NCBI RefSeq assembly: GCF_006974105.1
Contig: NZ_CP036282.1
Location: forward strand, 2,666,001 to 2,730,000
Source of the DNA: Rhodoferax aquaticus
GTDB lineage: Bacteria > Pseudomonadota > Gammaproteobacteria > Burkholderiales > Burkholderiaceae_C
Direction of reading: 5' to 3'
Length of the DNA: 64,000 nt
The translations under genes and the position numbers were made by a program. The notes beneath the pieces were generated by a model. The model was not told where the DNA came from. It searched no databases and saw only the letters and a program-made list of their open reading frames with translations. Shown here piece by piece: positions 1 through 64,000 of this stretch (within the stretch, counting starts at the first letter, position 1; the number at the start of each line of letters is the position of its first letter).

Positions 1-1129
1 GTACTACACGCACTACAAACTGCTTACCACCCTGGGGGACAATGGCTTCTTCGGGTACAAGTAAAGCTGCCTCATTCACACCAAAAATCGCTGTTACTTT
101 GGCAAACATACCGGGACGTAGGGGCCCGAGTGGCGGACCTTCACCGGGCTTACCAGCCTTTTTCTGGGCACCCTTAGCAACGCCAGTTGAGCCACCCTCG
201 TTGGCTTTAGAGCGGACGACTGGCTCCAACTTGGCTCCGGGTGTTGGGGCTTTCGCGTCTTTTTTGCCATCTTTGCCGGAATCTTTGGTAGCTACGGCTT
301 CGCCCATGGTGTTGGGCAACATTGCGCGCACACTCACGGAACGGCCGTTGGTATCTAGCAGCGGGTCAATGGCTTCAATATGTGCCTTAAAGACGCGCCC
401 TGGGTAAGCTTCCAAGCCCAGCTCCACCGTTTGCTGCAGTTTGAGTTTCCGCTGGTAACGCTCTGGAAGCCTAAAGTCAACCAGCATGCTGCTCAGGTCT
501 TCAAGGTTAATCAGGTCAGCACCGTCTTTTACATAGTCACCCACATTGACGGACCTGAGGCCCACCGTGCCATCAAAGGGTGCCAAGACCGCCATACGGG
601 CCAAGCGGGCTTCTGACAGAGACACTTGTGCTTGTGCTACCTGCAAGTTGGCTGCGCTTTCTTCCAGCACCCTCTGGGCAATAAAGTTTTGTGCCACGAG
701 CTCTTGGTTGCGTTTGTAGTTCGCTTGGGCAATGGACACTTGGGCTTGTGCCTGCCGCAGATCAGCCCGCTGTAACGTGTCATCTAACTGCACCAAGAGC
801 TGCCCCTTGCGGACCCTAGCTCCATCGGTAAACCCAAGCTCCTTGACGCGGCCTGCGACTTCAGGCCGCATCATGACACTTTGGCGCGACCGCAAACTAC
901 CGACAGACTGGGCATCGTCCTGCAGAGATGCTTGCTCAACTTTGGTGATTTCTACGCCCGCGGCACGCGGAGTTGCAGGTTTGCCGGCTGCCGGGGATGC
1001 GGTTGCCGCAGATGGATTCGCCAACACTTCTTGTGGACCCTGTGGCTTGCTTTGGTACCACCATGCGCCCGCAGACGCCAAAACCAATCCGACCACTGCC
1101 ACCGCGGGATACAAAACTTTAGAAACCAT
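1..1129 (-). CDS. RND-type efflux periplasmic adaptor (membrane fusion protein), 3' end outside the window
   Basis: Reading the minus strand from an ATG at 1129 gives at least 376 residues without a stop. The N-terminus (MVSKVLYPAVAVVGLVLASAG) is a signal anchor. It is followed by a biotinyl-lipoyl-like half (VKELGFTDGARVRKGQLLVQLDD), a helical hairpin rich in Ala/Gln, the second lipoyl half (LAPFDGTVGLRSVNVGDYV) and beta-barrel strands ending in LRPGMFAKV. This is the order seen in HlyD/AcrA-type adaptors that link an inner-membrane RND pump to an outer-membrane channel. About 60 residues rich in Lys, Gly and Pro (roughly nt 122-304) interrupt the beta-barrel region just before LRPGMF, where the family normally has a short loop. 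The pump gene should lie beyond base 1. Family assignment is firm; the substrate cannot be inferred. Confidence 0.88.
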   Translation of the reverse strand, partial: MVSKVLYPAVAVVGLVLASAGAWWYQSKPQGPQEVLANPSAATASPAAGKPATPRAAGVEITKVEQASLQDDAQSVGSLRSRQSVMMRPEVAGRVKELGFTDGARVRKGQLLVQLDDTLQRADLRQAQAQVSIAQANYKRNQELVAQNFIAQRVLEESAANLQVAQAQVSLSEARLARMAVLAPFDGTVGLRSVNVGDYVKDGADLINLEDLSSMLVDFRLPERYQRKLKLQQTVELGLEAYPGRVFKAHIEAIDPLLDTNGRSVSVRAMLPNTMGEAVATKDSGKDGKKDAKAPTPGAKLEPVVRSKANEGGSTGVAKGAQKKAGKPGEGPPLGPLRPGMFAKVTAIFGVNEAALLVPEEAIVPQGGKQFVVRVV

Positions 1130-1230
1130 GCAAGTCAAACCCAATGATAAGGAACACAGAACGTTCGAATGTAACCGCTGAAAAAGTCGCACGCATGACG
1201 AACTGCCTGCTTTACCACGTAAAGTTGCCC

Positions 1231-1695
1231 CTACTTGGTCCGCTGAACCTGTTCTACCCCCGAGTTCGCCAGCGCATCAGCCCTTTCGTTGCCGGGATCC
1301 CCTGCGTGCCCCTTTACCCAGCGCCAGTCGATCACATGACCGGCTTGGGTCACCAATAGGTCCAACCGCTTCCACAAATCCACGTTTTTGACGTCTTGTT
1401 TGCTGGCAGTCTTCCATCCCTTGGCTTTCCACCCGGCCAACCACTCGGTGATACCTTTCAGGACATACTGACTGTCTAAATGCAGAACCACTGTGCATGG
1501 TCGTTTCAAAGCAGTAAGCGCTTGAATAACGGCCATCATTTCCATGCGGTTATTGGTCGTTTCCTTTTCTCCACCGAAAATTTCTTTTTTACTTCCATCG
1601 GATGACTGCATGAGCACACCCCACCCACCAGGTCCTGGGTTGCCTTTGCACGCACCATCGGTATAGATGGTCACCTGATTCAACACTTCAGCCAC
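1231..1695 (-). CDS. rnhA: Ribonuclease HI
   Basis: A 154-residue protein that cleaves the RNA strand of RNA-DNA hybrids (R-loops, Okazaki primers) in the cytoplasm. The four catalytic acidic residues are in place: D13 ([11 protein letters not shown]), E52 (NNRMEMMAV), D74 (LHLDSQYV) and D140 (GNERADALA). Length equals the E. coli enzyme. The start is a GTG at 1695, supported by a strong GAGGAG Shine-Dalgarno six bases upstream; no ATG fits. It begins three bases after the stop of the upstream methyltransferase gene, so the two are co-transcribed and probably translationally coupled. Confidence 0.96.
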
Positions 1696-1698
1696 GCA

Positions 1699-2472
1699 CT
1701 ACTCCTCAAAACGACTACGGCTCGGGCTACGCCCTACAACAGATACAGATTGCCCAGCTCGCGCAGGCGTTTTCTTCCAGGCTGGCCCGAGCAATCGCAT
1801 ACCGCGAACCCGTTTGATGGCAACCAAAAAGTAAGCGGCTCCAAAAATAGGCCACCATTTGGGCCCCAGTCTGTCCATCCAGGCAAACCGCTCTAGCCAA
1901 ACCGTGCCAGCGACGGAAGGCCTATAGAGACCAAAATGACCATGCTCTACCTCAAACCCCAATAGGCGCAACCAGTCGCGCATCCGCCAGTACCCGATAA
2001 ACTCACCCTCTGCGGGCAAGAACAACTGCCCATAGCCCAAGCGCTGGTAAATATGGCTTCGCTTTTGTCGCAATCCCCAAAGGCTGGCTGGGTTTAAACC
2101 GCAGATCACAACGCGCCCCTCAGGCACCAACACACGTTCGACTTCTCTCAGGGTGGCGTGAGGATCTAGGGAGTATTCCAAAGTGTGGGGCAAGACGATC
2201 AAGTCCACACTATTGGCCGGAAATGGCAAGGCCCTATAGTCCGTAACTAGCGTTCGATTCAAAGCAGGAGCGCCGGAATGGTCCACCCCAAGCCAGCGGT
2301 GGGGCATGCGGTTTGCACGCAAACCGTCAACAAGAGGCGCACCAAGTTGCAAGGCGTGGTAACCAAAGATATCCACAACTGCACGATCAATGCAATCTTG
2401 CTCCCACTCCAACAGGTAGCGACCTGGCGGGGTTTGAAACCAATCTTGCAAACTTATAATTTGATCGCTCAT
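1699..2472 (-). CDS. SAM-dependent class I methyltransferase
   Basis: A 257-residue protein starting MSDQIISLQDW. It contains a Methyltransf_11-like core: the segment VDLIVLPHTLEYSLDPHATLREVERVLVPEGRVVICGLNP matches motifs II-III of class I SAM enzymes, where VLPHTLEYS replaces the usual DxxLxHv. The glycine-rich motif I is weak or absent, so the SAM site is atypical. An unnamed methyltransferase between gloB and rnhA is a known betaproteobacterial arrangement; the substrate is not known to me. A longer TTG start at 2505 is open, but ATG 2472 fits better. That ATG overlaps the divergent gloB ATG within one CATG tetranucleotide. Confidence 0.8.
   Translation of the reverse strand: MSDQIISLQDWFQTPPGRYLLEWEQDCIDRAVVDIFGYHALQLGAPLVDGLRANRMPHRWLGVDHSGAPALNRTLVTDYRALPFPANSVDLIVLPHTLEYSLDPHATLREVERVLVPEGRVVICGLNPASLWGLRQKRSHIYQRLGYGQLFLPAEGEFIGYWRMRDWLRLLGFEVEHGHFGLYRPSVAGTVWLERFAWMDRLGPKWWPIFGAAYFLVAIKRVRGMRLLGPAWKKTPARAGQSVSVVGRSPSRSRFEE
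2434..2460 (+). promoter_or_regulatory. Predicted gloB promoter giving an almost leaderless mRNA
   Basis: A perfect TATAAT at 2455-2460 is preceded by TTGAAA at 2434-2439 (15-base spacer; TTTGAA at 2433 gives 16). Transcription would start near 2467-2468, only 3-4 bases before the gloB ATG at 2471, and no Shine-Dalgarno can fit. The promoter lies inside the methyltransferase coding region on the opposite strand. It is predicted from sequence only. Confidence 0.55.
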
Positions 2473-3241
2473 GAAGTTAATACCACTGCCCGCATTTGAC
2501 GACAATTACATCTGGATGTTGCACGATGGCCAAGGTGCGCTCGTCGTGGACCCTGGGGACGCGCAGCCCGTTCTTGAGGCCTTGGCGCACCATGCGCTGC
2601 AACTTGCGGGCATTTTAGTCACCCACCATCACGCAGACCATACGGGTGGGGTGAATACCCTTCGAGACGCAACGGGCGCTCAGGTATTCGGTCCAGCCCA
2701 TGAACGCATGCCCGAGCCCTTACGACGGCTCAGCGCCGACGACCGGGTCGAATTGCTCGGCTGCGCCTTCAAGGTGCTAGACGTACCCGGGCACACCGCT
2801 GGGCATATCGCCTACTACAGTGAAGACGTCAACGGTCATCCTCTTGTTTTTTGCGGGGACACCTTGTTTAGCGGGGGCTGCGGGCGACTTTTCGAGGGTA
2901 CCGCCCAGCAACTCAATGCTTCATTGACGCAACTCGCGGCACTACCTGACGACACCGTTGTCTGTTGTACCCACGAGTACACATTGAGCAACCTGAAGTT
3001 CGCGCTTGAGGTTGAACCCCAGAACATTAGCCTCCAGCAGTACCAACATCACTGCAAAGAACTCCGTGCCCAAGGATTGCCTACCTTACCCTCCACGATA
3101 GCCCTTGAGAAGTGCATCAATCCTTTTTTGCGCTGTGACCGCGCAGTGATTCAAGCATCCGCCCATCGGTTTGATGCGGCGGCTGTGCAGCGTGATGGCG
3201 TCTTTGCCACGCTGCGACAATGGAAAAACCAATACCAATGA
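2471..3241 (+). CDS. gloB: Hydroxyacylglutathione hydrolase (glyoxalase II)
   Basis: A 256-residue metallo-beta-lactamase-fold enzyme that hydrolyses S-D-lactoylglutathione to D-lactate and glutathione, the second step of methylglyoxal detoxification. The metal motif THHHADHTGG lies at residues 51-60. Further ligands appear in VPGHTAGH and FCGDTLFSGGCGRLFEG, and in CTHEYTLSNLKFA, the glutathione-binding region. Length is normal. Its ATG overlaps the start of the divergent methyltransferase gene. Its stop overlaps the mltD start (ATGA), so gloB and mltD form one transcription unit, a pairing common in Burkholderiales. Confidence 0.96.
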   Translation: MKLIPLPAFDDNYIWMLHDGQGALVVDPGDAQPVLEALAHHALQLAGILVTHHHADHTGGVNTLRDATGAQVFGPAHERMPEPLRRLSADDRVELLGCAFKVLDVPGHTAGHIAYYSEDVNGHPLVFCGDTLFSGGCGRLFEGTAQQLNASLTQLAALPDDTVVCCTHEYTLSNLKFALEVEPQNISLQQYQHHCKELRAQGLPTLPSTIALEKCINPFLRCDRAVIQASAHRFDAAAVQRDGVFATLRQWKNQYQ

Positions 3242-4815
3242 ACTTTTTGAATACCACTGTCCTGTGTATCGGCTTGCTTTTGGCTGGCTGTGCCAGCTCA
3301 GGCGTCAATGATTCACGGGGGCTATCCGGTAGTACAAGCACCGTAACTAGGCTTGGCACTGGCGCGGATGCGCTGGTGCTATCTCCTACGCGAGAACTCA
3401 AAACTCCGCCCATTACCCAAGCGAGCGGACCCGCGCTAGGGCCCAACGACACGGTGCCGCTTGCCCCCATGAGCCTGCAAAGCCCAAGCACACGCACGGT
3501 GGCATCGCTATCAGCACCAGCGGACTTATGGGAACGGATTCGCCGCGGCTATGCCATGCCCGACTTGGACAACGACTTGGTACGTGACCGCGAGCAGTGG
3601 TATGCCAACAAGCCCGATTACATCTACCGCATGACCGACCGGTCGAAAAAATACCTTTTCCACATTGTTGAAGAACTAGAAATGCGCAACATGCCGACCG
3701 AACTGGCGTTGTTGCCATTCGTCGAAAGCGCATTCAACCCCCAAGCAGTTTCCAGCGCAAAAGCAGCGGGCATGTGGCAGTTTATGCCCGCAACTGGAAA
3801 ATCATTTGAGCTCAAACAGAACTCCTTTCGTGACGACAGGCGTGATGTCCTAGCGTCCACGCGCGCTGCTTTGGACTATCTGCAAAAGCTTTATGGTTTG
3901 TTTGGCGACTGGCACCTTGCACTGGCGGCCTACAACTGGGGCCAAGGAAGTGTCGGAAAGGCGATTGCAAAGAACCAGAAGGCCGGACTCAACACCGGCT
4001 ACACGGACTTAAACATGCCCATGGAGACCCGCTTTTACGTACCTAAGCTGCAAGCGATCAAAAACATCGTCACTGCGCCAGACTCGTTCAACTCCAAGTT
4101 GCCGCACATCAGCAACAACCCCTATTTCCAGTCCGTCACCATTCGCAACGACATTGATGTGACCTTGGCTGCCAAGCTGGCTGAAGTCCCACTAGATGAC
4201 TTCAAGGCTTTAAACCCCTCGGTCAACAAGCCCGTCATCATGGCGGCAGGTACGCCTCAAATCCTGCTGCCTTGGGACAACGCGGCCATTTTTCAAAGCA
4301 ATCTTGAGGGTTTTAGTGGTGGTCGTTTAGCCAGTTGGACCGTCTGGCTCGCACCTACAACCATGCGCACTGCTGACGTGGCAAAGAAGGTGGGCATGTC
4401 GGAAGCGGACTTGCGTAACGTGAACAACATTCCCCCCAAAATGGTGATTCGCGCGGGGTCTTCTTTGCTAGTTCCACGCTCTGCGCGTATGGACAAAGAC
4501 GTGACCGAACATTTGGCCGACAACGGCCAGTTGTCCGTTGCCCCTGAGGTGGTGCTTAAGCGAACCCTAGTCAGAGCAGGTAAAAACGAGAGCGTTGCAA
4601 CGATCGCTCGCAAGTTCAACGTCAGTACGGCCAACGTGGCCCAATGGAACAAAGTGGGCAGCAACGCGAACTTTAAACAGGGCCAGCAAGTGGTTCTATT
4701 TGTGCCCGCTAACAGTGGGAAAAAAGGCAAAGCAACCGCAACAGGCAGAGCCGCTACCCCCACCCAAGTCAGCGCCGCAAAACCCCAGCCGAAGCGCACC
4801 CAAAGCAAATCATGA
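3238..4815 (+). CDS. mltD: Membrane-bound lytic murein transglycosylase D
   Basis: A 525-residue outer-membrane lipoprotein that cleaves peptidoglycan glycan strands, leaving 1,6-anhydro-MurNAc ends. The N-terminus MNFLNTTVLCIGLLLAGCASS is a lipoprotein signal with lipobox LAGC. The SLT domain follows, with catalytic E163 in LLPFVESAFNP and the supporting motifs AAGMWQFMPATGK and LALAAYNWGQG. The C-terminal half contains at least two LysM-like peptidoglycan-binding repeats (for example VRAGKNESVATIARKFNVS). The ATG at 3238 overlaps the gloB stop; an ATG at 3220 inside gloB would put six residues before the signal peptide and is less likely. A Lys/Ala/Pro-rich tail closes the protein. Confidence 0.95.
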   Translation: MNFLNTTVLCIGLLLAGCASSGVNDSRGLSGSTSTVTRLGTGADALVLSPTRELKTPPITQASGPALGPNDTVPLAPMSLQSPSTRTVASLSAPADLWERIRRGYAMPDLDNDLVRDREQWYANKPDYIYRMTDRSKKYLFHIVEELEMRNMPTELALLPFVESAFNPQAVSSAKAAGMWQFMPATGKSFELKQNSFRDDRRDVLASTRAALDYLQKLYGLFGDWHLALAAYNWGQGSVGKAIAKNQKAGLNTGYTDLNMPMETRFYVPKLQAIKNIVTAPDSFNSKLPHISNNPYFQSVTIRNDIDVTLAAKLAEVPLDDFKALNPSVNKPVIMAAGTPQILLPWDNAAIFQSNLEGFSGGRLASWTVWLAPTTMRTADVAKKVGMSEADLRNVNNIPPKMVIRAGSSLLVPRSARMDKDVTEHLADNGQLSVAPEVVLKRTLVRAGKNESVATIARKFNVSTANVAQWNKVGSNANFKQGQQVVLFVPANSGKKGKATATGRAATPTQVSAAKPQPKRTQSKS

Positions 4816-4816
4816 A

Positions 4817-4841
4817 CCGATGACCGCTAGGCGGTCATCGG
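4817..4841. terminator. Convergent hairpin between mltD and the MAPEG gene
   Basis: A perfect 11-bp stem (arm CCGATGACCGC) with a 3-base loop begins immediately after the mltD stop. There is no T-tract on either strand, so it is not a classical intrinsic terminator. It could stop or protect both convergent transcripts. Confidence 0.5.
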
Positions 4842-4846
4842 CACGC

Positions 4847-5260
4847 TTAGCGGTAGCCCAAGAAAAAAATACCAATGTTGATGGCAAAGGCAAGCATCCA
4901 CACAATGCTGCGTATATTGGCCATACCCGCTACGTACATCATGATGTACAGCATGCGCAAAAATACGTACAAGAACGCCAAGATATCGAGGCGTCCTTGG
5001 TGGGCCCCCAACTGATGCGCAATGATGACCGCGCCCATAAAGAAAGGCAAAGCCTCAAAGCTATTGGCCTGAGCTGCATTGGCACGGGCACGCCAATCAG
5101 TTTGGCGAGCTAACCAGGCACGTGGGTCGCCATTGTCGTAGCCACCTTCACGGCGCGGTTTACCAAACATGCCCGACTTGGCCAAGCCGGCACAAGCTAT
5201 CGGCAAAAGCACGGCAATGAGCACACACCAATAGGCAATGGTGAAATGGGCGGTTTGCAT
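4847..5260 (-). CDS. MAPEG family membrane protein
   Basis: A 137-residue membrane protein starting MQTAHFTIAYWCVLIAVLL, with four predicted membrane segments. The stretch ARQTDWRARANAAQANSFEALPFFMGAV carries the E(A/S)xPxF-like motif of the MAPEG family (membrane-associated eicosanoid and glutathione metabolism proteins). Bacterial members of this size are mostly uncharacterised, and some have glutathione transferase or peroxidase activity. An upstream in-frame extension to 5377 overlaps the end of recR and is not supported. The gene sits at the 3' end of the dnaX-ybaB-recR unit, 40 bases from recR, and may be transcribed with it. Confidence 0.85.
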   Translation of the reverse strand: MQTAHFTIAYWCVLIAVLLPIACAGLAKSGMFGKPRREGGYDNGDPRAWLARQTDWRARANAAQANSFEALPFFMGAVIIAHQLGAHQGRLDILAFLYVFLRMLYIMMYVAGMANIRSIVWMLAFAINIGIFFLGYR

Positions 5261-5300
5261 AAAAGACTCTTCTTTCAAATGAAAGGCGAAAGGCCGCAAG

Positions 5301-5891
5301 TCAACGGCGATCCACCAAAGCGTGGGCGATCGTGCCCAGATCCACATACTCCAGCTCGCTGCCAACAGGCACACCACGTGCTAAGCGCGTAGGTGTTAGC
5401 CCCCTGGCCTTCAAGCCTTCGGCGATGACGTGGGCCGTGGCTTCACCTTCAGCGGTAAAGTTTGTGGCCAAGATAACCTCACGCACAAGGCCATCGCTGG
5501 CTCGATCAAATAATTTTTTAAGACCAATGTCTTTGGGCCCCACTCCATCCAGCGGACTTAGTTTGCCCATCAACACAAAGTACAAGCCTTTGTAGGCATT
5601 GGTGCGCTCCAGCGCAGACTGGTCCGCTGGCGTTTCCACCACGCACAATTGCGAATGGTCGCGCCTAGGGTCTAGGCAGGTGGAACAGATGACATCTTCA
5701 GTAAAGGTGTGACAGCGCTCGCAATGGTGCACATGGCCTGCCGCATCCTGCAAAGCACGAGACAAAAGCTGGGCCCCAGGGCGGTCATGCTGCAAAAGAT
5801 GAAAGGCCATGCGCTGCGCTGACTTGACCCCCACCCCAGGTAAGCGGCGCAGGGCTTGGATCAGCGCATCCAGCGCATTCGTTTCAGCCAT
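5301..5891 (-). CDS. recR: Recombination mediator protein RecR
   Basis: A 196-residue protein of the RecFOR pathway that helps load RecA on single-stranded DNA gaps. It has the helix-hairpin-helix region ([17 protein letters not shown]), the four-cysteine zinc motif ([16 protein letters not shown]) and a Toprim domain ([26 protein letters not shown]). The ATG at 5891 is preferred over a TTG one codon earlier. It lies 21 bases after ybaB in the conserved dnaX-ybaB-recR operon. Confidence 0.96.
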
Positions 5892-5912
5892 CAATACAAC
5901 AGTTGCGCGGGC

Positions 5913-6245
5913 TTAGAACGGAAACTTCATACCACCGGGCAGCCCTGGCATGCCGGCGGTGATTTTGCCCATCTTCTCAGCAGACGTTTCTTCTGCTTTG
6001 CGCACTGCTGCGTTGAACGCAGCCGCTACCAAATCTTCCAGCATGTCTTTGTCGTCGGCCAAGAGGCTGGGGTCAATGGTGATGCGTTTGACATCGTGCT
6101 TGCAGGTCATCACGACTTTCACAAGGCCCGCACCAGATTCGCCGGTTACTTCAATATTGCCCAATTCGTCTTGGGCCTTTTTCATGTTCTCTTGCATTGC
6201 CTGCGCTTGTTTCATCAGGCCAGAGAGTTGTCCTTTGTTGAACAT
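5913..6245 (-). CDS. ybaB: Nucleoid-associated protein YbaB/EbfC
   Basis: A 110-residue DNA-binding protein of the YbaB/EbfC family. It opens [25 protein letters not shown], the family's long N-terminal helix, and continues with the core strands [21 protein letters not shown]. It ends in the Gly/Met/Pro-rich tail [18 protein letters not shown]. It lies between dnaX and recR, as in most proteobacteria. The ATG at 6245 is preferred; a TTG one codon upstream is also open. Confidence 0.95.
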
Positions 6246-6297
6246 CAAATTTCCTTCGGGGTTTCAAAAACGATCAGCATCCAGATACGTGCCCAGG

Positions 6298-8316
6298 CTA
6301 TGCCATGGGCTTGATCGAACCGGGCACGATTTTCGCGCCAAAGTCACGCATCATGGATTGCACAAATGGGTCATCAAAAATAATTTTCTCAGCGGCCAGT
6401 TGACGTTCAGCCGCTGCCGCTGCATTGCGCTTGCCAGGGCTATCCGTCACCCGCCCTACTTCCACTACCAGCTTCACCACATGGCCCGCCGCATGCAAGG
6501 CGTTGGTCAGCCGTTCACGGCTCCCAGGTTGGTTCAGCGACTCGCGCTCCACGCGCAACACCCATTGGTCCACGTCACGCGCCAACAGCTGAGAATGCAA
6601 GGCTAGCTCTCGGGTAAAGGCCGCAATGGACTCTTCTTTGATCAGCTGCTGCACCGTTGCATGCCAAAAATCTCCCTCTTGCGTGGGCTGAACCACAGAA
6701 CTTGTCTGGGTCGAAGCTGCATCGGCGCGCCCCTCCGATTGCTCACGCACCGGAAATGCTACAACTTTGGTAGCGGACTGCACAATTCCCATGGGCGCAG
6801 AAGCCGCATTTGATTCTGAACCGCTGCCTCGCACTTGCAGCAAATGCCCCGGCGGCAATTCCATGCCCTGCTGCGGATGACTTGGCGGCTCAGAATCTAA
6901 AACGATTGGCGCGGACCGTGCTGGCTCCGCGCGGCCTGATGAGGCAACGGGGGGGGCGTCCTCCCAAGGCTGCACCACCCGGCTACTGGCCGAATTGACC
7001 CCAAATGCGGGAGGCGCAGAGCCTGCTGCCGGAACCGCAGCGGCCCCCACACCCAACTGCGCCAGCGGTGTTTGAGGTGCTGGAGCCTGTGTCTGATGTG
7101 GTGCAGCTACGTGCTGGCTGGGCCCACTAGCAACTGCTAGAGTTTTTTTTTCCACCACGCCGACTTGAGGCTTCATCGGGGAAGTGCCTGCTTCCGCAGG
7201 CTTGAAGGCTAGCAATCGCAACAGCACCATGGTGAGCGCTGCATACTCGTCTGGCGCAAGACCTAAATCTGCACGCCCATGCAAGCAAATGCTGTAGAGC
7301 AGCTGGGTCTCATCCCTAGGCAACAGGGCAGCTAGGCGCTGCGTCTGAGCCGCCTCTGGGTCACTGTCATCCTCGCCCGCGTCTGCTACGGGGGTACCTG
7401 CACGGGCCAGTGTCTGGACTACGGCCATGCGCTGCAAAACCGTCGCCATTTCTTCCAAGGTAGATCCCGCGCTCAGCCCATTCAGGCGCAACTCTTCGGA
7501 TGTTTCTACCACTGTGCGGCCATCCCCCACCGCAAGCGCCTCTATCAGGCGAAACACATAGGACCGGTCTACGCTACCCAGCATTTGGCGTACCGACGCC
7601 TCAAGCAAATGGCCGTTCCCAAAGGCTATAGCTTGGTCTGTCAGCGACAGGGCGTCGCGCATAGAACCGCGGGCAGCACGCGCCAGCAAGCGCAAAGCTT
7701 GCACCTCCGACGGCACATTCTCCACACCCAGCACGCGGGTCAGGTGTTCACGAATGGTCTCTGGTGCCATGGGCCGCAAATTGAACTGCAGACAACGGGA
7801 CAAGACCGTCACTGGCACTTTTTGTGGATCAGTCGTCGCCAAAACGAACTTCAGGTACTCAGGGGGCTCTTCCAGTGTTTTCAACATGGCGTTAAACGCC
7901 GTGTTGGTGAGCATGTGCACCTCGTCAATCATGAACACTTTGAATCGGCCTTGCACAGGCTTGTAAACCGCTTGCTCTAGCAGGGCCTGTACCTCGTCGA
8001 CACCCCGGTTGGAAGCCGCGTCCAGCTCGGTGTAATCCACAAACCGTCCACTATCAATATCAGAGCAGGCTTGGCACACGCCACAAGGGGTTGCAGTAAT
8101 TCCGCCGTTTCCATCAACGCCTTGGCAGTTCAAGGACTTAGCCAAAATACGTGAAACGGTGGTTTTACCGACTCCACGGGTCCCAGTGAACAAGTAGGCG
8201 TGGTGCAAGCGCTGGGTTGTCAGGGCATTGGTCAGTGCCTGAACTACATGGTCCTGCCCCACCATCTCGGTGAAATTGCGAGGGCGGTACTTGCGAGCGA
8301 GCACGAGATAAGACAT
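6298..8316 (-). CDS. dnaX: DNA polymerase III subunits tau/gamma
   Basis: A 672-residue clamp-loader ATPase. The Walker A motif GTRGVGKTT lies at residues 45-53, a zinc module at residues 64-84 (NCQ...PCGVCQAC), followed by the Walker B region IDEVHML and the SRC motif at sensor 1. Domain III ends near residue 380, then a Pro/Ala/Gln-rich linker leads to the tau-specific C-terminus that contacts the polymerase and helicase. Residues E389-K390-K391 are encoded inside a run of nine A bases, a likely slippage site giving a short gamma form (separate entry). It heads the dnaX-ybaB-recR operon. Confidence 0.97.
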   Translation of the reverse strand: MSYLVLARKYRPRNFTEMVGQDHVVQALTNALTTQRLHHAYLFTGTRGVGKTTVSRILAKSLNCQGVDGNGGITATPCGVCQACSDIDSGRFVDYTELDAASNRGVDEVQALLEQAVYKPVQGRFKVFMIDEVHMLTNTAFNAMLKTLEEPPEYLKFVLATTDPQKVPVTVLSRCLQFNLRPMAPETIREHLTRVLGVENVPSEVQALRLLARAARGSMRDALSLTDQAIAFGNGHLLEASVRQMLGSVDRSYVFRLIEALAVGDGRTVVETSEELRLNGLSAGSTLEEMATVLQRMAVVQTLARAGTPVADAGEDDSDPEAAQTQRLAALLPRDETQLLYSICLHGRADLGLAPDEYAALTMVLLRLLAFKPAEAGTSPMKPQVGVVEKKTLAVASGPSQHVAAPHQTQAPAPQTPLAQLGVGAAAVPAAGSAPPAFGVNSASSRVVQPWEDAPPVASSGRAEPARSAPIVLDSEPPSHPQQGMELPPGHLLQVRGSGSESNAASAPMGIVQSATKVVAFPVREQSEGRADAASTQTSSVVQPTQEGDFWHATVQQLIKEESIAAFTRELALHSQLLARDVDQWVLRVERESLNQPGSRERLTNALHAAGHVVKLVVEVGRVTDSPGKRNAAAAAERQLAAEKIIFDDPFVQSMMRDFGAKIVPGSIKPMA
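7127..7151 (-). promoter_or_regulatory. Predicted slippage/frameshift site in dnaX
   Basis: In the coding strand nine consecutive A bases (7151-7143) spell the end of GAA, AAA, AAA and the first base of ACT. They are followed two bases later by a short inverted repeat (CTAGC, 4-base loop, GCTAG; 7140-7127). A -1 shift after K391 adds five residues (NSSSC) and stops at TAG; a +1 shift adds one Leu and stops at TAG. Both give a product of 392-396 residues holding only the ATPase and domain III, the size of a gamma subunit. A9 runs in dnaX are known slippage sites in Thermus; use here is inferred. Confidence 0.6.
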
Positions 8317-8325
8317 GCGGCGATT

Positions 8326-9717
8326 CTACGGTGTGCCGCCCATACGTTCGTGCAGCGCAGCAGTTAGTTCCGCAACTACAGGTGCCCAGTCCTCGTCAGG
8401 GCCTTGCCTAAACAGCCGCATCACGCCGGGATACCACGGAGAGTCGCTGCGATCTTGGAGCCAACGCCAATCTGTTTTGTAGTGCGGCAGCAGCACCCAA
8501 CATGGAATATTGAGGGCACCAGTGAGATGGGCCACCGCCGTGTCAACTGTGATCACCAAGTCCAGGTTAGCTACAAGGGCAGCAGTGTCCGCAAAATCAT
8601 GCAGACGCTCGCCTATCGCAGTCATGTGCCCGACATCGCCCAGTTCAGGTGCTTCCAAGGTGTGCGCACCCTCCACTCCCTTTTGCAAACTGATGAATGC
8701 CACACCAGGTACTTGAAACAAGGGCCCCAGCACAGACAGGTGCTTTAGCGACCGGTCTGCGTCATTTTCAAAGCGCGGGTTTCCCTTCCATACCAAGCCC
8801 ACTTTGAAGCCTTTTGACGGTAGCAAGCTTTGCCACAAAGTCCGACGCTTCGGCGTTGCATGTAGATAAGGCAGCGTGCCGGGGATCGTGTGCAAGCGGG
8901 TTTGCAAGTGAAACGGCAAGCTAAGCAAGGGGCACCAGCAGTCCCAGTGGAGTTCAGGCAAAGGCGCGTTCAAATTCAGCACATGGTCCAAGCCCTCTAA
9001 GCCCTGCATGATGCGCACCAAAGGGGGCTGGCATAACAGGCTCACGCGGCTCGCCCCTAGGTGTTTGAGCACTGGTACATAGCGGCAAAACTGCATCACG
9101 TCGCCATACCCTGCCTCGCACACGAGCAAGACAGATTGCCCTGCCAATGGGGAGCCATCCCAACGCGGAGCATGCAGCTTGGCTGCCATAGCCGCATACC
9201 AGTCGCGCGCCTCGAAGCAAGCCCAACCTTCTTCCAAGTCTCCTCGGCGCAGCAATACGTAAGCCAAGTTGAAGCGTGCTTTGGCGTGCCCGGGGTCTAG
9301 TTCCAATGCTCTGCGACAGCACTGCTCGGCCTGCGCGTTCCTGTGCATACCGGCATACACACCACCTAGGTTGGACCACGCGGCCACGCAGTCGGGTTCC
9401 AAAGATATTGCCCACTCAAAGTGCGCAATCGCCTCCTGCAAGCGCTTTTGCTCAGCCAGCAAGGTGCCTACATTGATATGCAGTTGCACGGCGTGGGGCG
9501 CGAGTTCCAAAGCGCGCAAGTAGCACTGCTCAGCCTGCACGGTTTCACCCAATTCAGCGCAGGCGTAGGCCAGATTGGCGTGCACTTCAGCCCAGTCCGG
9601 ATCTTGGTCTAAGGCCTGCAAAAGCAAATGTTTGGCTTCCCCAAACTGCCCGTGCTCCATCAAGCCATTGGCCTGAAAAAACAAATCCTCAGTTGACGGG
9701 CTGTTCAGTAGAGACAT
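8326..9717 (-). CDS. TPR protein with glycosyltransferase family 9/41-like C-terminal domain
   Basis: A 463-residue protein. Residues 10-170 hold about five tetratricopeptide repeats (for example AEVHANLAYACAELGETVQAEQCYLRALELAP). Residues 190-460 resemble ADP-heptose/GT-B transferases: VGLVWKGNPRF marks the second Rossmann half, and DLVITVDTAVAHLTGALNIPCWVLLPHYKTDWRW is the nucleotide-sugar site. Such TPR-GT fusions are frequent in betaproteobacteria and are thought to glycosylate proteins or cell-surface glycans; donor and acceptor here are unknown. It lies 9 bases upstream of dnaX on the same strand, so its transcript could run into dnaX. Confidence 0.85.
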   Translation of the reverse strand: MSLLNSPSTEDLFFQANGLMEHGQFGEAKHLLLQALDQDPDWAEVHANLAYACAELGETVQAEQCYLRALELAPHAVQLHINVGTLLAEQKRLQEAIAHFEWAISLEPDCVAAWSNLGGVYAGMHRNAQAEQCCRRALELDPGHAKARFNLAYVLLRRGDLEEGWACFEARDWYAAMAAKLHAPRWDGSPLAGQSVLLVCEAGYGDVMQFCRYVPVLKHLGASRVSLLCQPPLVRIMQGLEGLDHVLNLNAPLPELHWDCWCPLLSLPFHLQTRLHTIPGTLPYLHATPKRRTLWQSLLPSKGFKVGLVWKGNPRFENDADRSLKHLSVLGPLFQVPGVAFISLQKGVEGAHTLEAPELGDVGHMTAIGERLHDFADTAALVANLDLVITVDTAVAHLTGALNIPCWVLLPHYKTDWRWLQDRSDSPWYPGVMRLFRQGPDEDWAPVVAELTAALHERMGGTP

Positions 9718-9790
9718 AGAACTGGATTACACGCTTGGCGGAACTTGCGAATCACCCAAAGAATAGGGCAACAAAACCCTTACAATGCTA

Positions 9791-9890
9791 GGTGACGGGC
9801 CTTCCCGCATGGTAAAGCGGCCAACCGAGTCAGGTGGGGAACCAAGCAGCTCTAACTGTGGAGCCAGTGCCGGGGTCAAGGCTCGTCAAC
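9791..9890 (+). ncRNA. ffs: Signal recognition particle 4.5S RNA
   Basis: About 100 nucleotides with the SRP domain IV signature GTCAGGTGGGGAACCAAGCAGC-like core (9829-9850), which binds Ffh. The ends pair over at least ten base pairs (GACGGGCCTT near 9794 with AAGGCTCGTC near 9888), giving the long rod of the bacterial small SRP RNA. A TACAAT at 9781-9786 is a plausible -10 box about seven bases upstream. A T-rich stretch (TTCTTCTTTTTC) follows at 9891. The gene diverges from the TPR-GT/dnaX unit; ffs next to dnaX is a common proteobacterial neighbourhood. Exact ends are estimated from the pairing. Confidence 0.9.
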
Positions 9891-10011
9891 TTCTTCTTTT
9901 TCAAGTGCATACAGCCACTTGTTTCCCTCAGAAAATCAAGAAACGCTATATTTTCAGTAGCGCACTACGCAGGAAATACGAGGGCCACGGCCGGTCAACC
10001 TGCGTTTGAAA

Positions 10012-11040
10012 TCACAAAGCTTTAGCAACCCCACGAAAGTGCAAAGCCACGCTGCGCACTGCAGCGACAAAACCACTGCCGTTATAGACGATGCCGTCTT
10101 GCGCAAAGGCGGTACGCACAATGTTTTGTACGCGGTATAGGCGAAACGAAGGCACCGAGGGAAACAGATGGTGCTCAATCTGGTAATTCAAGCCGCCGAA
10201 AAACCAGTCCCACTGCTTGGGGTTAGTGATGGTGCGGGAGGTAGCCGCTTGGTGCTCCAAAAAAGAGAGCCCCTGCGTGCCGCGAACCAAAGGCATTCCG
10301 ATGTGGTTGAGCCAAAAAATGGCCGCCAAGTAGGGGCCCAGCACGAACAGTGGCAAGGTGTAGACCAGCACAGCGATCTTCAAGTCGACCTGCAAAACCA
10401 GCACCGGCAATGCAAACCACAAGCCAAAGTGCACGCACAGACCCACTAAATCCGCCCAATACCTGAGGGGCTGGCGCAGCGCCCCCCATTGGGCCAGGTG
10501 GCGCTGGCTATGGGCAAACAACAAGGACAGCCCCCAGACAAGCCACCCTTGCTGCCGCGTAAACCAACGCCCGATCCGACCTTTGGTGCGCGCGGCATTT
10601 TCGGTCAGCGAGACGACCACGCTCACCTCCATATCAGGGTCCTGTTCCTCGTCTTGGCAGTGGCGGTGGTGCGCCGTGTGGCGGCTGTACCACTCGCCAA
10701 AGGCCATCCCCGTTACTACGGTCATGCAGAGTTGCCCCAAGAGGCTATTCAATGCTGACTTGCGATGAAGCCCCCCATGGCCCGCGTCATGCCCCAAGAA
10801 GGCGAACTGCGCGAGCAACAGTGCGGTGGCTAACGCTCCCAACCCCAAGCCCAGCACAGTGGCATGGGTCCAGGTGACCCACAGCACTCCCGCTAGCAAG
10901 GCGCTCAACACCACAAAGCGCAGCCAAGCGACCGCGCCAACGTGCTGGACTACACCTTGCGCCACAATGCGGCTTTGCATGGACTTCCACACAGCGCGTG
11001 CTCGCTCGGGGTCTAGTGTCGGCTTGTAATAACTCTGCAT
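10012..11040 (-). CDS. Membrane fatty acid desaturase (acyl-lipid, front-end type)
   Basis: A 342-residue integral membrane protein with the three histidine boxes of di-iron acyl-lipid desaturases: HDAGH (84-88), HTAHH (121-125) and QIEHH (287-291). A Gln opening the third box is the mark of front-end (delta-5/delta-6-like) desaturases; no fused cytochrome b5 domain is present. Hydrophobic segments lie at about 40-80 and 195-245. It starts at ATG 11040, nine bases from the divergent start of a CarF-like desaturase gene, so the two share a very short promoter region. Regioselectivity cannot be read from sequence. Confidence 0.9.
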   Translation of the reverse strand: MQSYYKPTLDPERARAVWKSMQSRIVAQGVVQHVGAVAWLRFVVLSALLAGVLWVTWTHATVLGLGLGALATALLLAQFAFLGHDAGHGGLHRKSALNSLLGQLCMTVVTGMAFGEWYSRHTAHHRHCQDEEQDPDMEVSVVVSLTENAARTKGRIGRWFTRQQGWLVWGLSLLFAHSQRHLAQWGALRQPLRYWADLVGLCVHFGLWFALPVLVLQVDLKIAVLVYTLPLFVLGPYLAAIFWLNHIGMPLVRGTQGLSFLEHQAATSRTITNPKQWDWFFGGLNYQIEHHLFPSVPSFRLYRVQNIVRTAFAQDGIVYNGSGFVAAVRSVALHFRGVAKAL

Positions 11041-11049
11041 GGATGAGAA

Positions 11050-11718
11050 ATGGGTGTGCTTCAGCGCTACGCGGTCAGGGCATTGGAAGGCATGGGTTTG
11101 CTACTGTTTAGCGCCATGGTACTGGATGCCCTCGTCCAGCTGCACCGCGCACTGCCGCTGTGGGCGTGGAGCTTCGCCCTTTTGGCAATTCCGGTGGCTT
11201 ACTTTTGTGCGGACTTGCTTACAGGCGTCATTCATTGGGTGTGCGACTCCTTCGGCTCTGAGCGCACGCCCCTCTGGGGGCCGCTGCTGGTGGGCCCGTT
11301 TCGCCGCCATCACCGCGACCCCTTGGAGATCACCCGCATTTCACTGCTGGAGAACCTAGGCGCTTCGGCAATTGCCGGTGCCTTGGTCCTCGCCGCTTGG
11401 CAGCCACAACCACTGGAGGGCGCGTTGGCCCAGTTTGCCACCTTGTGTGGGGTGTGGACGCTGGTATTCGCTGTGGTCTCTAACCTGTTTCACCGCTGGG
11501 CGCACATGCCTAGCAAGAGAAAGCCAGGATGGATGCTGGTGCTGCAAACCAAGAAGCTACTGCTCGACACGCCAACGCACTTGCGCCACCACCGCAAACC
11601 TTACCGCGTGAACTACTGCATTTTGAACGGCTGGGCCAACCCCGTGAGCAACCGAGTTCCTTGGCCGCGCCTAGAAGCCGCCTTAGCCCGACTCGGAATC
11701 CCTACCAACTTCGACTAG
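11050..11718 (+). CDS. CarF/TMEM189/FAD4-type lipid desaturase
   Basis: A 222-residue membrane protein that matches the lipid-desaturase family containing animal plasmanylethanolamine desaturase (TMEM189/PEDS1), Myxococcus CarF and plant FAD4. Diagnostic stretches are DLLTGVIHWVCDSFGS (55-70), VGPFRRHHRDPLEITR (81-96), NLFHRWAHM (145-153) and HLRHHRKPYRVNYCILNGWANP (177-198). The His pattern would hold the di-iron site. In PEDS1/CarF the reaction makes the vinyl ether of plasmalogens; in FAD4 it makes a trans-delta-3 double bond in phosphatidylglycerol. Which applies here is unknown. It lies between two other lipid oxygenase genes. The start at ATG 11050 has only a weak ribosome site. Confidence 0.85.
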   Translation: MGVLQRYAVRALEGMGLLLFSAMVLDALVQLHRALPLWAWSFALLAIPVAYFCADLLTGVIHWVCDSFGSERTPLWGPLLVGPFRRHHRDPLEITRISLLENLGASAIAGALVLAAWQPQPLEGALAQFATLCGVWTLVFAVVSNLFHRWAHMPSKRKPGWMLVLQTKKLLLDTPTHLRHHRKPYRVNYCILNGWANPVSNRVPWPRLEAALARLGIPTNFD

Positions 11719-11721
11719 GGT

Positions 11722-12885
11722 TCAGCAACCACTTGGCGAGTGTCCATCTGATTTTTGGGACCTTGCGCGCCTCTGAAAGGGAAACAAAAGCTGACGCCAA
11801 AACCCCAGCGGCACGTAATCGCCCAGCACCCCGTACTCGCTGGGCCATGTTTTGGTCGATTTCACAGCCGTGCCCATCAGGTAGTCGATAAAGGCAAACT
11901 GGCCCGCGTAGTTGCGGTCCAAGGCTTCTTTGTCTTGGGAATGGTGCCAATGGTGAAAGTTGGGAGTTACCACGAGGTAGCGCAGCCAGCCAAGGCGCAA
12001 GTCCACATTGGCATGGTTGAGCACAGCCTGAAACCCGATGATGACGATGTAGGCATCCATCACCTCACGCGAAAAGCCCAACACGTAAATCGGGGCCAAC
12101 ACCAAGGTGCGCATCAGCAAAACTTCGCCGACATGCAAGCGTGAACCTGCCAGCCAATCCAAGGTCTTGATACTGTGGTGCACCGCGTGAAACCGCCACA
12201 GAAAAGGCAGCTCATGCATGGCACGGTGCACGGCGTACTGAATCACATCGGCCACCAACATCAGCACGCACAACTCCAGCACAAACGGAAGTGATTGCAC
12301 GGCCTGCTGCACCTCCACGCTGACGGCCCACGAGAAAAATCGGTGCACAAAGAAGTTGGTTGCCAGCAGCACAAAACCCACCAGCAAGTGGTTCACAAAA
12401 AAATGTGCCAAATCGGTTTGCCATTCAGGCCTGAACACAGGCTGCTTGGGCCGAAGTGGGAACAGTTTTTCGATGAACACAAAAACGAGGGTAGACCCCA
12501 GCAAATCCAGCACAAACCAGTCCAAGCCGATATAGGGCGTGCGACCACTCAGCTCTGGAGGCTGCACCTTGTAGCCGCCCATCAGCGCGCTCAGCACCAC
12601 GCAAGCAAACGCAGCGGCAGACAGCCAAGGAGCGCGGCCCAACAGCAAGTTGGCCAGCGCAATGCCACCGCCCACCACCATGCCACCCAACAGCAAAGGC
12701 CGCAGCAAGGCTAAATTCAAAGCTTGGCGCAGCTCTGGCGTTGTGAGGTACTGCGGGAAGTGCAAGGTCAATACCAACAAAACGCAGGTCAGCCCACACC
12801 CTAAGGCGATCACACCACTCACCAACCCAGTTCCAGTGCGCAAAGCACCATGCGATTGGGTGAGCTGGCGCAAACGACTCAACAC
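11722..12885 (-). CDS. Sterol desaturase / fatty acid hydroxylase superfamily membrane protein
   Basis: A 387-residue protein with about five membrane helices. The superfamily's histidine motifs are HRAMH (220-224), HAVHHS (233-238), LNHANVD (289-295) and HHWHHS (311-316), followed by NYAGQF. These bind the two irons of C-4 sterol oxidases, lipid hydroxylases and alkylglycerol monooxygenase. The first 120 residues are an extra hydrophobic domain. The start is a GTG at 12885, with AGAGGTG eight bases upstream. Its end meets the CarF-like gene tail to tail with three bases between. The substrate is unknown. Confidence 0.85.
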   Translation of the reverse strand: MLSRLRQLTQSHGALRTGTGLVSGVIALGCGLTCVLLVLTLHFPQYLTTPELRQALNLALLRPLLLGGMVVGGGIALANLLLGRAPWLSAAAFACVVLSALMGGYKVQPPELSGRTPYIGLDWFVLDLLGSTLVFVFIEKLFPLRPKQPVFRPEWQTDLAHFFVNHLLVGFVLLATNFFVHRFFSWAVSVEVQQAVQSLPFVLELCVLMLVADVIQYAVHRAMHELPFLWRFHAVHHSIKTLDWLAGSRLHVGEVLLMRTLVLAPIYVLGFSREVMDAYIVIIGFQAVLNHANVDLRLGWLRYLVVTPNFHHWHHSQDKEALDRNYAGQFAFIDYLMGTAVKSTKTWPSEYGVLGDYVPLGFWRQLLFPFQRRARSQKSDGHSPSGC

Positions 12886-12892
12886 AGCGTCA

Positions 12893-14182
12893 TCACCTCT
12901 TCAGGTAGGCGGCGCTGCCCTGCCCCGCCTTGGCACCGCTGGCAAAACAGGCACTCAAGAGATAGCCCCCAGTGGGCGCCTCCCAGTCCAACATTTCTCC
13001 GGCACAAAACACGCCGGGCATTTGCTCCAGCATCAAGTCAGGCGTAAGCACCTCAAACAAAACCCCACCGGCAGAGCTAATGGCCTCATCCAAGGGACGG
13101 GCAGCCACCAAGGTGATGGGCACCGCCTTGAGGGCAAGTGCAAGCTTGATGGGGTCTTCAAACGTGTCCTTAGGCAAAACTTCATGCAGCAGCGCAGATT
13201 TCACCCCGTCAATTTTCAAACGGCTCTTCAAATGGCTCGATAGCGAACGACTGCCTCGGGGGTGGCTCACCTCCGCCAACACCCGCTCTGGACTCAGCGT
13301 TGGCAATAAATCAAGGACCATGGTTGCGCTGCCGGTGCGAATAATGTCGTCACGCAGCAAGCTAGAGGCTGCATAGACCAAGCTGCCCTCAACACCATGG
13401 GCAGTGGCCACAAACTCGCCCTTGCGCTCAAATTGTTGCCCTTGAGAGGTCTGCACCCGCACCGCCACGGCCTTAAACGGGTGGCCGGCAAACTGGGATT
13501 TAAAGAATTCACTCCACCCTCCTTGCACTTCGAAGCCGCAATTGGAGGGCAGCAGGGGTGCCACGGCCACGCCTTTTTCTGCCAGCAAGGGCACCCAAGC
13601 CCCATTGGAGCCCAATCGCGCCCAACTGCCCCCGCCCAAGGCCAGCACCACAGCGCGCGCTTGCACAGTACGTACACCTTGTGGGGTCTCAAACTGCAAG
13701 GCGTGCGGCGTGGCACCCAAGACATTCGGCGCGAGAGTGCTTTTCCCCCAGCCCACCCAGCGGTGACGCATGTGAAACTGCACGCTGCCTGTGCCCACTG
13801 GATGCCGCAGGCGCTGCAGCCACGCACGCAACAACGGCGCCGCCTTCATGTCTTTGGGAAACACCCGCCCTGATGTGCCCACAAAGGTTTCGATTCCCAA
13901 TCCATGGGCCCATGCGCGCAGTGCATCGGGACCAAAATCTTGCAACAAGGTCTCAATAGCCGATCGACGGGCCCCATATCGCCCTGCAAACGCGTCAGCT
14001 CCTTCGGAATGGGTCAGGTTGAGCCCTCCTTTGCCGGCGAGCAAAAACTTGCGCCCCACAGAAGGCATGGCGTCAAAGACATGCACGGCCACGCCCGCAT
14101 CAAGGGCGGTTTGCGCCGCCATAAGCCCTGCAGGCCCCGCGCCGATGACGGCAAGATCAAGAATGGGAGCGTTTTCAGTCAT
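12893..14182 (-). CDS. HI0933/BaiN-like FAD-dependent oxidoreductase
   Basis: A 429-residue flavoprotein starting MTENAPILDLAVIGAGPAGLMAAQ, a dinucleotide-binding GxGxxG motif. The motif SVGRKFLLAGKGGLNLTHSE (roughly residues 45-64) and the C-terminal FCAGEMLDWEAPTGGYLLSACFASG are diagnostic of the HI0933 family (TIGR03862-type subgroup). No reaction is established for this subgroup; some relatives reduce bile-acid intermediates or carry fused functions. The ATG at 14182 is chosen over an in-frame TTG at 14194 that would overlap the addA stop. It is downstream of addBA and eight bases upstream of the hydroxylase gene, all in one direction. Confidence 0.85.
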   Translation of the reverse strand: MTENAPILDLAVIGAGPAGLMAAQTALDAGVAVHVFDAMPSVGRKFLLAGKGGLNLTHSEGADAFAGRYGARRSAIETLLQDFGPDALRAWAHGLGIETFVGTSGRVFPKDMKAAPLLRAWLQRLRHPVGTGSVQFHMRHRWVGWGKSTLAPNVLGATPHALQFETPQGVRTVQARAVVLALGGGSWARLGSNGAWVPLLAEKGVAVAPLLPSNCGFEVQGGWSEFFKSQFAGHPFKAVAVRVQTSQGQQFERKGEFVATAHGVEGSLVYAASSLLRDDIIRTGSATMVLDLLPTLSPERVLAEVSHPRGSRSLSSHLKSRLKIDGVKSALLHEVLPKDTFEDPIKLALALKAVPITLVAARPLDEAISSAGGVLFEVLTPDLMLEQMPGVFCAGEMLDWEAPTGGYLLSACFASGAKAGQGSAAYLKR

Positions 14183-14190
14183 ATAAGGGT

Positions 14191-17100
14191 TCAAATTTCA
14201 ATCAATGCGCCTTGAGGCGTCAAAAAAGCGGCGCGCACCGTGTGGCCTGGGTTTGCCAGCGAGACGCCGCTGCGGTAGGCTTCCAACTGGGCCAGCAGCT
14301 CCACCTGGTGCTGCGGTTGGAAGGCAGACTTGTAGTCAAAGACCCACCATTGTCCACTGTCGGCCCGCCGAACCAAACGGTCAATCCGCACATTCTTGCC
14401 CGCGCACACCATGGCCACTTCATTCCCATGCCACGCGAGCAGCCCACTGTTCCAAGCCCAAGCACCCTGCCCGCCCACAATGGCAACTGCCATGTGCTGT
14501 GCTTGCAGCACCTGAGCCTGCGTCAACCCAAACTCAAGCGCAACGCGCGCCCGCTGCGCGTCGGACCACAAGTGCATAAGGTCCAGCGTTTGCGCTGGCT
14601 CCACCCACTCCAACAAGCGGTGCATGGCTTGCCCCATGCGGGAATCTAAGCGATCAATCTTCGCCAGCCGTGCTATTTTTTCAGTAGCATCTCGCGCTTT
14701 ATCCACGAGCGCTTGCGGCATATTTGGCAACACTGAGAGCGCCACAATGTCGCCAAGCTCGCTCGTACCAGGTGATGTAGCAGCGCCAACCAGCAGAGGG
14801 TCTGCAGCCTCCAGGGCAGCGCCATCCGCCCAAGGGGCGTTTTCAGCCATGCCCTCTAGCCGCTGCCACCAGCTTCCGGCTTGTGGTGCATGGGGCTCCA
14901 GACTGCTTAGCACCAGCGTGCGCTGTGTGCGGGTCAACGCCACGTACAAGGCGTTGAGCTCTTCACGTTTGCGCGCCATTTGCTCTTGCGCCAATGCGTC
15001 CGCCACACAAGCAGGCGGACGTGTTTCGCTGGCCAAGAAAACAAAGCGCTTGGGGTACGCATCTTCTCCGGGCCACTGCACCAACGCCCCCATGGTCTCG
15101 GATTTCAAGGCTTCACTGTCGGTATCTAGCAGCAGTACCAAGGGTGCCTCCAGCCCTTTGGCACCGTGCACCGTCAATAGCCGCACTGATTGGGTGTCTG
15201 CGCGCACCGGAGCGGCTATTCCACCGGCCTTCAAAGCCCGCACCAGTGCATAGGCGGTGACATAGCGCCCGCCATCCAACTGCAACGTGGCCGACAACAA
15301 GGCCCGCAGATTGGCGAGCACGCTCTCCCGCTGCTTAGGTCTGGCAGCTGCAGCAAAACGCGCCAATACGTCACCGTCATGGTAGATACGGCTGATGGCG
15401 TCATGGGGAGATGTGCCCTGTAACCACGCCCTCCATCGCAACAAGATAGGCCCAATGGCCGACAAAGCCTGGGGCAAGCCCGTGGCCTCTTGCAGAGTGT
15501 CGAACCACGACGCCCGCGCGCTGTCTTCTGGTTGAGGCAAGCCCCGTTGGCACAGGACCAGCTGGACCAAATCCTCATCCCCCACACGGAAGAGAGGCGA
15601 CTTGAGTGCCCGAGCCAAGGACAGATCATGCCGGGGTGACACTAAGGCATCCAGCAGCGCAACGATGTCTTGCACTTCGGGCATGTCCCCTAGCTCGGTT
15701 TTTTCAGGCTGTTGCGCAGCGATGTGCAGAGCTGCAAGCTCCGATTGCATCAGACCCAAGCGCTCCCGCTTACGCGCAAGCACCATGATGTCTTTGGCTT
15801 GCAAGCTGCCACCCGAAACGTGCAACTGCTGGGCCAACCAACGCGCGGCTTGGCGGCACTCCATGGTTTTGCGGGTTTCCTCCTGTGTGTGGCGCGGGGT
15901 CGTCAAAGAGTCGCGCCACTCAGATGCCGTCGACTCCACCGCATCAAGCTCCCCCGTTTCACGCGTGAGCCGAGGCAGCTTAAAGACGCGCCCTAGGTCT
16001 GTGGACTCTGTGCTGTGGGGTCGGTACCCATCAAACTGGCCATCCGCTTGGGCTTGTCCGAGGGCTTGGTTAACGACTTGAATAATGGCAGGCGCATTGC
16101 GTCGGGTGTGGTCACAACTGAGCACATCCCCGCCCAGACCATCCACCACAAAGCGCTTGGCGGCCATAAACACCTGCGGTTCGGCGCGCCGAAACCGGTA
16201 GATACTTTGTTTAGGGTCACCCACAATAAACACGCTAGGTGCCCGCGCCGCGCCGCCATAGCCTTGCAACCAGGCGCTCAAGGCTTGCCATTGCAGTGGG
16301 TTGGTGTCTTGAAACTCATCAATCAGCAGATGCCGCACTTGGGCGTCTAGCCGCTCTTGCACCCACCCGCTGAGCACCGGGTCTGACATCAGCGTCAAGG
16401 CGGCGCGCTCCAGATCCCCCATGTCAATCCAACGGCGTTCGCGCTTCAAGCCCGCGTAGTCCTCCAGCAGACCCCGGCTCAGGCGCGCCATGCGCTGCTG
16501 GTGCAGCCATGCCTCATGCTGCATTTTTGCTGCGCTGACGCGCAATAGGGCGTCTTGGGCAGCCTGTACGGTCGCGATGCCTGTCAACTTGTCACTGAAC
16601 TTGCGGGCAGTGCCTGTCTTGGTGAGCAAGGCGTCAAACATGCCTGCGACATCATGGTTGCCCAGCGCTTGTTCTAGCGCAGTGGCCGCTTTGGTGCAGC
16701 TCACGAGGCTGCTGGCCCCTAAGGCACGGGCCGCATCTAGCAAAAGGGTTTGGGTGATAGCCTGGTTCAGGTAGTCCTGCGGAGTTTGCAAGCCCCCAAA
16801 CTCGGGAAACTGTTGCGCAAAGGTCTGTACCGAGGCATCCACCACACCATGGGCGTCAGCCAATGCGAACTCTACGCGCTTGGATAGCGCGGCCTCTAGG
16901 GCTTTGTGGGTTTGGTGACGCCCATACACAGCGACCGCGGCCATGTAATCCGCGTGGGCCATCGCGTCCTTTGCCACCCGTGTGAGGAAAAGCCGCCACA
17001 CCTGTGCTACCGCCTTGGCATCGTTCTCAAGCAGCTCGTAGGCGCTGGGCAAGCCCATTTGGTGCAAGACCCCCAATGGCGCACTGCGCAACAGCGCCGC

Positions 17101-17520
17101 AAACCAACTGTGAAATGTACGTATCTGAACGGGGCGCCCGTGGCGCAATAAGTTCAGGTGCAAACTACGCAACATGGCCAGTTGCTCAGGCGCCGGCGCT
17201 TGGGTAAAGCCGCGACTCAGCAGCTCTTGCTCCAGCTGCGCATCCGTGCTTTGTGAAAACTGCAGCAACCACTCATGCAACCTCTCACGCATCTCGCCCG
17301 CTGCTTTTTTTGTGAAGGTAATCGCCAAGATTTGGTGTGAAGCACTGCCGTCCAACAAAGCGCGGACGATGCGAGAGACCAGCATCCACGTCTTACCTGC
17401 ACCCGCGCAGGCTTCTACCGCAACGCTCCTGCGTGGGTCACACGCAATTTCGTAAAACCGCTTGCGTGCAACGGGCTGTGCGTTGTGCTCAAAGGCGGCA
17501 GGTTGGCCAAACTGACTCAT
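14191..17520 (-). CDS. addA: AddA-type UvrD helicase-nuclease subunit
   Basis: A 1109-residue subunit of the AddAB helicase-nuclease, the RecBCD equivalent that resects double-strand breaks and loads RecA. The superfamily 1 Walker A motif CAGAGKT is at residues 38-44, followed by ITFTKKAAGEMRERL (motif Ia), LLIDEFQDTNPLQW (motif II), VGDPKQSIYRFRRAEP (motif III) and LTVHGAKGLEAPLVLLLD (motif V). The C-terminal PD-(D/E)XK nuclease domain shows WWVFDYKSAF. The ATG at 17520 overlaps the addB stop (ATGA), so translation is coupled. Confidence 0.93.
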   Translation of the reverse strand: MSQFGQPAAFEHNAQPVARKRFYEIACDPRRSVAVEACAGAGKTWMLVSRIVRALLDGSASHQILAITFTKKAAGEMRERLHEWLLQFSQSTDAQLEQELLSRGFTQAPAPEQLAMLRSLHLNLLRHGRPVQIRTFHSWFAALLRSAPLGVLHQMGLPSAYELLENDAKAVAQVWRLFLTRVAKDAMAHADYMAAVAVYGRHQTHKALEAALSKRVEFALADAHGVVDASVQTFAQQFPEFGGLQTPQDYLNQAITQTLLLDAARALGASSLVSCTKAATALEQALGNHDVAGMFDALLTKTGTARKFSDKLTGIATVQAAQDALLRVSAAKMQHEAWLHQQRMARLSRGLLEDYAGLKRERRWIDMGDLERAALTLMSDPVLSGWVQERLDAQVRHLLIDEFQDTNPLQWQALSAWLQGYGGAARAPSVFIVGDPKQSIYRFRRAEPQVFMAAKRFVVDGLGGDVLSCDHTRRNAPAIIQVVNQALGQAQADGQFDGYRPHSTESTDLGRVFKLPRLTRETGELDAVESTASEWRDSLTTPRHTQEETRKTMECRQAARWLAQQLHVSGGSLQAKDIMVLARKRERLGLMQSELAALHIAAQQPEKTELGDMPEVQDIVALLDALVSPRHDLSLARALKSPLFRVGDEDLVQLVLCQRGLPQPEDSARASWFDTLQEATGLPQALSAIGPILLRWRAWLQGTSPHDAISRIYHDGDVLARFAAAARPKQRESVLANLRALLSATLQLDGGRYVTAYALVRALKAGGIAAPVRADTQSVRLLTVHGAKGLEAPLVLLLDTDSEALKSETMGALVQWPGEDAYPKRFVFLASETRPPACVADALAQEQMARKREELNALYVALTRTQRTLVLSSLEPHAPQAGSWWQRLEGMAENAPWADGAALEAADPLLVGAATSPGTSELGDIVALSVLPNMPQALVDKARDATEKIARLAKIDRLDSRMGQAMHRLLEWVEPAQTLDLMHLWSDAQRARVALEFGLTQAQVLQAQHMAVAIVGGQGAWAWNSGLLAWHGNEVAMVCAGKNVRIDRLVRRADSGQWWVFDYKSAFQPQHQVELLAQLEAYRSGVSLANPGHTVRAAFLTPQGALIEI

Positions 17521-20240
17521 GGGGCCTCCCAAAAGTCTTTACGGCATAGTCCACGTGCTTTGCAGTAATCACATGCCATGCCCTCCCCCAGCGCAGGCAA
17601 AGCTGCGCCGGATTGAATCTGCGTCATGTCTTCCAGAATGGCCTCCAGCAAAGCGTCACGCGCTTGCACTATGTCAGCTTGCGGCACAGTACGCGTGGCG
17701 TCCCGCTCGCTGATGTTCACGTAGGCCGCATCCAAGGTGTCGTCGGGTAGCAGCGCCGCATAGAACGCGATTTGTGTGTCTTCGAAGGGGTCTTTGATAC
17801 GCGCCTGAGTCTTAGCCATAGGCTCTGTCTTGTAGTCCATGACCCAATGGCTGCCATCAGGCAGTGTGTCGATGCGGTCTATACGCCCAACCAAAGTAAT
17901 GGGGCCGAGGTTTTGGGTGTGCGAAGTCTCTGCGCTGGCAAACCTGGCGTTCGTCCTGTCATGGGTTTCACACCAATCCAGGTAATGCTCACGTACGGCT
18001 GGCCAAGCCGCCGCAAAAGGCAGAAACTCACCTTCGGATAAGCCCATAGACAGCGTGCTGTGTTCACTCGCGGCTTGCAACATGGTTGTCCGACGAGCAC
18101 GATCTGACGTGGGCTCAATTTGCAAGCCCTCATGAAAGCGTTTGAGCACCTCATGCAACCATAAGCCAAAGTCCCGCTTGTCTACCTCTGCATCCAGTTC
18201 ATCACTCGCTTGCAAACCTAGCTGCCGCATGGCAAAGAAGCGGTAGGGGCAGGTCCGCAAGTCTTCATAGGCACTGGCAGAAAGTTGCGCGGGCAACACG
18301 TCAGCACCGATGGGCATGGGCCTCGCAACTGGCTGAGCGGGCACATGCCGGACGCTCCGCGGGTCTTCGCAGGCACTCGCCATTTCGGGAGCGCCGGACA
18401 TCGCGATGTCGAGCTGTAGCAATTGAACCAGCACGCTAGGTTGCAGTGTTTCGCCCGCGTCATCGCTGGTTCGCCAAAGCACATCACAGCTCGGGGTAGC
18501 TAAGGCCCCCAACCAAGCCCAGCGGCTTTGTTCCTCCAGTTGTTCACGTGACGGCAACCCCAGTGCCTCGCGCTGGGCAGCCGTCCAGTTGCCTGGTGGG
18601 TCCGTGGAAGGATTCAGTCGTACCTCGTCGCAACCAGCCATTACCAGCGCAGCAAAGGGCCGCCCCATCATTTGGCTCATGGGCAAAATGACGACTTGCT
18701 CCAATGCTGGATAGGCCGGTGACGCACTTGCGCCTTCAAACGTTTGGTTTACCCAAGTCGTAAAGCCAGCCAAGTCAAACCGGTGCCCCGCCCACAGAGC
18801 GTCGGTTTGCAAAGCATCCCACTCTGGTGTGCTAGGGCTGCTCAGGCGCAGCACTTCAATCAGGCTGTGCTTTGCCGTTTCAGAGTCGATGTTGTCGGGC
18901 TGGAGCGTGTCCCAAATGCCACTCTCTTGCAAAGCCAGCCGCAGCTCTGCAAGCCATGCCTGCAGGGGGCGCACGCCCTTGAAGCGCGCTCTTTGCTGCT
19001 CGATACCGCTGTGCGCCACTAGTAAGTGAGCTTGCTTCTTGAGTGCGGAACAAGCACTGAACTTGCGCCAATCACGCAGCTGTTCGCGACGGGCCAAGGC
19101 CTCCACCTCGCTTGCCATGCGTGCGTAAGTAGGTGCGCCTTTTAGCCAGGCAAGCACATCATCTGTCGATGCGTTCCAAGCACAGGCGCGCAAAAGAGCC
19201 ATCACTTGAGCTGCACCGTGACTGGTGGAAAGCTTCCACCCGGTTTCATCACGAATCTGCACTTCGGACGCTTCAAGCATCGCGCGCACGCGTCGCGTAA
19301 GCGCGCGGTCACTGGAGACGAGTGCTACGGGAAAACGCCCGTCTGCGATGTGTCGAATCAGGCAAGCGGCAGCACGCTGTGCTTCATCCTCGGCGTCTAG
19401 ACAGCTGTGCAGCTGAGTTCCTAAGTGCGCACGCTGCTTGGGCTTCGCGGTCACGTCGGCAGGTGCTAACTCATTTGGCGCTGAAAACGGGATTACCTCA
19501 GCCTTGCCTCGCCATGCCTCCAGTAACCCTGCCGCAATAGGGTCTAGGGCTAGTCCTTGCACCACAAGGACTGCATCAGTGGTCGTCGAGGTCTGTGGCG
19601 ACAGCAAGACATCACTTGCATAGGTCGAAACTGCAGCCCACTCCACCGCCACCTGGCCTACCGCTGCTTCCCACGCGAGCGCAGTGGAGTCCATGCCCAG
19701 CACCACCGCTGCACGCGCGGCCACCGCCCACTGGCCTCTGCGCTCTGCGGGAACGGCCGCAGCCAAGGGGCCAATCTGGTGCGCTACCTGAACCAAGAGA
19801 ACCGTTAAGGCTGCGGATTGTTCGCCTAAGCCTACTTGTTCTAGCATGGCTTGCGCAGTCAGGCTGTCTAGGGCTGCATCAAATGCGATATCTGTGGGCC
19901 CTGCCGACCAAGGGGACAGTGAGGTACTCCAACTCATGCTGGTCTCGAACCTAGGCGCAAAGCCATCAGGAAAACGTTGGGCCCACAATCGAGCGGCCAA
20001 GGGTCTGAGATGGGCGAACGGCAGAACAACCACTGTGCGAGCCGGATGAACTCCGCGCCCCCATATGGCTTGCGCTAGCCGGTCCAGCAAACCCTCGCCC
20101 AAGGCTAACCATTGCTGCATCACCGGGTGGTCCACAGGAACTTCTGGCAACGAATGGGCCGGAACCACTGGCCCAGCATCAATTTTCTCTATAACTTCCA
20201 TAGCGGGAAGTGCGGCATTGGGGTACTTGGTTTCTGTCAC
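17517..20240 (-). CDS. addB: AddB-type PD-(D/E)XK nuclease subunit
   Basis: A 907-residue partner of AddA. The N-terminal two-thirds resemble an inactivated SF1 helicase, lacking a Walker A motif as in proteobacterial AddB. The C-terminal nuclease has [23 protein letters not shown], with the catalytic Asp and the DYK motif. Cysteines in [10 protein letters not shown] and [17 protein letters not shown] form the four-Cys iron-sulfur staple of AddB nucleases. The reading frame opens with GTG at 20240; an ATG 13 codons later is an alternative. It is transcribed divergently from trxA. Confidence 0.92.
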
Positions 20241-20285
20241 AATGCCGCAACTTTAGCCGTATCAAGCACTCTCAGAAGGAAAATC

Positions 20286-20618
20286 ATGGCCAGCGATCTG
20301 ATTAAACACGTAACCGACGCCACATTTGAAGTTGACGTTCTGCAAGCAGCCCAGCCCATCTTGGTGGACTACTGGGCTGAGTGGTGTGGTCCATGCAAAA
20401 TGATTGCCCCCATCCTGGATGAAGTGTCGACTGCCTATGAAGGCAAACTGCTCATCGCAAAAATGAATGTTGATGAGAACCGTGACATACCCGCCAAGTT
20501 TGGCATCCGTGGCATCCCAACACTCATGTTGTTTAAAGACGGGCAACTTGCAGCCACCAAGGTTGGCGCCATGAGCAAAGCGCAGTTAACAGCCTTTATT
20601 GACCAGCAATTGGCTTGA
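20286..20618 (+). CDS. trxA: Thioredoxin 1
   Basis: A 110-residue cytoplasmic disulfide reductase starting [15 protein letters not shown], with the active site WCGPCK (C34, C37) and the cis-proline loop RGIPTLMLF. The ATG at 20286 is preceded by AGAAGGAAAA. A longer in-frame extension upstream is not supported. It lies 225 bases before rho, the classical trxA-rho order. Confidence 0.97.
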
Positions 20619-20628
20619 TTTTTTTCAT

Positions 20629-20655
20629 GCGACCGTGACACCGCTGCACGGTCGC
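20629..20655 (+). terminator. Strong hairpin between trxA and rho
   Basis: A perfect 9-bp stem (GCGACCGTG / CACGGTCGC) with a 9-base loop lies 10 bases after the trxA stop. Seven T bases (20619-20625) precede the hairpin rather than follow it, so on the plus strand it is not a standard intrinsic terminator. It may end trxA transcripts with Rho, or stabilise their 3' ends ahead of the 187-base rho leader. A second small inverted repeat (CCTAG/CTAGG) lies at 20713-20728. Confidence 0.45.
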
Positions 20656-20842
20656 AAAATTTCCTGTCATAATAAATCCCGTTCACCTGCCTTCACGAGG
20701 GCAAGTACCCAACCTAGACTTAGCTAGGTAGAGAACACAGAAGCAAGATTACAGGTCAAGCTTCACCCAATCTCCCCTGAATTTTCGCAAGATTTCGATT
20801 TTTCACCGATCCGTCGGTTAACTCCCTTTCGGGACCATTTCC

Positions 20843-22105
20843 ATGCACTTAAACGAACTCAAGGCACTGCACGTGTCGGAAGTCCTCAAACAAGCTGAAG
20901 AGCTTGAAATTGAAAATACTGGCCGTATGCGTAAGCAAGAGCTGATGTTCGCGATCATTAAAAAGCGCGCTCGCACTGGCGAACAGATCATTGCTGATGG
21001 TGTGCTGGAGATTCTGCCCGACGGCTTTGGTTTCTTGCGTAGCCCAGACACGAGCTACACAGCAAGCACTGACGACATTTACATCAGCCCCAGCCAAGTG
21101 CGCCGTTTCAATCTGCACACAGGTGACATGATTGAAGGCGAAGTTCGTACCCCAAAAGACGGCGAGCGCTACTTTGCCCTCAATAAATTGGACAAGGTCA
21201 ACGGCGGTGGCCCCGAGGAAAATAAACACAAGGTCATGTTTGAAAACTTGACACCGCTGTTTCCCAAGTCTCAGATGAAGCTTGAGCGTGATATCAAGGG
21301 GGAAGACAACGTTACGGGACGCGTGATTGACATCATCGCACCGATAGGAAAAGGTCAACGTGCACTGATCGTGGCTCAACCCAAGAGCGGCAAGACGGTG
21401 ATGATGCAGCACATTGCACACGCCATTTCCGCCAACTACCCCGACAGCTACCTCATGGTTTTGCTTATCGACGAGCGACCAGAAGAAGTTACAGAGATGC
21501 AGCGCACAGTCAAGGGTGAGGTCATTGCATCGACTTTTGACGAACCAGCAGCACGTCACGTACACGTGGCCGAAATGGTGATCGAGCGCGCCAAGCGTTT
21601 GGTGGAGTTGAAGAAAGACGTGGTGATTCTTCTGGACTCCATTACGCGTTTGGCTCGGGCCTACAACAACGTCGTACCAAGTTCTGGAAAAGTATTGACT
21701 GGCGGTGTTGATGCCAACGCCTTGCAGCGTCCCAAGCGCTTTTTGGGTGCGGCACGTAACGTAGAAGAAGGCGGCTCACTGACCATCATTGCAACTGCTT
21801 TGGTCGACACAGGAAGCCGCATGGATGAAGTGATCTTTGAAGAATTCAAGGGCACTGGCAATAGCGAAATCCACTTGGACCGCCGCCTATACGAGAAACG
21901 CGTCTTCCCGTCCATTCAATTGAACCGCAGCGGCACGCGTCGCGAAGAGCTACTACTAAGCCCAGAAATTCTGCAAAAAACCCGCATCCTGCGCCAGTTT
22001 TTGTACAACATGGATGAAATCGAGTCCATGGAAATGGTCTTGAAGCAGATGCGCGCTACGAAAAACAACAACGAATTTTTCGACATGATGCGCCGTGGCG
22101 GCTAG
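20843..22105 (+). CDS. rho: Transcription termination factor Rho
   Basis: A 420-residue hexameric RNA-dependent ATPase. The N-terminal Rho-N helix bundle opens [22 protein letters not shown]. The cold-shock-like primary RNA site is [30 protein letters not shown]. The ATPase core has Walker A PKSGKT, Walker [17 protein letters not shown] and the Q/R-loop segments [11 protein letters not shown]. Length matches the family. The long untranslated leader fits the autoregulation known for rho, but no specific attenuator could be identified. Confidence 0.97.
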
Positions 22106-22205
22106 GTTATAATCTAAGGCTAACAGCGATAAGTACGTTTGGTTTTGAATTGCGCAATGGTTTGCCCAAGGACTCAACGCGGCTACCGCAACTGATGGAG
22201 AAGAT

Positions 22206-22463
22206 ATGAAAGAAGGCATCCACCCCAATTACCGTGAAGTGTGTTTCTTGGACTTGTCCAACAACTTCAAGTTCGTAACACGTTCTTGCGTAAACGCCAA
22301 AGAAATGATCAAGATGGATGATGGCCGTGAGTTGCCGTTGTACAAGCTTGACACGTCCAGCGAATCGCACCCTTTCTATACTGGAACCCAAAAATCCGTC
22401 GACAACATGGGTGGCCGTGTTGAGAAGTTCCGTAATCGTTTCGGCAAGACCGCAGCAAAGTAA
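22206..22463 (+). CDS. rpmE2: 50S ribosomal protein L31 type B
   Basis: An 85-residue ribosomal protein (MKEGIHPNYREVCFLDLSNN). The insertion HPFYTGTQKSVDNMGGRVEKF and the lack of the CxxC zinc pair identify the zinc-free type B form, often used under zinc limitation. It is 100 bases downstream of rho on the same strand and is followed by a strong terminator. No Zur box was recognised upstream. Confidence 0.95.
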   Translation: MKEGIHPNYREVCFLDLSNNFKFVTRSCVNAKEMIKMDDGRELPLYKLDTSSESHPFYTGTQKSVDNMGGRVEKFRNRFGKTAAK

Positions 22464-22491
22464 CTTCATTTCAGGTTTCGGCCTGATGCGC

Positions 22492-22529
22492 AAAAAAGGC
22501 AGTCCGGTATCTCCGCACTGCCTTTTTTT
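22492..22529 (+). terminator. Intrinsic terminator after rpmE2
   Basis: An inverted repeat (AAAAAAGGCAGT / ACTGCCTTTTTTT) ends in seven T bases. The A-rich left arm makes it potentially bidirectional. It closes the trxA-rho-rpmE2 stretch. Confidence 0.9.
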
Positions 22530-22549
22530 ATGACCCTAGCCCCATCGTT

Positions 22550-24253
22550 GTGAACCATCCCAACCCCGCCATCGTTACCCAGGCAGCCGCTCGCAGACTA
22601 CCTCGCGTTGCGCTGCTGCTTCTCTGCATCTGTTATGTGCTGTCTGGCTTTGTGGGCAGAGAGGCTTGGAAAAGTGCGGACATCACGGCACTCGGCTACA
22701 TGTCCGAGCTTGCAAACGGCACTTCCAATTGGCTACGGCCCACACTAGCTGGTTTGTCAACCAACTTTCCAGCACTTCTGCCTTATTGGCTGGGTGCTGG
22801 CGCCATCGCCCTAGCGCCGCCTTGGGTAGCTGCGGACTTCGCGGCGCGAATTCCATTCGGTCTGCTACTAGCCATGGCAATGTTGGCCACTTGGTACGCC
22901 ACGTACTACCTTGCTCGTACTCCGCAAGCACAGCCGGTGGCATTTGCGTTTGGCGGAGAAGCAAAACCCAAAGACTATGCCCGCGCTATGGCGGATGGCG
23001 CCCTATTGTCATTGATTGCAAGTTTGGGCTTGGCACAGCTTTCGCATGAGACAACCCCCGCAGTCGCTCAGCTTGGATTCACGGCACTTCTGTTCTTCTC
23101 TCTGGCGGCTCTTCCATATCATCGAAAGATATCTCTTGTCACAGTGCTCGTTGGATTGACTGGCACCACGCTGTCAGGCGCACCTGCAATGGCTGTTTTT
23201 TTTGGACTAGGAGGTAGTTTGATTCACGCCTTCGACCAAGGCGCTCCTTACGAAAAAAACCCAAAAGCAACAACAACTCAGAGGCTTATTGACTCGAGTT
23301 TCATTCTCTTAGCCACGGTACTGGGCGCCTTTCTAGCCCTAGTGATGGATCTCTGGCGCTGGAAGATAGAGCTTCCGCGTGCTCAGTGGCAAGATTGGAA
23401 TGGCTACGCGCAATTGTTGATATGGTTCGCTTGGCCTGCTTGGCCGCTAGCGTTGTGGACCGTGTGGCGTTGGAGGCGCCAGTTATTCAACAGCAAAATC
23501 AGCCGCCATCTTGGGCTTCCCGCATGGTTCGCTTTAGTTACCGTGGCAGCAACATTGCTAACAGGGAGCTCCGACCGCACCTTGCTGATTGCCCTACCAA
23601 GTCTTGCGACCCTTGCGGCATTTGCCCTCCCCACCCTCAAAAGGCAAGTTGCCGCCTTGATTGATTGGTTCACACTTTTATTCTTTTCGGGTTGTGGCTT
23701 TGTGATCTGGGTCGTATGGATTGCTATGCAAACGGGGTTTCCCAGTCAACCTGCGTCCAATGTTGCGCGCCTTGCTCCCGGGTTCACCCCCAGTTTTTCT
23801 TGGTGGGAGTTTTTTGTAGCGTGCGCTGCGACCATGGTGTGGGTTTGGCTGGTTCATTGGCGCGTTGGCCGGCACCGGGCAGCAATTTGGAAAAGCCTTG
23901 TCTTGCCAGCTAGCGGCGCGTCGTTGTGCTGGCTCCTGCTCATGACACTGTGGATGCCTTTGCTCAACTATGGCTTGGGCTACACGGTGCTGGTAAACAA
24001 AGCCGTAGCACTGCTTGAACCACGCGGGTGCATTCAGGCTGTCAGTTTAGACCCTGCGAAAATTGCAGCGCTGCAGGTCTATGGTCATCAGCGGTTCGGC
24101 ACTGAGCCGGGGCTTTGCCCCTGGCTTGTCACCGATATTGAGCTAGAAAAAAGAGAGCACGATCAGCCACAGAATTCAACATGGGCATGGCATGCAGAAG
24201 TGGAACACCCTGTGGATGCCAAAGAATCCCTACAAATACTCAAACGCCGATAA
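22550..24253 (+). CDS. Polytopic membrane protein resembling GT-C (ArnT/PMT-like) glycosyltransferases
   Basis: A 567-residue protein with about ten to twelve hydrophobic helices and a short polar C-terminus. Near the N-terminus GREAWKSADITALGYM resembles the first periplasmic loop of ArnT/PMT transferases, where an acidic residue acts on lipid-linked sugars. I recognise no other firm motif. The start is GTG at 22550, 21 bases after the rpmE2 terminator. No lipid A or polymyxin genes are nearby. Membrane nature is certain; the enzyme class is a cautious inference. Confidence 0.6.
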   Translation: MNHPNPAIVTQAAARRLPRVALLLLCICYVLSGFVGREAWKSADITALGYMSELANGTSNWLRPTLAGLSTNFPALLPYWLGAGAIALAPPWVAADFAARIPFGLLLAMAMLATWYATYYLARTPQAQPVAFAFGGEAKPKDYARAMADGALLSLIASLGLAQLSHETTPAVAQLGFTALLFFSLAALPYHRKISLVTVLVGLTGTTLSGAPAMAVFFGLGGSLIHAFDQGAPYEKNPKATTTQRLIDSSFILLATVLGAFLALVMDLWRWKIELPRAQWQDWNGYAQLLIWFAWPAWPLALWTVWRWRRQLFNSKISRHLGLPAWFALVTVAATLLTGSSDRTLLIALPSLATLAAFALPTLKRQVAALIDWFTLLFFSGCGFVIWVVWIAMQTGFPSQPASNVARLAPGFTPSFSWWEFFVACAATMVWVWLVHWRVGRHRAAIWKSLVLPASGASLCWLLLMTLWMPLLNYGLGYTVLVNKAVALLEPRGCIQAVSLDPAKIAALQVYGHQRFGTEPGLCPWLVTDIELEKREHDQPQNSTWAWHAEVEHPVDAKESLQILKRR

Positions 24254-24288
24254 AGGCTGTCAGGCCGGCAGCTCCAAAAAGGCCCGTT

Positions 24289-26625
24289 TTAGCGGCGCTT
24301 GCGCGGCAGACTCTTTTTGGTCGAGGTTGGCTTCGCCGCATTGCGCTTCACCTCCACTACGCCTTGCTTAGACTTGGTTGATCGCCCCCCCCTTTTCTTG
24401 GAATCACTCCAGGTAACTGCGCTTAAACCTTGATCTAAGAAATCTGCGTTCATACTTTTTGCGGGACGCGCATCCAACTTTTCAGAAGGTGATCGCATGG
24501 AGACTGCTTGCTTATCTAAAAGCAGTCGAAAGTCGATCCTTCTCCCATCTAAATCAACTCGACTCACTTGTATCTGTACCCGGGTACCAATTGCGTAGCG
24601 AATACCGGTTCGCTCACCGCGGAGTTCTTGTTTAGCTTCATCAAATCGGAAGTATTCACCACCTAACTCTGTGATATGCACCAAACCTTCAACATACATA
24701 GCGTCCAGCGTAACGAAGATTCCAAAATTAGCGGCAGATGTGACCACCCCACTGTATTCTTCACCCAAGTGCTCATGCATGTATTTGCATTTCAGCCAAG
24801 CTTCAACGTCACGGCTCGCCTCATCCGCCCTACGCTCATTGGCGCTGCAATGCAAACCTGCCGCCGCCCACGCTAAAGTGGCGGCATTGGCCTTGACTGA
24901 CCTTTGTGGAGTCTGATCGGGGCGAGCCGAAGCATTCTTTTCCAATCGACGCGCAAGCTTTGCATGCGCTTCCCCCGGCGTTGGTAGCGCAGGAAGCTGG
25001 TACTTGGTCTTGCCGAGTATTGCCTTGATTACTCGATGCACCAGCAAATCTGGATATCGGCGAATAGGACTCGTAAAGTGTGTATACGCGTCGAATGCCA
25101 AGCCAAAATGACCACTATTCAAAGGGGTATAGATCGCTTGCTGCATCGAGCGCAAGAGCATGGAATGAATTTGCTGCGCATCAGAACGATCTTTAGTAGC
25201 CGTGGCAATCGCCTGAAACTCTCCGGGCGACGGTTCATCGCTGATAGTTAAACCAACACCCGTCGCTTTAAGGTAGTTTCGCAAGGCCTCACGCTTTTCC
25301 GGCGTTGGACCTTCATGTACACGAAACAAACCAGGGTGCTTGCTTTGCGCAATAAAGTCAGCACTGCAGACATTCGCGGCCAGCATAGCTTCTTCAATCA
25401 CACGATGCGCCACATTGCGAGTCCGCGGCACTATTCTTTCAATGCGGCCACCTTCATCACACACAATCTGAGTTTCGATGGTCTCAAAATCTACCGCTCC
25501 GCGTTTTGTCCGCGCCTTCAAAAGAGACTGATAAACCCCATGCAGATTGAGCAAGTCACCGACCCGCTCATTACGCTTGAGTGCTTCTGGGCCGCGCGTG
25601 TTCCCAAGAATTGCAGCGACCTCCGTATACGTAAACCTTGCATGGCTCCACATCACAGCGGGATAGAACTGATAGGCTTCAACGTCCCCCTCTTCTGATA
25701 CAAACATATCGCAAACCATGCATAAGCGCTCGACGGCTGGATTGAGCGAACACAATCCATTGGATAGCTTCTCTGGCAACATGGGAATGACACGCCGAGG
25801 AAAGTAAACGCTGGTTGCGCGCTCATAAGCGTCAACATCGATGGGTGAACCCGTATCCACATAGTGGCTGACATCGGCAATGGCCACAAGTAAACGCCAA
25901 CCCTTGGTTGCAGACTTGCCGCGACCACGGGTAGCCGGTTCACAGTACACCGCATCATCAAAATCTCGGGCATCCTCACCGTCAATAGTCACCAAAGGAA
26001 CGTCGGTCAGATCAATTCGACCTTCTTTATCCTGCGCTCTCACGGCATCGGGCAATTTGCGCGCGAGCAAGAGACAAGCTTCTGAGAATTGGTACGGCAC
26101 GTCATACTTGCGAACGGCGATCTCTATCTCCATACCGGGATCGTCCACTTCTCCGAGTACCTCTTTGACTCGCCCAGTTGGCTGCCCAAACAAACTGGGG
26201 GGCTCCACCAGTTCGACTACGACCACTTGCCCAAGTTTCGCACCATTTATTGCACCCTTATGGATCAATACATCCTGTCCATAGCGCTTATCCTCGGGCA
26301 CCACCAGCCACACGCCGCTTTCCTGCAACAGCCGCCCGATAATTGGTTGCGACGATCTACCAACAATGCTGACAACACGCCCTTCAGGGCGCCCCTTGCG
26401 GTCACTTCTCACAATGCGCGCTTTGACTCTGTCTTTGTGCAGTACCGCGCGCATTTCGTTAGGTGCCAAGTAAACGTCTGGGCCATTGTCATCGCGTGCA
26501 ATAAACCCGTGCCCATCTCGGTGGCCTTGGACTACGCCTTCAAACTCATCAGAGTGTGATGCAGTTTCAGTAGGGTATTTAATAGCAATGCTCGCTTTCT
26601 TTGATGAGACTTGGTGCAACCACAA
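24289..26625 (-). CDS. rnr: Ribonuclease R
   Basis: A 3'-5' exoribonuclease of about 778 residues that degrades structured RNA. It has cold-shock domains (GVVQGHRDGHGFIARDDNGPDVYLAPNEM and a second), the RNB catalytic core with DGEDARDFDDAVYCE (metal-binding aspartates) and HFTSPIRRYPDLLVHR. A C-terminal S1 domain (GEEYSGVVTSAANFGIFVTLDAMYVEGLVHITELGG) precedes a Lys/Arg-rich tail. No ATG is available at the 5' end; TTG 26625 or TTG 26619 are the only plausible starts before residue 58, and neither has a clear ribosome site. It is 85 bases from the divergent tRNA-Leu. Confidence 0.94.
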   Translation of the reverse strand: MWLHQVSSKKASIAIKYPTETASHSDEFEGVVQGHRDGHGFIARDDNGPDVYLAPNEMRAVLHKDRVKARIVRSDRKGRPEGRVVSIVGRSSQPIIGRLLQESGVWLVVPEDKRYGQDVLIHKGAINGAKLGQVVVVELVEPPSLFGQPTGRVKEVLGEVDDPGMEIEIAVRKYDVPYQFSEACLLLARKLPDAVRAQDKEGRIDLTDVPLVTIDGEDARDFDDAVYCEPATRGRGKSATKGWRLLVAIADVSHYVDTGSPIDVDAYERATSVYFPRRVIPMLPEKLSNGLCSLNPAVERLCMVCDMFVSEEGDVEAYQFYPAVMWSHARFTYTEVAAILGNTRGPEALKRNERVGDLLNLHGVYQSLLKARTKRGAVDFETIETQIVCDEGGRIERIVPRTRNVAHRVIEEAMLAANVCSADFIAQSKHPGLFRVHEGPTPEKREALRNYLKATGVGLTISDEPSPGEFQAIATATKDRSDAQQIHSMLLRSMQQAIYTPLNSGHFGLAFDAYTHFTSPIRRYPDLLVHRVIKAILGKTKYQLPALPTPGEAHAKLARRLEKNASARPDQTPQRSVKANAATLAWAAAGLHCSANERRADEASRDVEAWLKCKYMHEHLGEEYSGVVTSAANFGIFVTLDAMYVEGLVHITELGGEYFRFDEAKQELRGERTGIRYAIGTRVQIQVSRVDLDGRRIDFRLLLDKQAVSMRSPSEKLDARPAKSMNADFLDQGLSAVTWSDSKKRGGRSTKSKQGVVEVKRNAAKPTSTKKSLPRKRR

Positions 26626-26709
26626 GGTAGCTGATGCTTGATGGTAAGGGTAGTGAGTGACAGATTAATAGGAAATTGCCAACTTCCCCCGTGTTATAAT
26701 TTAATTCGT

Positions 26710-26796
26710 GCCCAGGTGGCGAAATTGGTAGACGCACCAGCTTCAGGTGCTGGCGTTCGCAAGGACGTGGAAGTTCGAGTCTTCTCCTGGGCACCA
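26710..26796 (+). tRNA. tRNA-Leu (anticodon CAG)
   Basis: An 87-nucleotide tRNA with a long variable arm, typical of Leu. The acceptor GCCCAGG pairs with CCTGGGC, the anticodon stem-loop is CCAGC-TTCAGGT-GCTGG (CAG), the T-loop is TTCGAGT, and CCA is encoded. A perfect -10 box TATAAT (26695-26700) lies upstream. Confidence 0.97.
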
Positions 26797-26806
26797 CTAT
26801 TGTATT

Positions 26807-26842
26807 AAAAGGCCTTATGTATCTACATGAGGCCTTTTTTTT
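26807..26842 (+). terminator. Intrinsic terminator of tRNA-Leu
   Basis: AAAAGGCCTTATGT pairs with ACATGAGGCCTTTT (one G-T pair) and is followed by a run of eight T bases. It probably serves tRNA-Leu. Confidence 0.9.
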
Positions 26843-26884
26843 GGCGTGCACAAAAGTTTTTGGGCACCCGCCTAATTCTGAGTT

Positions 26885-27895
26885 CTAGATCAGCCCACTG
26901 ATCTGAAGTTCTTTTTTCAGATAGGCGTAGAACAGTGGAGCACTGATCAGCCCAGGAAGCGCAAAGACAGCCTCGCCGAGGAACATAACAAGCAGCAACT
27001 CCCACGCAGCCGTATTTGTGCGGCTTCCTACGACCTTTGCGTTGATGACGTACTCAAACTTATGAATGAACACCAAGAACACAAGGCAAAGTAATCCAAT
27101 TTCTGGCGATATGGACAGCCCTGCCAAAGTCAACACTCCGTTGCAAATCAAGTTTCCGACAATAGGTAACAAGCCCGCGAAAAAGGTAAAGGCTGTCAAT
27201 GCACCCGCGTAGGGCATATCCGCGCCAAACAAAGGCAATAAAAAATACAAGAAAACACCAGTACACATAGCATTGAATGCGGCGATCCAGAACTGCGCCA
27301 CCACGATTTGGCGAAACGCGTCGATGAAGTGAGACGCGCGCTTTCGCATCTCCACCCGCAATTCTCCTGCGTCCGATCGTTTAGCTGGGGCGCCTTCTAT
27401 GAGCGCCCCAATAACCAGGCCTACATAGACCAACAGGCCGCCTCTTAGCCCTGACGTCCCGAGATCCGCAATTGCATGAGCCTGGGACTTCAAATACTCG
27501 GACAACCAGATTTGCGCGCCCAATAGCTCGTCAGGAAGATGAATAGCCAGATTGCCTGGTAACTTCTGACGAATCTCTAAAACCGTCCCGGCGAGATGGT
27601 GCAGCATGGCCTCGTACTGAACGACGGCGCCAAACACCATCCCTCTGGCATTCAATAGCAATGCCATCAACCCAAGTAAGGGCACGGCAATCACAACGAC
27701 CGTAGCGCCAGTGGGCCCAAGCCGCACCCGCCGTATGCCCACACGTGCAATCGCATTGGCAAGCAAATAACCCAAGCACACCGCCAGCAGGCCGGGAATC
27801 AATCCATAAATGAGGACCAGCGAGCTAAGAAGTACAACAGTGAAATAGCTAGCCGCTTTAACGAACAACGGATGACGCGACAAAGCAATCGGCAT
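26885..27895 (-). CDS. AI-2E family transporter (PerM-like permease)
   Basis: A 336-residue membrane protein with about seven to eight helices. The N-terminal pair (SYFTVVLLSSLVLIYGLIPGLLAVCLGYLLA) and the C-terminal LPLFGADMPYAGALTAFTFFAGLLPIVGNLICN followed by KVVGSRTNTAAWELLLVMFLGEAVFALPGLI match the AI-2E/PerM family. Characterised members export autoinducer-2 or act as Na+/H+ antiporters; no function can be picked here. The ATG at 27895 is the only good start. The gene stands alone between tRNA-Leu and rimO. Confidence 0.85.
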   Translation of the reverse strand: MPIALSRHPLFVKAASYFTVVLLSSLVLIYGLIPGLLAVCLGYLLANAIARVGIRRVRLGPTGATVVVIAVPLLGLMALLLNARGMVFGAVVQYEAMLHHLAGTVLEIRQKLPGNLAIHLPDELLGAQIWLSEYLKSQAHAIADLGTSGLRGGLLVYVGLVIGALIEGAPAKRSDAGELRVEMRKRASHFIDAFRQIVVAQFWIAAFNAMCTGVFLYFLLPLFGADMPYAGALTAFTFFAGLLPIVGNLICNGVLTLAGLSISPEIGLLCLVFLVFIHKFEYVINAKVVGSRTNTAAWELLLVMFLGEAVFALPGLISAPLFYAYLKKELQISGLI

Positions 27896-27993
27896 TACAT
27901 GAAGGCCCTATTTTTCTTGCAAAGTCAGGCAGCGTTCGGCATGTTTTCCCACGGCCGACTTAGCGCATTTGAACTTTTTGACGCTTTGACCAT

Positions 27994-29397
27994 TCAAATG
28001 GGAAGACCAACAAGATCGTGTCCTTGAGCGGCAACAATACGAGCCTTGGTGAATTCACCTACCTTCAGTGACTTGCTTATCTTCTCTGGCGGCAATAATC
28101 GCACGACACCATCAATCTCAGGCGCATCCGCATAGCTGCGGCCTACACCTCCTTTTTTCCCCATTCCAGGCGCAGAGTCGACCAAAATTTGCATCACCGA
28201 CCCAACGCGGTGTTGCAGTTTTTCAGCGGATACTTCTTCGGCAACAGCCATAAACCTTGCTCGACGCTCTTCACGTAATTCCACTGGGAGCATCCCAGGC
28301 AATTCATTCGCCGTCGCACCTGCCACATCGCTGTAGGCAAAGCAACCCGCTCGATCGATCTTGGCTTCCCGCAAAAACTCTAGCAAATGGGAAAACTCTT
28401 CTTCTGTTTCCCCTGGGAATCCAGCAATGAACGTACTACGGATCACAAGCTCAGGACAGTCGGCGCGCCATTTTTGAATCCTCTCCAGGTTACGCTCACC
28501 ACTGGCTGGTCGCTTCATTCGTTTCAAAACGTCAGGATGGCTATGCTGCAAAGGAACATCCAAATAGGGCAACACTTTGCCCGTTGCCATTAGAGGCAAG
28601 ATGTCGTCCACGCTCGGATACGGATACACATAGTGCAGTCGAACCCAGGCACCGTAAGGTGCAGCGATCTCACCCAACGTCTGAACCAATTCAAGCATGC
28701 GCGTCTTGACAGGCTTCCCATCCCAGAATCCAGTCCGGTACTTAACATCCACCCCATAGGCTGAAGTGTCTTGGCTAATGACGAGTAACTCTTTTACACC
28801 ACCTTCGAACAACGCTCTTGCCTCGGACAGCACATCACCTATCGGGCGTGACACCAAATCACCGCGCATCGACGGGATAATGCAGAAAGTGCACCGATGG
28901 TTACAGCCCTCACTAATCTTCAAGTAAGCATAGTGACGTGGAGTCAACTTGATTCCGGCAACGCCAAAAGGCTGAGGAATCAAGTCCAGAAACGGGTCAT
29001 GGGGCTTGGGCAAATTCAAGTGCACCGCATCCATTACTTCTTGAGTTGCATGTGGCCCTGTTACTGCCAAAACCTTTGGGTGCATTTGCTTAACCAAATT
29101 TCCACCATCGGCACCTGACTTAGCCCCCAAACACCCAGTCACAATAACGCGACCGTTCTCCGCCAAAGCCTCACCTATCGTATCCAGACTCTCTTTAACC
29201 GCATCATCAATAAACCCACAGGTGTTAACTATGACCAGATCCGCGCCCTGAAACGTTTTAGAGGTCTGGTATCCCTCTGCACTCAGTTGGGTCAGAATCA
29301 ACTCAGAATCAGTTAAAGCCTTTGGGCAACCAAGTGACACAAAACCAACCTTCGGCTGTGCAGTTCTCAAGACAGGTGCGGACATAGATTCAGTCAT
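27994..29397 (-). CDS. rimO: Ribosomal protein S12 methylthiotransferase
   Basis: A 467-residue radical-SAM enzyme that adds a methylthio group to the conserved Asp of ribosomal protein S12. The N-terminal UPF0004 domain carries cluster cysteines in [22 protein letters not shown] and VTGCLGA. The radical-SAM motif is [18 protein letters not shown], and the C-terminal TRAM domain ends the protein. All six cluster cysteines are present. The gene sits about 100 bases downstream of phaR. Confidence 0.96.
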
Positions 29398-29437
29398 AGT
29401 TCAATCAAGTGTGAAGGCAGCCGCAACTACCAATGTC

Positions 29438-29887
29438 CTAACGCTTAAGGCCAAAGGTACCGAGGAACTGCTCAGTCTGTTTTTGCAGATGGTCCTGCAT
29501 TTGTTGAAACGGATTGGCGGGCATCACGCCCTTCATCATTGGGGCTTGCAAGTCCATCAAGGCCTGCATGTTCTTCTCTAGATAGCCGCCCATCATGCCC
29601 TGCATGGCATGCCCATAAAACCGAATAATGTTCGCCAACACGGGGGTAGTGAACATGGGAGACCCATTTGCCTCTTCTTCGAGAATGATTTGCAACAATA
29701 TGCTACGGGTCAGGTCTTCACCGGTTTTTGCATCCAGCACGGAGAACGGTTCGCTATCCATCACCAAGTTCTTTATTTCGGACAGCGTAACGTAGCTCGA
29801 CGAGTCTGTATCGTACAAGCGACGGTTGGGATATTTTTTGATAACCCGCTGTGAACTTTTTGAATCGTTGGATGACTTGTTTTGCAT
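29438..29887 (-). CDS. phaR: Polyhydroxyalkanoate synthesis repressor
   Basis: A 149-residue regulator of PHA storage granules. The DNA-binding PHB/PHA accumulation regulator domain is evident in RVIKKYPNRRLYDTDSSSYVTLSEIKNLV, followed by FSVLDAKTGEDLTRSILLQIILEEE and a Met/Gln-rich C-terminus (MQALMDLQAPMMKGVMP). In this family it represses phasin genes and binds granules. The ATG at 29887 (MQNKSSND) is preferred; a 22-codon upstream extension looks non-coding. Confidence 0.95.
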   Translation of the reverse strand: MQNKSSNDSKSSQRVIKKYPNRRLYDTDSSSYVTLSEIKNLVMDSEPFSVLDAKTGEDLTRSILLQIILEEEANGSPMFTTPVLANIIRFYGHAMQGMMGGYLEKNMQALMDLQAPMMKGVMPANPFQQMQDHLQKQTEQFLGTFGLKR

Positions 29888-30003
29888 TGCGAGGCTCGGT
29901 GCTTGAGTAGCCCGATTGTGTGTTGCACTGCAATACATTCTAAGGAATGCCACTGCTGCAAATAACTAGGTTAACCCTAGAAGCAAGTGACCAAAATATC
30001 CGT

Positions 30004-30080
30004 TGGTAGGCGCGATTGGACTCGAACCAACGACCCCCACCATGTCAAGGTGGTGCTCTAACCAGCTGAGCTACGCGCCT
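30004..30080 (-). tRNA. tRNA-Val (anticodon GAC)
   Basis: A 77-nucleotide tRNA on the minus strand. The acceptor is AGGCGCG/CGCGCCT, the anticodon stem-loop CCACC-TTGACAT-GGTGG (GAC), the T-loop TTCGAGT, and CCA is encoded. The rest of the 416-base gap between phaR and the next gene (29888-30303) holds only this tRNA and the palindromic operator at 30240. Confidence 0.97.
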
Positions 30081-30239
30081 AAGGATCTCCGAGACCGCAA
30101 TTATAGCGCGGAATTCGAGCGCAACGCAAAAACAAGAAAATTTTATCGAAATATCTAAAGGAGACAAGTAGCTGCAATGCCGTCCCCCCGAGTAGCAACA
30201 GCGTCATTTGCACATTCTGATCAAGCATAATTAAGCCAC

Positions 30240-30263
30240 ATTGACGTTTACGTAAACGTCAAT
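30240..30263. promoter_or_regulatory. Perfect 24-bp palindromic operator upstream of an acyl-CoA-type dehydrogenase gene
   Basis: Each half reads ATTGACGTTTAC, followed by its exact complement. It ends 40 bases before the SDR start. From memory, the TTGACG/TTTACGTAAA pattern resembles sites assigned to MerR-family LiuR regulators of branched-chain amino acid and acyl-CoA catabolism; this match was not checked. A TTGACG inside it could act as a -35 box, but no good -10 box was seen. No regulator gene is adjacent. Confidence 0.7.
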
Positions 30264-30303
30264 CAACGACTTACCTATCAGCAACCTACCTAGAAAGTTC
30301 AAT

Positions 30304-31062
30304 ATGGAAATCCAAGGCAAAGTATTCATCGTGACCGGTGGCGCATCCGGTTTGGGCGAAGGCACAGCACGCATGCTTGCAGCAAACGGCGCGACTGTGG
30401 TGATTGCTGATATGCAAGCCGAAAAAGGCGAAGCTATTGCCAAAGAGATTGGCGGCGCCTTCGTCAAAGCAGACGTCAGCAGTGAATCAGATGGACAAGC
30501 CGTAGTAGCCAAAGCAGTCTCTTTAGGCAAGTTGATGGGCCTGGTGAACTGTGCAGGCATCGCCCCCGCAGAAAAGACCGTTGGCAAGAATGGCGCGCAC
30601 ACACTCAATACGTTCACCAAGTGCATCACTGTCAACTTGGTGGGTAGCTTCAACATGATTCGCTTGGCTGCTGACGCGATGTGCAAAAACGAACCAGAGC
30701 CCACAGGCGAACGTGGCGTCATGATCTCCACTGCATCGGTTGCAGCCTATGACGGTCAAATCGGCCAAGCGGCGTACAGCGCTTCCAAAGGCGGCATTGT
30801 GGGTATGACTCTGCCCATTGCACGAGACCTCGCCCGCAACGGCATTCGCAATATGACCATCGCCCCGGGCATTTTTGGTACCCCCATGATGTTTGGCATG
30901 CCCCAAGAAGTGCAAGACTCATTAGCTGCTAGCGTGCCGTTCCCTTCACGTTTGGGCACACCACAAGACTACGCCAAGCTAGCTAAACACATCATTGAAA
31001 ATGACATGCTCAATGGTGAAGTCATCCGCTTGGACGGCGCCATCCGCCTGGCACCACGGTAA
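30304..31062 (+). CDS. SDR family 3-hydroxyacyl-CoA dehydrogenase-like oxidoreductase
   Basis: A 252-residue short-chain dehydrogenase. The NAD(H) motif is TGGASGLG (residues 12-19), NCAG is present, and the catalytic Ser-Tyr-Lys appears in [23 protein letters not shown]. The sequence resembles type II (HSD10-like) enzymes, which oxidise short 3-hydroxyacyl-CoA and 2-methyl-3-hydroxybutyryl-CoA: note the [23 protein letters not shown] and [16 protein letters not shown] regions. The palindrome upstream and ETF-QO nearby fit a role in acyl-CoA or isoleucine breakdown. This is an inference. Confidence 0.85.
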
Positions 31063-31075
31063 TCGTCATTTGACT

Positions 31076-31106
31076 TCATTCGCTCCTAATCATTCGGAGC
31101 GAATGA
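31076..31106. terminator. Convergent hairpin between two SDR genes
   Basis: A perfect 11-bp inverted repeat (TCATTCGCTCC / GGAGCGAATGA) with a 9-base loop lies between two convergent genes. It lacks a T-tract on either strand. Confidence 0.5.
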
Positions 31107-31128
31107 CTGTCGCAGAACCATATAGTCA

Positions 31129-31911
31129 TCAAATTCCAAAGCCGTCGTCCGCAGCAATCACCGCACCGTTGATGAAGTGGCTTTGGTCTGAGCACAGCAT
31201 GACCAGCAGAGCGTCTAAGTCCTGAGGCTGCCCCACACGTTTGCGTGGCAGCATGTTGACAAGCTTTTGCCCCCCATCGGTTTGCCAGTGGTGGTGATTG
31301 ATTTCGGTATCGATATAACCCGGGCAAATGGCGTTAACGTTGACACCAAACTTGCCCCACTCCAATGCCATCGCTTTAGTCATCTGAATGACTGCAGCCT
31401 TGCTCATGCAATACACGCCAATTTGGGGTAGTACCCGCAGACCTGCGGCCGACGCGATATTGATGATCCGTCCACCGGTGTAGCTGCCAGGTGCCGACCC
31501 GGTTGCACGGGCCATCATGCGTTTGCCCACCTCTTGCGCAACAAAAAATGCACCTTTGACATTGGTGTCAAAGATAAAGTCGTAGTCCTCTGGCTCAACT
31601 TCCGTGAGGCGTTGGGTCGTACTGACCCCTGAGTTATTGACCAAAATATCAATAGACCCAACCTCAGTTTCCGCATGCGCCACTGCAGACTTGATGGAGT
31701 CCGGGTCGGTGACATCCAACTCAATCGCATGGGCATCGCCCCCCTCGCCTTCAATCGTCGCCCGCAAGTCTTTGAGTTTGTCGATACGTCGACTTGCCAA
31801 TATGACAGCCGCCCCAGCGCGCGACAAGGTCAGGGCAAACTGGGCCCCAAGACCACCCGACGCGCCCGTAATAAACGCAACACGGCCCGAAAGATCAATG
31901 CTGTAAGCCAT
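31129..31911 (-). CDS. SDR family oxidoreductase
   Basis: A 260-residue short-chain dehydrogenase with TGASGGLG (residues 15-22), NNSG, and the catalytic Ser with YCMSK. Motifs such as GKFGVNVNAICPGYIDTEIN are typical of FabG/classical SDRs. The start MAYSIDLSGR at 31911 has GGAGG about ten bases upstream. The gene is transcribed away from etfD, and a perfect 26-bp palindrome lies 19 bases upstream. The substrate is probably a hydroxyacyl thioester or alcohol, but sequence alone does not say. Confidence 0.85.
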   Translation of the reverse strand: MAYSIDLSGRVAFITGASGGLGAQFALTLSRAGAAVILASRRIDKLKDLRATIEGEGGDAHAIELDVTDPDSIKSAVAHAETEVGSIDILVNNSGVSTTQRLTEVEPEDYDFIFDTNVKGAFFVAQEVGKRMMARATGSAPGSYTGGRIINIASAAGLRVLPQIGVYCMSKAAVIQMTKAMALEWGKFGVNVNAICPGYIDTEINHHHWQTDGGQKLVNMLPRKRVGQPQDLDALLVMLCSDQSHFINGAVIAADDGFGI

Positions 31912-31930
31912 TTAGAGAGCCTCCACAAAT

Positions 31931-31956
31931 CAAAAAAGAACGATCGTTCTTTTTTG
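31931..31956. promoter_or_regulatory. Perfect 26-bp palindrome, likely TetR-family operator, between SDR and etfD
   Basis: Each half reads CAAAAAAGAACGA, followed by its exact complement; the core GAACGATCGTTC is typical of TetR-family operators. For etfD, a -10 box TAAAAT lies at 31970-31975. The matching -35 position (31947-31952) falls inside the palindrome, so a bound repressor would block that promoter. It also sits just upstream of the minus-strand SDR start, so one protein could control both genes. The regulator gene is not in this interval. Confidence 0.7.
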
Positions 31957-32046
31957 TGAATTCACCACTTAAAATCAACAGCTAGCGGATTGGCGCCTGT
32001 CGAGGTCAATAAAATCCGCCACGATCCCATTATTAAGCGAGACAAC

Positions 32047-33738
32047 ATGACAAACCAAGAGATTCTGGCCCAGTTTGGTCCCCGAGAAGCAATGGAATAC
32101 GACGTCGTCGTCGTAGGTGGCGGACCCGGTGGCCTAGCCACCGCCATTCGTTTGAAGCAACTTGCGGCCACCAAAGGCACAGACGTCTCTGTTGTAGTCT
32201 TGGAGAAGGGCTCTGAACCTGGAGCACATATTCTGTCTGGCGCCATCATGGACCCCAAGGCGCTGACCGAACTCATTCCTAACTGGAAGGAACTCGGCGC
32301 TCCCCTGAACCAACCGGTAACCGACGACGCTTATGTATTTTTGAGCGAATCCTCTGGCACCCGCGTACCCAATGCTTTTCTGCCGCCCTTTGCCCACAAC
32401 CATGGCAACTACATCATCAGCTTAGGGGCAGTCACGAAGTGGCTGGCAGAACAGGCCGAAGCGCTGGGGGTCGAGATATTTCCAGGCTTTACCGCAGCCG
32501 AAGTGCTTTACAACGAAGACGGCTCCGTCAAGGGTGTTGCCACCGGCAATATGGGCGTGGGCAAAGACGGCGAACCCATGGAGAGCTTCCAGCTCGGCAT
32601 GGAACTATTGGGCAAGTACACCGTGTTTGCAGAAGGCGCACGCGGCCACCTCGGCAAGCAGCTGATTGCCAAATACAAGCTCGATGAAGGCAAAGACCCC
32701 CAAAGCTTTGGTCTTGGCGTTAAAGAAGTGTGGGAAATCGACCCCAGCCGCCACAAGCCTGGCTTTGTGATGCACACCGCCGGCTGGCCCATGGAGTCGG
32801 ACACCTATGGCGGCGCCTTCTTGTACCACTTAGATGGCAACAAAGTCGCACTGGGCTTTGTCACTGGACTGGGCTACAGCAACCCCTACCTCAGCCCGTT
32901 TGAAGAATTCCAGCGCTGGAAAACCCATCCCAATGTGCGCTACTACTTTGAAAATGAAGCAGGCGAAATCACCGCCAAGCGCCTGTCCTACGGAGCACGT
33001 GCCATTAACGCAAGCGGCATCAACGCGCTACCCAAGACCGTATTCCCAGGCGGTGCATTGGTTGGATGCAATGCCGGCTACCTGAACGTCAGCCGCATCA
33101 AAGGTAGCCACGCAGCCATCAAAACCGGCATGTTGGCAGCAGAAGCGGCATATGACGCGGTCGTCGCTGGACGCCAGCACGATGAACTCAGCGCGTACCC
33201 CGATGCGTTTGACGCAAGCTGGCTGCACACCGAACTCAACAAAGACCGTAACTTCAAAAACTGGTTCAAGTACGGCTTGACCGTGGGCACCTTGATGAAC
33301 GGGTTCGAGCAGTTTGTGCTGCGCGGTCACATCCCATGGACCCTGCGCCGTGACAAGCCAGACCACGCATATCTCAAGCCAGCGGCTGAATGCAAACCTA
33401 TCGTGTACCCCAAGCCCGACGGCAAGCTCACTTTCGACCGTTTGAGCAGCGTGTTCATCAGCAACACCAACCATGAAGAACAGCAACCCGCGCATCTGAC
33501 ACTCAAAGATGCATCGGTGCCCGTGTCTATCAACCTGGCCAAATACGCAGGCCCAGAAGCACGCTACTGCCCCGCTGGCGTCTATGAATTTGTCAAAAAC
33601 GAAGACAACACAGACCGTTTGCAGATCAACGCGCAAAACTGCGTGCACTGCAAAACCTGCGACATCAAAGACCCCACACAGAACATTGTGTGGGTCACGC
33701 CAGAAGGCGGTGGCGGCCCCAACTACGCGGGCATGTAG
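32047..33738 (+). CDS. Electron transfer flavoprotein-ubiquinone oxidoreductase
   Basis: A 563-residue inner-membrane-associated flavoprotein that passes electrons from ETF, reduced by acyl-CoA dehydrogenases, to ubiquinone. The FAD motif DVVVVGGGPGGLATAIRL is at the N-terminus, and the C-terminal 4Fe-4S ligands are in RYCPAGVYEFV and NCVHCKTCDIKDPTQNIVW. Length equals family norms. The ATG at 32047 (MTNQEILAQ) is preferred over a TTG 19 codons earlier. It stands alone, controlled by the palindrome at 31931 and closed by a terminator. Confidence 0.95.
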   Translation: MTNQEILAQFGPREAMEYDVVVVGGGPGGLATAIRLKQLAATKGTDVSVVVLEKGSEPGAHILSGAIMDPKALTELIPNWKELGAPLNQPVTDDAYVFLSESSGTRVPNAFLPPFAHNHGNYIISLGAVTKWLAEQAEALGVEIFPGFTAAEVLYNEDGSVKGVATGNMGVGKDGEPMESFQLGMELLGKYTVFAEGARGHLGKQLIAKYKLDEGKDPQSFGLGVKEVWEIDPSRHKPGFVMHTAGWPMESDTYGGAFLYHLDGNKVALGFVTGLGYSNPYLSPFEEFQRWKTHPNVRYYFENEAGEITAKRLSYGARAINASGINALPKTVFPGGALVGCNAGYLNVSRIKGSHAAIKTGMLAAEAAYDAVVAGRQHDELSAYPDAFDASWLHTELNKDRNFKNWFKYGLTVGTLMNGFEQFVLRGHIPWTLRRDKPDHAYLKPAAECKPIVYPKPDGKLTFDRLSSVFISNTNHEEQQPAHLTLKDASVPVSINLAKYAGPEARYCPAGVYEFVKNEDNTDRLQINAQNCVHCKTCDIKDPTQNIVWVTPEGGGGPNYAGM

Positions 33739-33756
33739 TCCACCACACGCGCTACC

Positions 33757-33780
33757 AAGGCCCCTCGGGGCCTTTTTCTT
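33757..33780 (+). terminator. Intrinsic terminator after the ETF-QO gene
   Basis: AAGGCCCC pairs with GGGGCCTT around a very short loop, followed by TTTCTT. It is 18 bases past the stop codon. Confidence 0.9.
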
Positions 33781-33847
33781 TGGAGTGCACAACTTTGTGG
33801 GCAGGCCCAGGCCCTCGCACTGCCCGGCTCGTTTAGAATCCCACCCC

Positions 33848-34102
33848 GTCAGGAGAGAGTTTTCTCGCAGAAAACCGCCGAAGGCGCAGGACGGCTGATT
33901 GCAGCGGTCTGAACGCTCAGGCAAAAGGACTGACAAACGCCTTGCTGCAGCGATGCATCAAGACGATCCCCACTGGAGAGAGGTTGCACCCACCACCAAA
34001 GTGCTGGCGATGCAACCCACCGAAGGAGCAAACCGCAGTCAGCACCCATCTATGGGGCAGCCGGCCCGGCGAATCTCTCAGGTAAAGCGGACAGCGGGGG
34101 CA
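33848..34102 (+). promoter_or_regulatory. Tandem glycine riboswitch
   Basis: Two glycine aptamers in series. The first (about 33848-33934) has GGAGAGAG, GCCGAAGGCGCAGG and CTCAGGCAAAAGGACTGAC. The second (about 33970-34095) has TGGAGAGAGG, CACCGAAGGAGCAAACC and CTCTCAGGTAAAGCGGACAG. Downstream, CGGGGGCA (34095-34102) can pair with TGCCCCCG (34139-34146), followed by a small hairpin (34147-34160) and then the GGAG of gcvT. There is no T-tract, so control is probably translational or Rho-linked. It governs gcvT and perhaps gcvHP-sdaA. Confidence 0.95.
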
Positions 34103-34179
34103 GCCTAAGGCACATGCTATGTGACTTGGATATTGAATTGCCCCCGAGCGCTTTGGCGCTAAGCCTGTTGGAGAACGCT

Positions 34180-35340
34180 GTGTCCGCATCCCCTGAATCC
34201 TTGTTGACGACCCCTTTGAATGCCCTGCACATTGAGCTAGGCGCACGTATGGTGCCCTTTGCGGGCTACTCCATGCCCGTGCAGTACCCAGCGGGCCTGA
34301 TGGCAGAACACCACCACACGCGCACCTCTGCAGGCTTGTTTGACGTGTCCCACATGGGGCAGTTGCGCTTGGTAGGCCCAGATGCTGCCGCCGCGTTTGA
34401 AACCCTGATTCCCGTGGATGTGATCGACCTGCCCGTGGGCAAGCAACGCTACGGATTGCTGCTCACCGACGAAGGCACCATCATTGACGACTTGATGTTC
34501 TTCAACAAAGGCAATGACGAAATCTTTGTCATCGTCAACGGTGCGTGCAAGGTCGGTGACATTGCCCACATCCAAGCCAAGATTGGTAACCGTTGCCAAG
34601 TCATTCCATTGCCCGATCTCGCATTGCTCGCCCTGCAAGGCCCCCAAGCCGTGACCGCACTGGCACGTTTGGCGCCCGGTGTTGAAAAGCTCGTGTTCAT
34701 GACGGGCGGCAACTTCACCGTCGATACCGGCAGCGAAAAGATTGACGTGTTTCTCACACGCAGCGGCTACACCGGCGAAGACGGGTTCGAGATCTCGGTG
34801 CCTGCAGCCCAAGCCGAAGCTTTGGCCCGCGCCCTGCTGGCGCAACCTGAAGTCAAGCCCATTGGTTTGGGTGCGCGCAACTCCTTGCGTTTAGAAGCCG
34901 GTCTGTGCCTGTACGGCAACGACATTGACACCACCACCCACCCCGTAGAAGCCAGCCTCAACTGGGCCATGCAAAAAGTGCGACGCGCCGGCGGCGCCCG
35001 CGAAGGCGGCTTCCCAGGCGCTACAAAAATACTAGCTGCTCTCGCAGAACCCACGGGCGCTGCAGCCCCAAAAGGCACAAGAAAGCGCGTCGGCCTGATT
35101 GCCTTGGAGCGCATTCCAGTGCGTGACCATACCGAACTGCAAGACGGCCAGGGCAACAAGATTGGTGAAGTCACCAGCGGGCTCTTGGGCCCTACCATCG
35201 ACAAGCCTGTCGCTATGGGCTATGTGGACAGTGCCTATAGCGCCATCGGCAGCCGTGTGGTCGCCATCGTGCGTGGCAAGCCCGTGCCCATGGAAGTCAG
35301 CGCCATGCCTTTTGTCCCAACCAACTATTTCCGCGGCTAA
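34180..35340 (+). CDS. gcvT: Glycine cleavage system T protein (aminomethyltransferase)
   Basis: A 386-residue tetrahydrofolate-dependent enzyme that releases ammonia and makes 5,10-methylene-THF from the lipoyl-bound aminomethyl group. Family motifs: ELGARMVPFAGYSMPVQYPAGLMAEHHHTRTSAGLFDVSHMGQ, RSGYTGEDGFEISVP, GLGARNSLRLEAGLCLYGND and the C-terminal GEVTSGLLGPTIDKPVAMGYV. The GTG at 34180 has GGAG eight bases upstream and gives the usual N-terminus. An ATG at 34114 would add 22 unusual residues encoded in the riboswitch tail. Confidence 0.94.
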   Translation: MSASPESLLTTPLNALHIELGARMVPFAGYSMPVQYPAGLMAEHHHTRTSAGLFDVSHMGQLRLVGPDAAAAFETLIPVDVIDLPVGKQRYGLLLTDEGTIIDDLMFFNKGNDEIFVIVNGACKVGDIAHIQAKIGNRCQVIPLPDLALLALQGPQAVTALARLAPGVEKLVFMTGGNFTVDTGSEKIDVFLTRSGYTGEDGFEISVPAAQAEALARALLAQPEVKPIGLGARNSLRLEAGLCLYGNDIDTTTHPVEASLNWAMQKVRRAGGAREGGFPGATKILAALAEPTGAAAPKGTRKRVGLIALERIPVRDHTELQDGQGNKIGEVTSGLLGPTIDKPVAMGYVDSAYSAIGSRVVAIVRGKPVPMEVSAMPFVPTNYFRG

Positions 35341-35396
35341 ACCCCGGCTACAGTTGCTTCGGCATTTATTTCTCACCCATTTTTTAGGAGCACCCT

Positions 35397-35768
35397 ATGA
35401 CCATCAAGTACACACCCGACCACGAATGGCTCAACGTTGAAGGCGACATCGCCACCGTAGGCATTACCACCCACGCGCAAGACGCCTTGGGCGATGTGGT
35501 GTTTGTGGACCTGCCCGCCGTTGGCACCACCTTCGCTGCCAAAGACGTGGCTGGCGTTGTGGAGTCCGTCAAGGCCGCTGCCGATGTGTACATGCCTGTC
35601 ACCGGTGAAATCACCGAAGTGAACGAAGCCTTGCGCGCTGACCCCTCACTGGCCAACAGCGACCCGCTGAACACTGGCTGGTTCTTCAAAGTGAAGCTGT
35701 CCAACCCCGCCGAACTCGACGCGCTGATGGACGAAACCAGCTACACCAGCTTCGCTGCCAACGCCTAA
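35397..35768 (+). CDS. gcvH: Glycine cleavage system H protein
   Basis: A 123-residue lipoyl carrier that shuttles the aminomethyl group between the P, T and L proteins. The lipoylated lysine is K59 in VVESVKAAADVY; the start MTIKYTPDHEWLNVEGD is typical. The ATG is preceded by TTAGGAGCACCCT. It lies 56 bases after gcvT. Confidence 0.97.
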   Translation: MTIKYTPDHEWLNVEGDIATVGITTHAQDALGDVVFVDLPAVGTTFAAKDVAGVVESVKAAADVYMPVTGEITEVNEALRADPSLANSDPLNTGWFFKVKLSNPAELDALMDETSYTSFAANA

Positions 35769-35788
35769 GCCCGCTGCCCCGCTTAGGG

Positions 35789-35853
35789 CTGAGCCTGTCG
35801 CAGCCCTTTCTCCCACTGTTTCGCTTGCCCTTCGACAGGCTCAGGGCGAACGG
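35789..35853. repeat. REP-like inverted repeat between gcvH and gcvP
   Basis: CTGAGCCTGTCG (35789-35800) and its exact complement CGACAGGCTCAG (35833-35844) flank a 32-base loop; the right side continues to GGCGAACGG. The core CTTCGACAGGCTCAGGGCG is a repeat I know to be scattered widely in betaproteobacterial genomes. It could form a stem of 12 bp or more in the mRNA, separating gcvH from gcvP expression. No second copy was noticed in this window. Confidence 0.75.
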
Positions 35854-35871
35854 TTTGATTGACCGCTTGTT

Positions 35872-38778
35872 ATGTCCACCCTTGCCCCTACCCTTGCTCA
35901 GCTGGAGAACGCCAGCGAATTCCACGCCCGCCACATTGGCATTGATGCTGCTGACGAAGCGCTCATGCTGAAGGCCATTGGCGAGACATCGCGCCGCGCA
36001 CTGATCGACAGCGTCGTGCCGCGCTCCATTGCGCGCTCCAGCACCATGGCAATTCCAGACGCCATCACCGAGGCCGCAGCCTTGGCCGAGCTCAAGGCAT
36101 TGGCAGGCAAAAACAAGGTGCTCAAAAGCTTTATTGGGCAAGGCTATTACGCCAACCACACCCCCGGTGTGATCCTGCGCAACATCTTGGAAAACCCCGC
36201 GTGGTACACCGCTTACACGCCCTACCAAGCCGAAATTTCGCAAGGCCGCATGGAAGCGCTGGTGAACTTCCAAACCATGGTGTGCGACCTGACCGGCATG
36301 CCGATTGCCAACGCGTCCATGCTCGACGAGGCCACGGCAGCAGCTGAGGCGATGACGCTGGCCAAACGCTCGGTCAAGGCCAAAGGCAATGTCTTCATCG
36401 TGGCGGGCGACGCGCATCCGCAAACCATCGAAGTCGTCCAAACCCGTGCGGCACCGCTGGGCATCACCGTCAAGTTGGCCAACTCCAAGGAAGAATGGGA
36501 TGCACTGATTGCCGGCGACGACTACTTTGCCGTGCTGGAGCAGTACCCCTCCACCAGCGGCCGCTTGGGCGAGGAAGGCGACGATGTCAAAACCGTGCAC
36601 CACAAGGGTGGCGCTTACATCGTGGCGGCTGACCTACTGGCCCTTACTCTGCTAGTTCCCCCTGGCCAATGGGGCGCTGGCGACCCCGCAGGCGCGGCCG
36701 ACATTGTGGTCGGCACTACCCAACGCTTCGGCATGCCGCTGTGCAACGGTGGCCCCCACGCCGCCTACATGGCCTGCCGTGACGAATTCAAACGCTCCAT
36801 GCCCGGCCGCCTGGTGGGCGTGAGCATCGATACGCACGGCAACCCCGCCTACCGCCTCGCCTTGCAAACCCGCGAGCAGCACATCCGCCGCGAGAAAGCC
36901 ACTTCCAACATCTGTACCGCCCAAGTGTTGCCCGCCGTGGTAGCCAGCATGTACGCCGTGTACCACGGGCCAGAGGGCCTCAAGCGCATCGCCACCCGCG
37001 TTGCCACCCTCACGGCCATTCTGGCCAAAGGCCTAGAGCAACTGGGCATCAACAACAGTAGCCCAGAAACCTTCGACACACTGTGCCTAAAGACCGATGG
37101 CGCTACCAAATCAATAGCTGCACGCGCTCTATCTGCGGGCGTGAACGTGCGAATTGCTTGGGATGACTGCATCTGCATCTCGCTGGACGAGACCACCACC
37201 CGCGACGATGTGGAACTGCTGTGGAGCCTTTTCGCCCAGCCAGGCCAGAGCCTGCCCACGGTGGAAGCGCTGCAAGCCGGCGCACAGCCCTTGATTCCAG
37301 CGGCCCTGCGCCGCACCAGTGCCTTCCTCACCCACCCGGTGTTCAACACCCACCACTCTGAGACCGGCATGCTGCGCTACATCCGCATGCTCAGCGACAA
37401 AGACTTGGCGCTGGACCGCAGCATGATTCCGCTGGGCTCTTGCACCATGAAGCTCAACGCCACCAGCGAGATGATCCCGATCACCTGGCCTGAGTTTGCC
37501 AACATCCATCCCTTCGCTCCCGCTGACCAACGCACTGGCTACGCCGAGTTGGACGAACAGCTGCGCGCTTGGTTGTGTGCTGCCACGGGCTACGCAGGCA
37601 TCAGCTTGCAGCCCAACGCGGGCAGCCAAGGCGAATACGCAGGCTTGCTGGTCATCAAGGCCTACCACGAGGCCAAGGGCCAAGGCCACCGCAACATCTG
37701 CTTGATCCCCAGCAGCGCGCACGGCACCAACCCTGCCAGCGCCATGATGGTCGGTATGACGGTGGTGGTGACCAAATGCGATGACAACGGCAACGTCGAC
37801 ATGGACGACCTCAAGGCCAAGTGCGAACAGCACAGCGCCAACCTTGCCGCCATCATGATCACCTACCCCAGCACCCATGGCGTGTTCGAGACCTCGGTCA
37901 AAGAACTGTGCGCATTGGTGCACAGCCATGGTGGCCGTGTGTACGTGGACGGTGCCAACATGAACGCACTGGTCGGCACCGCAGCCCCGGGTGAGTTTGG
38001 CGGCGATGTGAGCCACTTGAACCTGCACAAGACCTTCTGCATCCCCCACGGCGGCGGCGGCCCCGGTGTGGGCCCGGTGTGTGTCGTAGCCGACTTGGTG
38101 CCCTACCTGCCCGGCCACGCCACTGGCGGCGTTGCAGGCACTGGCGCAGTGAGCGCAGCCCCCTTGGGCAATGCTGCGGTGCTGCCGATTAGCTGGATGT
38201 ACTGCCGCATGATGGGTGCTGCCGGCCTGAAGCTGGCCACAGAAACCGCTATTCTGAGCGCCAACTACATCAGCGCCCGTTTGGCTGACCACTACCCCAC
38301 GCTGTACGCATCGCAAAACGGGCATGTGGCCCACGAGTGCATTTTGGAACTGCGCCACTTCAAAGACACCTGCGGCGTTATGGCCGAAGACGTGGCCAAG
38401 CGCTTGATGGACTACGGCTTCCACGCGCCCACGCTGTCCTTCCCCGTGCCCAACACCTTGATGGTGGAACCCACCGAAAGCGAAACACTGGCGGAGCTAG
38501 ACCGCTTCATCGACGCCATGATTGCCATCCGTGGCGAGATTGCGCAAGTGGAAGCCGGAAACTGGCCACAGGACAACAACCCCTTGAAGCATGCTCCCCA
38601 CACCGCTGCCAGCCTGATGGGCGCCGAGTGGAACCGCCCCTACAGCCGTGAAGTAGGTGCCTTCCCCGTAGCCAGCTTGAAGGCAGTGAAATACTGGCCC
38701 ACCGTGGGCCGCGTGGACAACGTGTATGGCGACCGCAACCTGTTCTGCAGCTGCGTACCTGTAGGCGACTACGCCTGA
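35872..38778 (+). CDS. gcvP: Glycine dehydrogenase (decarboxylating), P protein
   Basis: A 968-residue single-chain P protein that decarboxylates glycine with PLP and passes the aminomethyl group to GcvH. The PLP lysine is K720 in [20 protein letters not shown]. Other family segments are [40 protein letters not shown] near the N-terminus and [15 protein letters not shown] in the second half. No clear ribosome site precedes the ATG; the REP-like element lies 19 bases upstream. It is the third gene of the gcvT-gcvH-gcvP-sdaA run. Confidence 0.97.
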
Positions 38779-38809
38779 CATCGCTATCGACACCAACTAG
38801 GAGCACTCT

Positions 38810-40198
38810 ATGGCCGTTTCCGTCTTTGACCTTTTCAAAATCGGCATCGGCCCGAGTAGCTCGCACACCGTAGGCCCCATGCGGGCGGCACGCCAGTTTG
38901 TGGCCCGCCTGCAGCAAACCGGTCAGCTAGAGCACGTCACCACTGTGCGTTGCTGGCTGCACGGTTCGCTAGGCGCCACCGGCAAGGGCCACGCCAGCGA
39001 TGTAGCCGTCTTGCTAGGCCTGTGCGGCCACGAGCCAGACACGGTAGAGATCGACAGCATTGCGCCGCAGCTGGCCGACATTCGCACCCACAAACGCATC
39101 ACCTTGGCAGGCCAGCACACCGTGGCCTTCAATGAAAAAGAAGACCTGCTCTTCATGCGGGCACCACTGCCGTTTCATGCCAACGGCATGCGCTTTGTGG
39201 CGTTTGACGCCAGCGGCGCTGAGCTGTCTAACCGCGTGTTTTACTCAGTGGGCGGCGGCTTTGTGGTCAGTGAAGAAGTGGCGGGCGACGGCAGCCGTCA
39301 AAAGGTCATTGCCCCTGACGCCACCGTGCTTCCCCTGCCCTTTACCAGTGGCGACCAGTTGCTGGAACTCACCAAGGCGCACGGCCTGACCATTGCGCAA
39401 GTAATGCGCCGTAACGAACAACACTGGCGCACCGATGCGGAGATTGACGCTGGCCTGTTGCGCATCTGGCAAGTCATGCAAGACTGCGTGCGCCGTGGCT
39501 GCCGCACCGAGGGCATCTTGCCCGGTGGCTTCAAGGTCAAACGCCGCGCCGCGCCGCTGTTTCGCGCCTTGAGCGAAAACCCCGAGGCTGCTTTGCGTGA
39601 CCCCCTGCAAGTGCTGGACTGGGTGAACCTCTACGCACTGGCCGTGAACGAAGAAAATGCCGCCGGTGGCCGCGTAGTCACTGCCCCCACCAACGGCGCA
39701 GCAGGCATAGTGCCTGCCGTGCTGCACTACTACACCCGCTTTGTGCCCGGTGCCAATGACGCTGGCGTGGTGGACTTCCTGCTCACGGCTGCCGCCGTAG
39801 GCATTTTGTACAAAGAAAACGCGTCTATCAGTGGCGCTGAAGTGGGCTGCCAAGGCGAGGTCGGCGTGGCCTGCTCCATGGCCGCAGCTGCACTGTGCGC
39901 GGTGATTGGTGGCAGCCCGGAGCAAGTGGAAAACGCCGCCGAAATTGGCATGGAACATCACCTAGGCCTCACCTGCGACCCCGTAGGCGGGCTGGTGCAA
40001 ATCCCCTGCATTGAGCGCAACGCCATTGCCTCGGTCAAAGCCATCAACGCCGCCCGCATGGCCCTGCGCGGCGATGGCAGCCACTTCGTCAGCCTAGACA
40101 AAGTGATCAAAACCATGCGCGAAACCGGCGCAGACATGAAAACCAAATACAAAGAAACCGCCCGGGGTGGCTTGGCGGTGAACATTGTGGAGTGCTGA
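38810..40198 (+). CDS. sdaA: L-serine ammonia-lyase, iron-sulfur type
   Basis: A 462-residue single-chain L-serine dehydratase that converts serine to pyruvate and ammonia using an oxygen-labile 4Fe-4S cluster. The beta domain begins [24 protein letters not shown]; the alpha domain has the cluster cysteines in [24 protein letters not shown] and [23 protein letters not shown] precedes the ATG. It follows gcvP by 31 bases. With SHMT, glycine cleaved by GcvPHT supplies one-carbon units to make serine, which SdaA drains to pyruvate, so the riboswitch probably tunes glycine catabolism as a whole. Confidence 0.95.
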
Positions 40199-40216
40199 GC
40201 TAGTGCCATGTCCATG

Positions 40217-40240
40217 CCACCCAAAACACGGTTTGGGTGG
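40217..40240. terminator. Hairpin after sdaA
   Basis: A perfect 9-bp stem (CCACCCAAA / TTTGGGTGG) with a 6-base loop, 18 bases past the sdaA stop. No T-tract follows; it is likely the 3' end of the gcv-sdaA transcript. Confidence 0.5.
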
Positions 40241-40299
40241 CCGCTGCGGGTGGAGCAAGAGCATGGGTTTCGCGTCTGCCTGATTGGTAGACTTGTGCC

Positions 40300-41013
40300 A
40301 TGAAGCACGCACCCAAGCACTCCCTCCAAGCCCTTGTCCTAGTTCCGTTTTTAGTAGCTGGATGCGCTACAGACAACAACAAAACAATAGCCCCGCCCAG
40401 CATGGCGGCGAGCGTAACCACAGCTTCGAAAGAGGCTTGTGACGTCAGTATTTCTCAAGACGGCAAGGTAGTAAGTTACCAAACCGCTGGCCGCAATCGG
40501 ACCTATGTGCTCAAAAGCAGGCCTTTTCAAATTGAAGTGTCCTCTGCGCGGTGCGCCCCTAGCGTGGGCACCTTCAACAACCTAGATGACCAGTTGTTTG
40601 TAGCCAGCAACCCCTACGCCATTGGATTCAGCGGATTTGGAATGGCATCGTCACCCAAAGACGATGTATTGGTCCGCAGATCAGACAACCCAAGGCCAGC
40701 GCCTGAGATCAAAGAATCATTTGACGCCTACAAGGCGGAAATTCTGCGCCTGTGCGACAGCCTGAAACGATGCCCCAATCAAATCACGGGCACGCGCAAT
40801 TACTGGAACTTCCTACTGGACGAAGCGGGCACTCAGGGCAAGGTGGCGCTGATTCGCAACTACTCGGCCAACCAGCCCATGACCAAGGCCTTTGGCATGG
40901 TGCCCGTGGTGGTGTACACCAAGCTACAGCCAGACGAAGCCGAGTACCGGGGCCGTGGTGCGGTCTTGAACATACTAGAGACCCACCCCATGATCTTGCT
41001 CTTTACGCCCTAG
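40300..41013 (+). CDS. Putative lipoprotein of unknown function
   Basis: A 237-residue protein whose N-terminus MKHAPKHSLQALVLVPFLVAGCATD is a lipoprotein signal with lipobox VAGC. The mature part is soluble, with cysteines at EACDVS, SARCAPS, RLCDS and KRCPN that could form two disulfides. No family recognised. Its stop overlaps by two bases the stop of the convergent yghU gene, so the two transcripts necessarily overlap. Confidence 0.75.
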   Translation: MKHAPKHSLQALVLVPFLVAGCATDNNKTIAPPSMAASVTTASKEACDVSISQDGKVVSYQTAGRNRTYVLKSRPFQIEVSSARCAPSVGTFNNLDDQLFVASNPYAIGFSGFGMASSPKDDVLVRRSDNPRPAPEIKESFDAYKAEILRLCDSLKRCPNQITGTRNYWNFLLDEAGTQGKVALIRNYSANQPMTKAFGMVPVVVYTKLQPDEAEYRGRGAVLNILETHPMILLFTP

Positions 41014-41888
41014 GCCTTGCCGCCTTCCAGCTTGTCTTGGGTCTTGGTCGCAAAGTCGCTGGCGTCATGGCGCTCACGTAGCTGCTCTGACAAATCGCCA
41101 CTGGTGCGGTTCACCATGCGCCCGCGCTGCACAGCAGGTCGCTGGAGCAGCAAATCCGCCCAACGCTGCACATGTTGGTACTCGTGCACACTCAAAAACT
41201 CGGCCGCCCCATACGACCAGCCCTTGACCAAGCCACCGTACCAAGGGAACACCGCAATGTCGGCAATGCTGTAGCTGTCGCCCGCCAAGTATTCACTCTC
41301 CGCCAAGCGCCGGTTCAGCACGTCGAGCTGGCGCTTAACCTCCATGGCAAAGCGGTCTATGGCGTATTCAATTTTGCTGGGCGCATAGGCGTAAAAGTGA
41401 CCAAAGCCACCACCCAAGTAAGGCGCGCTGCCCATTTGCCAAAACAGCCAGTTCATCGCCTCCGTGCGGCCCGCCAAGTCTTTGGGCAAGAACGCGCCAA
41501 ACTTCTCTGCTAGGTAGAGCAAGATAGAGCCCGACTCAAACACACGAATCGGCTCAGCCCCGCTGCGGTCCATCAGCGCCGGAATTTTGGAATTGGGATT
41601 AACCTCCACAAAGCCAGAACCAAACTGGTCACCATCGCCAATCTTGATCAACCAGGCGTCATACTCCGCGCCGCTATGGCCCAGCGCCAGCAACTCCTCC
41701 AGCATGATCGTCACCTTCACGCCATTGGGCGTGCCCAAGGAGTAAAGCTGCAAGGGGTGCCGCCCCACCGGCAACACCTTGTCGTGCGTAGGCCCCGCTA
41801 TAGGGCGGTTGATATTGGCAAACGCGCCGCCGTTGGCTTGCGTCCAGGCCCACACTTTGGGGGGCACATAGCTAGTGGAATCCGTCAT
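41010..41888 (-). CDS. yghU: Nu-class glutathione S-transferase YghU-type
   Basis: A 292-residue GST with disulfide-bond oxidoreductase activity in its E. coli relative. The N-terminus MTDSTSYVPPKVWAWTQANGGAFANINRP and the segments LPVGRHPLQLYSLGTPNGVKVTIMLEELLALG and VNPNSKIPALMDRSG align closely with remembered E. coli YghU. The long N-terminal extension and VFESGSILLYLAEKFG are family marks. The ATG at 41888 matches the known YghU start; two upstream ATGs (41903, 41921) are less likely. Confidence 0.93.
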   Translation of the reverse strand: MTDSTSYVPPKVWAWTQANGGAFANINRPIAGPTHDKVLPVGRHPLQLYSLGTPNGVKVTIMLEELLALGHSGAEYDAWLIKIGDGDQFGSGFVEVNPNSKIPALMDRSGAEPIRVFESGSILLYLAEKFGAFLPKDLAGRTEAMNWLFWQMGSAPYLGGGFGHFYAYAPSKIEYAIDRFAMEVKRQLDVLNRRLAESEYLAGDSYSIADIAVFPWYGGLVKGWSYGAAEFLSVHEYQHVQRWADLLLQRPAVQRGRMVNRTSGDLSEQLRERHDASDFATKTQDKLEGGKA

Positions 41889-42085
41889 GTCAGTTATCAC
41901 CATCGTAGAAAGCCAGCGCATGCGGCTGGCAGGTCATAAAAAGGCACAGGTGCCTGCTCGGTTTGGCCTGCCATGGTATGGCGGAATGAATACCTGTGGG
42001 GCGGGTTGAGGCAAAAGGCGGCTATGGGCTGCAAGCGGTCGGTCAGATTTCCAGAAGACGGTCATTGAAACGCTACGACTTCACC

Positions 42086-42145
42086 CATTAACGTTTGAGG
42101 CCAGGCGACGCCGAAGGCGGTCGCCTCTGGGCCGACCTGTTAAGG
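42086..42145 (-). other. attC1, distal integron recombination site
   Basis: 60 bp, read on the minus strand: CCTTAAC at the left, GTTAATG at the right, with AGGTCGGCCCAGAGGCGACC and its near complement inside, forming a long imperfect hairpin. The outer core departs from GTTRRRY at one base, as expected where the last cassette joins non-cassette DNA. It follows cassette ORF 42152-42655. Confidence 0.75.
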
Positions 42146-42151
42146 TGCATG

Positions 42152-42655
42152 CTAGTCCAATTGGGCATATGGGGCCAACTGCCATAGCCGCTCTGGAATC
42201 GGCTCGAACCCCGGCAAGGGAAGTTGGCCAAAAGGACCAACGAGAGTGCCCGTTTCTGGCCAGCCGTGAACATAAAACGCCACTCGGAACGCACTTGCTG
42301 CAGGCAAATCAGAGGCGTCCTCCCCAATGTGTCCTTGTCCATCGACCGTCAGATATGCAGGCTCCCATGCTACTGAGGATGTCTCCTTCTCAGAAATCGA
42401 GAACGGATCGAACTCGCCATCATGGTCTTCTACCAACACTTCAAAGAGTGCGGCTGCATTCAATGAAGCTTCAAGCTCTTCGGGAAGTTCTGCCGCCCGT
42501 TCCATCAGTTCTTCTTCGGACCAAGACTTCGCCAAGCCGCGTTGCTGAAGTTCGTGAATCCCATCAACGAAGTCCCTAACATCGTTGGCGACCCAGGACG
42601 CTAGCCGCTCCGGCGAGAGCCTAGGGAGATATGCGCCAAGAACCGTGAGCCGCAT
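42152..42655 (-). CDS. Integron cassette ORF, unknown acidic protein
   Basis: A 167-residue acidic, soluble protein (MRLTVLGAYLPRLSPERLASWVANDVRDFVDGI). No signal peptide, membrane segment or known motif. It is flanked by attC1 downstream and attC2 upstream, with only a short gap between the attC2 core and the ATG and no Shine-Dalgarno. That makes it the last (fourth) gene of the array, expected to be weakly expressed from the distant cassette promoter. Confidence 0.7.
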   Translation of the reverse strand: MRLTVLGAYLPRLSPERLASWVANDVRDFVDGIHELQQRGLAKSWSEEELMERAAELPEELEASLNAAALFEVLVEDHDGEFDPFSISEKETSSVAWEPAYLTVDGQGHIGEDASDLPAASAFRVAFYVHGWPETGTLVGPFGQLPLPGFEPIPERLWQLAPYAQLD

Positions 42656-42662
42656 CGCTGCA

Positions 42663-42749
42663 CCTTAACGTTGGAGGCCATCGGCATGCAACCTTTGCCG
42701 CGCAGTGGCAGCCTTCGGTTGCATATCCGCGTGGGCCGACCAGTTAGAT
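42663..42749 (-). other. attC2
   Basis: 87 bp on the minus strand, from ATCTAAC (fits RYYYAAC) to GTTAAGG (one mismatch to GTTRRRY). Inner arms TGGTCGGCCCACGC and GATGGCCTCCAAC, and the central GCAACCGAAGGC/GGTTGC pairing, give the usual folded-bottom-strand hairpin. It directly follows the stop of the ORF at 42756. Confidence 0.85.
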
Positions 42750-42755
42750 TGCGCA

Positions 42756-43100
42756 TTACGGTGCATTTGCTCCGCACCCTTCAAACTTGCAGTTGGCGTC
42801 CTGACCAGCCTGAATTAGGTAGTCGACCCACTTCAGTAGCTGCGCCTCGTTCCAGGCGATCGCGCCAGTTGAGCCGGTCACTGTGTAGCGCTTCTTCAAG
42901 AAACCCCGGCTCTGCACTTCGATCGGATAGGTAGACAGTGTTTCCTTGAGCGCCTCGACAGCCGCCTTACTTGGCGCTGAAAAGGAAAAGTCGAAGTTGA
43001 CTAACGACTCCTCTGTCGTACCGAGTTCACTTAGGCGCGTCCACACTGCCGCTGTGCGTACCAAGTGTCCTATTCGGAATTCTTCGAAGCTGTACGTCAT
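42756..43100 (-). CDS. Integron cassette ORF, RraB-like (ribonuclease E inhibitor-like) protein
   Basis: A 114-residue soluble protein. The stretch SLVNFDFSFSAPSKAAVEALKETLST followed by YTVTG and KFEGCGA resembles the alpha/beta RraB fold, whose members inhibit RNase E; the conserved hydrophobic and Ala pattern matches, but this rests on eye comparison. It is the third cassette, bounded by attC2 and attC3. Many cassette proteins of this size are orphans, so the assignment is tentative. Confidence 0.5.
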   Translation of the reverse strand: MTYSFEEFRIGHLVRTAAVWTRLSELGTTEESLVNFDFSFSAPSKAAVEALKETLSTYPIEVQSRGFLKKRYTVTGSTGAIAWNEAQLLKWVDYLIQAGQDANCKFEGCGANAP

Positions 43101-43110
43101 GAGTGAAGCA

Positions 43111-43197
43111 ATCTAACGTTGGCGCTGTACGGCGCGCATCACGCGCCGCGAAGCGGCATTTTTATGATGGGTGTCCGTGACGAGCAACATGTTAAGC
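43111..43197 (-). other. attC3
   Basis: 87 bp on the minus strand, from GCTTAAC to GTTAGAT, both fitting the RYYYAAC / GTTRRRY cores. The arms ATGTTGCTCGTCACGG and CGCCAAC surround GCCGCTTCGCGGC, a strong apical hairpin. The TAA stop of the adjacent ORF (43192) lies inside the left core. Confidence 0.88.
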
Positions 43198-43542
43198 CTC
43201 ACGTCGTTCCACCAAGGAAAGAAACTCATCTTGAAGTGCCCCCGTGTGTTGCTGCCCATCACCATCCACAAGTGATAGCGACAAAAATTCTCCGCCGAGT
43301 TGAGTACTTCCGTCGATGGCGCCGCAAATTGTGGATATGGCATCAATTGCAGATTGCCGCGCAAACTGCAACAAAGTTTCTCGTTGTTCGGGTGTCAATG
43401 TGCGAGCCAGCGCAATGACCTTTCGCCAATGCTCATCCTTTACCGCGTCAAGAGGCTCTTTTTCAATCAACCCGCGATAGAAGGAAATGTTGTCTTCGCA
43501 TGCATCTTTGAGCAACGATTGACAGAGGTCGTGCGTCTTCAT
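43192..43542 (-). CDS. Integron cassette ORF of unknown function
   Basis: A 116-residue, mostly helical soluble protein (MKTHDLCQSLLKDACEDNISFYRGLIEKEP). No known motif. The stop codon overlaps the attC3 core, and the start is only 11 bases from the core of attC4, leaving no room for its own promoter: typical cassette compactness. It is the second cassette of the array. Confidence 0.7.
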   Translation of the reverse strand: MKTHDLCQSLLKDACEDNISFYRGLIEKEPLDAVKDEHWRKVIALARTLTPEQRETLLQFARQSAIDAISTICGAIDGSTQLGGEFLSLSLVDGDGQQHTGALQDEFLSLVERREA

Positions 43543-43553
43543 GATTGAGTGAG

Positions 43554-43640
43554 GTTTAACGTAAAAATGACCGGTCCACCAACACTCGCGGCAAAGCCGC
43601 CTCCTGCTGTTGTGGGTCCGTGTCGATTGGCATGTTAAGT
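43554..43640 (-). other. attC4
   Basis: 87 bp on the minus strand, from ACTTAAC to GTTAAAC (both perfect cores). GGACCCACAACA pairs with TGTTGGTGGACC, and GGCGGCTTTGCCGC forms the apical loop. The TAA stop of the ORF at 43635 lies inside the left core. It separates the first and second cassettes. Confidence 0.9.
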
Positions 43641-44030
43641 GTCATCCCTTTCCCAAGGCGGATGTCTTTCGGGAGCGTCTTCCTGATTTCCCCAGATCAA
43701 AAGGACAACCGGGCTGACCGAAAGGTGTAAAGGCTGCACGCCTTCACGAAGGAAACTGATGTCAATTCGAACCCCTTCCTCATCCTCGGTCGCGGAGAGT
43801 TCGGCAACGTCTCCTAGCGCCAAGCGAAAGATACGCGTCGGATTTTTCGCCACCACGGACAGCTGAATCTCTGCAGCCCAAGGCAGCACCTGCAGGGTGA
43901 TACGGTCATTGTCCGTCTCGTAGGTAACCTCGTAACTTACAACACCGAATTCCGGGGGGCCCGTCTCCATGGTTGGCTCGCAGCCGAGCATTTGAGCCAG
44001 CGCCTCAATGGAAGGTAGAGTAGCAAGCAT
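43635..44030 (-). CDS. First integron cassette ORF, unknown function
   Basis: A 131-residue soluble acidic protein (MLATLPSIEALAQMLGCEPT), probably a beta-rich fold (YEVTYETDNDRITLQVLPWAAEIQLSVVAK). No known motif. The ATG is six bases from the attI-like core and has no Shine-Dalgarno, but it lies seven bases after the stop of a 20-codon ORF inside attI. Translation may be coupled. It is the promoter-proximal cassette and should be the best expressed. Confidence 0.75.
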   Translation of the reverse strand: MLATLPSIEALAQMLGCEPTMETGPPEFGVVSYEVTYETDNDRITLQVLPWAAEIQLSVVAKNPTRIFRLALGDVAELSATEDEEGVRIDISFLREGVQPLHLSVSPVVLLIWGNQEDAPERHPPWERDDT

Positions 44031-44035
44031 GTGAG

Positions 44036-44098
44036 ACTTAACGTAATGTCCAGAGCAAAACTTGCTCTATAAGCTGGCCGCTGCTCCATAAGTTGGAC
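44036..44098 (-). other. attI-like integron insertion site
   Basis: Read on the minus strand the site ends in the perfect core GTTAAGT (44042-44036), where the first cassette joins. At 44091-44080 it carries TTATGGAGCAGC, identical over 12 bases to the TTATGGAGCAGC of class 1 integron attI1 as I remember it. The outer GTCCAAC core is only partly complementary to GTTAAGT, and the interior does not fold like an attC. No intI gene lies beside it: 44101-44283 holds only the promoter and an unassigned stretch, then a TipAS gene. Confidence 0.65.
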
Positions 44099-44100
44099 AT
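44038..44100 (-). CDS. 20-codon leader ORF spanning attI
   Basis: An ATG at 44100, with AGGAG six bases upstream (44111-44107), opens 20 codons (MSNLWSSGQL...). They end at the TAA inside the attI core, seven bases before the first cassette's ATG. It parallels ORF-11 of class 1 integrons, which ends in the attI1 core and enhances translation of cassettes lacking a ribosome site. This is the only good Shine-Dalgarno in the array. Function is inferred. Confidence 0.6.
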   Translation of the reverse strand: MSNLWSSGQLIEQVLLWTLR

Positions 44101-44153
44101 GAAAAACTCCTAAAGATGGCTTGCAGTCTTGCTTGCGGAGGTTTTGCCTGAAA

Positions 44154-44181
44154 TTTATACAGTTATAAAAACATCGACAAA
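44154..44181 (-). promoter_or_regulatory. Predicted cassette promoter (Pc)
   Basis: On the minus strand TTGTCG (44180-44175) and TATAAA (44159-44154) are 15 bases apart; shifting to TTTGTC (44181-44176) gives 16. It would start transcription near 44147, towards attI and the four cassettes. Confidence 0.5.
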
Positions 44182-44283
44182 CCCCGCAGGCTTTTTTCGA
44201 GCGATTCTAGCCACGGACAGGCCAATTTTTACAAATGCGAGCGCCAGTTGTATGACTGCAATCGCGGCAAAGCAGCCCAAAAC

Positions 44284-44670
44284 TTAACCCAAATTCCCCA
44301 TCGCATACGCATACACCGCATCACCCAAAAACTCCACCATCTGGGGGTGGTAGGTGTTGTGGAAGTCGCGCATGGCGGGGTTTTCGCTGTAGAACAGGCC
44401 CATGCCGATGTAGGCATCACGGCTGGGGGTGTAGAAGCGGCTGGCCAGGGCGTAGTGCTGGGCCATGAGGGCTTGCACTTCGGCGGACTCGGGTGCTTGC
44501 ATTCCCACGAGTGGGGCTAGCACTTTGTAGAAGGCGTCCCAGTCGGCGTGGGCTTGGGCTTTGTCTACGTGTGACCAATGGTTGGTGGCTTGCAGGGAGC
44601 GGGTTTGCTCGGTTTGCATGGCGTTGCGGCACGCGTCTAGTGTTTGCGCGCTGGCGTCTTTGATTCCCAT
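44284..44670 (-). CDS. TipAS-like antibiotic-recognition domain protein
   Basis: A 128-residue all-helical protein. ADWDAFYKVLAPLV, AEVQALMAQHYALASRFYTPSRDAYIGMGLFYSENPAMRDFHNTYHPQMVEFLGDAVYAYA fits the TipAS/SkgA effector fold, which binds thiopeptide-type or other ligands. Here the MerR DNA-binding domain is absent, so it is a stand-alone domain. It ends about 100 bases upstream of the integron promoter, reading towards it. No attC flanks it. Confidence 0.7.
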   Translation of the reverse strand: MGIKDASAQTLDACRNAMQTEQTRSLQATNHWSHVDKAQAHADWDAFYKVLAPLVGMQAPESAEVQALMAQHYALASRFYTPSRDAYIGMGLFYSENPAMRDFHNTYHPQMVEFLGDAVYAYAMGNLG

Positions 44671-44736
44671 GGTGTGGCTTTTTCTACTCGTTGTTATTGG
44701 ATAGATGTGACAGCGAACAGCACTGGCTGTTGCGTC

Positions 44737-44766
44737 TCAAGCTTAAGCTAGAAGCTTGATTCTTTT
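44737..44766 (+). terminator. Hairpin with T-tract between TipAS and parE genes
   Basis: TCAAGCTT pairs with AAGCTTGA around a 7-base loop, followed by TTCTTTTTT. The T-tract is on the plus strand, although both neighbours are on the minus strand, so it would end antisense or readthrough transcription. Confidence 0.45.
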
Positions 44767-44799
44767 TTGCAGGCGCATGGCCCGCCCAGAATTATTTCC

Positions 44800-45096
44800 C
44801 TACAAGCTGTTGTAACCGGACTCGCGCTGATGCCTTAGCGCAAGCACCAATATGCGGTCGATGTGCGGCAAAAACCGATACAGCGCCAGATACCCAGTTC
44901 GCCCCCTTGAAATGACCAACTCTCGCTGTCCGAAGTGCACCTTGCGGCCCATCTCGGGGTGCTGAACCAAAATCTCCAGCGCGTCGAAAATCAGTGCGGC
45001 AGTGCCAAGCGCAGCTTGCGGATCGGTTTCAAGCAAGAAATCGCTAAGTCTTTCCAAATCAAGCAAGGCTTGATCGCTGTAGACCAGCTCAGTCAT
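44800..45096 (-). CDS. RelE/ParE family toxin
   Basis: A 98-residue toxin-like protein (MTELVYSDQALLDLERLSDFLLE) with the ParE pattern HPEMGRKVHFGQRELVISRGRTGYLALYRFLPHIDRILVLALRHQRESGY. ParE-type members poison DNA gyrase. Its ATG overlaps the upstream antitoxin by 8 bases. A truncated relative lies at 48721-48812. Confidence 0.9.
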   Translation of the reverse strand: MTELVYSDQALLDLERLSDFLLETDPQAALGTAALIFDALEILVQHPEMGRKVHFGQRELVISRGRTGYLALYRFLPHIDRILVLALRHQRESGYNSL

Positions 45097-45415
45097 GGGC
45101 TGGCTTCATCGGCTTGCGTGTATCCAATGGCTGGGCCTCTGGCCTGCCAGTGGTGTCACCCGTCTTGCCGCGCTTTACGCGGGCCAAGAGGTAGGCTTTG
45201 ACATCGGCACCACCAAACACGGTGTTGGTCTGCAAGGTTTGCTGATAAGACGCGTCACCATCTGCATAAAACTGTTGGCGTACCAGCGCGTCTTCCATGG
45301 CAGATTGCAAGGTATCCACCATGAGCGCGTGGGCCGTCTTGCCCTCAAACGCTGCAACTTGGGCAATGGTGGCCTTCAAGGCATCCGGGAGTTTGAGCGA
45401 AGTAGTGGCTGTCAT
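45089..45415 (-). CDS. RHH-type antitoxin
   Basis: A 108-residue antitoxin. The ribbon-helix-helix N-terminus TTSLKLPDALKATIAQVAAFEGKTAHALMVDTLQSAME would bind DNA; the C-terminal part FYADGDASYQQTLQTNTVFGGADVKAYL wraps the toxin. The ATG at 45415 has GGAGG five bases upstream. It precedes and overlaps the toxin gene, the normal order for autoregulated pairs. Confidence 0.88.
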   Translation of the reverse strand: MTATTSLKLPDALKATIAQVAAFEGKTAHALMVDTLQSAMEDALVRQQFYADGDASYQQTLQTNTVFGGADVKAYLLARVKRGKTGDTTGRPEAQPLDTRKPMKPAHD

Positions 45416-45429
45416 GGCATCCTCCAAAA

Positions 45430-45449
45430 AGTAACACTATAGTAACACT
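45430..45449. promoter_or_regulatory. Operator/promoter of the toxin-antitoxin operon
   Basis: Two direct copies of AGTAACACT (45430-45438 and 45441-45449) lie 15 bases upstream of the antitoxin start. The minus-strand reading contains TATAGT, a likely -10 box, between them. Direct repeats of this size suit an RHH dimer. Confidence 0.6.
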
Positions 45450-45561
45450 CACGCCGCCTCAACGAAAGCTGTGCCTCGCCAAGGCTGCATAACGGTTCTA
45501 CTTTGAGGATCAGTGAAAATCGGGGGATTGCCCTTCACTCCCCTTCCCATTTAAAGCGCCT

Positions 45562-47925
45562 GTGGTGACTACCAAACTCAAGGGGTTCATCCTTACCCGC
45601 CGCTGGTGGGACACACCAACAGGCACAGACATCGAGTACTGGCTGGCAACCGACGCCGGGCCGCTGAAAGTGCTGCTGAGTGCGCAAACGTCGGTGGCCT
45701 TTGTCGAAACCCGCTTCCGTGCGGCCGTGGAGGCGCAGCTTGCGTCCCTGCCCGGCTTGCAGTTGCGTGAACTGGACCTCAAGACCTTTCAGCAAAACCC
45801 CGTCGTCGGGGTCTACGCCAAACAATTTCGCCAACTCGGGCAACTGGCCCGCAAGCTGCAGCCGCAGAACATTGCGCTGCTGGAGGCCGATGTTCGGCCA
45901 CATGAGCGCTATTTGATGGAGCGCTTCATCACCGCCGGTGTCTCGGTGGAGGCTGGGGCGGACGGCACCAGGCTCAGGCCAGAGCCAGACTATCGCCCGG
46001 TGCTGAAAGTCGCCTCACTGGACATAGAGACCAGTGAAAACGGTGAGCTCTATTCCATTGCGTTGGACGGCATGGCACAGCGCGTGGTCTTCATGCTGGG
46101 CGAGCCTGCGCCAGAGCCTAACGGCCCCGCCCAGGCCCTGGACTTTGCGCTCATTTACCTGCCGACCCGCAAGGCCATGATCGAAAGCCTGAACGACTGG
46201 TTCGAGCGCAACGACCCGGACGTCATCATCGGGTGGAGCGTTATCCAGTTCGACCTGCGGGTGTTGCAGAAGACGGCGGACGCTTGCGGCACGGCGCTGC
46301 TGCTGGGCCGGGAGCGACAGCCCACCGAGTGGCGCACGCATCCGGGCAAGCAAGGCTATCTGTTTGCGCCTACGCCGGGGCGCATCGTCATAGATGGCAT
46401 CGAGGCCCTGCGGGCAGCGGCATGGAGTTTTCCATCGTTCAGTCTGGAGAGCGTTTCGCAAGCGCTCTTGGGCGAGGGCAAGGCCATCGGCGATGAGTAC
46501 GACAAGATGGCCGAGATTAACCGGCGCTACCGCGATGACAAACCGGCCCTGGCCGTCTACAACATCCGGGATTGCGAGTTGGTGCTGCGCATTTTTGAGA
46601 AGGCGCAACTGCTGCAGTTTGTGATGGAGCGGGCGCACACCACGGGCCTGGCTGCCGACCATTTTGGTGGCTCCATTGCGGCGTTCAGCCACCACTACCT
46701 GCCGCGCATGCACCGCATGGGCTATGTGGCACCGAGCGTGGGGGATATTCAGAGCAAGGCCTATCCCGGTGGCTATGTGATGGACTCAAAGCCGGGCTTC
46801 TACGATTCCGTGGTGGTGCTGGACTACAAGAGCCTCTACCCCTCCATCATCCGCACCTATTGCGTGGACCCCGTGGGCCATGCAGAAGGCCAGCACGCCA
46901 GCGACCCGTCCGCCCAAATCAAGGGCCCGGGGGGGACACTGTTCTCGCGCACCAAACACTGCCTGCCGGAAATTGTGACCACGCTTTCGCGCAGCCGCGA
47001 TGAGGCCAAGCGGGTCAAAAACGAACCCCTGTCGCAGACCCTGAAGCTCTTGATGAACTCCTTCGCCGGGGTTCTGGGCGCCAGCGAATGCCGCTTCTTC
47101 AACCCCGAACTGGTGTCGGCGGTGACGCTGCGCGGGCATGAGATCGTCAAGCGCACGCAGGTGTTTGTGGAGAACCGCGGGTACGAGGCCATATACGGTG
47201 ACACTGACTCCATCTTCATTTGGCTGGGGCGCACCCACACCAATACAGAGGCCCATGCCGTGGCAGCAGAGCTGGTGCGGGACATCAATGCCTGGTGGAC
47301 GCGCACGCTACGTGAAGAACAGGGCCTGGAGAACTTCCTAGAGATTGAGTTCGACACGCACTACGCCAAGTTCTTTATGCCCACCATCCGCGGTTCAGAC
47401 GTGGGCAGCAAGAAGCGTTATGCAGGCCTGAGCACTGACGCAGCGGGCAAAGAGGAAATGGTTTTTCGCGGTCTGGAGATGGCCCGCAGCGACTGGACTC
47501 TTTTGGCACGGCAATTCCAAGAGGGGCTGTTGTCACGCATCTTCCATGGCCAGCCCTACCGGGAGTTTGTGACCGACTACGCGCGCGCCACCTTGGCAGG
47601 TGCCAAGGATGACCTGCTCATCTACCGCAAACGCCTGCGCCACCGGCTGGATGCCTACCTGGTCAACGTGCCACCCCAGGTGCGCGCCGCTAGGATGGCG
47701 GACGACTACAACCTGCGTGTAGGCCGCCCCATGCAGTACCAAAACGGTGGCTGGATCCAGTATGTGATGACGACGAACGGACCTGAACCGCTGGAGAACC
47801 GCCCATCCCGCGTGGACTACGAGCACTATCTGAACAAGCAGCTCAAGCCGATTGCAGACGCCATCCTCCAGCCCATGGGTGACAGCTTTGCTGCGCTGGT
47901 TTCATCGCAGCGCGCTCTGTTCTAG
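45562..47925 (+). CDS. polB: DNA polymerase II (B family)
   Basis: A 787-residue polymerase, the size of E. coli Pol II, which acts in restart and lesion bypass. The exonuclease motif ExoI is SLDIETSEN (D154, E156); YNIRDCELV supplies Exo III. Polymerase motif A is VVLDYKSLYPSI (D421) and motif C is YGDTDSIFI (D547, D549). All are intact. The start is GTG at 45562, followed by a second GTG. There is no LexA-box pattern that I could identify in the 134 bases upstream. Confidence 0.96.
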   Translation: MVTTKLKGFILTRRWWDTPTGTDIEYWLATDAGPLKVLLSAQTSVAFVETRFRAAVEAQLASLPGLQLRELDLKTFQQNPVVGVYAKQFRQLGQLARKLQPQNIALLEADVRPHERYLMERFITAGVSVEAGADGTRLRPEPDYRPVLKVASLDIETSENGELYSIALDGMAQRVVFMLGEPAPEPNGPAQALDFALIYLPTRKAMIESLNDWFERNDPDVIIGWSVIQFDLRVLQKTADACGTALLLGRERQPTEWRTHPGKQGYLFAPTPGRIVIDGIEALRAAAWSFPSFSLESVSQALLGEGKAIGDEYDKMAEINRRYRDDKPALAVYNIRDCELVLRIFEKAQLLQFVMERAHTTGLAADHFGGSIAAFSHHYLPRMHRMGYVAPSVGDIQSKAYPGGYVMDSKPGFYDSVVVLDYKSLYPSIIRTYCVDPVGHAEGQHASDPSAQIKGPGGTLFSRTKHCLPEIVTTLSRSRDEAKRVKNEPLSQTLKLLMNSFAGVLGASECRFFNPELVSAVTLRGHEIVKRTQVFVENRGYEAIYGDTDSIFIWLGRTHTNTEAHAVAAELVRDINAWWTRTLREEQGLENFLEIEFDTHYAKFFMPTIRGSDVGSKKRYAGLSTDAAGKEEMVFRGLEMARSDWTLLARQFQEGLLSRIFHGQPYREFVTDYARATLAGAKDDLLIYRKRLRHRLDAYLVNVPPQVRAARMADDYNLRVGRPMQYQNGGWIQYVMTTNGPEPLENRPSRVDYEHYLNKQLKPIADAILQPMGDSFAALVSSQRALF

Positions 47926-48106
47926 CCCTACCCTTAGCCACTGCAAAATGTCGCCCATGACAAGGACTCATGACACAGACCTCGCCCTGGACCTGGCTCG
48001 CACCTTCCGCTGGGTTGGGCATTTCGTGTGGCCGCTGCCTCTGTCGGTTGCGCAGCCATTGCCCAGATTTCTGAAGTCTCGGCAGGATGGAGCGGTTGGG
48101 TTCACC

Positions 48107-48712
48107 ATGACATCTTGGTGTTTTAAGGTACTCATGGGCTTGGGTATGGCCATTCTGGTGGGGTGTGCGACGCCTCCCGCGCCCATGCCTTTGCCCTTGC
48201 CCGTGCCAGCGGCTACCAACTTTGCGCCAGCGCCCTTGGCTGAGGCTCTACCAGCCATGCCGCAAGCTCCAGTGCAAGCCCCGATGCAAACTTCTGCACC
48301 TGCGGCCAGCGACCCGGGCGCGCTACCAGACGAACAGCCGCAAGCCCCCCTGGCGGCCGACGCGCCCCGCAAGCAGCAGGGGCTGGCCTCGTGGTACGGC
48401 AAGAAATTTCATGGCCGGCGCACGGCCAGTGGCGAGCGTTTCAACGCATCGGCCTTTACCGCAGCGCACCGCACCCTGCCCCTGCACAGCTATGTGCGTG
48501 TGCGCCGGGTGGCCAACGGGAAGGAGGTTGTGGTGCGCATCAATGACAGGGGGCCGTTTCATCAAGCCCGCCTGATGGATTTGAGTTTTGCTGCGGCCAA
48601 GAAACTCGGCATCGTGGCACTGGGCAGTGCCGAGGTGGAGATTGAGCTGTTGACCGAAGAGGACGGGCGCCTCTTGGGGAACCGTGCCACGCCCAGCGGT
48701 TTACGCAGATAA
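48107..48712 (+). CDS. rlpA: RlpA-family septal-ring lipoprotein
   Basis: A 201-residue lipoprotein. The N-terminus MTSWCFKVLMGLGMAILVGCATPPAP has lipobox LVGC, followed by a long Pro/Ala-rich linker and the double-psi beta-barrel domain: GLASWYGKKFHGRRTASGERFNASAFTAAHRTLPLHSYVRV and VVVRINDRGPFHQARLMDLSFAAAKKLGI. The Glu/His/Asp residues of RlpA lytic transglycosylases (GERF, AAHRTLP, NDRGP) are present; no SPOR domain follows. The open frame extends further upstream to 47957 and into polB, but the signal peptide supports 48107. Confidence 0.9.
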   Translation: MTSWCFKVLMGLGMAILVGCATPPAPMPLPLPVPAATNFAPAPLAEALPAMPQAPVQAPMQTSAPAASDPGALPDEQPQAPLAADAPRKQQGLASWYGKKFHGRRTASGERFNASAFTAAHRTLPLHSYVRVRRVANGKEVVVRINDRGPFHQARLMDLSFAAAKKLGIVALGSAEVEIELLTEEDGRLLGNRATPSGLRR

Positions 48713-48720
48713 CTTGCTCT

Positions 48721-48812
48721 CTACAAGCCCTTGTACCCAGACTCGCGCTGGTGCCGCAGCGCCAGAACCAATATACGGTCGATGTGCGGCAGAAACCGAT
48801 ACAGCGCCAGAT
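48721..48812 (-). pseudogene. Fragment of a ParE-type toxin gene
   Basis: The last 30 codons of a parE gene, encoding ALYRFLPHIDRILVLALRHQRESGY and a stop. They align without gaps to the end of the intact parE (44800-44891), with about eleven mismatches in 92 bases. Homology stops abruptly at 48812; no start codon or N-terminal part is found. This is a remnant of a second toxin gene. The rest of the 275-base gap (48813-48988) holds a dispersed repeat and no gene. Confidence 0.85.
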
Positions 48813-48902
48813 TTCTGCCGGACAGCTTTGCATCCTAGGGTGCTGTTTTTGCCCCTTGTGATGGGATAGACATTGCAGCAAACACGGGCGGGAATTGCTT
48901 CC

Positions 48903-48953
48903 AAAAGCATAGCTGGCTGCGCAGCATCCATGCGCGCCAGTGGCCGAAAATGG
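48903..48953. repeat. Dispersed Comamonadaceae-type intergenic repeat, copy 1
   Basis: The core ATAGCTGGCTGCGCAGCATC followed by CATGCGCGCCAGTGGCC resembles the copy at 52484-52530 (ATAGCTGCTTACGCAGTATC, then CACGGGCG). Sequences of this pattern are common between genes in this family, in my recollection. The function is unknown. Confidence 0.55.
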
Positions 48954-48988
48954 CACAGCTTCCCAGCAGAATTTCAAGAAATTGGCAG

Positions 48989-50110
48989 CTACGCCAGCAC
49001 TGCCACCGACTTCACTTGCGCCCACACCGGCGTGCCTGGCTGCAGGCCCAGTTGCGCCACGGCGCGCTGGGTAATGCGCGCTAACAGCGTGGCGCTGCCG
49101 CATTGCAGCGCCACCATGGCCTGCGCGGGGTGCGTGTCTGCAGCCAGCTGCTGCACAGTGCATGGCAGCAGGTTTTGAATGCTGCTGTGCTGTGCGGGCT
49201 CGGTGGTGAGGCTGACGTCACCCGCGCGCACCCGCAAGCGCAAGGCTTGGCCCACGCGGTAGCCCGCGTCGGCCACCCACAAGGCACCGCCTGCAAACTG
49301 CACGCAGGCCAAATGCCACGGCGCGTCTAGCGCAGACACCTCGCCGCTCAAAACCACGCTGGCATCGTCACCCGTGAGTGCGGGGTTGTGGGTGTTGGCC
49401 AGCACCTGCGCCACGGGGCCGCAGGCGGTGGCTTTGCCGTCTTTGAGCAAGACCACGGTGTCCGCCAGGCGGGCCAACTCGTCCGCCGCATGGGTGACGT
49501 AGAGCATGGGAATGCGGGTTTGGTCCCGCAGGCGCTCTAGCCACGGCAAGATTTCTTGGCGGCGTGCTGGGTCGATAGACGCCAAAGGCTCGTCCAGCAG
49601 CAGCACGCGTGGCTGCTTGGCCAGCGCACGCGCAATGGCCACGCGCTGGCGCTCGCCGCCAGAGAGCTGGGTTGGGCGCTTGTGCAGCAGATGGCCAATG
49701 CCCAAGAGTGCAATCGCGTCCTCCAGCGCTTGGCGCTGCACATCGGCCTGCGGCGCATTGCCAGCGTGCCTTGTCCAGCGCGCCCACAGGGGGCGGCGCA
49801 GGCCGTAGAGCAGATTGCCTTGCACGTTCAAGTGGTCAAACAAGCTGGCTTCTTGAAACACATAGCCCAAGGGACGCTGCCAAGTGGGCAGGTTGATGCC
49901 TTGTGCGTCGTCTTGCCACACCTGGGAGCCAATGTGCACCAGCGCGTTGTGGCAGGGCTCTAGCCCCGCCACGCAGCGCAGCGCCGTGGTTTTGCCGGAG
50001 CCCGAGGCACCAAACAACGCCGTGATGCCTTGCGCGGGCAAATGCAAATCAAGGTCTAGCGCAAAGCCGGGGCGCGTGAGTCCAAAGCGCAGGCGAATGG
50101 CGTGCTCCAT
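48989..50110 (-). CDS. modC: Molybdate ABC transporter ATP-binding protein
   Basis: A 373-residue ATPase of the high-affinity molybdate importer. Walker A is FGASGSGKTT, the signature LSGGERQRVAIARAL, Walker B LLLDEPLASID. The C-terminal 140 residues hold molybdate-binding TOBE domains (PGTPVWAQVKSVAVLA). The ATG at 50110 (MEHAIRLRFG) lies two bases after the modB stop; a longer open frame reaches into modB and is not used. Confidence 0.96.
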   Translation of the reverse strand: MEHAIRLRFGLTRPGFALDLDLHLPAQGITALFGASGSGKTTALRCVAGLEPCHNALVHIGSQVWQDDAQGINLPTWQRPLGYVFQEASLFDHLNVQGNLLYGLRRPLWARWTRHAGNAPQADVQRQALEDAIALLGIGHLLHKRPTQLSGGERQRVAIARALAKQPRVLLLDEPLASIDPARRQEILPWLERLRDQTRIPMLYVTHAADELARLADTVVLLKDGKATACGPVAQVLANTHNPALTGDDASVVLSGEVSALDAPWHLACVQFAGGALWVADAGYRVGQALRLRVRAGDVSLTTEPAQHSSIQNLLPCTVQQLAADTHPAQAMVALQCGSATLLARITQRAVAQLGLQPGTPVWAQVKSVAVLA

Positions 50111-50112
50111 GC

Positions 50113-50793
50113 TCAGCCCCCCACCCGTGGCGTGCGCTTGGTGAGCAGCCCTAAGCCCAGCAACACCACAAACGAAAACACCACCATGCCGCCCGACAGC
50201 CAATGGGCTTGTGTGTATTCCAAGGCCTCCACATGGCCGTAGATTTGGGTAGACACCACGCGCGTGCTGCCGGGAATATTGCCACCCAGCATCAGCACCA
50301 CGCCAAACTCCCCTACGGTGTGGGCGAAGGTCAAAATGCCAGCGGTCAAAAACCCGGGCAAAGCCAGCGGCACGGCCACGGTAAAGAAGGCGTCTAATGG
50401 GCTGGCGCCCAAGGTCGCGGCAACTTCTAAGGGCCGCTTGCCCACCGCTTCAAACGCATACTGCAAGGGCTGCACCGCAAACGGCAGCGAATACACCACC
50501 GAGCCCACGAGCAAACCCGCAAAGGTAAACGGCAACAAGCCCACGCCCAGCCACTGGGTGAACTGCCCGCCCCAGCCATGCGGCCCCAAACTCACCAGCA
50601 AGTAAAACCCCAACACCGTGGGTGGCAGCACCAGCGGCAAGGCCACCACTGCACCAATGGCGGCACGCCAGCGCGAGGGCGTGTGCGCCAGCCACCAGGC
50701 CAGCGGCGTGGCCACCAGCAGCAACACCACCGTGGTGGCGCTGGCGAGTTGGAGGGTGAGCCACACGGCTCCCCAGTCGTCAGCGCTTAGCAA
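50113..50793 (-). CDS. modB: Molybdate ABC transporter permease
   Basis: A 226-residue inner-membrane permease with five to six helices and the EAA-like cytoplasmic loop [25 protein letters not shown], which contacts Mod[17 protein letters not shown] is typical of ModB. The start is TTG at 50793; no ATG is available near the N-terminus. It is 12 bases after modA. Confidence 0.95.
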
Positions 50794-50805
50794 CGCGGTG
50801 CCGCC

Positions 50806-51657
<852 letters not shown>

Positions 51658-51679
51658 TCACCTTGCTACGCTCACCACC

Positions 51680-52456
51680 ATGCCAAAAGCTCCCTTGCAG
51701 CTGGCCCAAGCCTTGGGCCATGAAGAAGTCGACAAACGGCTGGACATCTTGCGCCGCGTGGGCGAGGTAGGGTCTATCTCGGAGGCTGCGCGCGGTGCGG
51801 GCTTGAGCTACCGCGCCGCGTGGCAAGCCATTGACACGCTGAGCAATCTGGCGGGCACGGCGCTGCTGGAACGGGCAGTGGGTGGCTCAGGTGGTGGTGG
51901 GGCCAAGCTCACACCAGCGGGCGAGCAGTTGCTGCATGCAGCGCAGCAACTCAACCATGCCAAAACCCAAGTGCTGGCCACGCTGAGCAGTGCCAGCGCA
52001 GCAAGCGCGGCTCCCAGCGCCCTGCCCGCCTTGGGCCTGCGCACCAGCATGCGCAATATGCTGCCCTGCACCGTGCACCGCCTGCAGCGCCTAGGTGCCA
52101 TAGTGCGGGTAGAACTGCACTTAGACGACGGCAGCGCGCTGGCCTCTCGCATCACAGGCGAAAGCGTGGAACTCCTGGGCTTGCGCAAGGGCTTGCGCGT
52201 GTTGGCCCTGTGCAAAGCCACTGCGGTTACGGTGCGTGCAGACGCGGGCACTGAGGCAGCGGCCCAAGCAGCCAATCAGCTGATTGGCACAGTCAGCCGC
52301 GTGTCACGCGCTGCATCGGGGGGCGAGGTGGTGCTCACCCTGGCCGGTGGCCTGCAAATGGTGGGCTTTGCCGGTCCTGCCCACGGCCTGAAAGCCAAGC
52401 AAGCGGCCACTGCAACGCTGGATGAAAGCGCGGTGGTGCTGGCGCTTGCGCAGTAG
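51680..52456 (+). CDS. modE: Molybdate-responsive transcriptional regulator
   Basis: A 258-residue ModE-type regulator. The winged-helix LysR-like DNA-binding domain is LDILRRVGEVGSISEAARGAGLSYRAAWQAIDTLSNLAGTALLERAVGG. Two C-terminal TOBE (molbindin) domains include RTSMRNMLPCTVHRL and NQLIGTVSRVSRAA. It represses mod genes when loaded with molybdate. It is divergent from modA with 118 bases between starts. Confidence 0.94.
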   Translation: MPKAPLQLAQALGHEEVDKRLDILRRVGEVGSISEAARGAGLSYRAAWQAIDTLSNLAGTALLERAVGGSGGGGAKLTPAGEQLLHAAQQLNHAKTQVLATLSSASAASAAPSALPALGLRTSMRNMLPCTVHRLQRLGAIVRVELHLDDGSALASRITGESVELLGLRKGLRVLALCKATAVTVRADAGTEAAAQAANQLIGTVSRVSRAASGGEVVLTLAGGLQMVGFAGPAHGLKAKQAATATLDESAVVLALAQ

Positions 52457-52483
52457 CCCACTGGAGTCGAATCAGTTACTCCT

Positions 52484-52530
52484 AAAAAGATAGCTGCTTA
52501 CGCAGTATCCACGGGCGAAAACGGCATTTT
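52484..52530. repeat. Dispersed Comamonadaceae-type intergenic repeat, copy 2
   Basis: The same pattern as at 48903-48953 (ATAGCTG-CT-CGCAG-ATCCA). It lies between the convergent modE and thiQ genes and occupies most of that gap. Confidence 0.55.
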
Positions 52531-52558
52531 TTGCCCTACCCCCCTCTGACAAACGGAA

Positions 52559-53218
52559 TCACCAGAGCTGCGCCAAGGTGCCGTCTACCACCCGGTAACC
52601 TGCATCGCCCATGGCGCGGGCCTCGGCTTCGTCGTGTGTGACCCACAGGGTGGCCATGCGTTGCTCGGTGATGCGGCTCTGGAACTCTGTGCGCAGCTGC
52701 AGACGCAGCTCGGCATCCAAGGCAGAGAAAGGTTCATCCAAGAGCAAGGCGCGTGGCTGGGTGATCAGCGCTCGGGCCAGGGCCACACGCTGTTGCTCAC
52801 CACCCGAGAGTTGGGGCACCCGCGCCAATGCAAACTGCGCCATGCCGAAGCGCTCTAGCGTGGCACAGGCTTGCAACCTGGCTTGGCGCTTGGCCACGCC
52901 CTGCTCCACCAGGCCAAAGGCCACGTTGTCTTGCACGCTCAGGTGGGGGAACAAGGCAAAGTCTTGGAACATCAGGGCAAAGCGCCGCCGCTCAGGCGGG
53001 AGGTCGGTGATGTCTTGGCCATCAAACACCAACTGCCCGCTGTCCATGCGCTCTAGGCCCGCCACCACTTTGAGAAGCGTGCTTTTGCCGCTACCCGACG
53101 GGCCCAAAATGGCCACTGTTTGGCCCGGCGGCACTGACAGGTTCACGCCTTGCAGCAGCACACGGCGCTCGCCGCGCACCGGCTCCCAGGTTTTGCAAAT
53201 GTGTCGCAGTTCAAGCAT
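52559..53218 (-). CDS. thiQ: Thiamine ABC transporter ATP-binding protein
   Basis: A 219-residue ATPase with Walker A LGPSGSGKST, signature LSGGEQQRVALARAL and Walker B LLLDEPFSALD. Context (thiB, thiP, TPP riboswitch) assigns it to thiamine/TPP import. The ATG at 53218 overlaps the thiP stop by a few bases; the earlier in-frame start at 53248 lies inside thiP and is not needed. Confidence 0.92.
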   Translation of the reverse strand: MLELRHICKTWEPVRGERRVLLQGVNLSVPPGQTVAILGPSGSGKSTLLKVVAGLERMDSGQLVFDGQDITDLPPERRRFALMFQDFALFPHLSVQDNVAFGLVEQGVAKRQARLQACATLERFGMAQFALARVPQLSGGEQQRVALARALITQPRALLLDEPFSALDAELRLQLRTEFQSRITEQRMATLWVTHDEAEARAMGDAGYRVVDGTLAQLW

Positions 53219-54887
53219 CGCGTCTCTCTTCTCGGCTGGGCCATTCAATCAGCATAAATGCGGCAAACGACAGCAGCATCAGCACACAGGCCAGTACCAA
53301 TGCAGCGTCCATATTGGCAGCGCCGGGGCGGCCTAGGTGCTGGTATATCAAAGTGGTTAAGGTCGCCCACTCCGGGCGGGACAAAAACAAGCTCACGGCA
53401 AATTCGCCCACCGCCGTAGCGGCGGCAAACGCCATGCCCCGGCGCAAGGCTGGCGCAATCAGGGGCAAGCTCACGCGCCAAAACGCGCGCCATGGGTTGG
53501 CCCCCAAGCTGCGCGCCGCATCGGCGTAACTGGCGGGCAAACCATCAAGCGCAGAGGCCACCGCCTTGGCGACAAATGGGTAGGCCAGCAAGGCATATGC
53601 GGCGACCAGCAGGCCTGCGCTGTTGGTCCAGCTGGGGTATAGCAGCAAGAGCCCAAAGCCCACCATCACAGGCGACACAACAAAGGGCAAAAACACGGCG
53701 GTGCGCAGCCACAGGGACCGGCGCGCAGCCACTGCATGCAGCACACCCAAGACCGTGGCCACGGCTAAGGCGGATGCGGAGAAACGGCAGGTATTCCACA
53801 AGGCTTGCAGCGTGGCTTCGTCACTCAGCACAGCCCACACCTGCGCACCCGCATGGGCCGCCCGCCACACAATGGCCACCAGCGGCGCGGCGCATACCAG
53901 GGCCAGCACCGCCACACAGCCGATGACTGCGGCCCACTGCAATGGAGTGCGTGGCGATTGGCGCGGCACGGTATCTGCGCGCAAGGGCGTGGCCAAGCGC
54001 CGCTCTACAGCGGCATAGGTCCAGGCCACCAAGCCGGTGAAGGCCATCACCCACAGTGCCAACACACTGGCCGAGCCCAACTGCAACTCATGGGCCACCA
54101 GGGTGTAGATTTCGACCTCGACCGTGCCGTAGTCTTGCCCGCCCAACACCAGCGCCAAGCCAAAGCCTGAGAAGCAGTACAAAAACACCAGGCACAGCGC
54201 AGACATCAGCCAAGGCGCAATAGCGGGCAGCTCCACCCGCCAAAAAGCCCGCCACGGGGTGCAGCCCAAGCTGCGCGCTGCGGCCAAGCGTGCCGCACTC
54301 ACCTGCCCCAGGCTCTCGGTCGCGGCGCGCACCAACACGCAGAGGTTGAAAAACACATTGCCGTAGAGCAGCAGCCACGGCGTACCTTGCAAATCAGGCC
54401 CCCCCAGTTGCACCAGCAGACCGCGCGGCCCCATCAGCGCCAACACGCCCAAAGCCGCCACCAAAGTAGGCACCACAAAAGGCAGCATGAGCAAGCGCAG
54501 CACCAGCGTGCGGCCCGCAAACTCAAAGCGCGCCAAAACCCAAGCCAGCGGCAAGCCCACGAGCAAGCAGATCATGCAGGTCAGTGCGGCCTGCGTAAGC
54601 GACCAGGCCATGCGCCCGCGCAAGTAAGCGTCTTGCCAGGGTGCAAATAAGGAGGTGACCCACGCCAACCCGCCACTGGCCTCAAGGTCCACAGGCGCGC
54701 CAAACCAGCCAGGCGCCATGCCCTGCAGCATGAGCCGCAGCGCGGGGGCCAGCAGCATGACCAGCAAAAACACTGCAGGTACCAGCACAGGCAAGTACGC
54801 AGCCGCACGCGCGCCCAAGCGGGTGGCCGCTGGCCATGAAAAAAGGGCCACGGACGGTGGCCCTTTGGCTAAGCCGAGAGGTTTCAT
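53211..54887 (-). CDS. thiP: Thiamine ABC transporter permease (fused double permease)
   Basis: A protein of up to 558 residues with two consecutive binding-protein-dependent permease domains, each with an EAA loop: ARLAAARSLGCTPWRAFWRVELPAIAP and SYADAARSLGANPWRAFWRVSLPLIAP. ThiP, FbpB and similar importers share this fusion. The annotated ATG at 54887 places a strong terminator (54839-54866) inside codons 6-17, so the true start may be downstream, for example TTG near residue 24 (LGARAAAYLPVLVPAV). Everything after that is conserved. Confidence 0.92.
   Translation of the reverse strand: MKPLGLAKGPPSVALFSWPAATRLGARAAAYLPVLVPAVFLLVMLLAPALRLMLQGMAPGWFGAPVDLEASGGLAWVTSLFAPWQDAYLRGRMAWSLTQAALTCMICLLVGLPLAWVLARFEFAGRTLVLRLLMLPFVVPTLVAALGVLALMGPRGLLVQLGGPDLQGTPWLLLYGNVFFNLCVLVRAATESLGQVSAARLAAARSLGCTPWRAFWRVELPAIAPWLMSALCLVFLYCFSGFGLALVLGGQDYGTVEVEIYTLVAHELQLGSASVLALWVMAFTGLVAWTYAAVERRLATPLRADTVPRQSPRTPLQWAAVIGCVAVLALVCAAPLVAIVWRAAHAGAQVWAVLSDEATLQALWNTCRFSASALAVATVLGVLHAVAARRSLWLRTAVFLPFVVSPVMVGFGLLLLYPSWTNSAGLLVAAYALLAYPFVAKAVASALDGLPASYADAARSLGANPWRAFWRVSLPLIAPALRRGMAFAAATAVGEFAVSLFLSRPEWATLTTLIYQHLGRPGAANMDAALVLACVLMLLSFAAFMLIEWPSREERRDA
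54839..54866 (-). terminator. Intrinsic terminator between thiB and thiP
   Basis: On the minus strand AAAGGGCCAC pairs perfectly with GTGGCCCTTT (10 bp, 5-base loop), and the T-tract ends in six T bases. It lies 71 bases after the thiB stop and over the first codons of the thiP frame as annotated from ATG 54887. Partial readthrough would give more ThiB than ThiPQ. Confidence 0.85.
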
Positions 54888-54936
54888 ACCACCCCGGCGT
54901 GTGCAAGCCTGTGCATTGGCAACTTCCGCAAGCGCT

Positions 54937-55968
54937 TTACTTCAGCACCACTTTGGTCCAGCGGGCGACCCAGCCAGCGCCTTTTTCCGCGATGTCTTTG
55001 CCCTCTGGGCTGTCAAATTGGGTGGGCTCGGGTGCGAACTTCATCACGTCCGCACGCGCGACACCGGCTTCCACGGGGAACATCCACATCTCGGTTTGCA
55101 TTTGCTGCTGCACGGCGGGTGAGCGCATGAATTCCACAAACTTTTCAGCCGCAGCACGCTCTTTGCCGCCCTTCACCAAAGCCACGCCCTCTACTTGGCG
55201 GAATACGCCACCCGGCAAGGACAAGCTGCCCGTAGGTGGCTCGCTCAGCTTTTCTTTGGAATAAAAAATTTCAGCCGCAGGGCTGCTGGCGTAGCTCACG
55301 ACCAGCGGGTATTTGCCGCCGTTGCGGCTGAACTCGGTGTAATAGGCTTCGCTCCAGCCCTTGGCTACCTTCACGCCATTGGCGCGCATACGGCCCCACC
55401 AGTCAAACGCTTTTTCTTCGCCCATGGCACCAATGGTGGAGAGCATGAAGGCGTAGCCGGGGCTAGAAGTCGCGGGGTTTTGCACCACCAAGAGCTTGGC
55501 GTAGGGGGCTTGGGCCAAATCGTCCAGTGTTTTAGGCAAAGCTAACTTGCTCTTGGCAAACCAAGCTTTGTCGTAGTTCACGGTCACATAGCCATAGTCC
55601 ACGGGCACCAGGCCGGGCAATGCCACCGCGCTGGGGCGGCTGGCGGCTGGGCCTGTGTAGGCGTCGAGCACGTCGGCACCCAGTGCTTTGCTGGCCAAGG
55701 AGTTGTCAATGCCGTAGACCACGTCAGCAATCGGGCTGGCTTTGGTGAGGATGAGTTTGTTGAGCATTTCGCCCGCGTCACCCGCTTTGCTTATCACCAG
55801 TTTGACGCCGGTGTCGGTTTCAAACTGCTTGAGCAGCGGCTTGGGCACTCCAAACGAGCTGTGGGTGAGCACGCGCAGTTCAGCCGCTTGGGCAGAGGAC
55901 AAAGTGGCGCAGGCAAGCACCAGGCTGGCGCACGCAGTGGCCAGGGCAGACAAAGTGATGTGTTTCAT
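54937..55968 (-). CDS. thiB: Thiamine-binding periplasmic protein
   Basis: A 343-residue binding protein starting MKHITLSALATACASLVLACATLSSAQA, a signal peptide. The mature N-terminus ELRVLTHSSFGVPKPLLKQFETDTGVKLVISKAGDAGEMLNKLILTK and IADVVYGIDNSLASKA are typical of ThiB. Later, TSSPGYAFMLSTI and SYASSPAAEIFYSK resemble the TPP-binding loops. The ATG at 55968 has AGAG upstream; a TTG at 55995 is less likely. Confidence 0.95.
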   Translation of the reverse strand: MKHITLSALATACASLVLACATLSSAQAAELRVLTHSSFGVPKPLLKQFETDTGVKLVISKAGDAGEMLNKLILTKASPIADVVYGIDNSLASKALGADVLDAYTGPAASRPSAVALPGLVPVDYGYVTVNYDKAWFAKSKLALPKTLDDLAQAPYAKLLVVQNPATSSPGYAFMLSTIGAMGEEKAFDWWGRMRANGVKVAKGWSEAYYTEFSRNGGKYPLVVSYASSPAAEIFYSKEKLSEPPTGSLSLPGGVFRQVEGVALVKGGKERAAAEKFVEFMRSPAVQQQMQTEMWMFPVEAGVARADVMKFAPEPTQFDSPEGKDIAEKGAGWVARWTKVVLK

Positions 55969-56074
55969 AAAAGCTCTCTTCTTGCAATGCGCCAACGCTG
56001 GGCGTATGAAGAACCGGAGCTACAGACAAAGTGGCGCTTGAACAAACAAGGCTCGCTGCAAAAGAGGCCCATCA

Positions 56075-56155
56075 CACTTCCTACGCTGGCATGACCCAGA
56101 TCAGGTTCATGGGGTAATTCTCAGCCCGCTTTGCAGCAGACACCCCCGGTGAAGC
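56075..56155 (-). promoter_or_regulatory. TPP riboswitch (thi-box) for thiBPQ
   Basis: On the minus strand: GGGGGTGTCTGC, GGGCTGAGAATTACCC, GAACCTGATCTGG, then CATGCCAGCGTAGGAAG. All conserved THI-element segments are in order, including the pyrimidine-sensor CTGAGA. It lies about 107 bases upstream of thiB. No clear terminator stem was identified in the expression platform, so the control mode is open. Confidence 0.96.
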
Positions 56156-56169
56156 GCGTATTGTAGAAC

Positions 56170-57657
56170 CTATGCCAAAAACCCCAGGTCAATGGGGTAG
56201 TCGGGCCGCCCGGCGCGTGCGCCAAACTGTGCAAGGTTGGGCAACACGCGGTACAGGTCTTGCGGGCCCACACCAAACCAGCGCGCCAAGGTAGCCGCGT
56301 ACTGGTCTACCGAGGTGCTAGGCAGCAAACGCCCCTGCCCCACATGCCACTGGTCTTGTGCCGCCGCTGTGTTGCCCACACTCACAGGTGGAGCCGTGCC
56401 ATAGAAAGCTTGGCCTTTCACCGCGCCGCCTAGCACCATATGGTGCGAGCCCCAGCCGTGGTCTGAGCCGTCACCATTGGAGGTGAGCGTGCGGCCAAAG
56501 TCGGATGCGGTAAAGGTGGTCACGCTGTCGGCCACCCCCATCTCCACCGTGGCGCGGTAAAACGCCGCCATGGCCTCGCTCACACGCCCCAGCAGCACGG
56601 GCTGCTGCGCAATCAGGTTGTCGTGCAAATCAAAGCCGCCTAGCGACACCAAAAACACCTGGCGCTTGTTGCCCAACACGCTGCGCCCTTTGATGAGGCG
56701 CGCCACCATTTTGAGCTGATCCGCCAAGGGGTTGGCCGTGGGAAATTCGGTGGCCAGCGGACTGCCCGCCGACGCCCCGGTGCCTGGCTGACTCAAGGCC
56801 AGCGCGGCAGCAATATGCCCTTCGGCCTCACGGGCCCGTTGGGTGATGCGGGTGTACTCATGTTCCAGCATATGCGTGCTGGGCTGCGTGATCATTTGGG
56901 AGATCAGGTTTTTCACCGCAGGCGAGCCATACACGGCTGCATCGGTTGCGCAACGAATGCGCACCGCACCCTGGGTGCTCACCTGGTACTGCAGCGCCTG
57001 CTCGCCCGACAAAAACACGGCATTGCCGGTGACTGACACACAGGTGAACAAAGACTTGGCGTTGCCGCCCAAGGCCAAGTCGCCCAGGTGGCCGCCCCAG
57101 CCTACGGTAGAGCCCTCGGGCGAAGACGATTGCCACACCGACTGCTGGTCATTGTGGGAAAACAACTTGGGTGGCAAGGGGTACTTTTTGCGGTCTGGGC
57201 TGGCATATTGCTCGCGCGTCAAGGGCACCACCAAGGGCCCCACATTGAGCTGCACGGCGGCGTGGCCGGCGTTAAACAGATCCGCCATGGCTTTCATGGC
57301 GGGGTGCAAGGCGTATTGCCGCCCGCCGGGCAAGGCTAGGCGTGGCTTGAGCACCGTGGCAGCCAAATCTGGGCGCGCTAAGGCAATGCCCCCACCTGCT
57401 TCGCCACCGCCGCCGCGCACCGTGGCGTACTGCGCGTAGCTCGCTTCGTCATAGGTGACGACGGTGTTGGCGTAATCGTTGCCGCCATACAAAAAAACGC
57501 ATACCAAGGCTTTGTAGTCTTGGGCGGTGGCGGCAGCTGCTTCGCCCAGCGCTGCCAAATTCATAGCAAAGGGCAAGGCGGTACCGGTGAGCGCCAGTTG
57601 GCCCGTGCGTTGCAAAAAGGCGCGGCGGCTGTGGAGTGCGTCTGTGGGGTGTGCCAT
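56170..57657 (-). CDS. DUF1501 domain protein, Tat-exported
   Basis: A 495-residue protein. The N-terminus HSRRAFLQRTGQLALTGTALPFAMNLAALGEAAAA is a twin-arginine signal. The core (KALVCVFLYGGNDYANTVV, FLVSLGGFDLHDNLIAQQPVLLGRVSEAMAAFY, TASDFGRTLTSNGDGSDHGWGSHHMVLGG) has sulfatase/phosphatase-superfamily character typical of DUF1501. It lies nine bases after a DUF1800 gene, the usual partner. The pair is widespread and uncharacterised. Confidence 0.9.
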   Translation of the reverse strand: MAHPTDALHSRRAFLQRTGQLALTGTALPFAMNLAALGEAAAATAQDYKALVCVFLYGGNDYANTVVTYDEASYAQYATVRGGGGEAGGGIALARPDLAATVLKPRLALPGGRQYALHPAMKAMADLFNAGHAAVQLNVGPLVVPLTREQYASPDRKKYPLPPKLFSHNDQQSVWQSSSPEGSTVGWGGHLGDLALGGNAKSLFTCVSVTGNAVFLSGEQALQYQVSTQGAVRIRCATDAAVYGSPAVKNLISQMITQPSTHMLEHEYTRITQRAREAEGHIAAALALSQPGTGASAGSPLATEFPTANPLADQLKMVARLIKGRSVLGNKRQVFLVSLGGFDLHDNLIAQQPVLLGRVSEAMAAFYRATVEMGVADSVTTFTASDFGRTLTSNGDGSDHGWGSHHMVLGGAVKGQAFYGTAPPVSVGNTAAAQDQWHVGQGRLLPSTSVDQYAATLARWFGVGPQDLYRVLPNLAQFGARAGRPDYPIDLGFLA

Positions 57658-57666
57658 GGCCGTTCC

Positions 57667-59475
57667 TTACTTTTGAACCAAGTATTGGGGCGCGGCCATC
57701 ACCATGAGCACGGCGGCGCTGACCCGGTCTAGGCGCTTGTCCGCGCTACTGGTAGCGTTGAGCGGCTGGGTATTCAGTGCATCCGCCATCTGCGCGAGCA
57801 GCTTGGCGGGAAGCTGGCCTGCGCACATCAACAGGTTCAGCCGCGCGAGCAGGGCTTTGGGGTCAAGGACCAAGGCCAGTTCATTCACATAGCTGGCCTT
57901 GATGTCGTAGCCGTTTTTGGGGTTTTTGGAGTTGCTAACGTTGTTGGGCAAGTCTGGGTCGTTGACGTAGATGCCGTTGCGAATCACGTTTTGCATGTAG
58001 TTCAAATAGCCCGCCACGGTGCTTTCTGAGACGATTTGAAACTCGGGCGCCACGCTGCCCGCTGCAGCCATCGGGGTGCTGGGTGGCACATAACCGGGCC
58101 TGAAGTAGTTGAACACCGAGGGAGAACGCAAGGGGCTTTGCCCCAGCTGCGTGGCCGGGTTGCTGAGGTCGGGAATCTTCCAGCTGCCCTGCGCGGAGCT
58201 GGCACCAAAGGTACGCGCCCATTGCACCAGGCGCAGCATAGGCTCGCGCAAATGGCCAAACTGCGGGTGGGTCAGCCCCTCTGGTGCGCGGGCTTCGTTG
58301 TCTAACAAGATGGCGGCAAACACGGCACGCAAGTCGCCGCGCACGCCAGCTCCGTTGTCCGCAAACACGCTGGCCACGCGGCCGATGTAGGCAGGACTGG
58401 GGTTACTCGTGACCAAGCGCTGGATCATTTGCCGGGCAAAAAACGGCCCTACGTTGGGGTGGTGAAACAGCGTATCCAGCGCTGCCTTCAAGGCTGCAGA
58501 CGCTGAAGTGTTGGCCGCAATCTGGGTGCCCAAAAACTGCACGGCCAAATCGGAGTGGCGGTTGGGGGTCAAGGCCATGGGCTTTTTGGCGAAAAACGTG
58601 TTGCCCACTTTGCGCTTGCTCTCGGCGTCAAACATCACGACCACGTTTTGCCGTTGGTCAAAGTCGTAGCCCGTGAACACACGAGCCAACTGGGTCACGT
58701 CGCTCTGCGTATAGGTCTCCAAGCGGTTGCCCGCCGCGTCGCGTTTCTCAGAACCATCGGGGTTGAGTTGAACCAGGCCGATGGTGAAGAGCTGCATCAC
58801 CTCGCGGGCGTAGTTTTCGTCAGGCACGCGGCCCGTGGCGGGGTTTTCTTTTTGGTTGCCTTTGGTGCTGAGGTAGTGGCCCATGGCGGGGTGCAGGCTG
58901 ACCGCTTCGAGCAGGTCACGGAAGTTACCCAAAGCTCCGCGTACCAAGGTGTCCCAGTAGTCGGCCATGGCGTGGCTGCGCCAGCCAAAGTCCAGGCCTG
59001 TGAGCGACACCACAAAGTACTCCGACAGCGCCAGCGCCAAGCGTTTGCGCACCGGGTCTGGCGCAGTGATGAGCTGGTTCCAGACCATGTAGTCGCCGGG
59101 GTAAAAGTGGTCGAAGTAGCGGGTGTCGTTGGCAATAACACCGTAACCCCGCGCCTCTAGCCAATCCCACCCGGTTTGCCCCAAGGGTGCTGCAAACTGT
59201 TGCGCCAACCACCCGGCGTAACCTAGGCGTTTCACAGCGGCAAGGTCGGCATCAGACGCCGAAAACTGCGCCTGCAACACAAAGCGCGCGGCTTCTTCCG
59301 AGGTATGGGCTGAGGTGTAGGTTTGTCCATCACGCTGTAGCGAAATGCCTTGTCCAGCGGGTTGGGTGGCGCAGTTGGCCAGCAACACACTGGCGCCCAC
59401 AAGGGCTGCGCGCTGGGCCCAAGGGCCTGGGGAAGTGTCTACGGGGGTGTCTTCAACAACGGTGCTTGTGTCCAA
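57667..59475 (-). CDS. DUF1800 domain protein
   Basis: A 602-residue protein with family segments GYAGWLAQQFAAP, DYMVWNQLITAPDPVRKRLALALSEYFVVS, NYAREVMQLFTIGLVQLNPDGS and PSVFNYFRPGYVPP. A short hydrophobic stretch with a lipobox-like Cys (LVGASVLLANCATQ) near residue 30 suggests export or lipid anchoring. The start is TTG at 59475, supported by CTGGAG six bases upstream. Co-transcribed with the DUF1501 gene. The function is unknown. Confidence 0.9.
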   Translation of the reverse strand: MDTSTVVEDTPVDTSPGPWAQRAALVGASVLLANCATQPAGQGISLQRDGQTYTSAHTSEEAARFVLQAQFSASDADLAAVKRLGYAGWLAQQFAAPLGQTGWDWLEARGYGVIANDTRYFDHFYPGDYMVWNQLITAPDPVRKRLALALSEYFVVSLTGLDFGWRSHAMADYWDTLVRGALGNFRDLLEAVSLHPAMGHYLSTKGNQKENPATGRVPDENYAREVMQLFTIGLVQLNPDGSEKRDAAGNRLETYTQSDVTQLARVFTGYDFDQRQNVVVMFDAESKRKVGNTFFAKKPMALTPNRHSDLAVQFLGTQIAANTSASAALKAALDTLFHHPNVGPFFARQMIQRLVTSNPSPAYIGRVASVFADNGAGVRGDLRAVFAAILLDNEARAPEGLTHPQFGHLREPMLRLVQWARTFGASSAQGSWKIPDLSNPATQLGQSPLRSPSVFNYFRPGYVPPSTPMAAAGSVAPEFQIVSESTVAGYLNYMQNVIRNGIYVNDPDLPNNVSNSKNPKNGYDIKASYVNELALVLDPKALLARLNLLMCAGQLPAKLLAQMADALNTQPLNATSSADKRLDRVSAAVLMVMAAPQYLVQK

Positions 59476-59612
59476 AGTGCGCTCCAGAGATGTGGGCTTG
59501 CGCCAGTTGGCGTGAACCGGCTAAACGGATGTGTAGTTTGGCAAGGTACCACGGCTCGGTAAAGCCTGCGTGAAGCGAGTGTCACAAAGTTTTGGGTCGA
59601 AGCCGACAGCGC

Positions 59613-60086
59613 TCACCCCAATGTCGGTTTGTTCACCATCAAATAAAACACCACGGCCATGGCGGCAAATGCGGGGTAGCCCAAGCGCTCCCACCACCGT
59701 GCGTAACGCCAATACTCGGCGGGCAAGGCTTGGCCGGTGGCAGCTGCGTGCTTGGCCAGCGCTGCCATGCGAATTTGCAACCACACCACAGGCAGCCAGC
59801 AGGCGCCTGCCAGGGCATACAAGGCTATCGACACCATGAGCCATGGAGTCGTGAGCGGAAAACCCGCGAGGTACACCATCAGCAAGCCGGTAAGCGGTTG
59901 CAACACCACGGCTGGCGTGGTGAACCACCAATCGGCCCGCACCACCAGTGCACACACCACCGCTTGGGCTTGCACGACCCCGCTGCGGTTGGTGAAGAAC
60001 ATGTAAAACGCCGACCCTAAGCCCGTGCCCACCAGCACCACGCTGGACACGATGTGCAGGGTTTTCAGGAGCAAGTACGTGTTCAT
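59613..60086 (-). CDS. DUF2269 family membrane protein
   Basis: A 157-residue protein with four membrane helices (MNTYLLLKTLHIVSSVVLVGTGLGSAFYMF..., RADWWFTTPAVVLQPLTGLLMVYLAG, and so on). The pattern matches DUF2269 integral membrane proteins. It overlaps the DoxX-like gene by four bases (ATGA) in a three-gene operon. Confidence 0.8.
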   Translation of the reverse strand: MNTYLLLKTLHIVSSVVLVGTGLGSAFYMFFTNRSGVVQAQAVVCALVVRADWWFTTPAVVLQPLTGLLMVYLAGFPLTTPWLMVSIALYALAGACWLPVVWLQIRMAALAKHAAATGQALPAEYWRYARWWERLGYPAFAAMAVVFYLMVNKPTLG

Positions 60087-60499
60087 GCATCCCCCTTCGC
60101 AGCCTCAGTGCGTGCGCCTTTGCCGGAACTGCTACGTGGGCTGTGCAAGGCCAAGATCCATAGCATCACGCCCAGGGGGATGTTTTTGCTCAAGGGGCCC
60201 AAGGGGTGCAGCCACAGCTCTGGCAAGAGCACGGTGGCCAAGAGCGTCATCACCACCATGAGCACCAAGGCCAAGGCATACACCCAACGGCTAGGGCGCC
60301 ACAACATGGCCAAGCCCAGAGCCAAGTCGGCCGCAGCGCCGCCCCACACCAAGGCGGCCACTAACACCGGGTGCCCAAGGCCAGCATTGAGCAAGAGCAA
60401 GCGGCTTTGGCCATGCCACTCCCACACACTCACCAAGGCCGTAAAGATCCACACCGCCACCAAACTCAAGCGCAGCCAACGCAACTCTTGTTCACGCAT
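60083..60499 (-). CDS. DoxX-like membrane protein
   Basis: A 138-residue protein with four helices starting MREQELRWLRLSLVAVWIFTALVSVWEWHGQSRLLL. The pattern NAGLGHPVLVAALVWGGAAADLALGLAMLW resembles the DoxX-like family. The start at 60499 overlaps the stop of the saccharopine-dehydrogenase-like gene by eight bases. It is the middle gene of the operon. Confidence 0.7.
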   Translation of the reverse strand: MREQELRWLRLSLVAVWIFTALVSVWEWHGQSRLLLLNAGLGHPVLVAALVWGGAAADLALGLAMLWRPSRWVYALALVLMVVMTLLATVLLPELWLHPLGPLSKNIPLGVMLWILALHSPRSSSGKGARTEAAKGDA

Positions 60500-61610
60500 G
60501 GGCCACCTGCTCTTCCAGCACATCGCTCACCATGCCCCAACGCGCAAACTCTGGGGCGAATGCGTCCAATGCCAGCAAACCTATGCAGGCTTGGGCACCG
60601 GGCGCAAAAGCTTCTCCTGATGCAACACGGCGCGCCAACACAATAGCGGCCATACAAGGGATTTCAGGCCCGTGGTCATGGTCTGCAGCAATGTGCCAAG
60701 CACGCCGCACGGCGTGCCCTTGCGCACTGATACCTGCCACCCGCACCACCATGCCGCCCAAGGCCGTGCCCAAGCCATCGAACACAGGCGCGGTGGCGTT
60801 CAAGAAGCCCGCAAACCGCTGCAGGTCGGGCAGCCAACCGGCGGCGCGCAAGGCGGCAAGCCAAGCAAATACGCGCTGGGTCAAGCCAACCTCCAGCGCC
60901 GCGCGAAACTCCACGCGATCACGCACATGGAAATGCGTGGGGAAAAGCTCCAAGTCAGGGATGTCGCACACCGCGCCCAAGCGTGGCTTGAGGCGTGCAA
61001 AGCTCACGCGCTTTGGCTTGGCCCACCCGATGGTTTGGGTCCACTGCCCACCAGACCATACCGACAAAGGCTTGCCGCAGTAGCTAAGCACCGCAGCCAA
61101 TGTGGCTTTGCCGCGAGGTGCCGTCTGCGCAGGGGCAATGCAAATGTCTATGCTGTGAATCTGCTGCCAGCCCTGCGTCAGATGCGCCACCACCGCCGAG
61201 GACAAAGCGGGCACGGTGCTGGCACCGCTGATGGCGGTGCGGCCTGCCTGCGCAAAGTCGGCATGCAGCGCATCGGCAAAGTCGCACACAAAACGGCGGC
61301 CGTCGGCCAGGTCGATATAGTGCGCGCCCGCCGCCGCCACAGCGCGCGCCACGCCATAGTCCTGCCCCTGAAATGGGCCCGCGGTATGCAGCACCAAGCC
61401 CACACCCAGCGCACGCACACGCTGGCTAAACTCGGCTCCCCGCATGTCCAAGCCCACGCCTTGGGCACTACCGCCCAGTTGCGTGGCCAGCGCTCGGGCC
61501 TTGGCGACATCGCGGCCAGCGACCAAAAGTTGGATGTGGGGATTGCCGCCTAAGGCCCGGCAGATGCGGGCGCCAAAATTGCCATAGGCACCGAGAACAA
61601 GAACTTTCAT
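60492..61610 (-). CDS. Saccharopine dehydrogenase-like oxidoreductase
   Basis: A 372-residue protein with an N-terminal Rossmann motif MKVLVLGAYGNFGARICRAL and VLHTAGPFQGQDYGVARAVAAAGAHYIDLADGR, the saccharopine dehydrogenase NADP-binding fold. The catalytic domain is not of the lysine-pathway type; such proteins often act on lipids or unknown substrates. Shared with DoxX-like and DUF2269 genes, the operon may handle a membrane-linked redox reaction (inference). The ATG at 61610 is chosen over an upstream frame to 61706. Confidence 0.8.
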   Translation of the reverse strand: MKVLVLGAYGNFGARICRALGGNPHIQLLVAGRDVAKARALATQLGGSAQGVGLDMRGAEFSQRVRALGVGLVLHTAGPFQGQDYGVARAVAAAGAHYIDLADGRRFVCDFADALHADFAQAGRTAISGASTVPALSSAVVAHLTQGWQQIHSIDICIAPAQTAPRGKATLAAVLSYCGKPLSVWSGGQWTQTIGWAKPKRVSFARLKPRLGAVCDIPDLELFPTHFHVRDRVEFRAALEVGLTQRVFAWLAALRAAGWLPDLQRFAGFLNATAPVFDGLGTALGGMVVRVAGISAQGHAVRRAWHIAADHDHGPEIPCMAAIVLARRVASGEAFAPGAQACIGLLALDAFAPEFARWGMVSDVLEEQVAHA

Positions 61611-61715
61611 GCCAACGCGGCCTTGCGGCCCAAGAATGAGACAAGCGACTATAGACCACACCACATGACCACACAGCACGCGGCGCAGCCTGCGCACGCC
61701 GCACAATGGAGGCCT

Positions 61716-64000
61716 ATGCGCAGCGCGATTGCCTCACTCCTCATTACCTACTCTTGGCAGGAATTGCGACAGCACCCCTGGCGCAATGCCGCAGCGGTGG
61801 TGTCGGTCATGCTGGGCGTGGCCTTGGCCTTTGCGGTGCATGTGATTAACGCGTCGGCTTTGGACGAGTTTGCGCAAGCAGCGCAGTCGGTCAGCGGCAA
61901 GCCGGATTTAGAGGTGCGTGCGAGCGGCGGGCTCAGCGGTTTGTTCGACGAGGGCCTGTACCCGCGTTTGGCCAGACACCCGGATGTAGCCCACGTAAGC
62001 CCTGTGCTAGAGCTGAGCACCTACGCGCTGCGCCCGGGCGCAACACCCCCCCGCGTATTGCTCAAAGTCGTTGGCGTAGACGCATTGCAGGTGACGGCTA
62101 TGGCACCTGACTTGATGCCGCAGCCCGCAGCAGACGCTGACCGCTTGGCCATTTTTGCGCCGGACTCGGTGTTTTTGAACGCGACTGCGCGCACGCAGCT
62201 GCCGCAAGACCACATCGACTTGCAGCTAGGCCTGCAACTCAAACCCGTGCGTGTGGCTGGCCATGTGCAAGCCAGTGGCGCGGCGCTGGCGGTGATGGAC
62301 ATTGGCGCTGTCCAAGACCTGTTTGACCGCCAAGGCCAGCTCAGCCGCATAGACCTGCGCTTGCGCCCAGGGGTGGACAAGGCGGCGTTTATCCAGGCGG
62401 TGCAGGCCCAAAGTGACTGGCCTGCGGGTGTTCGCGTGAGCGAGCCGGGTGAGGCGGTGTCGCGCCTGGGCACCTTGTCACGTGCCTACCGCATCAACTT
62501 GACTGTATTGGCCTTGGTGGCTTTGTTTACCGGGGGTTTTTTGGTGTTTTCGGTACTGGCGCTGAGCGTGACACGCCGGGCGCAGCAGTTTGCCTTGCTG
62601 CGTGTGCTGGGGCTTACCGGCGCGCAGGCCATGCGCTTGGTGCTGTTGGAAGCCTGTGTGCTTGGGCTGATAGGCAGCGTGCTGGGGATTGCTTTGGGCA
62701 CTGGTTTGGCCATGGCTGCGCTGCACTTTTTGGGCGCGGACTTGGGCGGCGGCTACTTCACGGGCGGTGCGCCGCGCTTGCAATGGAGCGCCTACGCTGC
62801 CTTGGGCTTTGGCGTCTTGGGCCTAGGCGCTGCGGTGCTGGGTGCTTGGTGGCCGGCACGTTTGGCGCAAGGTTTGCCGCCTGCGCAAACCCTCAAGGGC
62901 TTGGGCGCAGGCTTGGGCTTGGGCTTGGGAGGATCGGGAGGCAAGCGCCCATGGCATGGCTTTGTGCTCCTACTGATTGCAGGCGCGCTGGCATGGGTGC
63001 CGCCCATGGGCGGCATTGCCTTGGCGGCGTATGCCAGCGTGGCCTTGCTGCTGCTAGGTGGCATCAGCACCTTGCCCTTGCTGGTGGGCGTGGTGCTGGA
63101 CCGCTTGGCGCCCTGGGTGCAAGGGCAGGCCTTGCCACTCTTGGCCGTGGAGCGCGCCCGCCGTGTGCGCGAAAGTGCTGCCGTAGCAGTCAGTGGCGTG
63201 GTGGCCGCACTGAGCCTGGCCGTGGCTTTGACCGTGATGGTGGCCAGCTTTCGGCATTCTGTGACGCAGTGGTTAGATACTGTGCTGCCCGCAGACCTGT
63301 ATGTGCGCACGGCCAACAGTGGCAGCGCCAACGACACCAGCTATTTCGACCCAGCCTTTGTGCGCGCTGCGCGCCTATTGCCGGAGGTAGAAAAACTCAG
63401 CACCCAGCGCAGCGTGCCGCTGCTGCTCAACCCCGCCCTGCCTGCCGTGACCTTGATCGCCCGCCCCTTGCACGGTCAAGATGGGGGTGTGCCATTGCCA
63501 CTCACAGGCGCGCCATTGCCGGTGCCGCCAGGTGCCATTGGCATTTATGTGAGCGAGGCCATGGTGGACCTGCATGGCGCAGGCCTGGGGCAGAATTTCC
63601 CGGCGCTTAACGAGGCATTTAGACCTCTAGCGCCCATGAATACAGCGCAGGCAGCTACGTTTTATGTAGCAGGTGTGTGGCGAGACTATGCTCGCCAGTT
63701 TGGCACCATTGCCATGGACGCCGCCGACTTTGAGCGCTTGAGCGGCGACACCCGCGTCAATGACTTGTCGCTATGGCTTAAGCCAGCGCGTCCGGGCAGC
63801 GTTGAGCACGATACAGCCAAGCAACAACTGGTGCGCGTGGAGCAAGCCTTGCGCGACTTGGCCCGCGAGCAAGCCCGCGCATCCGCACCAAGTGCCAGCA
63901 ACACAGCCATGGCGCAGGCCGATGCGCTTTTGGAGTTTGGGTCCACCCAAAGCATTCGGGCCACTACCCTCACCATCTTCGACCGCAGCTTTGCGGTGAC
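61716..64000 (+). CDS. FtsX-like ABC transporter permease, 3' end outside the window
   Basis: At least 761 residues (MRSAIASLLITYSWQELRQHPWRNAAAVVSVMLGVALAFAV...). The first FtsX block lies around residues 265-350 (FTGGFLVFSVLALSVTRRAQQFALLRVLGLTGAQAMRLVLLEA). A periplasmic MacB-like domain lies between helix 1 and this block, and a second half repeats the pattern (LAVERARRVRESAAVAVSGVVAALSLAVALTVMVAS). This double arrangement is typical of YbbP/LolE-type permeases. GGAGG lies three bases before the ATG. The gene continues beyond base 64000. Confidence 0.88.
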   Translation, partial: MRSAIASLLITYSWQELRQHPWRNAAAVVSVMLGVALAFAVHVINASALDEFAQAAQSVSGKPDLEVRASGGLSGLFDEGLYPRLARHPDVAHVSPVLELSTYALRPGATPPRVLLKVVGVDALQVTAMAPDLMPQPAADADRLAIFAPDSVFLNATARTQLPQDHIDLQLGLQLKPVRVAGHVQASGAALAVMDIGAVQDLFDRQGQLSRIDLRLRPGVDKAAFIQAVQAQSDWPAGVRVSEPGEAVSRLGTLSRAYRINLTVLALVALFTGGFLVFSVLALSVTRRAQQFALLRVLGLTGAQAMRLVLLEACVLGLIGSVLGIALGTGLAMAALHFLGADLGGGYFTGGAPRLQWSAYAALGFGVLGLGAAVLGAWWPARLAQGLPPAQTLKGLGAGLGLGLGGSGGKRPWHGFVLLLIAGALAWVPPMGGIALAAYASVALLLLGGISTLPLLVGVVLDRLAPWVQGQALPLLAVERARRVRESAAVAVSGVVAALSLAVALTVMVASFRHSVTQWLDTVLPADLYVRTANSGSANDTSYFDPAFVRAARLLPEVEKLSTQRSVPLLLNPALPAVTLIARPLHGQDGGVPLPLTGAPLPVPPGAIGIYVSEAMVDLHGAGLGQNFPALNEAFRPLAPMNTAQAATFYVAGVWRDYARQFGTIAMDAADFERLSGDTRVNDLSLWLKPARPGSVEHDTAKQQLVRVEQALRDLAREQARASAPSASNTAMAQADALLEFGSTQSIRATTLTIFDRSFAV

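Follow-up and report, generated by a model that had tools for sequence, protein, structure and literature searches.

An integrase-less integron platform with four gene cassettes in Rhodoferax aquaticus, one of several attI modules in a genome lacking intI

In Rhodoferax aquaticus, the interval between yghU and the TipAS gene harbours an integron array, here designated A, at positions 42021..44275 (minus strand) of the window, i.e., of the whole 64,000-nucleotide stretch analysed. Its limits are those of the stretches that it has in common with a second locus of the same genome, B (L067). The element consists of a 5' module (44032..44275), four abutting cassette units of 482, 443, 448 and 577 bp and a 3' module (42021..42094, containing GACCGCTTGCAGCCCAT), all on the minus strand. 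The initial annotation had described four short minus-strand ORFs alternating with four attC sites, and both observations were confirmed. Cassettes 1 (43635..44030, 131 aa), 2 (43192..43542, 116 aa) and 4 (42152..42655, 167 aa) encode proteins with no assigned function and no Pfam match, and the cassette 3 protein (42756..43100, 114 aa) showed a sub-threshold resemblance to RraB (Pfam E 0.013). PADLOC gave no match for the nine cassette proteins submitted. Measured on the minus strand from the start of R'' to the end of R', the attC sites of cassettes 1 to 4 are located at 43554..43640, 43111..43197, 42663..42749 and 42086..42145, the last one being short.

Our first attC scanner, which was based on folding, recovered two of the four sites along with several chance sites, and it was replaced by a cassette-end test and covariance models. 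The cassette-end test is independent of folding and checks the opening bases of a cassette (GTTRRRY...) against the reverse-complemented R'' end of the attC belonging to it. All four units of A showed this pairing, at 10, 11, 10 and 11 of 12 bases, as did six of six units in B and one of two in C. Within the array's 6 kb the test returned two extra rows, both reusing an already counted start or attC, and the background amounted to two raw matches in 56 kb of the window outside it and two when the 6-kb sequence was mononucleotide-shuffled 20 times. Since covariance model R1 includes 13 sites of the genome under study, we built model R2 from 16 of the 17 available attC sites of relatives (L081 was left out) and from no own-genome site. 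R2 recovered all four sites, in agreement with the initial annotation, which had proposed such a check; the scores were 86.0, 72.9, 60.9 and 34.3 bits for cassettes 1 to 4 (E 5e-20 to 2e-6), and there was no fifth match up to E 10 across the 64-kb window. The same model detected 14 further sites in six other loci of the genome, with E up to 1. RNAalifold predicted 0 pairs from the MAFFT alignment, and therefore the attC structure was assigned manually, following the fold of a single site in the window. With this structure, 74.8% of the cells in 30 attC sites were paired as compared to 62.8% after shuffling, and two-sided changes numbered 96 versus 42.6; none of 500 shuffles reached either value. 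The number of pair types (45) was not above that of the shuffles (42.3; 106 of 500). The supposition that chance palindromes and unrelated ORFs were taken for attC sites and cassettes has in its favour the lack of Rfam matches up to E 1 in the 40-46 kb region. It is refuted by the independent model scores, the covariation, the cassette-end pairing and the presence of cassette 1 as a whole in another array, and its probability is negligible. A is a genuine four-cassette integron array, in which cassettes of the same orientation carry attC sites and correct boundaries.

The 5' module comprises an upstream stretch, a leader ORF and attI. The attI core GTTAAGT (44036..44042), identified by the cassette-end test, is the insertion point of the first cassette, and it is accompanied by putative integrase-binding repeats (44053..44086), namely direct GAGC at 44083-44086 and 44064-44067 and inverted GCTC at 44053-44056. 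The leader ORF MSNLWSSGQLIEQVLLWTLR (44038..44100) has 20 codons, is preceded by a Shine-Dalgarno-like AGGAG (44107..44111) 6 bases before its ATG, and ends at a TAA stop codon that the cassette contributes with its opening bases (CGT|TAA). The start codon of cassette 1 follows 7 bases after this stop, an anatomy that suggests translational coupling of the leader to cassette 1. The attI stretch (44031-44290) had matches in 22 of 119 relatives, all of the same genus and some of them via the upstream part only, and attI sites homologous to that of A adjoin intI in sister species (L075, L077, L078, L079 and L080). Thus, of the attI-like site and promoter that had been placed at the head of the array, the attI is supported by homology; however, a sigma-70 scan of 43900-44400 gave 0 matches at its threshold. 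TAGAAT at 44204..44209 (minus strand) is a candidate -10 element of the cassette promoter.

No intI is present between yghU and the TipAS gene, as had been stated from the sequence, and the whole-genome search suggested at that time detected no integron integrase in the single-contig genome of 4.74 Mb. The TIGR02249 profile scored over its cut-off in 37 of 120 genomes, and this genome was not among the 37. Its partial matches here were XerD, a XerC-like protein that narrowly missed the cut-off and a tyrosine recombinase that reached no cut-off at all; a Rhodoferax-group IntI query found the same three recombinases and one match at E 0.07. A therefore carries the attI of a complete integron at its head and lacks the intI gene. 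Of the nine relatives having both a match to the attI stretch and an intI, four (G003, G009, G022 and G032) showed intI beside an A-type attI. By the published rule, at least two attC sites without intI constitute a CALIN (PMC9024848), the IntegronFinder term for an attC cluster that lacks an integron integrase, and A, with no neighbouring integron integrase, is one. The initial annotation had offered a lost integrase or a CALIN as alternatives. The former is right as far as it goes, because homologous attI sites adjoin intI in sister species, and the latter agrees with the rule. Nevertheless, this reading was too narrow, as it missed the genome-wide absence of intI, the presence of four attI modules, a near-identical copy of the platform and the fact that intI-less modules form the largest class among those collected.

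CALINs have been proposed to arise by intI loss, off-target insertion or rearrangement (PMC9024848, PMC8618304). Integrase-mediated insertion of cassettes at a chromosomal site other than attI, one of these three published routes (PMC8618304), may fit a cluster of sites (D) and the single attC sites at E, F and G in the same genome; the attI model had no match in the stretches examined there. For A it is refuted by an attI with repeats and leader that is homologous to attI sites adjoining intI in sister species, and we consider it very improbable as the origin of this array.

The genome contains four attI modules, A, B, C and H, none of them with intI. A and B lie 2.4 Mb apart on the contig and resemble each other closely at both ends: 241 of 244 bp are identical in the 5' module (G000:C1:311297-311540 in B) and 73 of 74 bases in the 3' module (G000:C1:314961-315034), the sole difference in the latter being the third base from the outer end. 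At the same time, the two arrays have no cassette in common (the best cross-match of cassette proteins had E 0.20) and their flanks are unlike. Because ends that are 98-99% identical sit in unrelated flanks and enclose unrelated cassettes, we conclude that A and B, at least, were copied. A search of 120 genomes located the 3' module at A and B and in no other genome, apart from a 25-base partial match in G037. The leader stop is made by the cassette in A and B (CGT|TAA) and in C (CGT|TAG), but not in H, where the leader frame is shifted.

To place these platforms among those of related bacteria, we collected 61 modules with enough upstream sequence; they were gathered by similarity and not at random, and most of the relatives are represented by draft assemblies. 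Nine modules adjoin long intI homology, nine an N-terminal intI stub (eight separate stubs, since L140-7848 shares the stub credited to a module lying 0.7 kb ahead of it), and 43 are without intI. The intI-less attI modules are thus the largest class in the collected set. In G009, intI accompanies a single attI, and four further attI modules lack it. In genomes with several modules, the nearest neighbour of 12 of 45 modules was in the same genome, as compared to a mean of 1.7 and a maximum of 10 in 2000 label shuffles. The start, frame and openness of the leader were kept in 9/9 long-intI, 8/9 stub and 22/43 intI-less modules (6/43 were not scorable), and the cassette supplied the stop in 28 of the 39 leader-keeping modules. 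However, leader constraint is not universal, because 15 of the 43 intI-less modules have lost start, frame or openness and H is frame-shifted. The three attI boxes agree in 21/43 intI-less modules, and TAGAAT is found upstream in 10/43, A and B included. A LexA-type box (CTG-N10-CAG) accompanies 6/9 long-intI, 4/9 stub and 3/43 intI-less modules, as well as 3/7 modules that were set aside. In addition, an attI module of the stub type, with an ORF behind it, was found on a Simplicispira plasmid; a phage collection yielded no match at E 1e-5.

These data bear on simple decay, according to which A, B, C and H would each be a former complete integron that lost intI in place, their likeness being due to descent without movement. 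The stubs at 9 of the 61 scorable modules and the distribution of the LexA-type box over the module classes are what decay predicts, and intI inactivation is described as common (PMC3108266, PMC12444791). However, decay fails as the sole account of A and B with their near-identical ends in unrelated flanks and with unrelated cassettes, and same-genome nearest neighbours occur above chance. We therefore regard it as unlikely.

Cassette 1 was the one cassette of A traced to another array. Among 166 loci, it was complete in the sister species G020 (86% identity over 487 bp), as the third cassette of an array beside an intact intI, and the encoded protein was 90% identical to that of A. Cassettes 2, 3 and 4 were not found in that stretch, and the G020 integron has a different attI that the Rhodoferax attI model did not find. 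The presence of the same cassettes beside intI in a relative, which had been put forward as a result that would refute the first reading, was therefore observed for one cassette of four and in a different attI context. From the sequence comparison, cassette 1 appears to circulate between arrays.

Taken together, the findings make it probable that A is an integrase-less platform, that such platforms multiplied within genomes, and that their cassettes were inserted in trans by an integrase which this genome no longer has. A short module of upstream stretch, Shine-Dalgarno sequence, 20-codon leader and attI would receive gene cassettes; the upstream stretch probably holds the cassette promoter, and ribosomes finishing the leader at the cassette-supplied stop could reinitiate at the first cassette gene, which begins 7 bases later. 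Platforms without their own intI would be copied to several sites in the genome and loaded in trans by an integron integrase, whether encoded at another genomic site or introduced only temporarily. The presumed order is copying, then loading, then loss of the integrase. If so, the four cassettes would be expressible but not movable by the cell's own enzymes, because the integrase is no longer in the genome.

Loading in trans need not be the sole route, as A and B might also have arisen if the conserved ends recombined homologously and entire arrays were exchanged. On this alternative, the ends would serve as homology arms and arrays would be swapped with DNA arriving by transformation or on plasmids, with no integrase required in the recipient. 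It agrees with the conservation of both ends around wholly different cassettes and with the stub-type module and ORF on the Simplicispira plasmid. However, no donor with both ends was seen, since the 3' module was confined to this genome among the 120, and exchange leaves the presence of the platform at two places unexplained. As the main origin of A and B we consider it rather improbable, and loading of a copied platform in trans remains our preferred explanation.

It is also conceivable, although we put it forward tentatively and think it less likely than its opposite, that mobility resides in the attI module, leader and promoter included, which would make it a non-autonomous mobile element in its own right. 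Such an element, about 310 bp when empty, would spread in Rhodoferax genomes and in plasmids of related genera without an integrase gene, one resident or visiting integrase would serve many platforms in trans, and many CALINs would be filled platform copies rather than wrecks. In that case the genome would hold a distributed integron instead of one array. As in a MITE, the same two ends occur at unrelated places, for A and B only, but no terminal inverted repeats were found, the edges of A and B having only CTGC/GCAG in common. No target duplication was visible at these edges, and none of the relatives among the matched loci has retained the two flanks of A or of B; yghU is present in relatives without the window's other flank, and the same holds for the gene after B. 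A plasmid search with the A/B 3' module gave one match, at E 0.7. This module may resemble a Tn402-type end. We also considered an inverted recurrence of the 5' edge motif GCAGCGGAAGCGGTCA at the 3' ends of arrays and rejected it, as it had no support beyond chance. With a matrix made from 15 of 17 instances (two poorly aligned ones were dropped) and applied to 22 arrays and 3000 background segments, the best p values among 44 tests were 0.034 (direct, in cluster D) and 0.045 (inverted, in A but away from its 3' end). The strict motif [GA]AAGC.G.C was found upstream of 9/43 intI-less modules, none of them in this genome, and in 5.4% of the background segments.

CALINs and complete integrons occur at similar frequency (2961 versus 2760 in one survey, PMC9024848), and the standard program detects no attI outside class 1 (PMC9024848). 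Their origin is therefore usually guessed. In Rhodoferax it becomes testable, because the attI is recognisable: within this single genus, attI modules stand at the head of many arrays without an integrase, and in some cases a genome holds duplicates of such a module; the A/B pair, two copies with different cargo in an intI-free genome, is a clean case for the question of loading in trans. The literature matches listed, which covered few subscription papers, included none on multi-copy integrase-less attI platforms by title or abstract. Like other CALINs, A has at least two attC sites without a neighbouring intI. However, the CALIN definition ignores attI, whereas A keeps attI, leader ORF and upstream stretch and belongs to a genome with several platforms, two of them with both ends in common. 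The inactivated chromosomal integrons of Xanthomonas are similar in their lineage-specific loss of intI, retention of arrays and CALINs at several loci per genome (PMC12444791), but their intI platform occupies one conserved locus (ilvD), and the part of that study available to us describes no attI-headed copies elsewhere (PMC12444791). With respect to class 3 integrons, the G022 intI, which adjoins an A-type attI, has 68.9% DNA identity to intI3 over its length; in contrast, the 501 bases next to intI3 in pUL3AT gave no match to the Rhodoferax attI model, and the window is without intI. Integrons mobilised by flanking MITE-like structures were reportedly described by Gillings in 2009. Both cases share the notion of an integron carried by a mobile unit that is non-autonomous, but unlike for those structures no terminal inverted repeats or target duplications are demonstrable at A and B. 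Finally, the leader has its counterpart in ORF-11 of the class 1 attI1, which is likewise a short ORF across attI with its own Shine-Dalgarno sequence and a restart on the first cassette gene (PMC8876359). Whereas ORF-11 has 11 codons (PMC8876359), the Rhodoferax leader has 20-21 and occurs both next to intI and on chromosomal platforms that lack an integrase; with its Shine-Dalgarno sequence and start in attI and its cassette-supplied stop, it appears to extend the attI-leader ORF beyond class 1 integrons.

Array A consists of four minus-strand ORFs of 131, 116, 114 and 167 aa alternating with four attC sites, and it lies in G000:C1:2666001-2730000 of a genome represented by a single contig of 4,737,690 bases (completeness 100). 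In the free circle, the first bases of a cassette join the R'' end of the attC belonging to it, so that the two must be reverse complements, which provides a cassette-end test independent of folding. In cassettes 1-4 we observed 10, 11, 10 and 11 matching bases of 12, and the units abutted; control scans gave 2 raw matches in 56 kb outside the array and likewise 2 across 20 mononucleotide-shuffled versions of 6 kb. A first attC covariance model (30 attC, 13 from the own genome and 17 from relatives) showed strong covariation by four of five measures compared with shuffles; the number of pair types showed no excess. A second model, built from 16 attC of relatives only, matched exactly four window sites and 14 additional sites in six other own-genome loci. 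The alternating attC sites and ORFs described in the initial annotation are thus real, and the covariance model it proposed as a check recovered all four sites and nothing more in 64 kb. Just upstream of the array, window 44284-45427 carries a TipAS-domain gene (128 aa), a ParE-type toxin and a possible partner ORF, and may be a small acquired stretch; the TipAS protein was detected in 2 of the 120 genomes searched (the own one and, 31% identical, one of another family).

The head of the array (44031-44290) was matched in 23 of 120 genomes, own included; the matches were genus-restricted and several covered the upstream part only. Nine of the 22 matching same-genus relatives possessed the integrase gene intI and 13 did not; two of the 22, G012 and G026, yielded no attI core. 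An intI adjoining the A-type attI was seen in four of the nine intI-bearing relatives (G003, G009, G022 and G032). In loci L075 and L077-L080 the site homologous to the array A head adjoins intI; judged by this sequence homology, the head is attI, and the attI-like site suspected initially is borne out. Its attI comprises three four-base boxes, GAGC, GAGC and inverted GCTC, replaced by CCGC, CCGC and GCGG in other modules and by TCGC, TCGC and GCGA in L085. All three boxes agreed in 7/9 long-intI, 3/9 stub (N-terminal intI remnant) and 21/43 intI-less modules, which could reflect few attI lineages instead of many events. Among GTDB contigs the attI leader pattern retrieved 27 stretches titled Rhodoferax, Comamonadaceae or beta-proteobacterial MAGs; the Paraburkholderia (L135) and Burkholderia (L142) stretches among them look like chance gene starts.

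TIGR02249 gave no match above threshold in the own genome; its weaker matches lay in three tyrosine recombinases, of which the first exceeds the XerD cut-off, the second scores best as XerC but falls just short of that cut-off and the third reaches no cut-off. A Rhodoferax-group IntI query gave one additional match (E 0.07). By both searches, the absence of intI noted initially extends to the whole single-contig genome. At E 1e-60 or better, intI occurred in 39 of 120 genomes, 15 of these among the 71 same-genus relatives.

Modules (upstream stretch, leader ORF and attI) were surveyed in loci gathered by similarity to A and to C, another own-genome module, plus one pattern, so that the sample is not random. 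The attI-core profile revealed 67 distinct modules, or 68 with A, whose core equals that of own-genome module B. After 7 modules with < 600 bases upstream were set aside, 61 were classed: 9 had long upstream IntI homology (some broken), 9 had the N-terminal part only, amounting to 8 separate stubs, and 43 had no such homology. The upstream sequences of these 43 fell into type I (15) and type II (7), with 21 left unclassed by patterns that missed B. The stubs in L021, L022, L119, L125, L126, L137, L140 and L144 have ends confined to residues 59-98 (query numbering); by eye, several retain a TAGACY-N16-TATAGT-like stretch inside intI, which could be a cassette promoter. The single-contig genome G048 carried two modules and no intI at E 1e-60, and G009 had four intI-less modules besides one attI linked to intI. 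In G044, two attI modules lacking upstream IntI homology face each other about 1 kb apart (L073:5787-5872, plus strand, and 6866-6952, minus strand).

In genomes with more than one module, the nearest neighbour lay in the same genome for 12 of 45 modules, compared with a shuffled mean of 1.7 and a maximum of 10 in 2000. These same-genome neighbours include A/B, three modules of PHCI, and a pair on two contigs of one MAG, one member with a stub and the other with long intI (L137/L138, 95%). A Simplicispira plasmid carries an attI of the stub type, matching query IntI residues 14-47 at 68%, with an ORF after it, and a Polaromonas plasmid carries part of an attI; since attI sequences occur on both, plasmids are a possible copying route. 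Terminal repeats, target duplications and empty sites of the platforms were sought, and none was demonstrated.

Array B (L067, C1:311297-315034) contains six cassettes, all passing the end test, and one of its ORFs matches a WapI-like immunity family. It differs from A at 3 of 244 bases in the 5' module and 1 of 74 in the 3' module, and its cassettes are unlike those of A (the best blastp match between the two sets had E 0.20). A and B share both ends but not their flanks and so derive from one platform; their wholly different cassettes must have been loaded, or exchanged for others, since the two separated, an interval over which the ends diverged by about 1.3%. The simplest agent of loading would be an integrase acting in trans, the main alternative being exchange of the whole array by homologous recombination. 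The own genome has no integrase today, and until it gains one its arrays are frozen. With ≤1 mismatch, the genome contains three copies of the 3' end pattern GACCGCTTNNAGCCCAT, one in each 3' module of A and B and a third some 160 bp beyond the attC of locus G; the reversed control had none. Directly after B, L067:11128-11455 (G000:C1:315127-315454) has a sub-cut-off Pfam match to type II secretion protein F (T2SSF, E 1.7e-4) and is a 92% copy of C1:320348-320675, 5 kb further on.

C (L068) and H (L151) have a second module type. In C we found a BrnT toxin together with a CopG-type antitoxin-like ORF and a GIY-YIG-like ORF, the latter two just below cut-offs; at 10 of 12 bases its cassette 2 passes the end test and cassette 1 fails. 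In H, where the attC are degenerate, an AlbA_2 ORF and a BrnT/BrnA pair are present. A second 3' end sequence is common to own arrays C and F (L068:7190-7270 and L117 near 5577-5653; 73% over 79 bp) and one array of G032 (L069:7165-7210). With attC covariance model R1 (E < 0.01) we counted at least 18 sites, 4 in A, 6 in B, 2 in C, 3 in D and single ones at E, F and G, a lower bound as 150 of 2377 first-look candidates were scored. The attI model had no match at D, E, F or G within the stretches examined. By eye, cluster D (L095:7800-10500, G000:C1:807.8-810.5 kb) holds a GIY-YIG-like ORF and a toxin-antitoxin-like pair, with no attI module of this kind found at its head.

Among 166 loci outside the own genome (0.75 Mb), no protein matched cassette 2 or 4 at E 1e-3, and L064 contained a 93% partial match to cassette 1. 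For cassette 3, nothing closer than 29% identical proteins emerged; these lie in L016 and L214, where they are encoded just after attI modules. L241 (G020:C256) contains cassette 1 in full, attC included (86% over 487 bp), in third position among the attC units counted from an intact intI of another branch (99% to L057); an integrase-bearing integron has thus handled one A cassette. Of the refuting case named initially, an intI immediately adjacent to the same cassettes in a related locus, only part was encountered, for cassette 1 of the four; the attI of that array gave no match with the Rhodoferax attI model. On a conjugative Polaromonas plasmid (NC_007949.1:99058-99120), 63 bases are 90.5% identical to the cassette 1 attC. 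Protein relatives of cassettes 1, 3 and 4 came largely from short metagenome contigs, with a few from Reinekea, Motiliproteus, Noviherbaspirillum and Limnobacter, a scatter as expected for cassette genes. L077:8361-8530 and L081:4715-4826 share a short unit, common to arrays of two species, with inverted-repeat bounds (GAGGCTGTAAAAAAA ... TTTTTTTACAGCCTC) and no ORF noticed, possibly an ORF-less cassette.

The leader ORF of array A has AGGAG 6 bases before its ATG and runs for 20 codons in frame up to CGT; the following codon, TAA, is made by the cassette, and 7 bases separate this stop from the ATG of the first cassette. Because the core is GTTRRRY, the codon after the leader is TRR (TAA, TAG, TGA or TGG), and it was a stop in 28 of 39 intact leaders. 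The leader kept its start, its 60- or 63-base frame and its openness in 9/9 long-intI, 8/9 stub and 22/43 intI-less modules; among the remaining 21, six were not scorable and 15, H included, had lost at least one of the three. The leader shares the anatomy of ORF-11 of attI1, as outlined in the available text of PMC8876359, and by this analogy would function as ORF-11 does. Taken as a CALIN, array A is ordinary; within the literature searched, we know of no description of a platform that is headed by attI, present in several copies, devoid of integrase and equipped with a leader like ORF-11.
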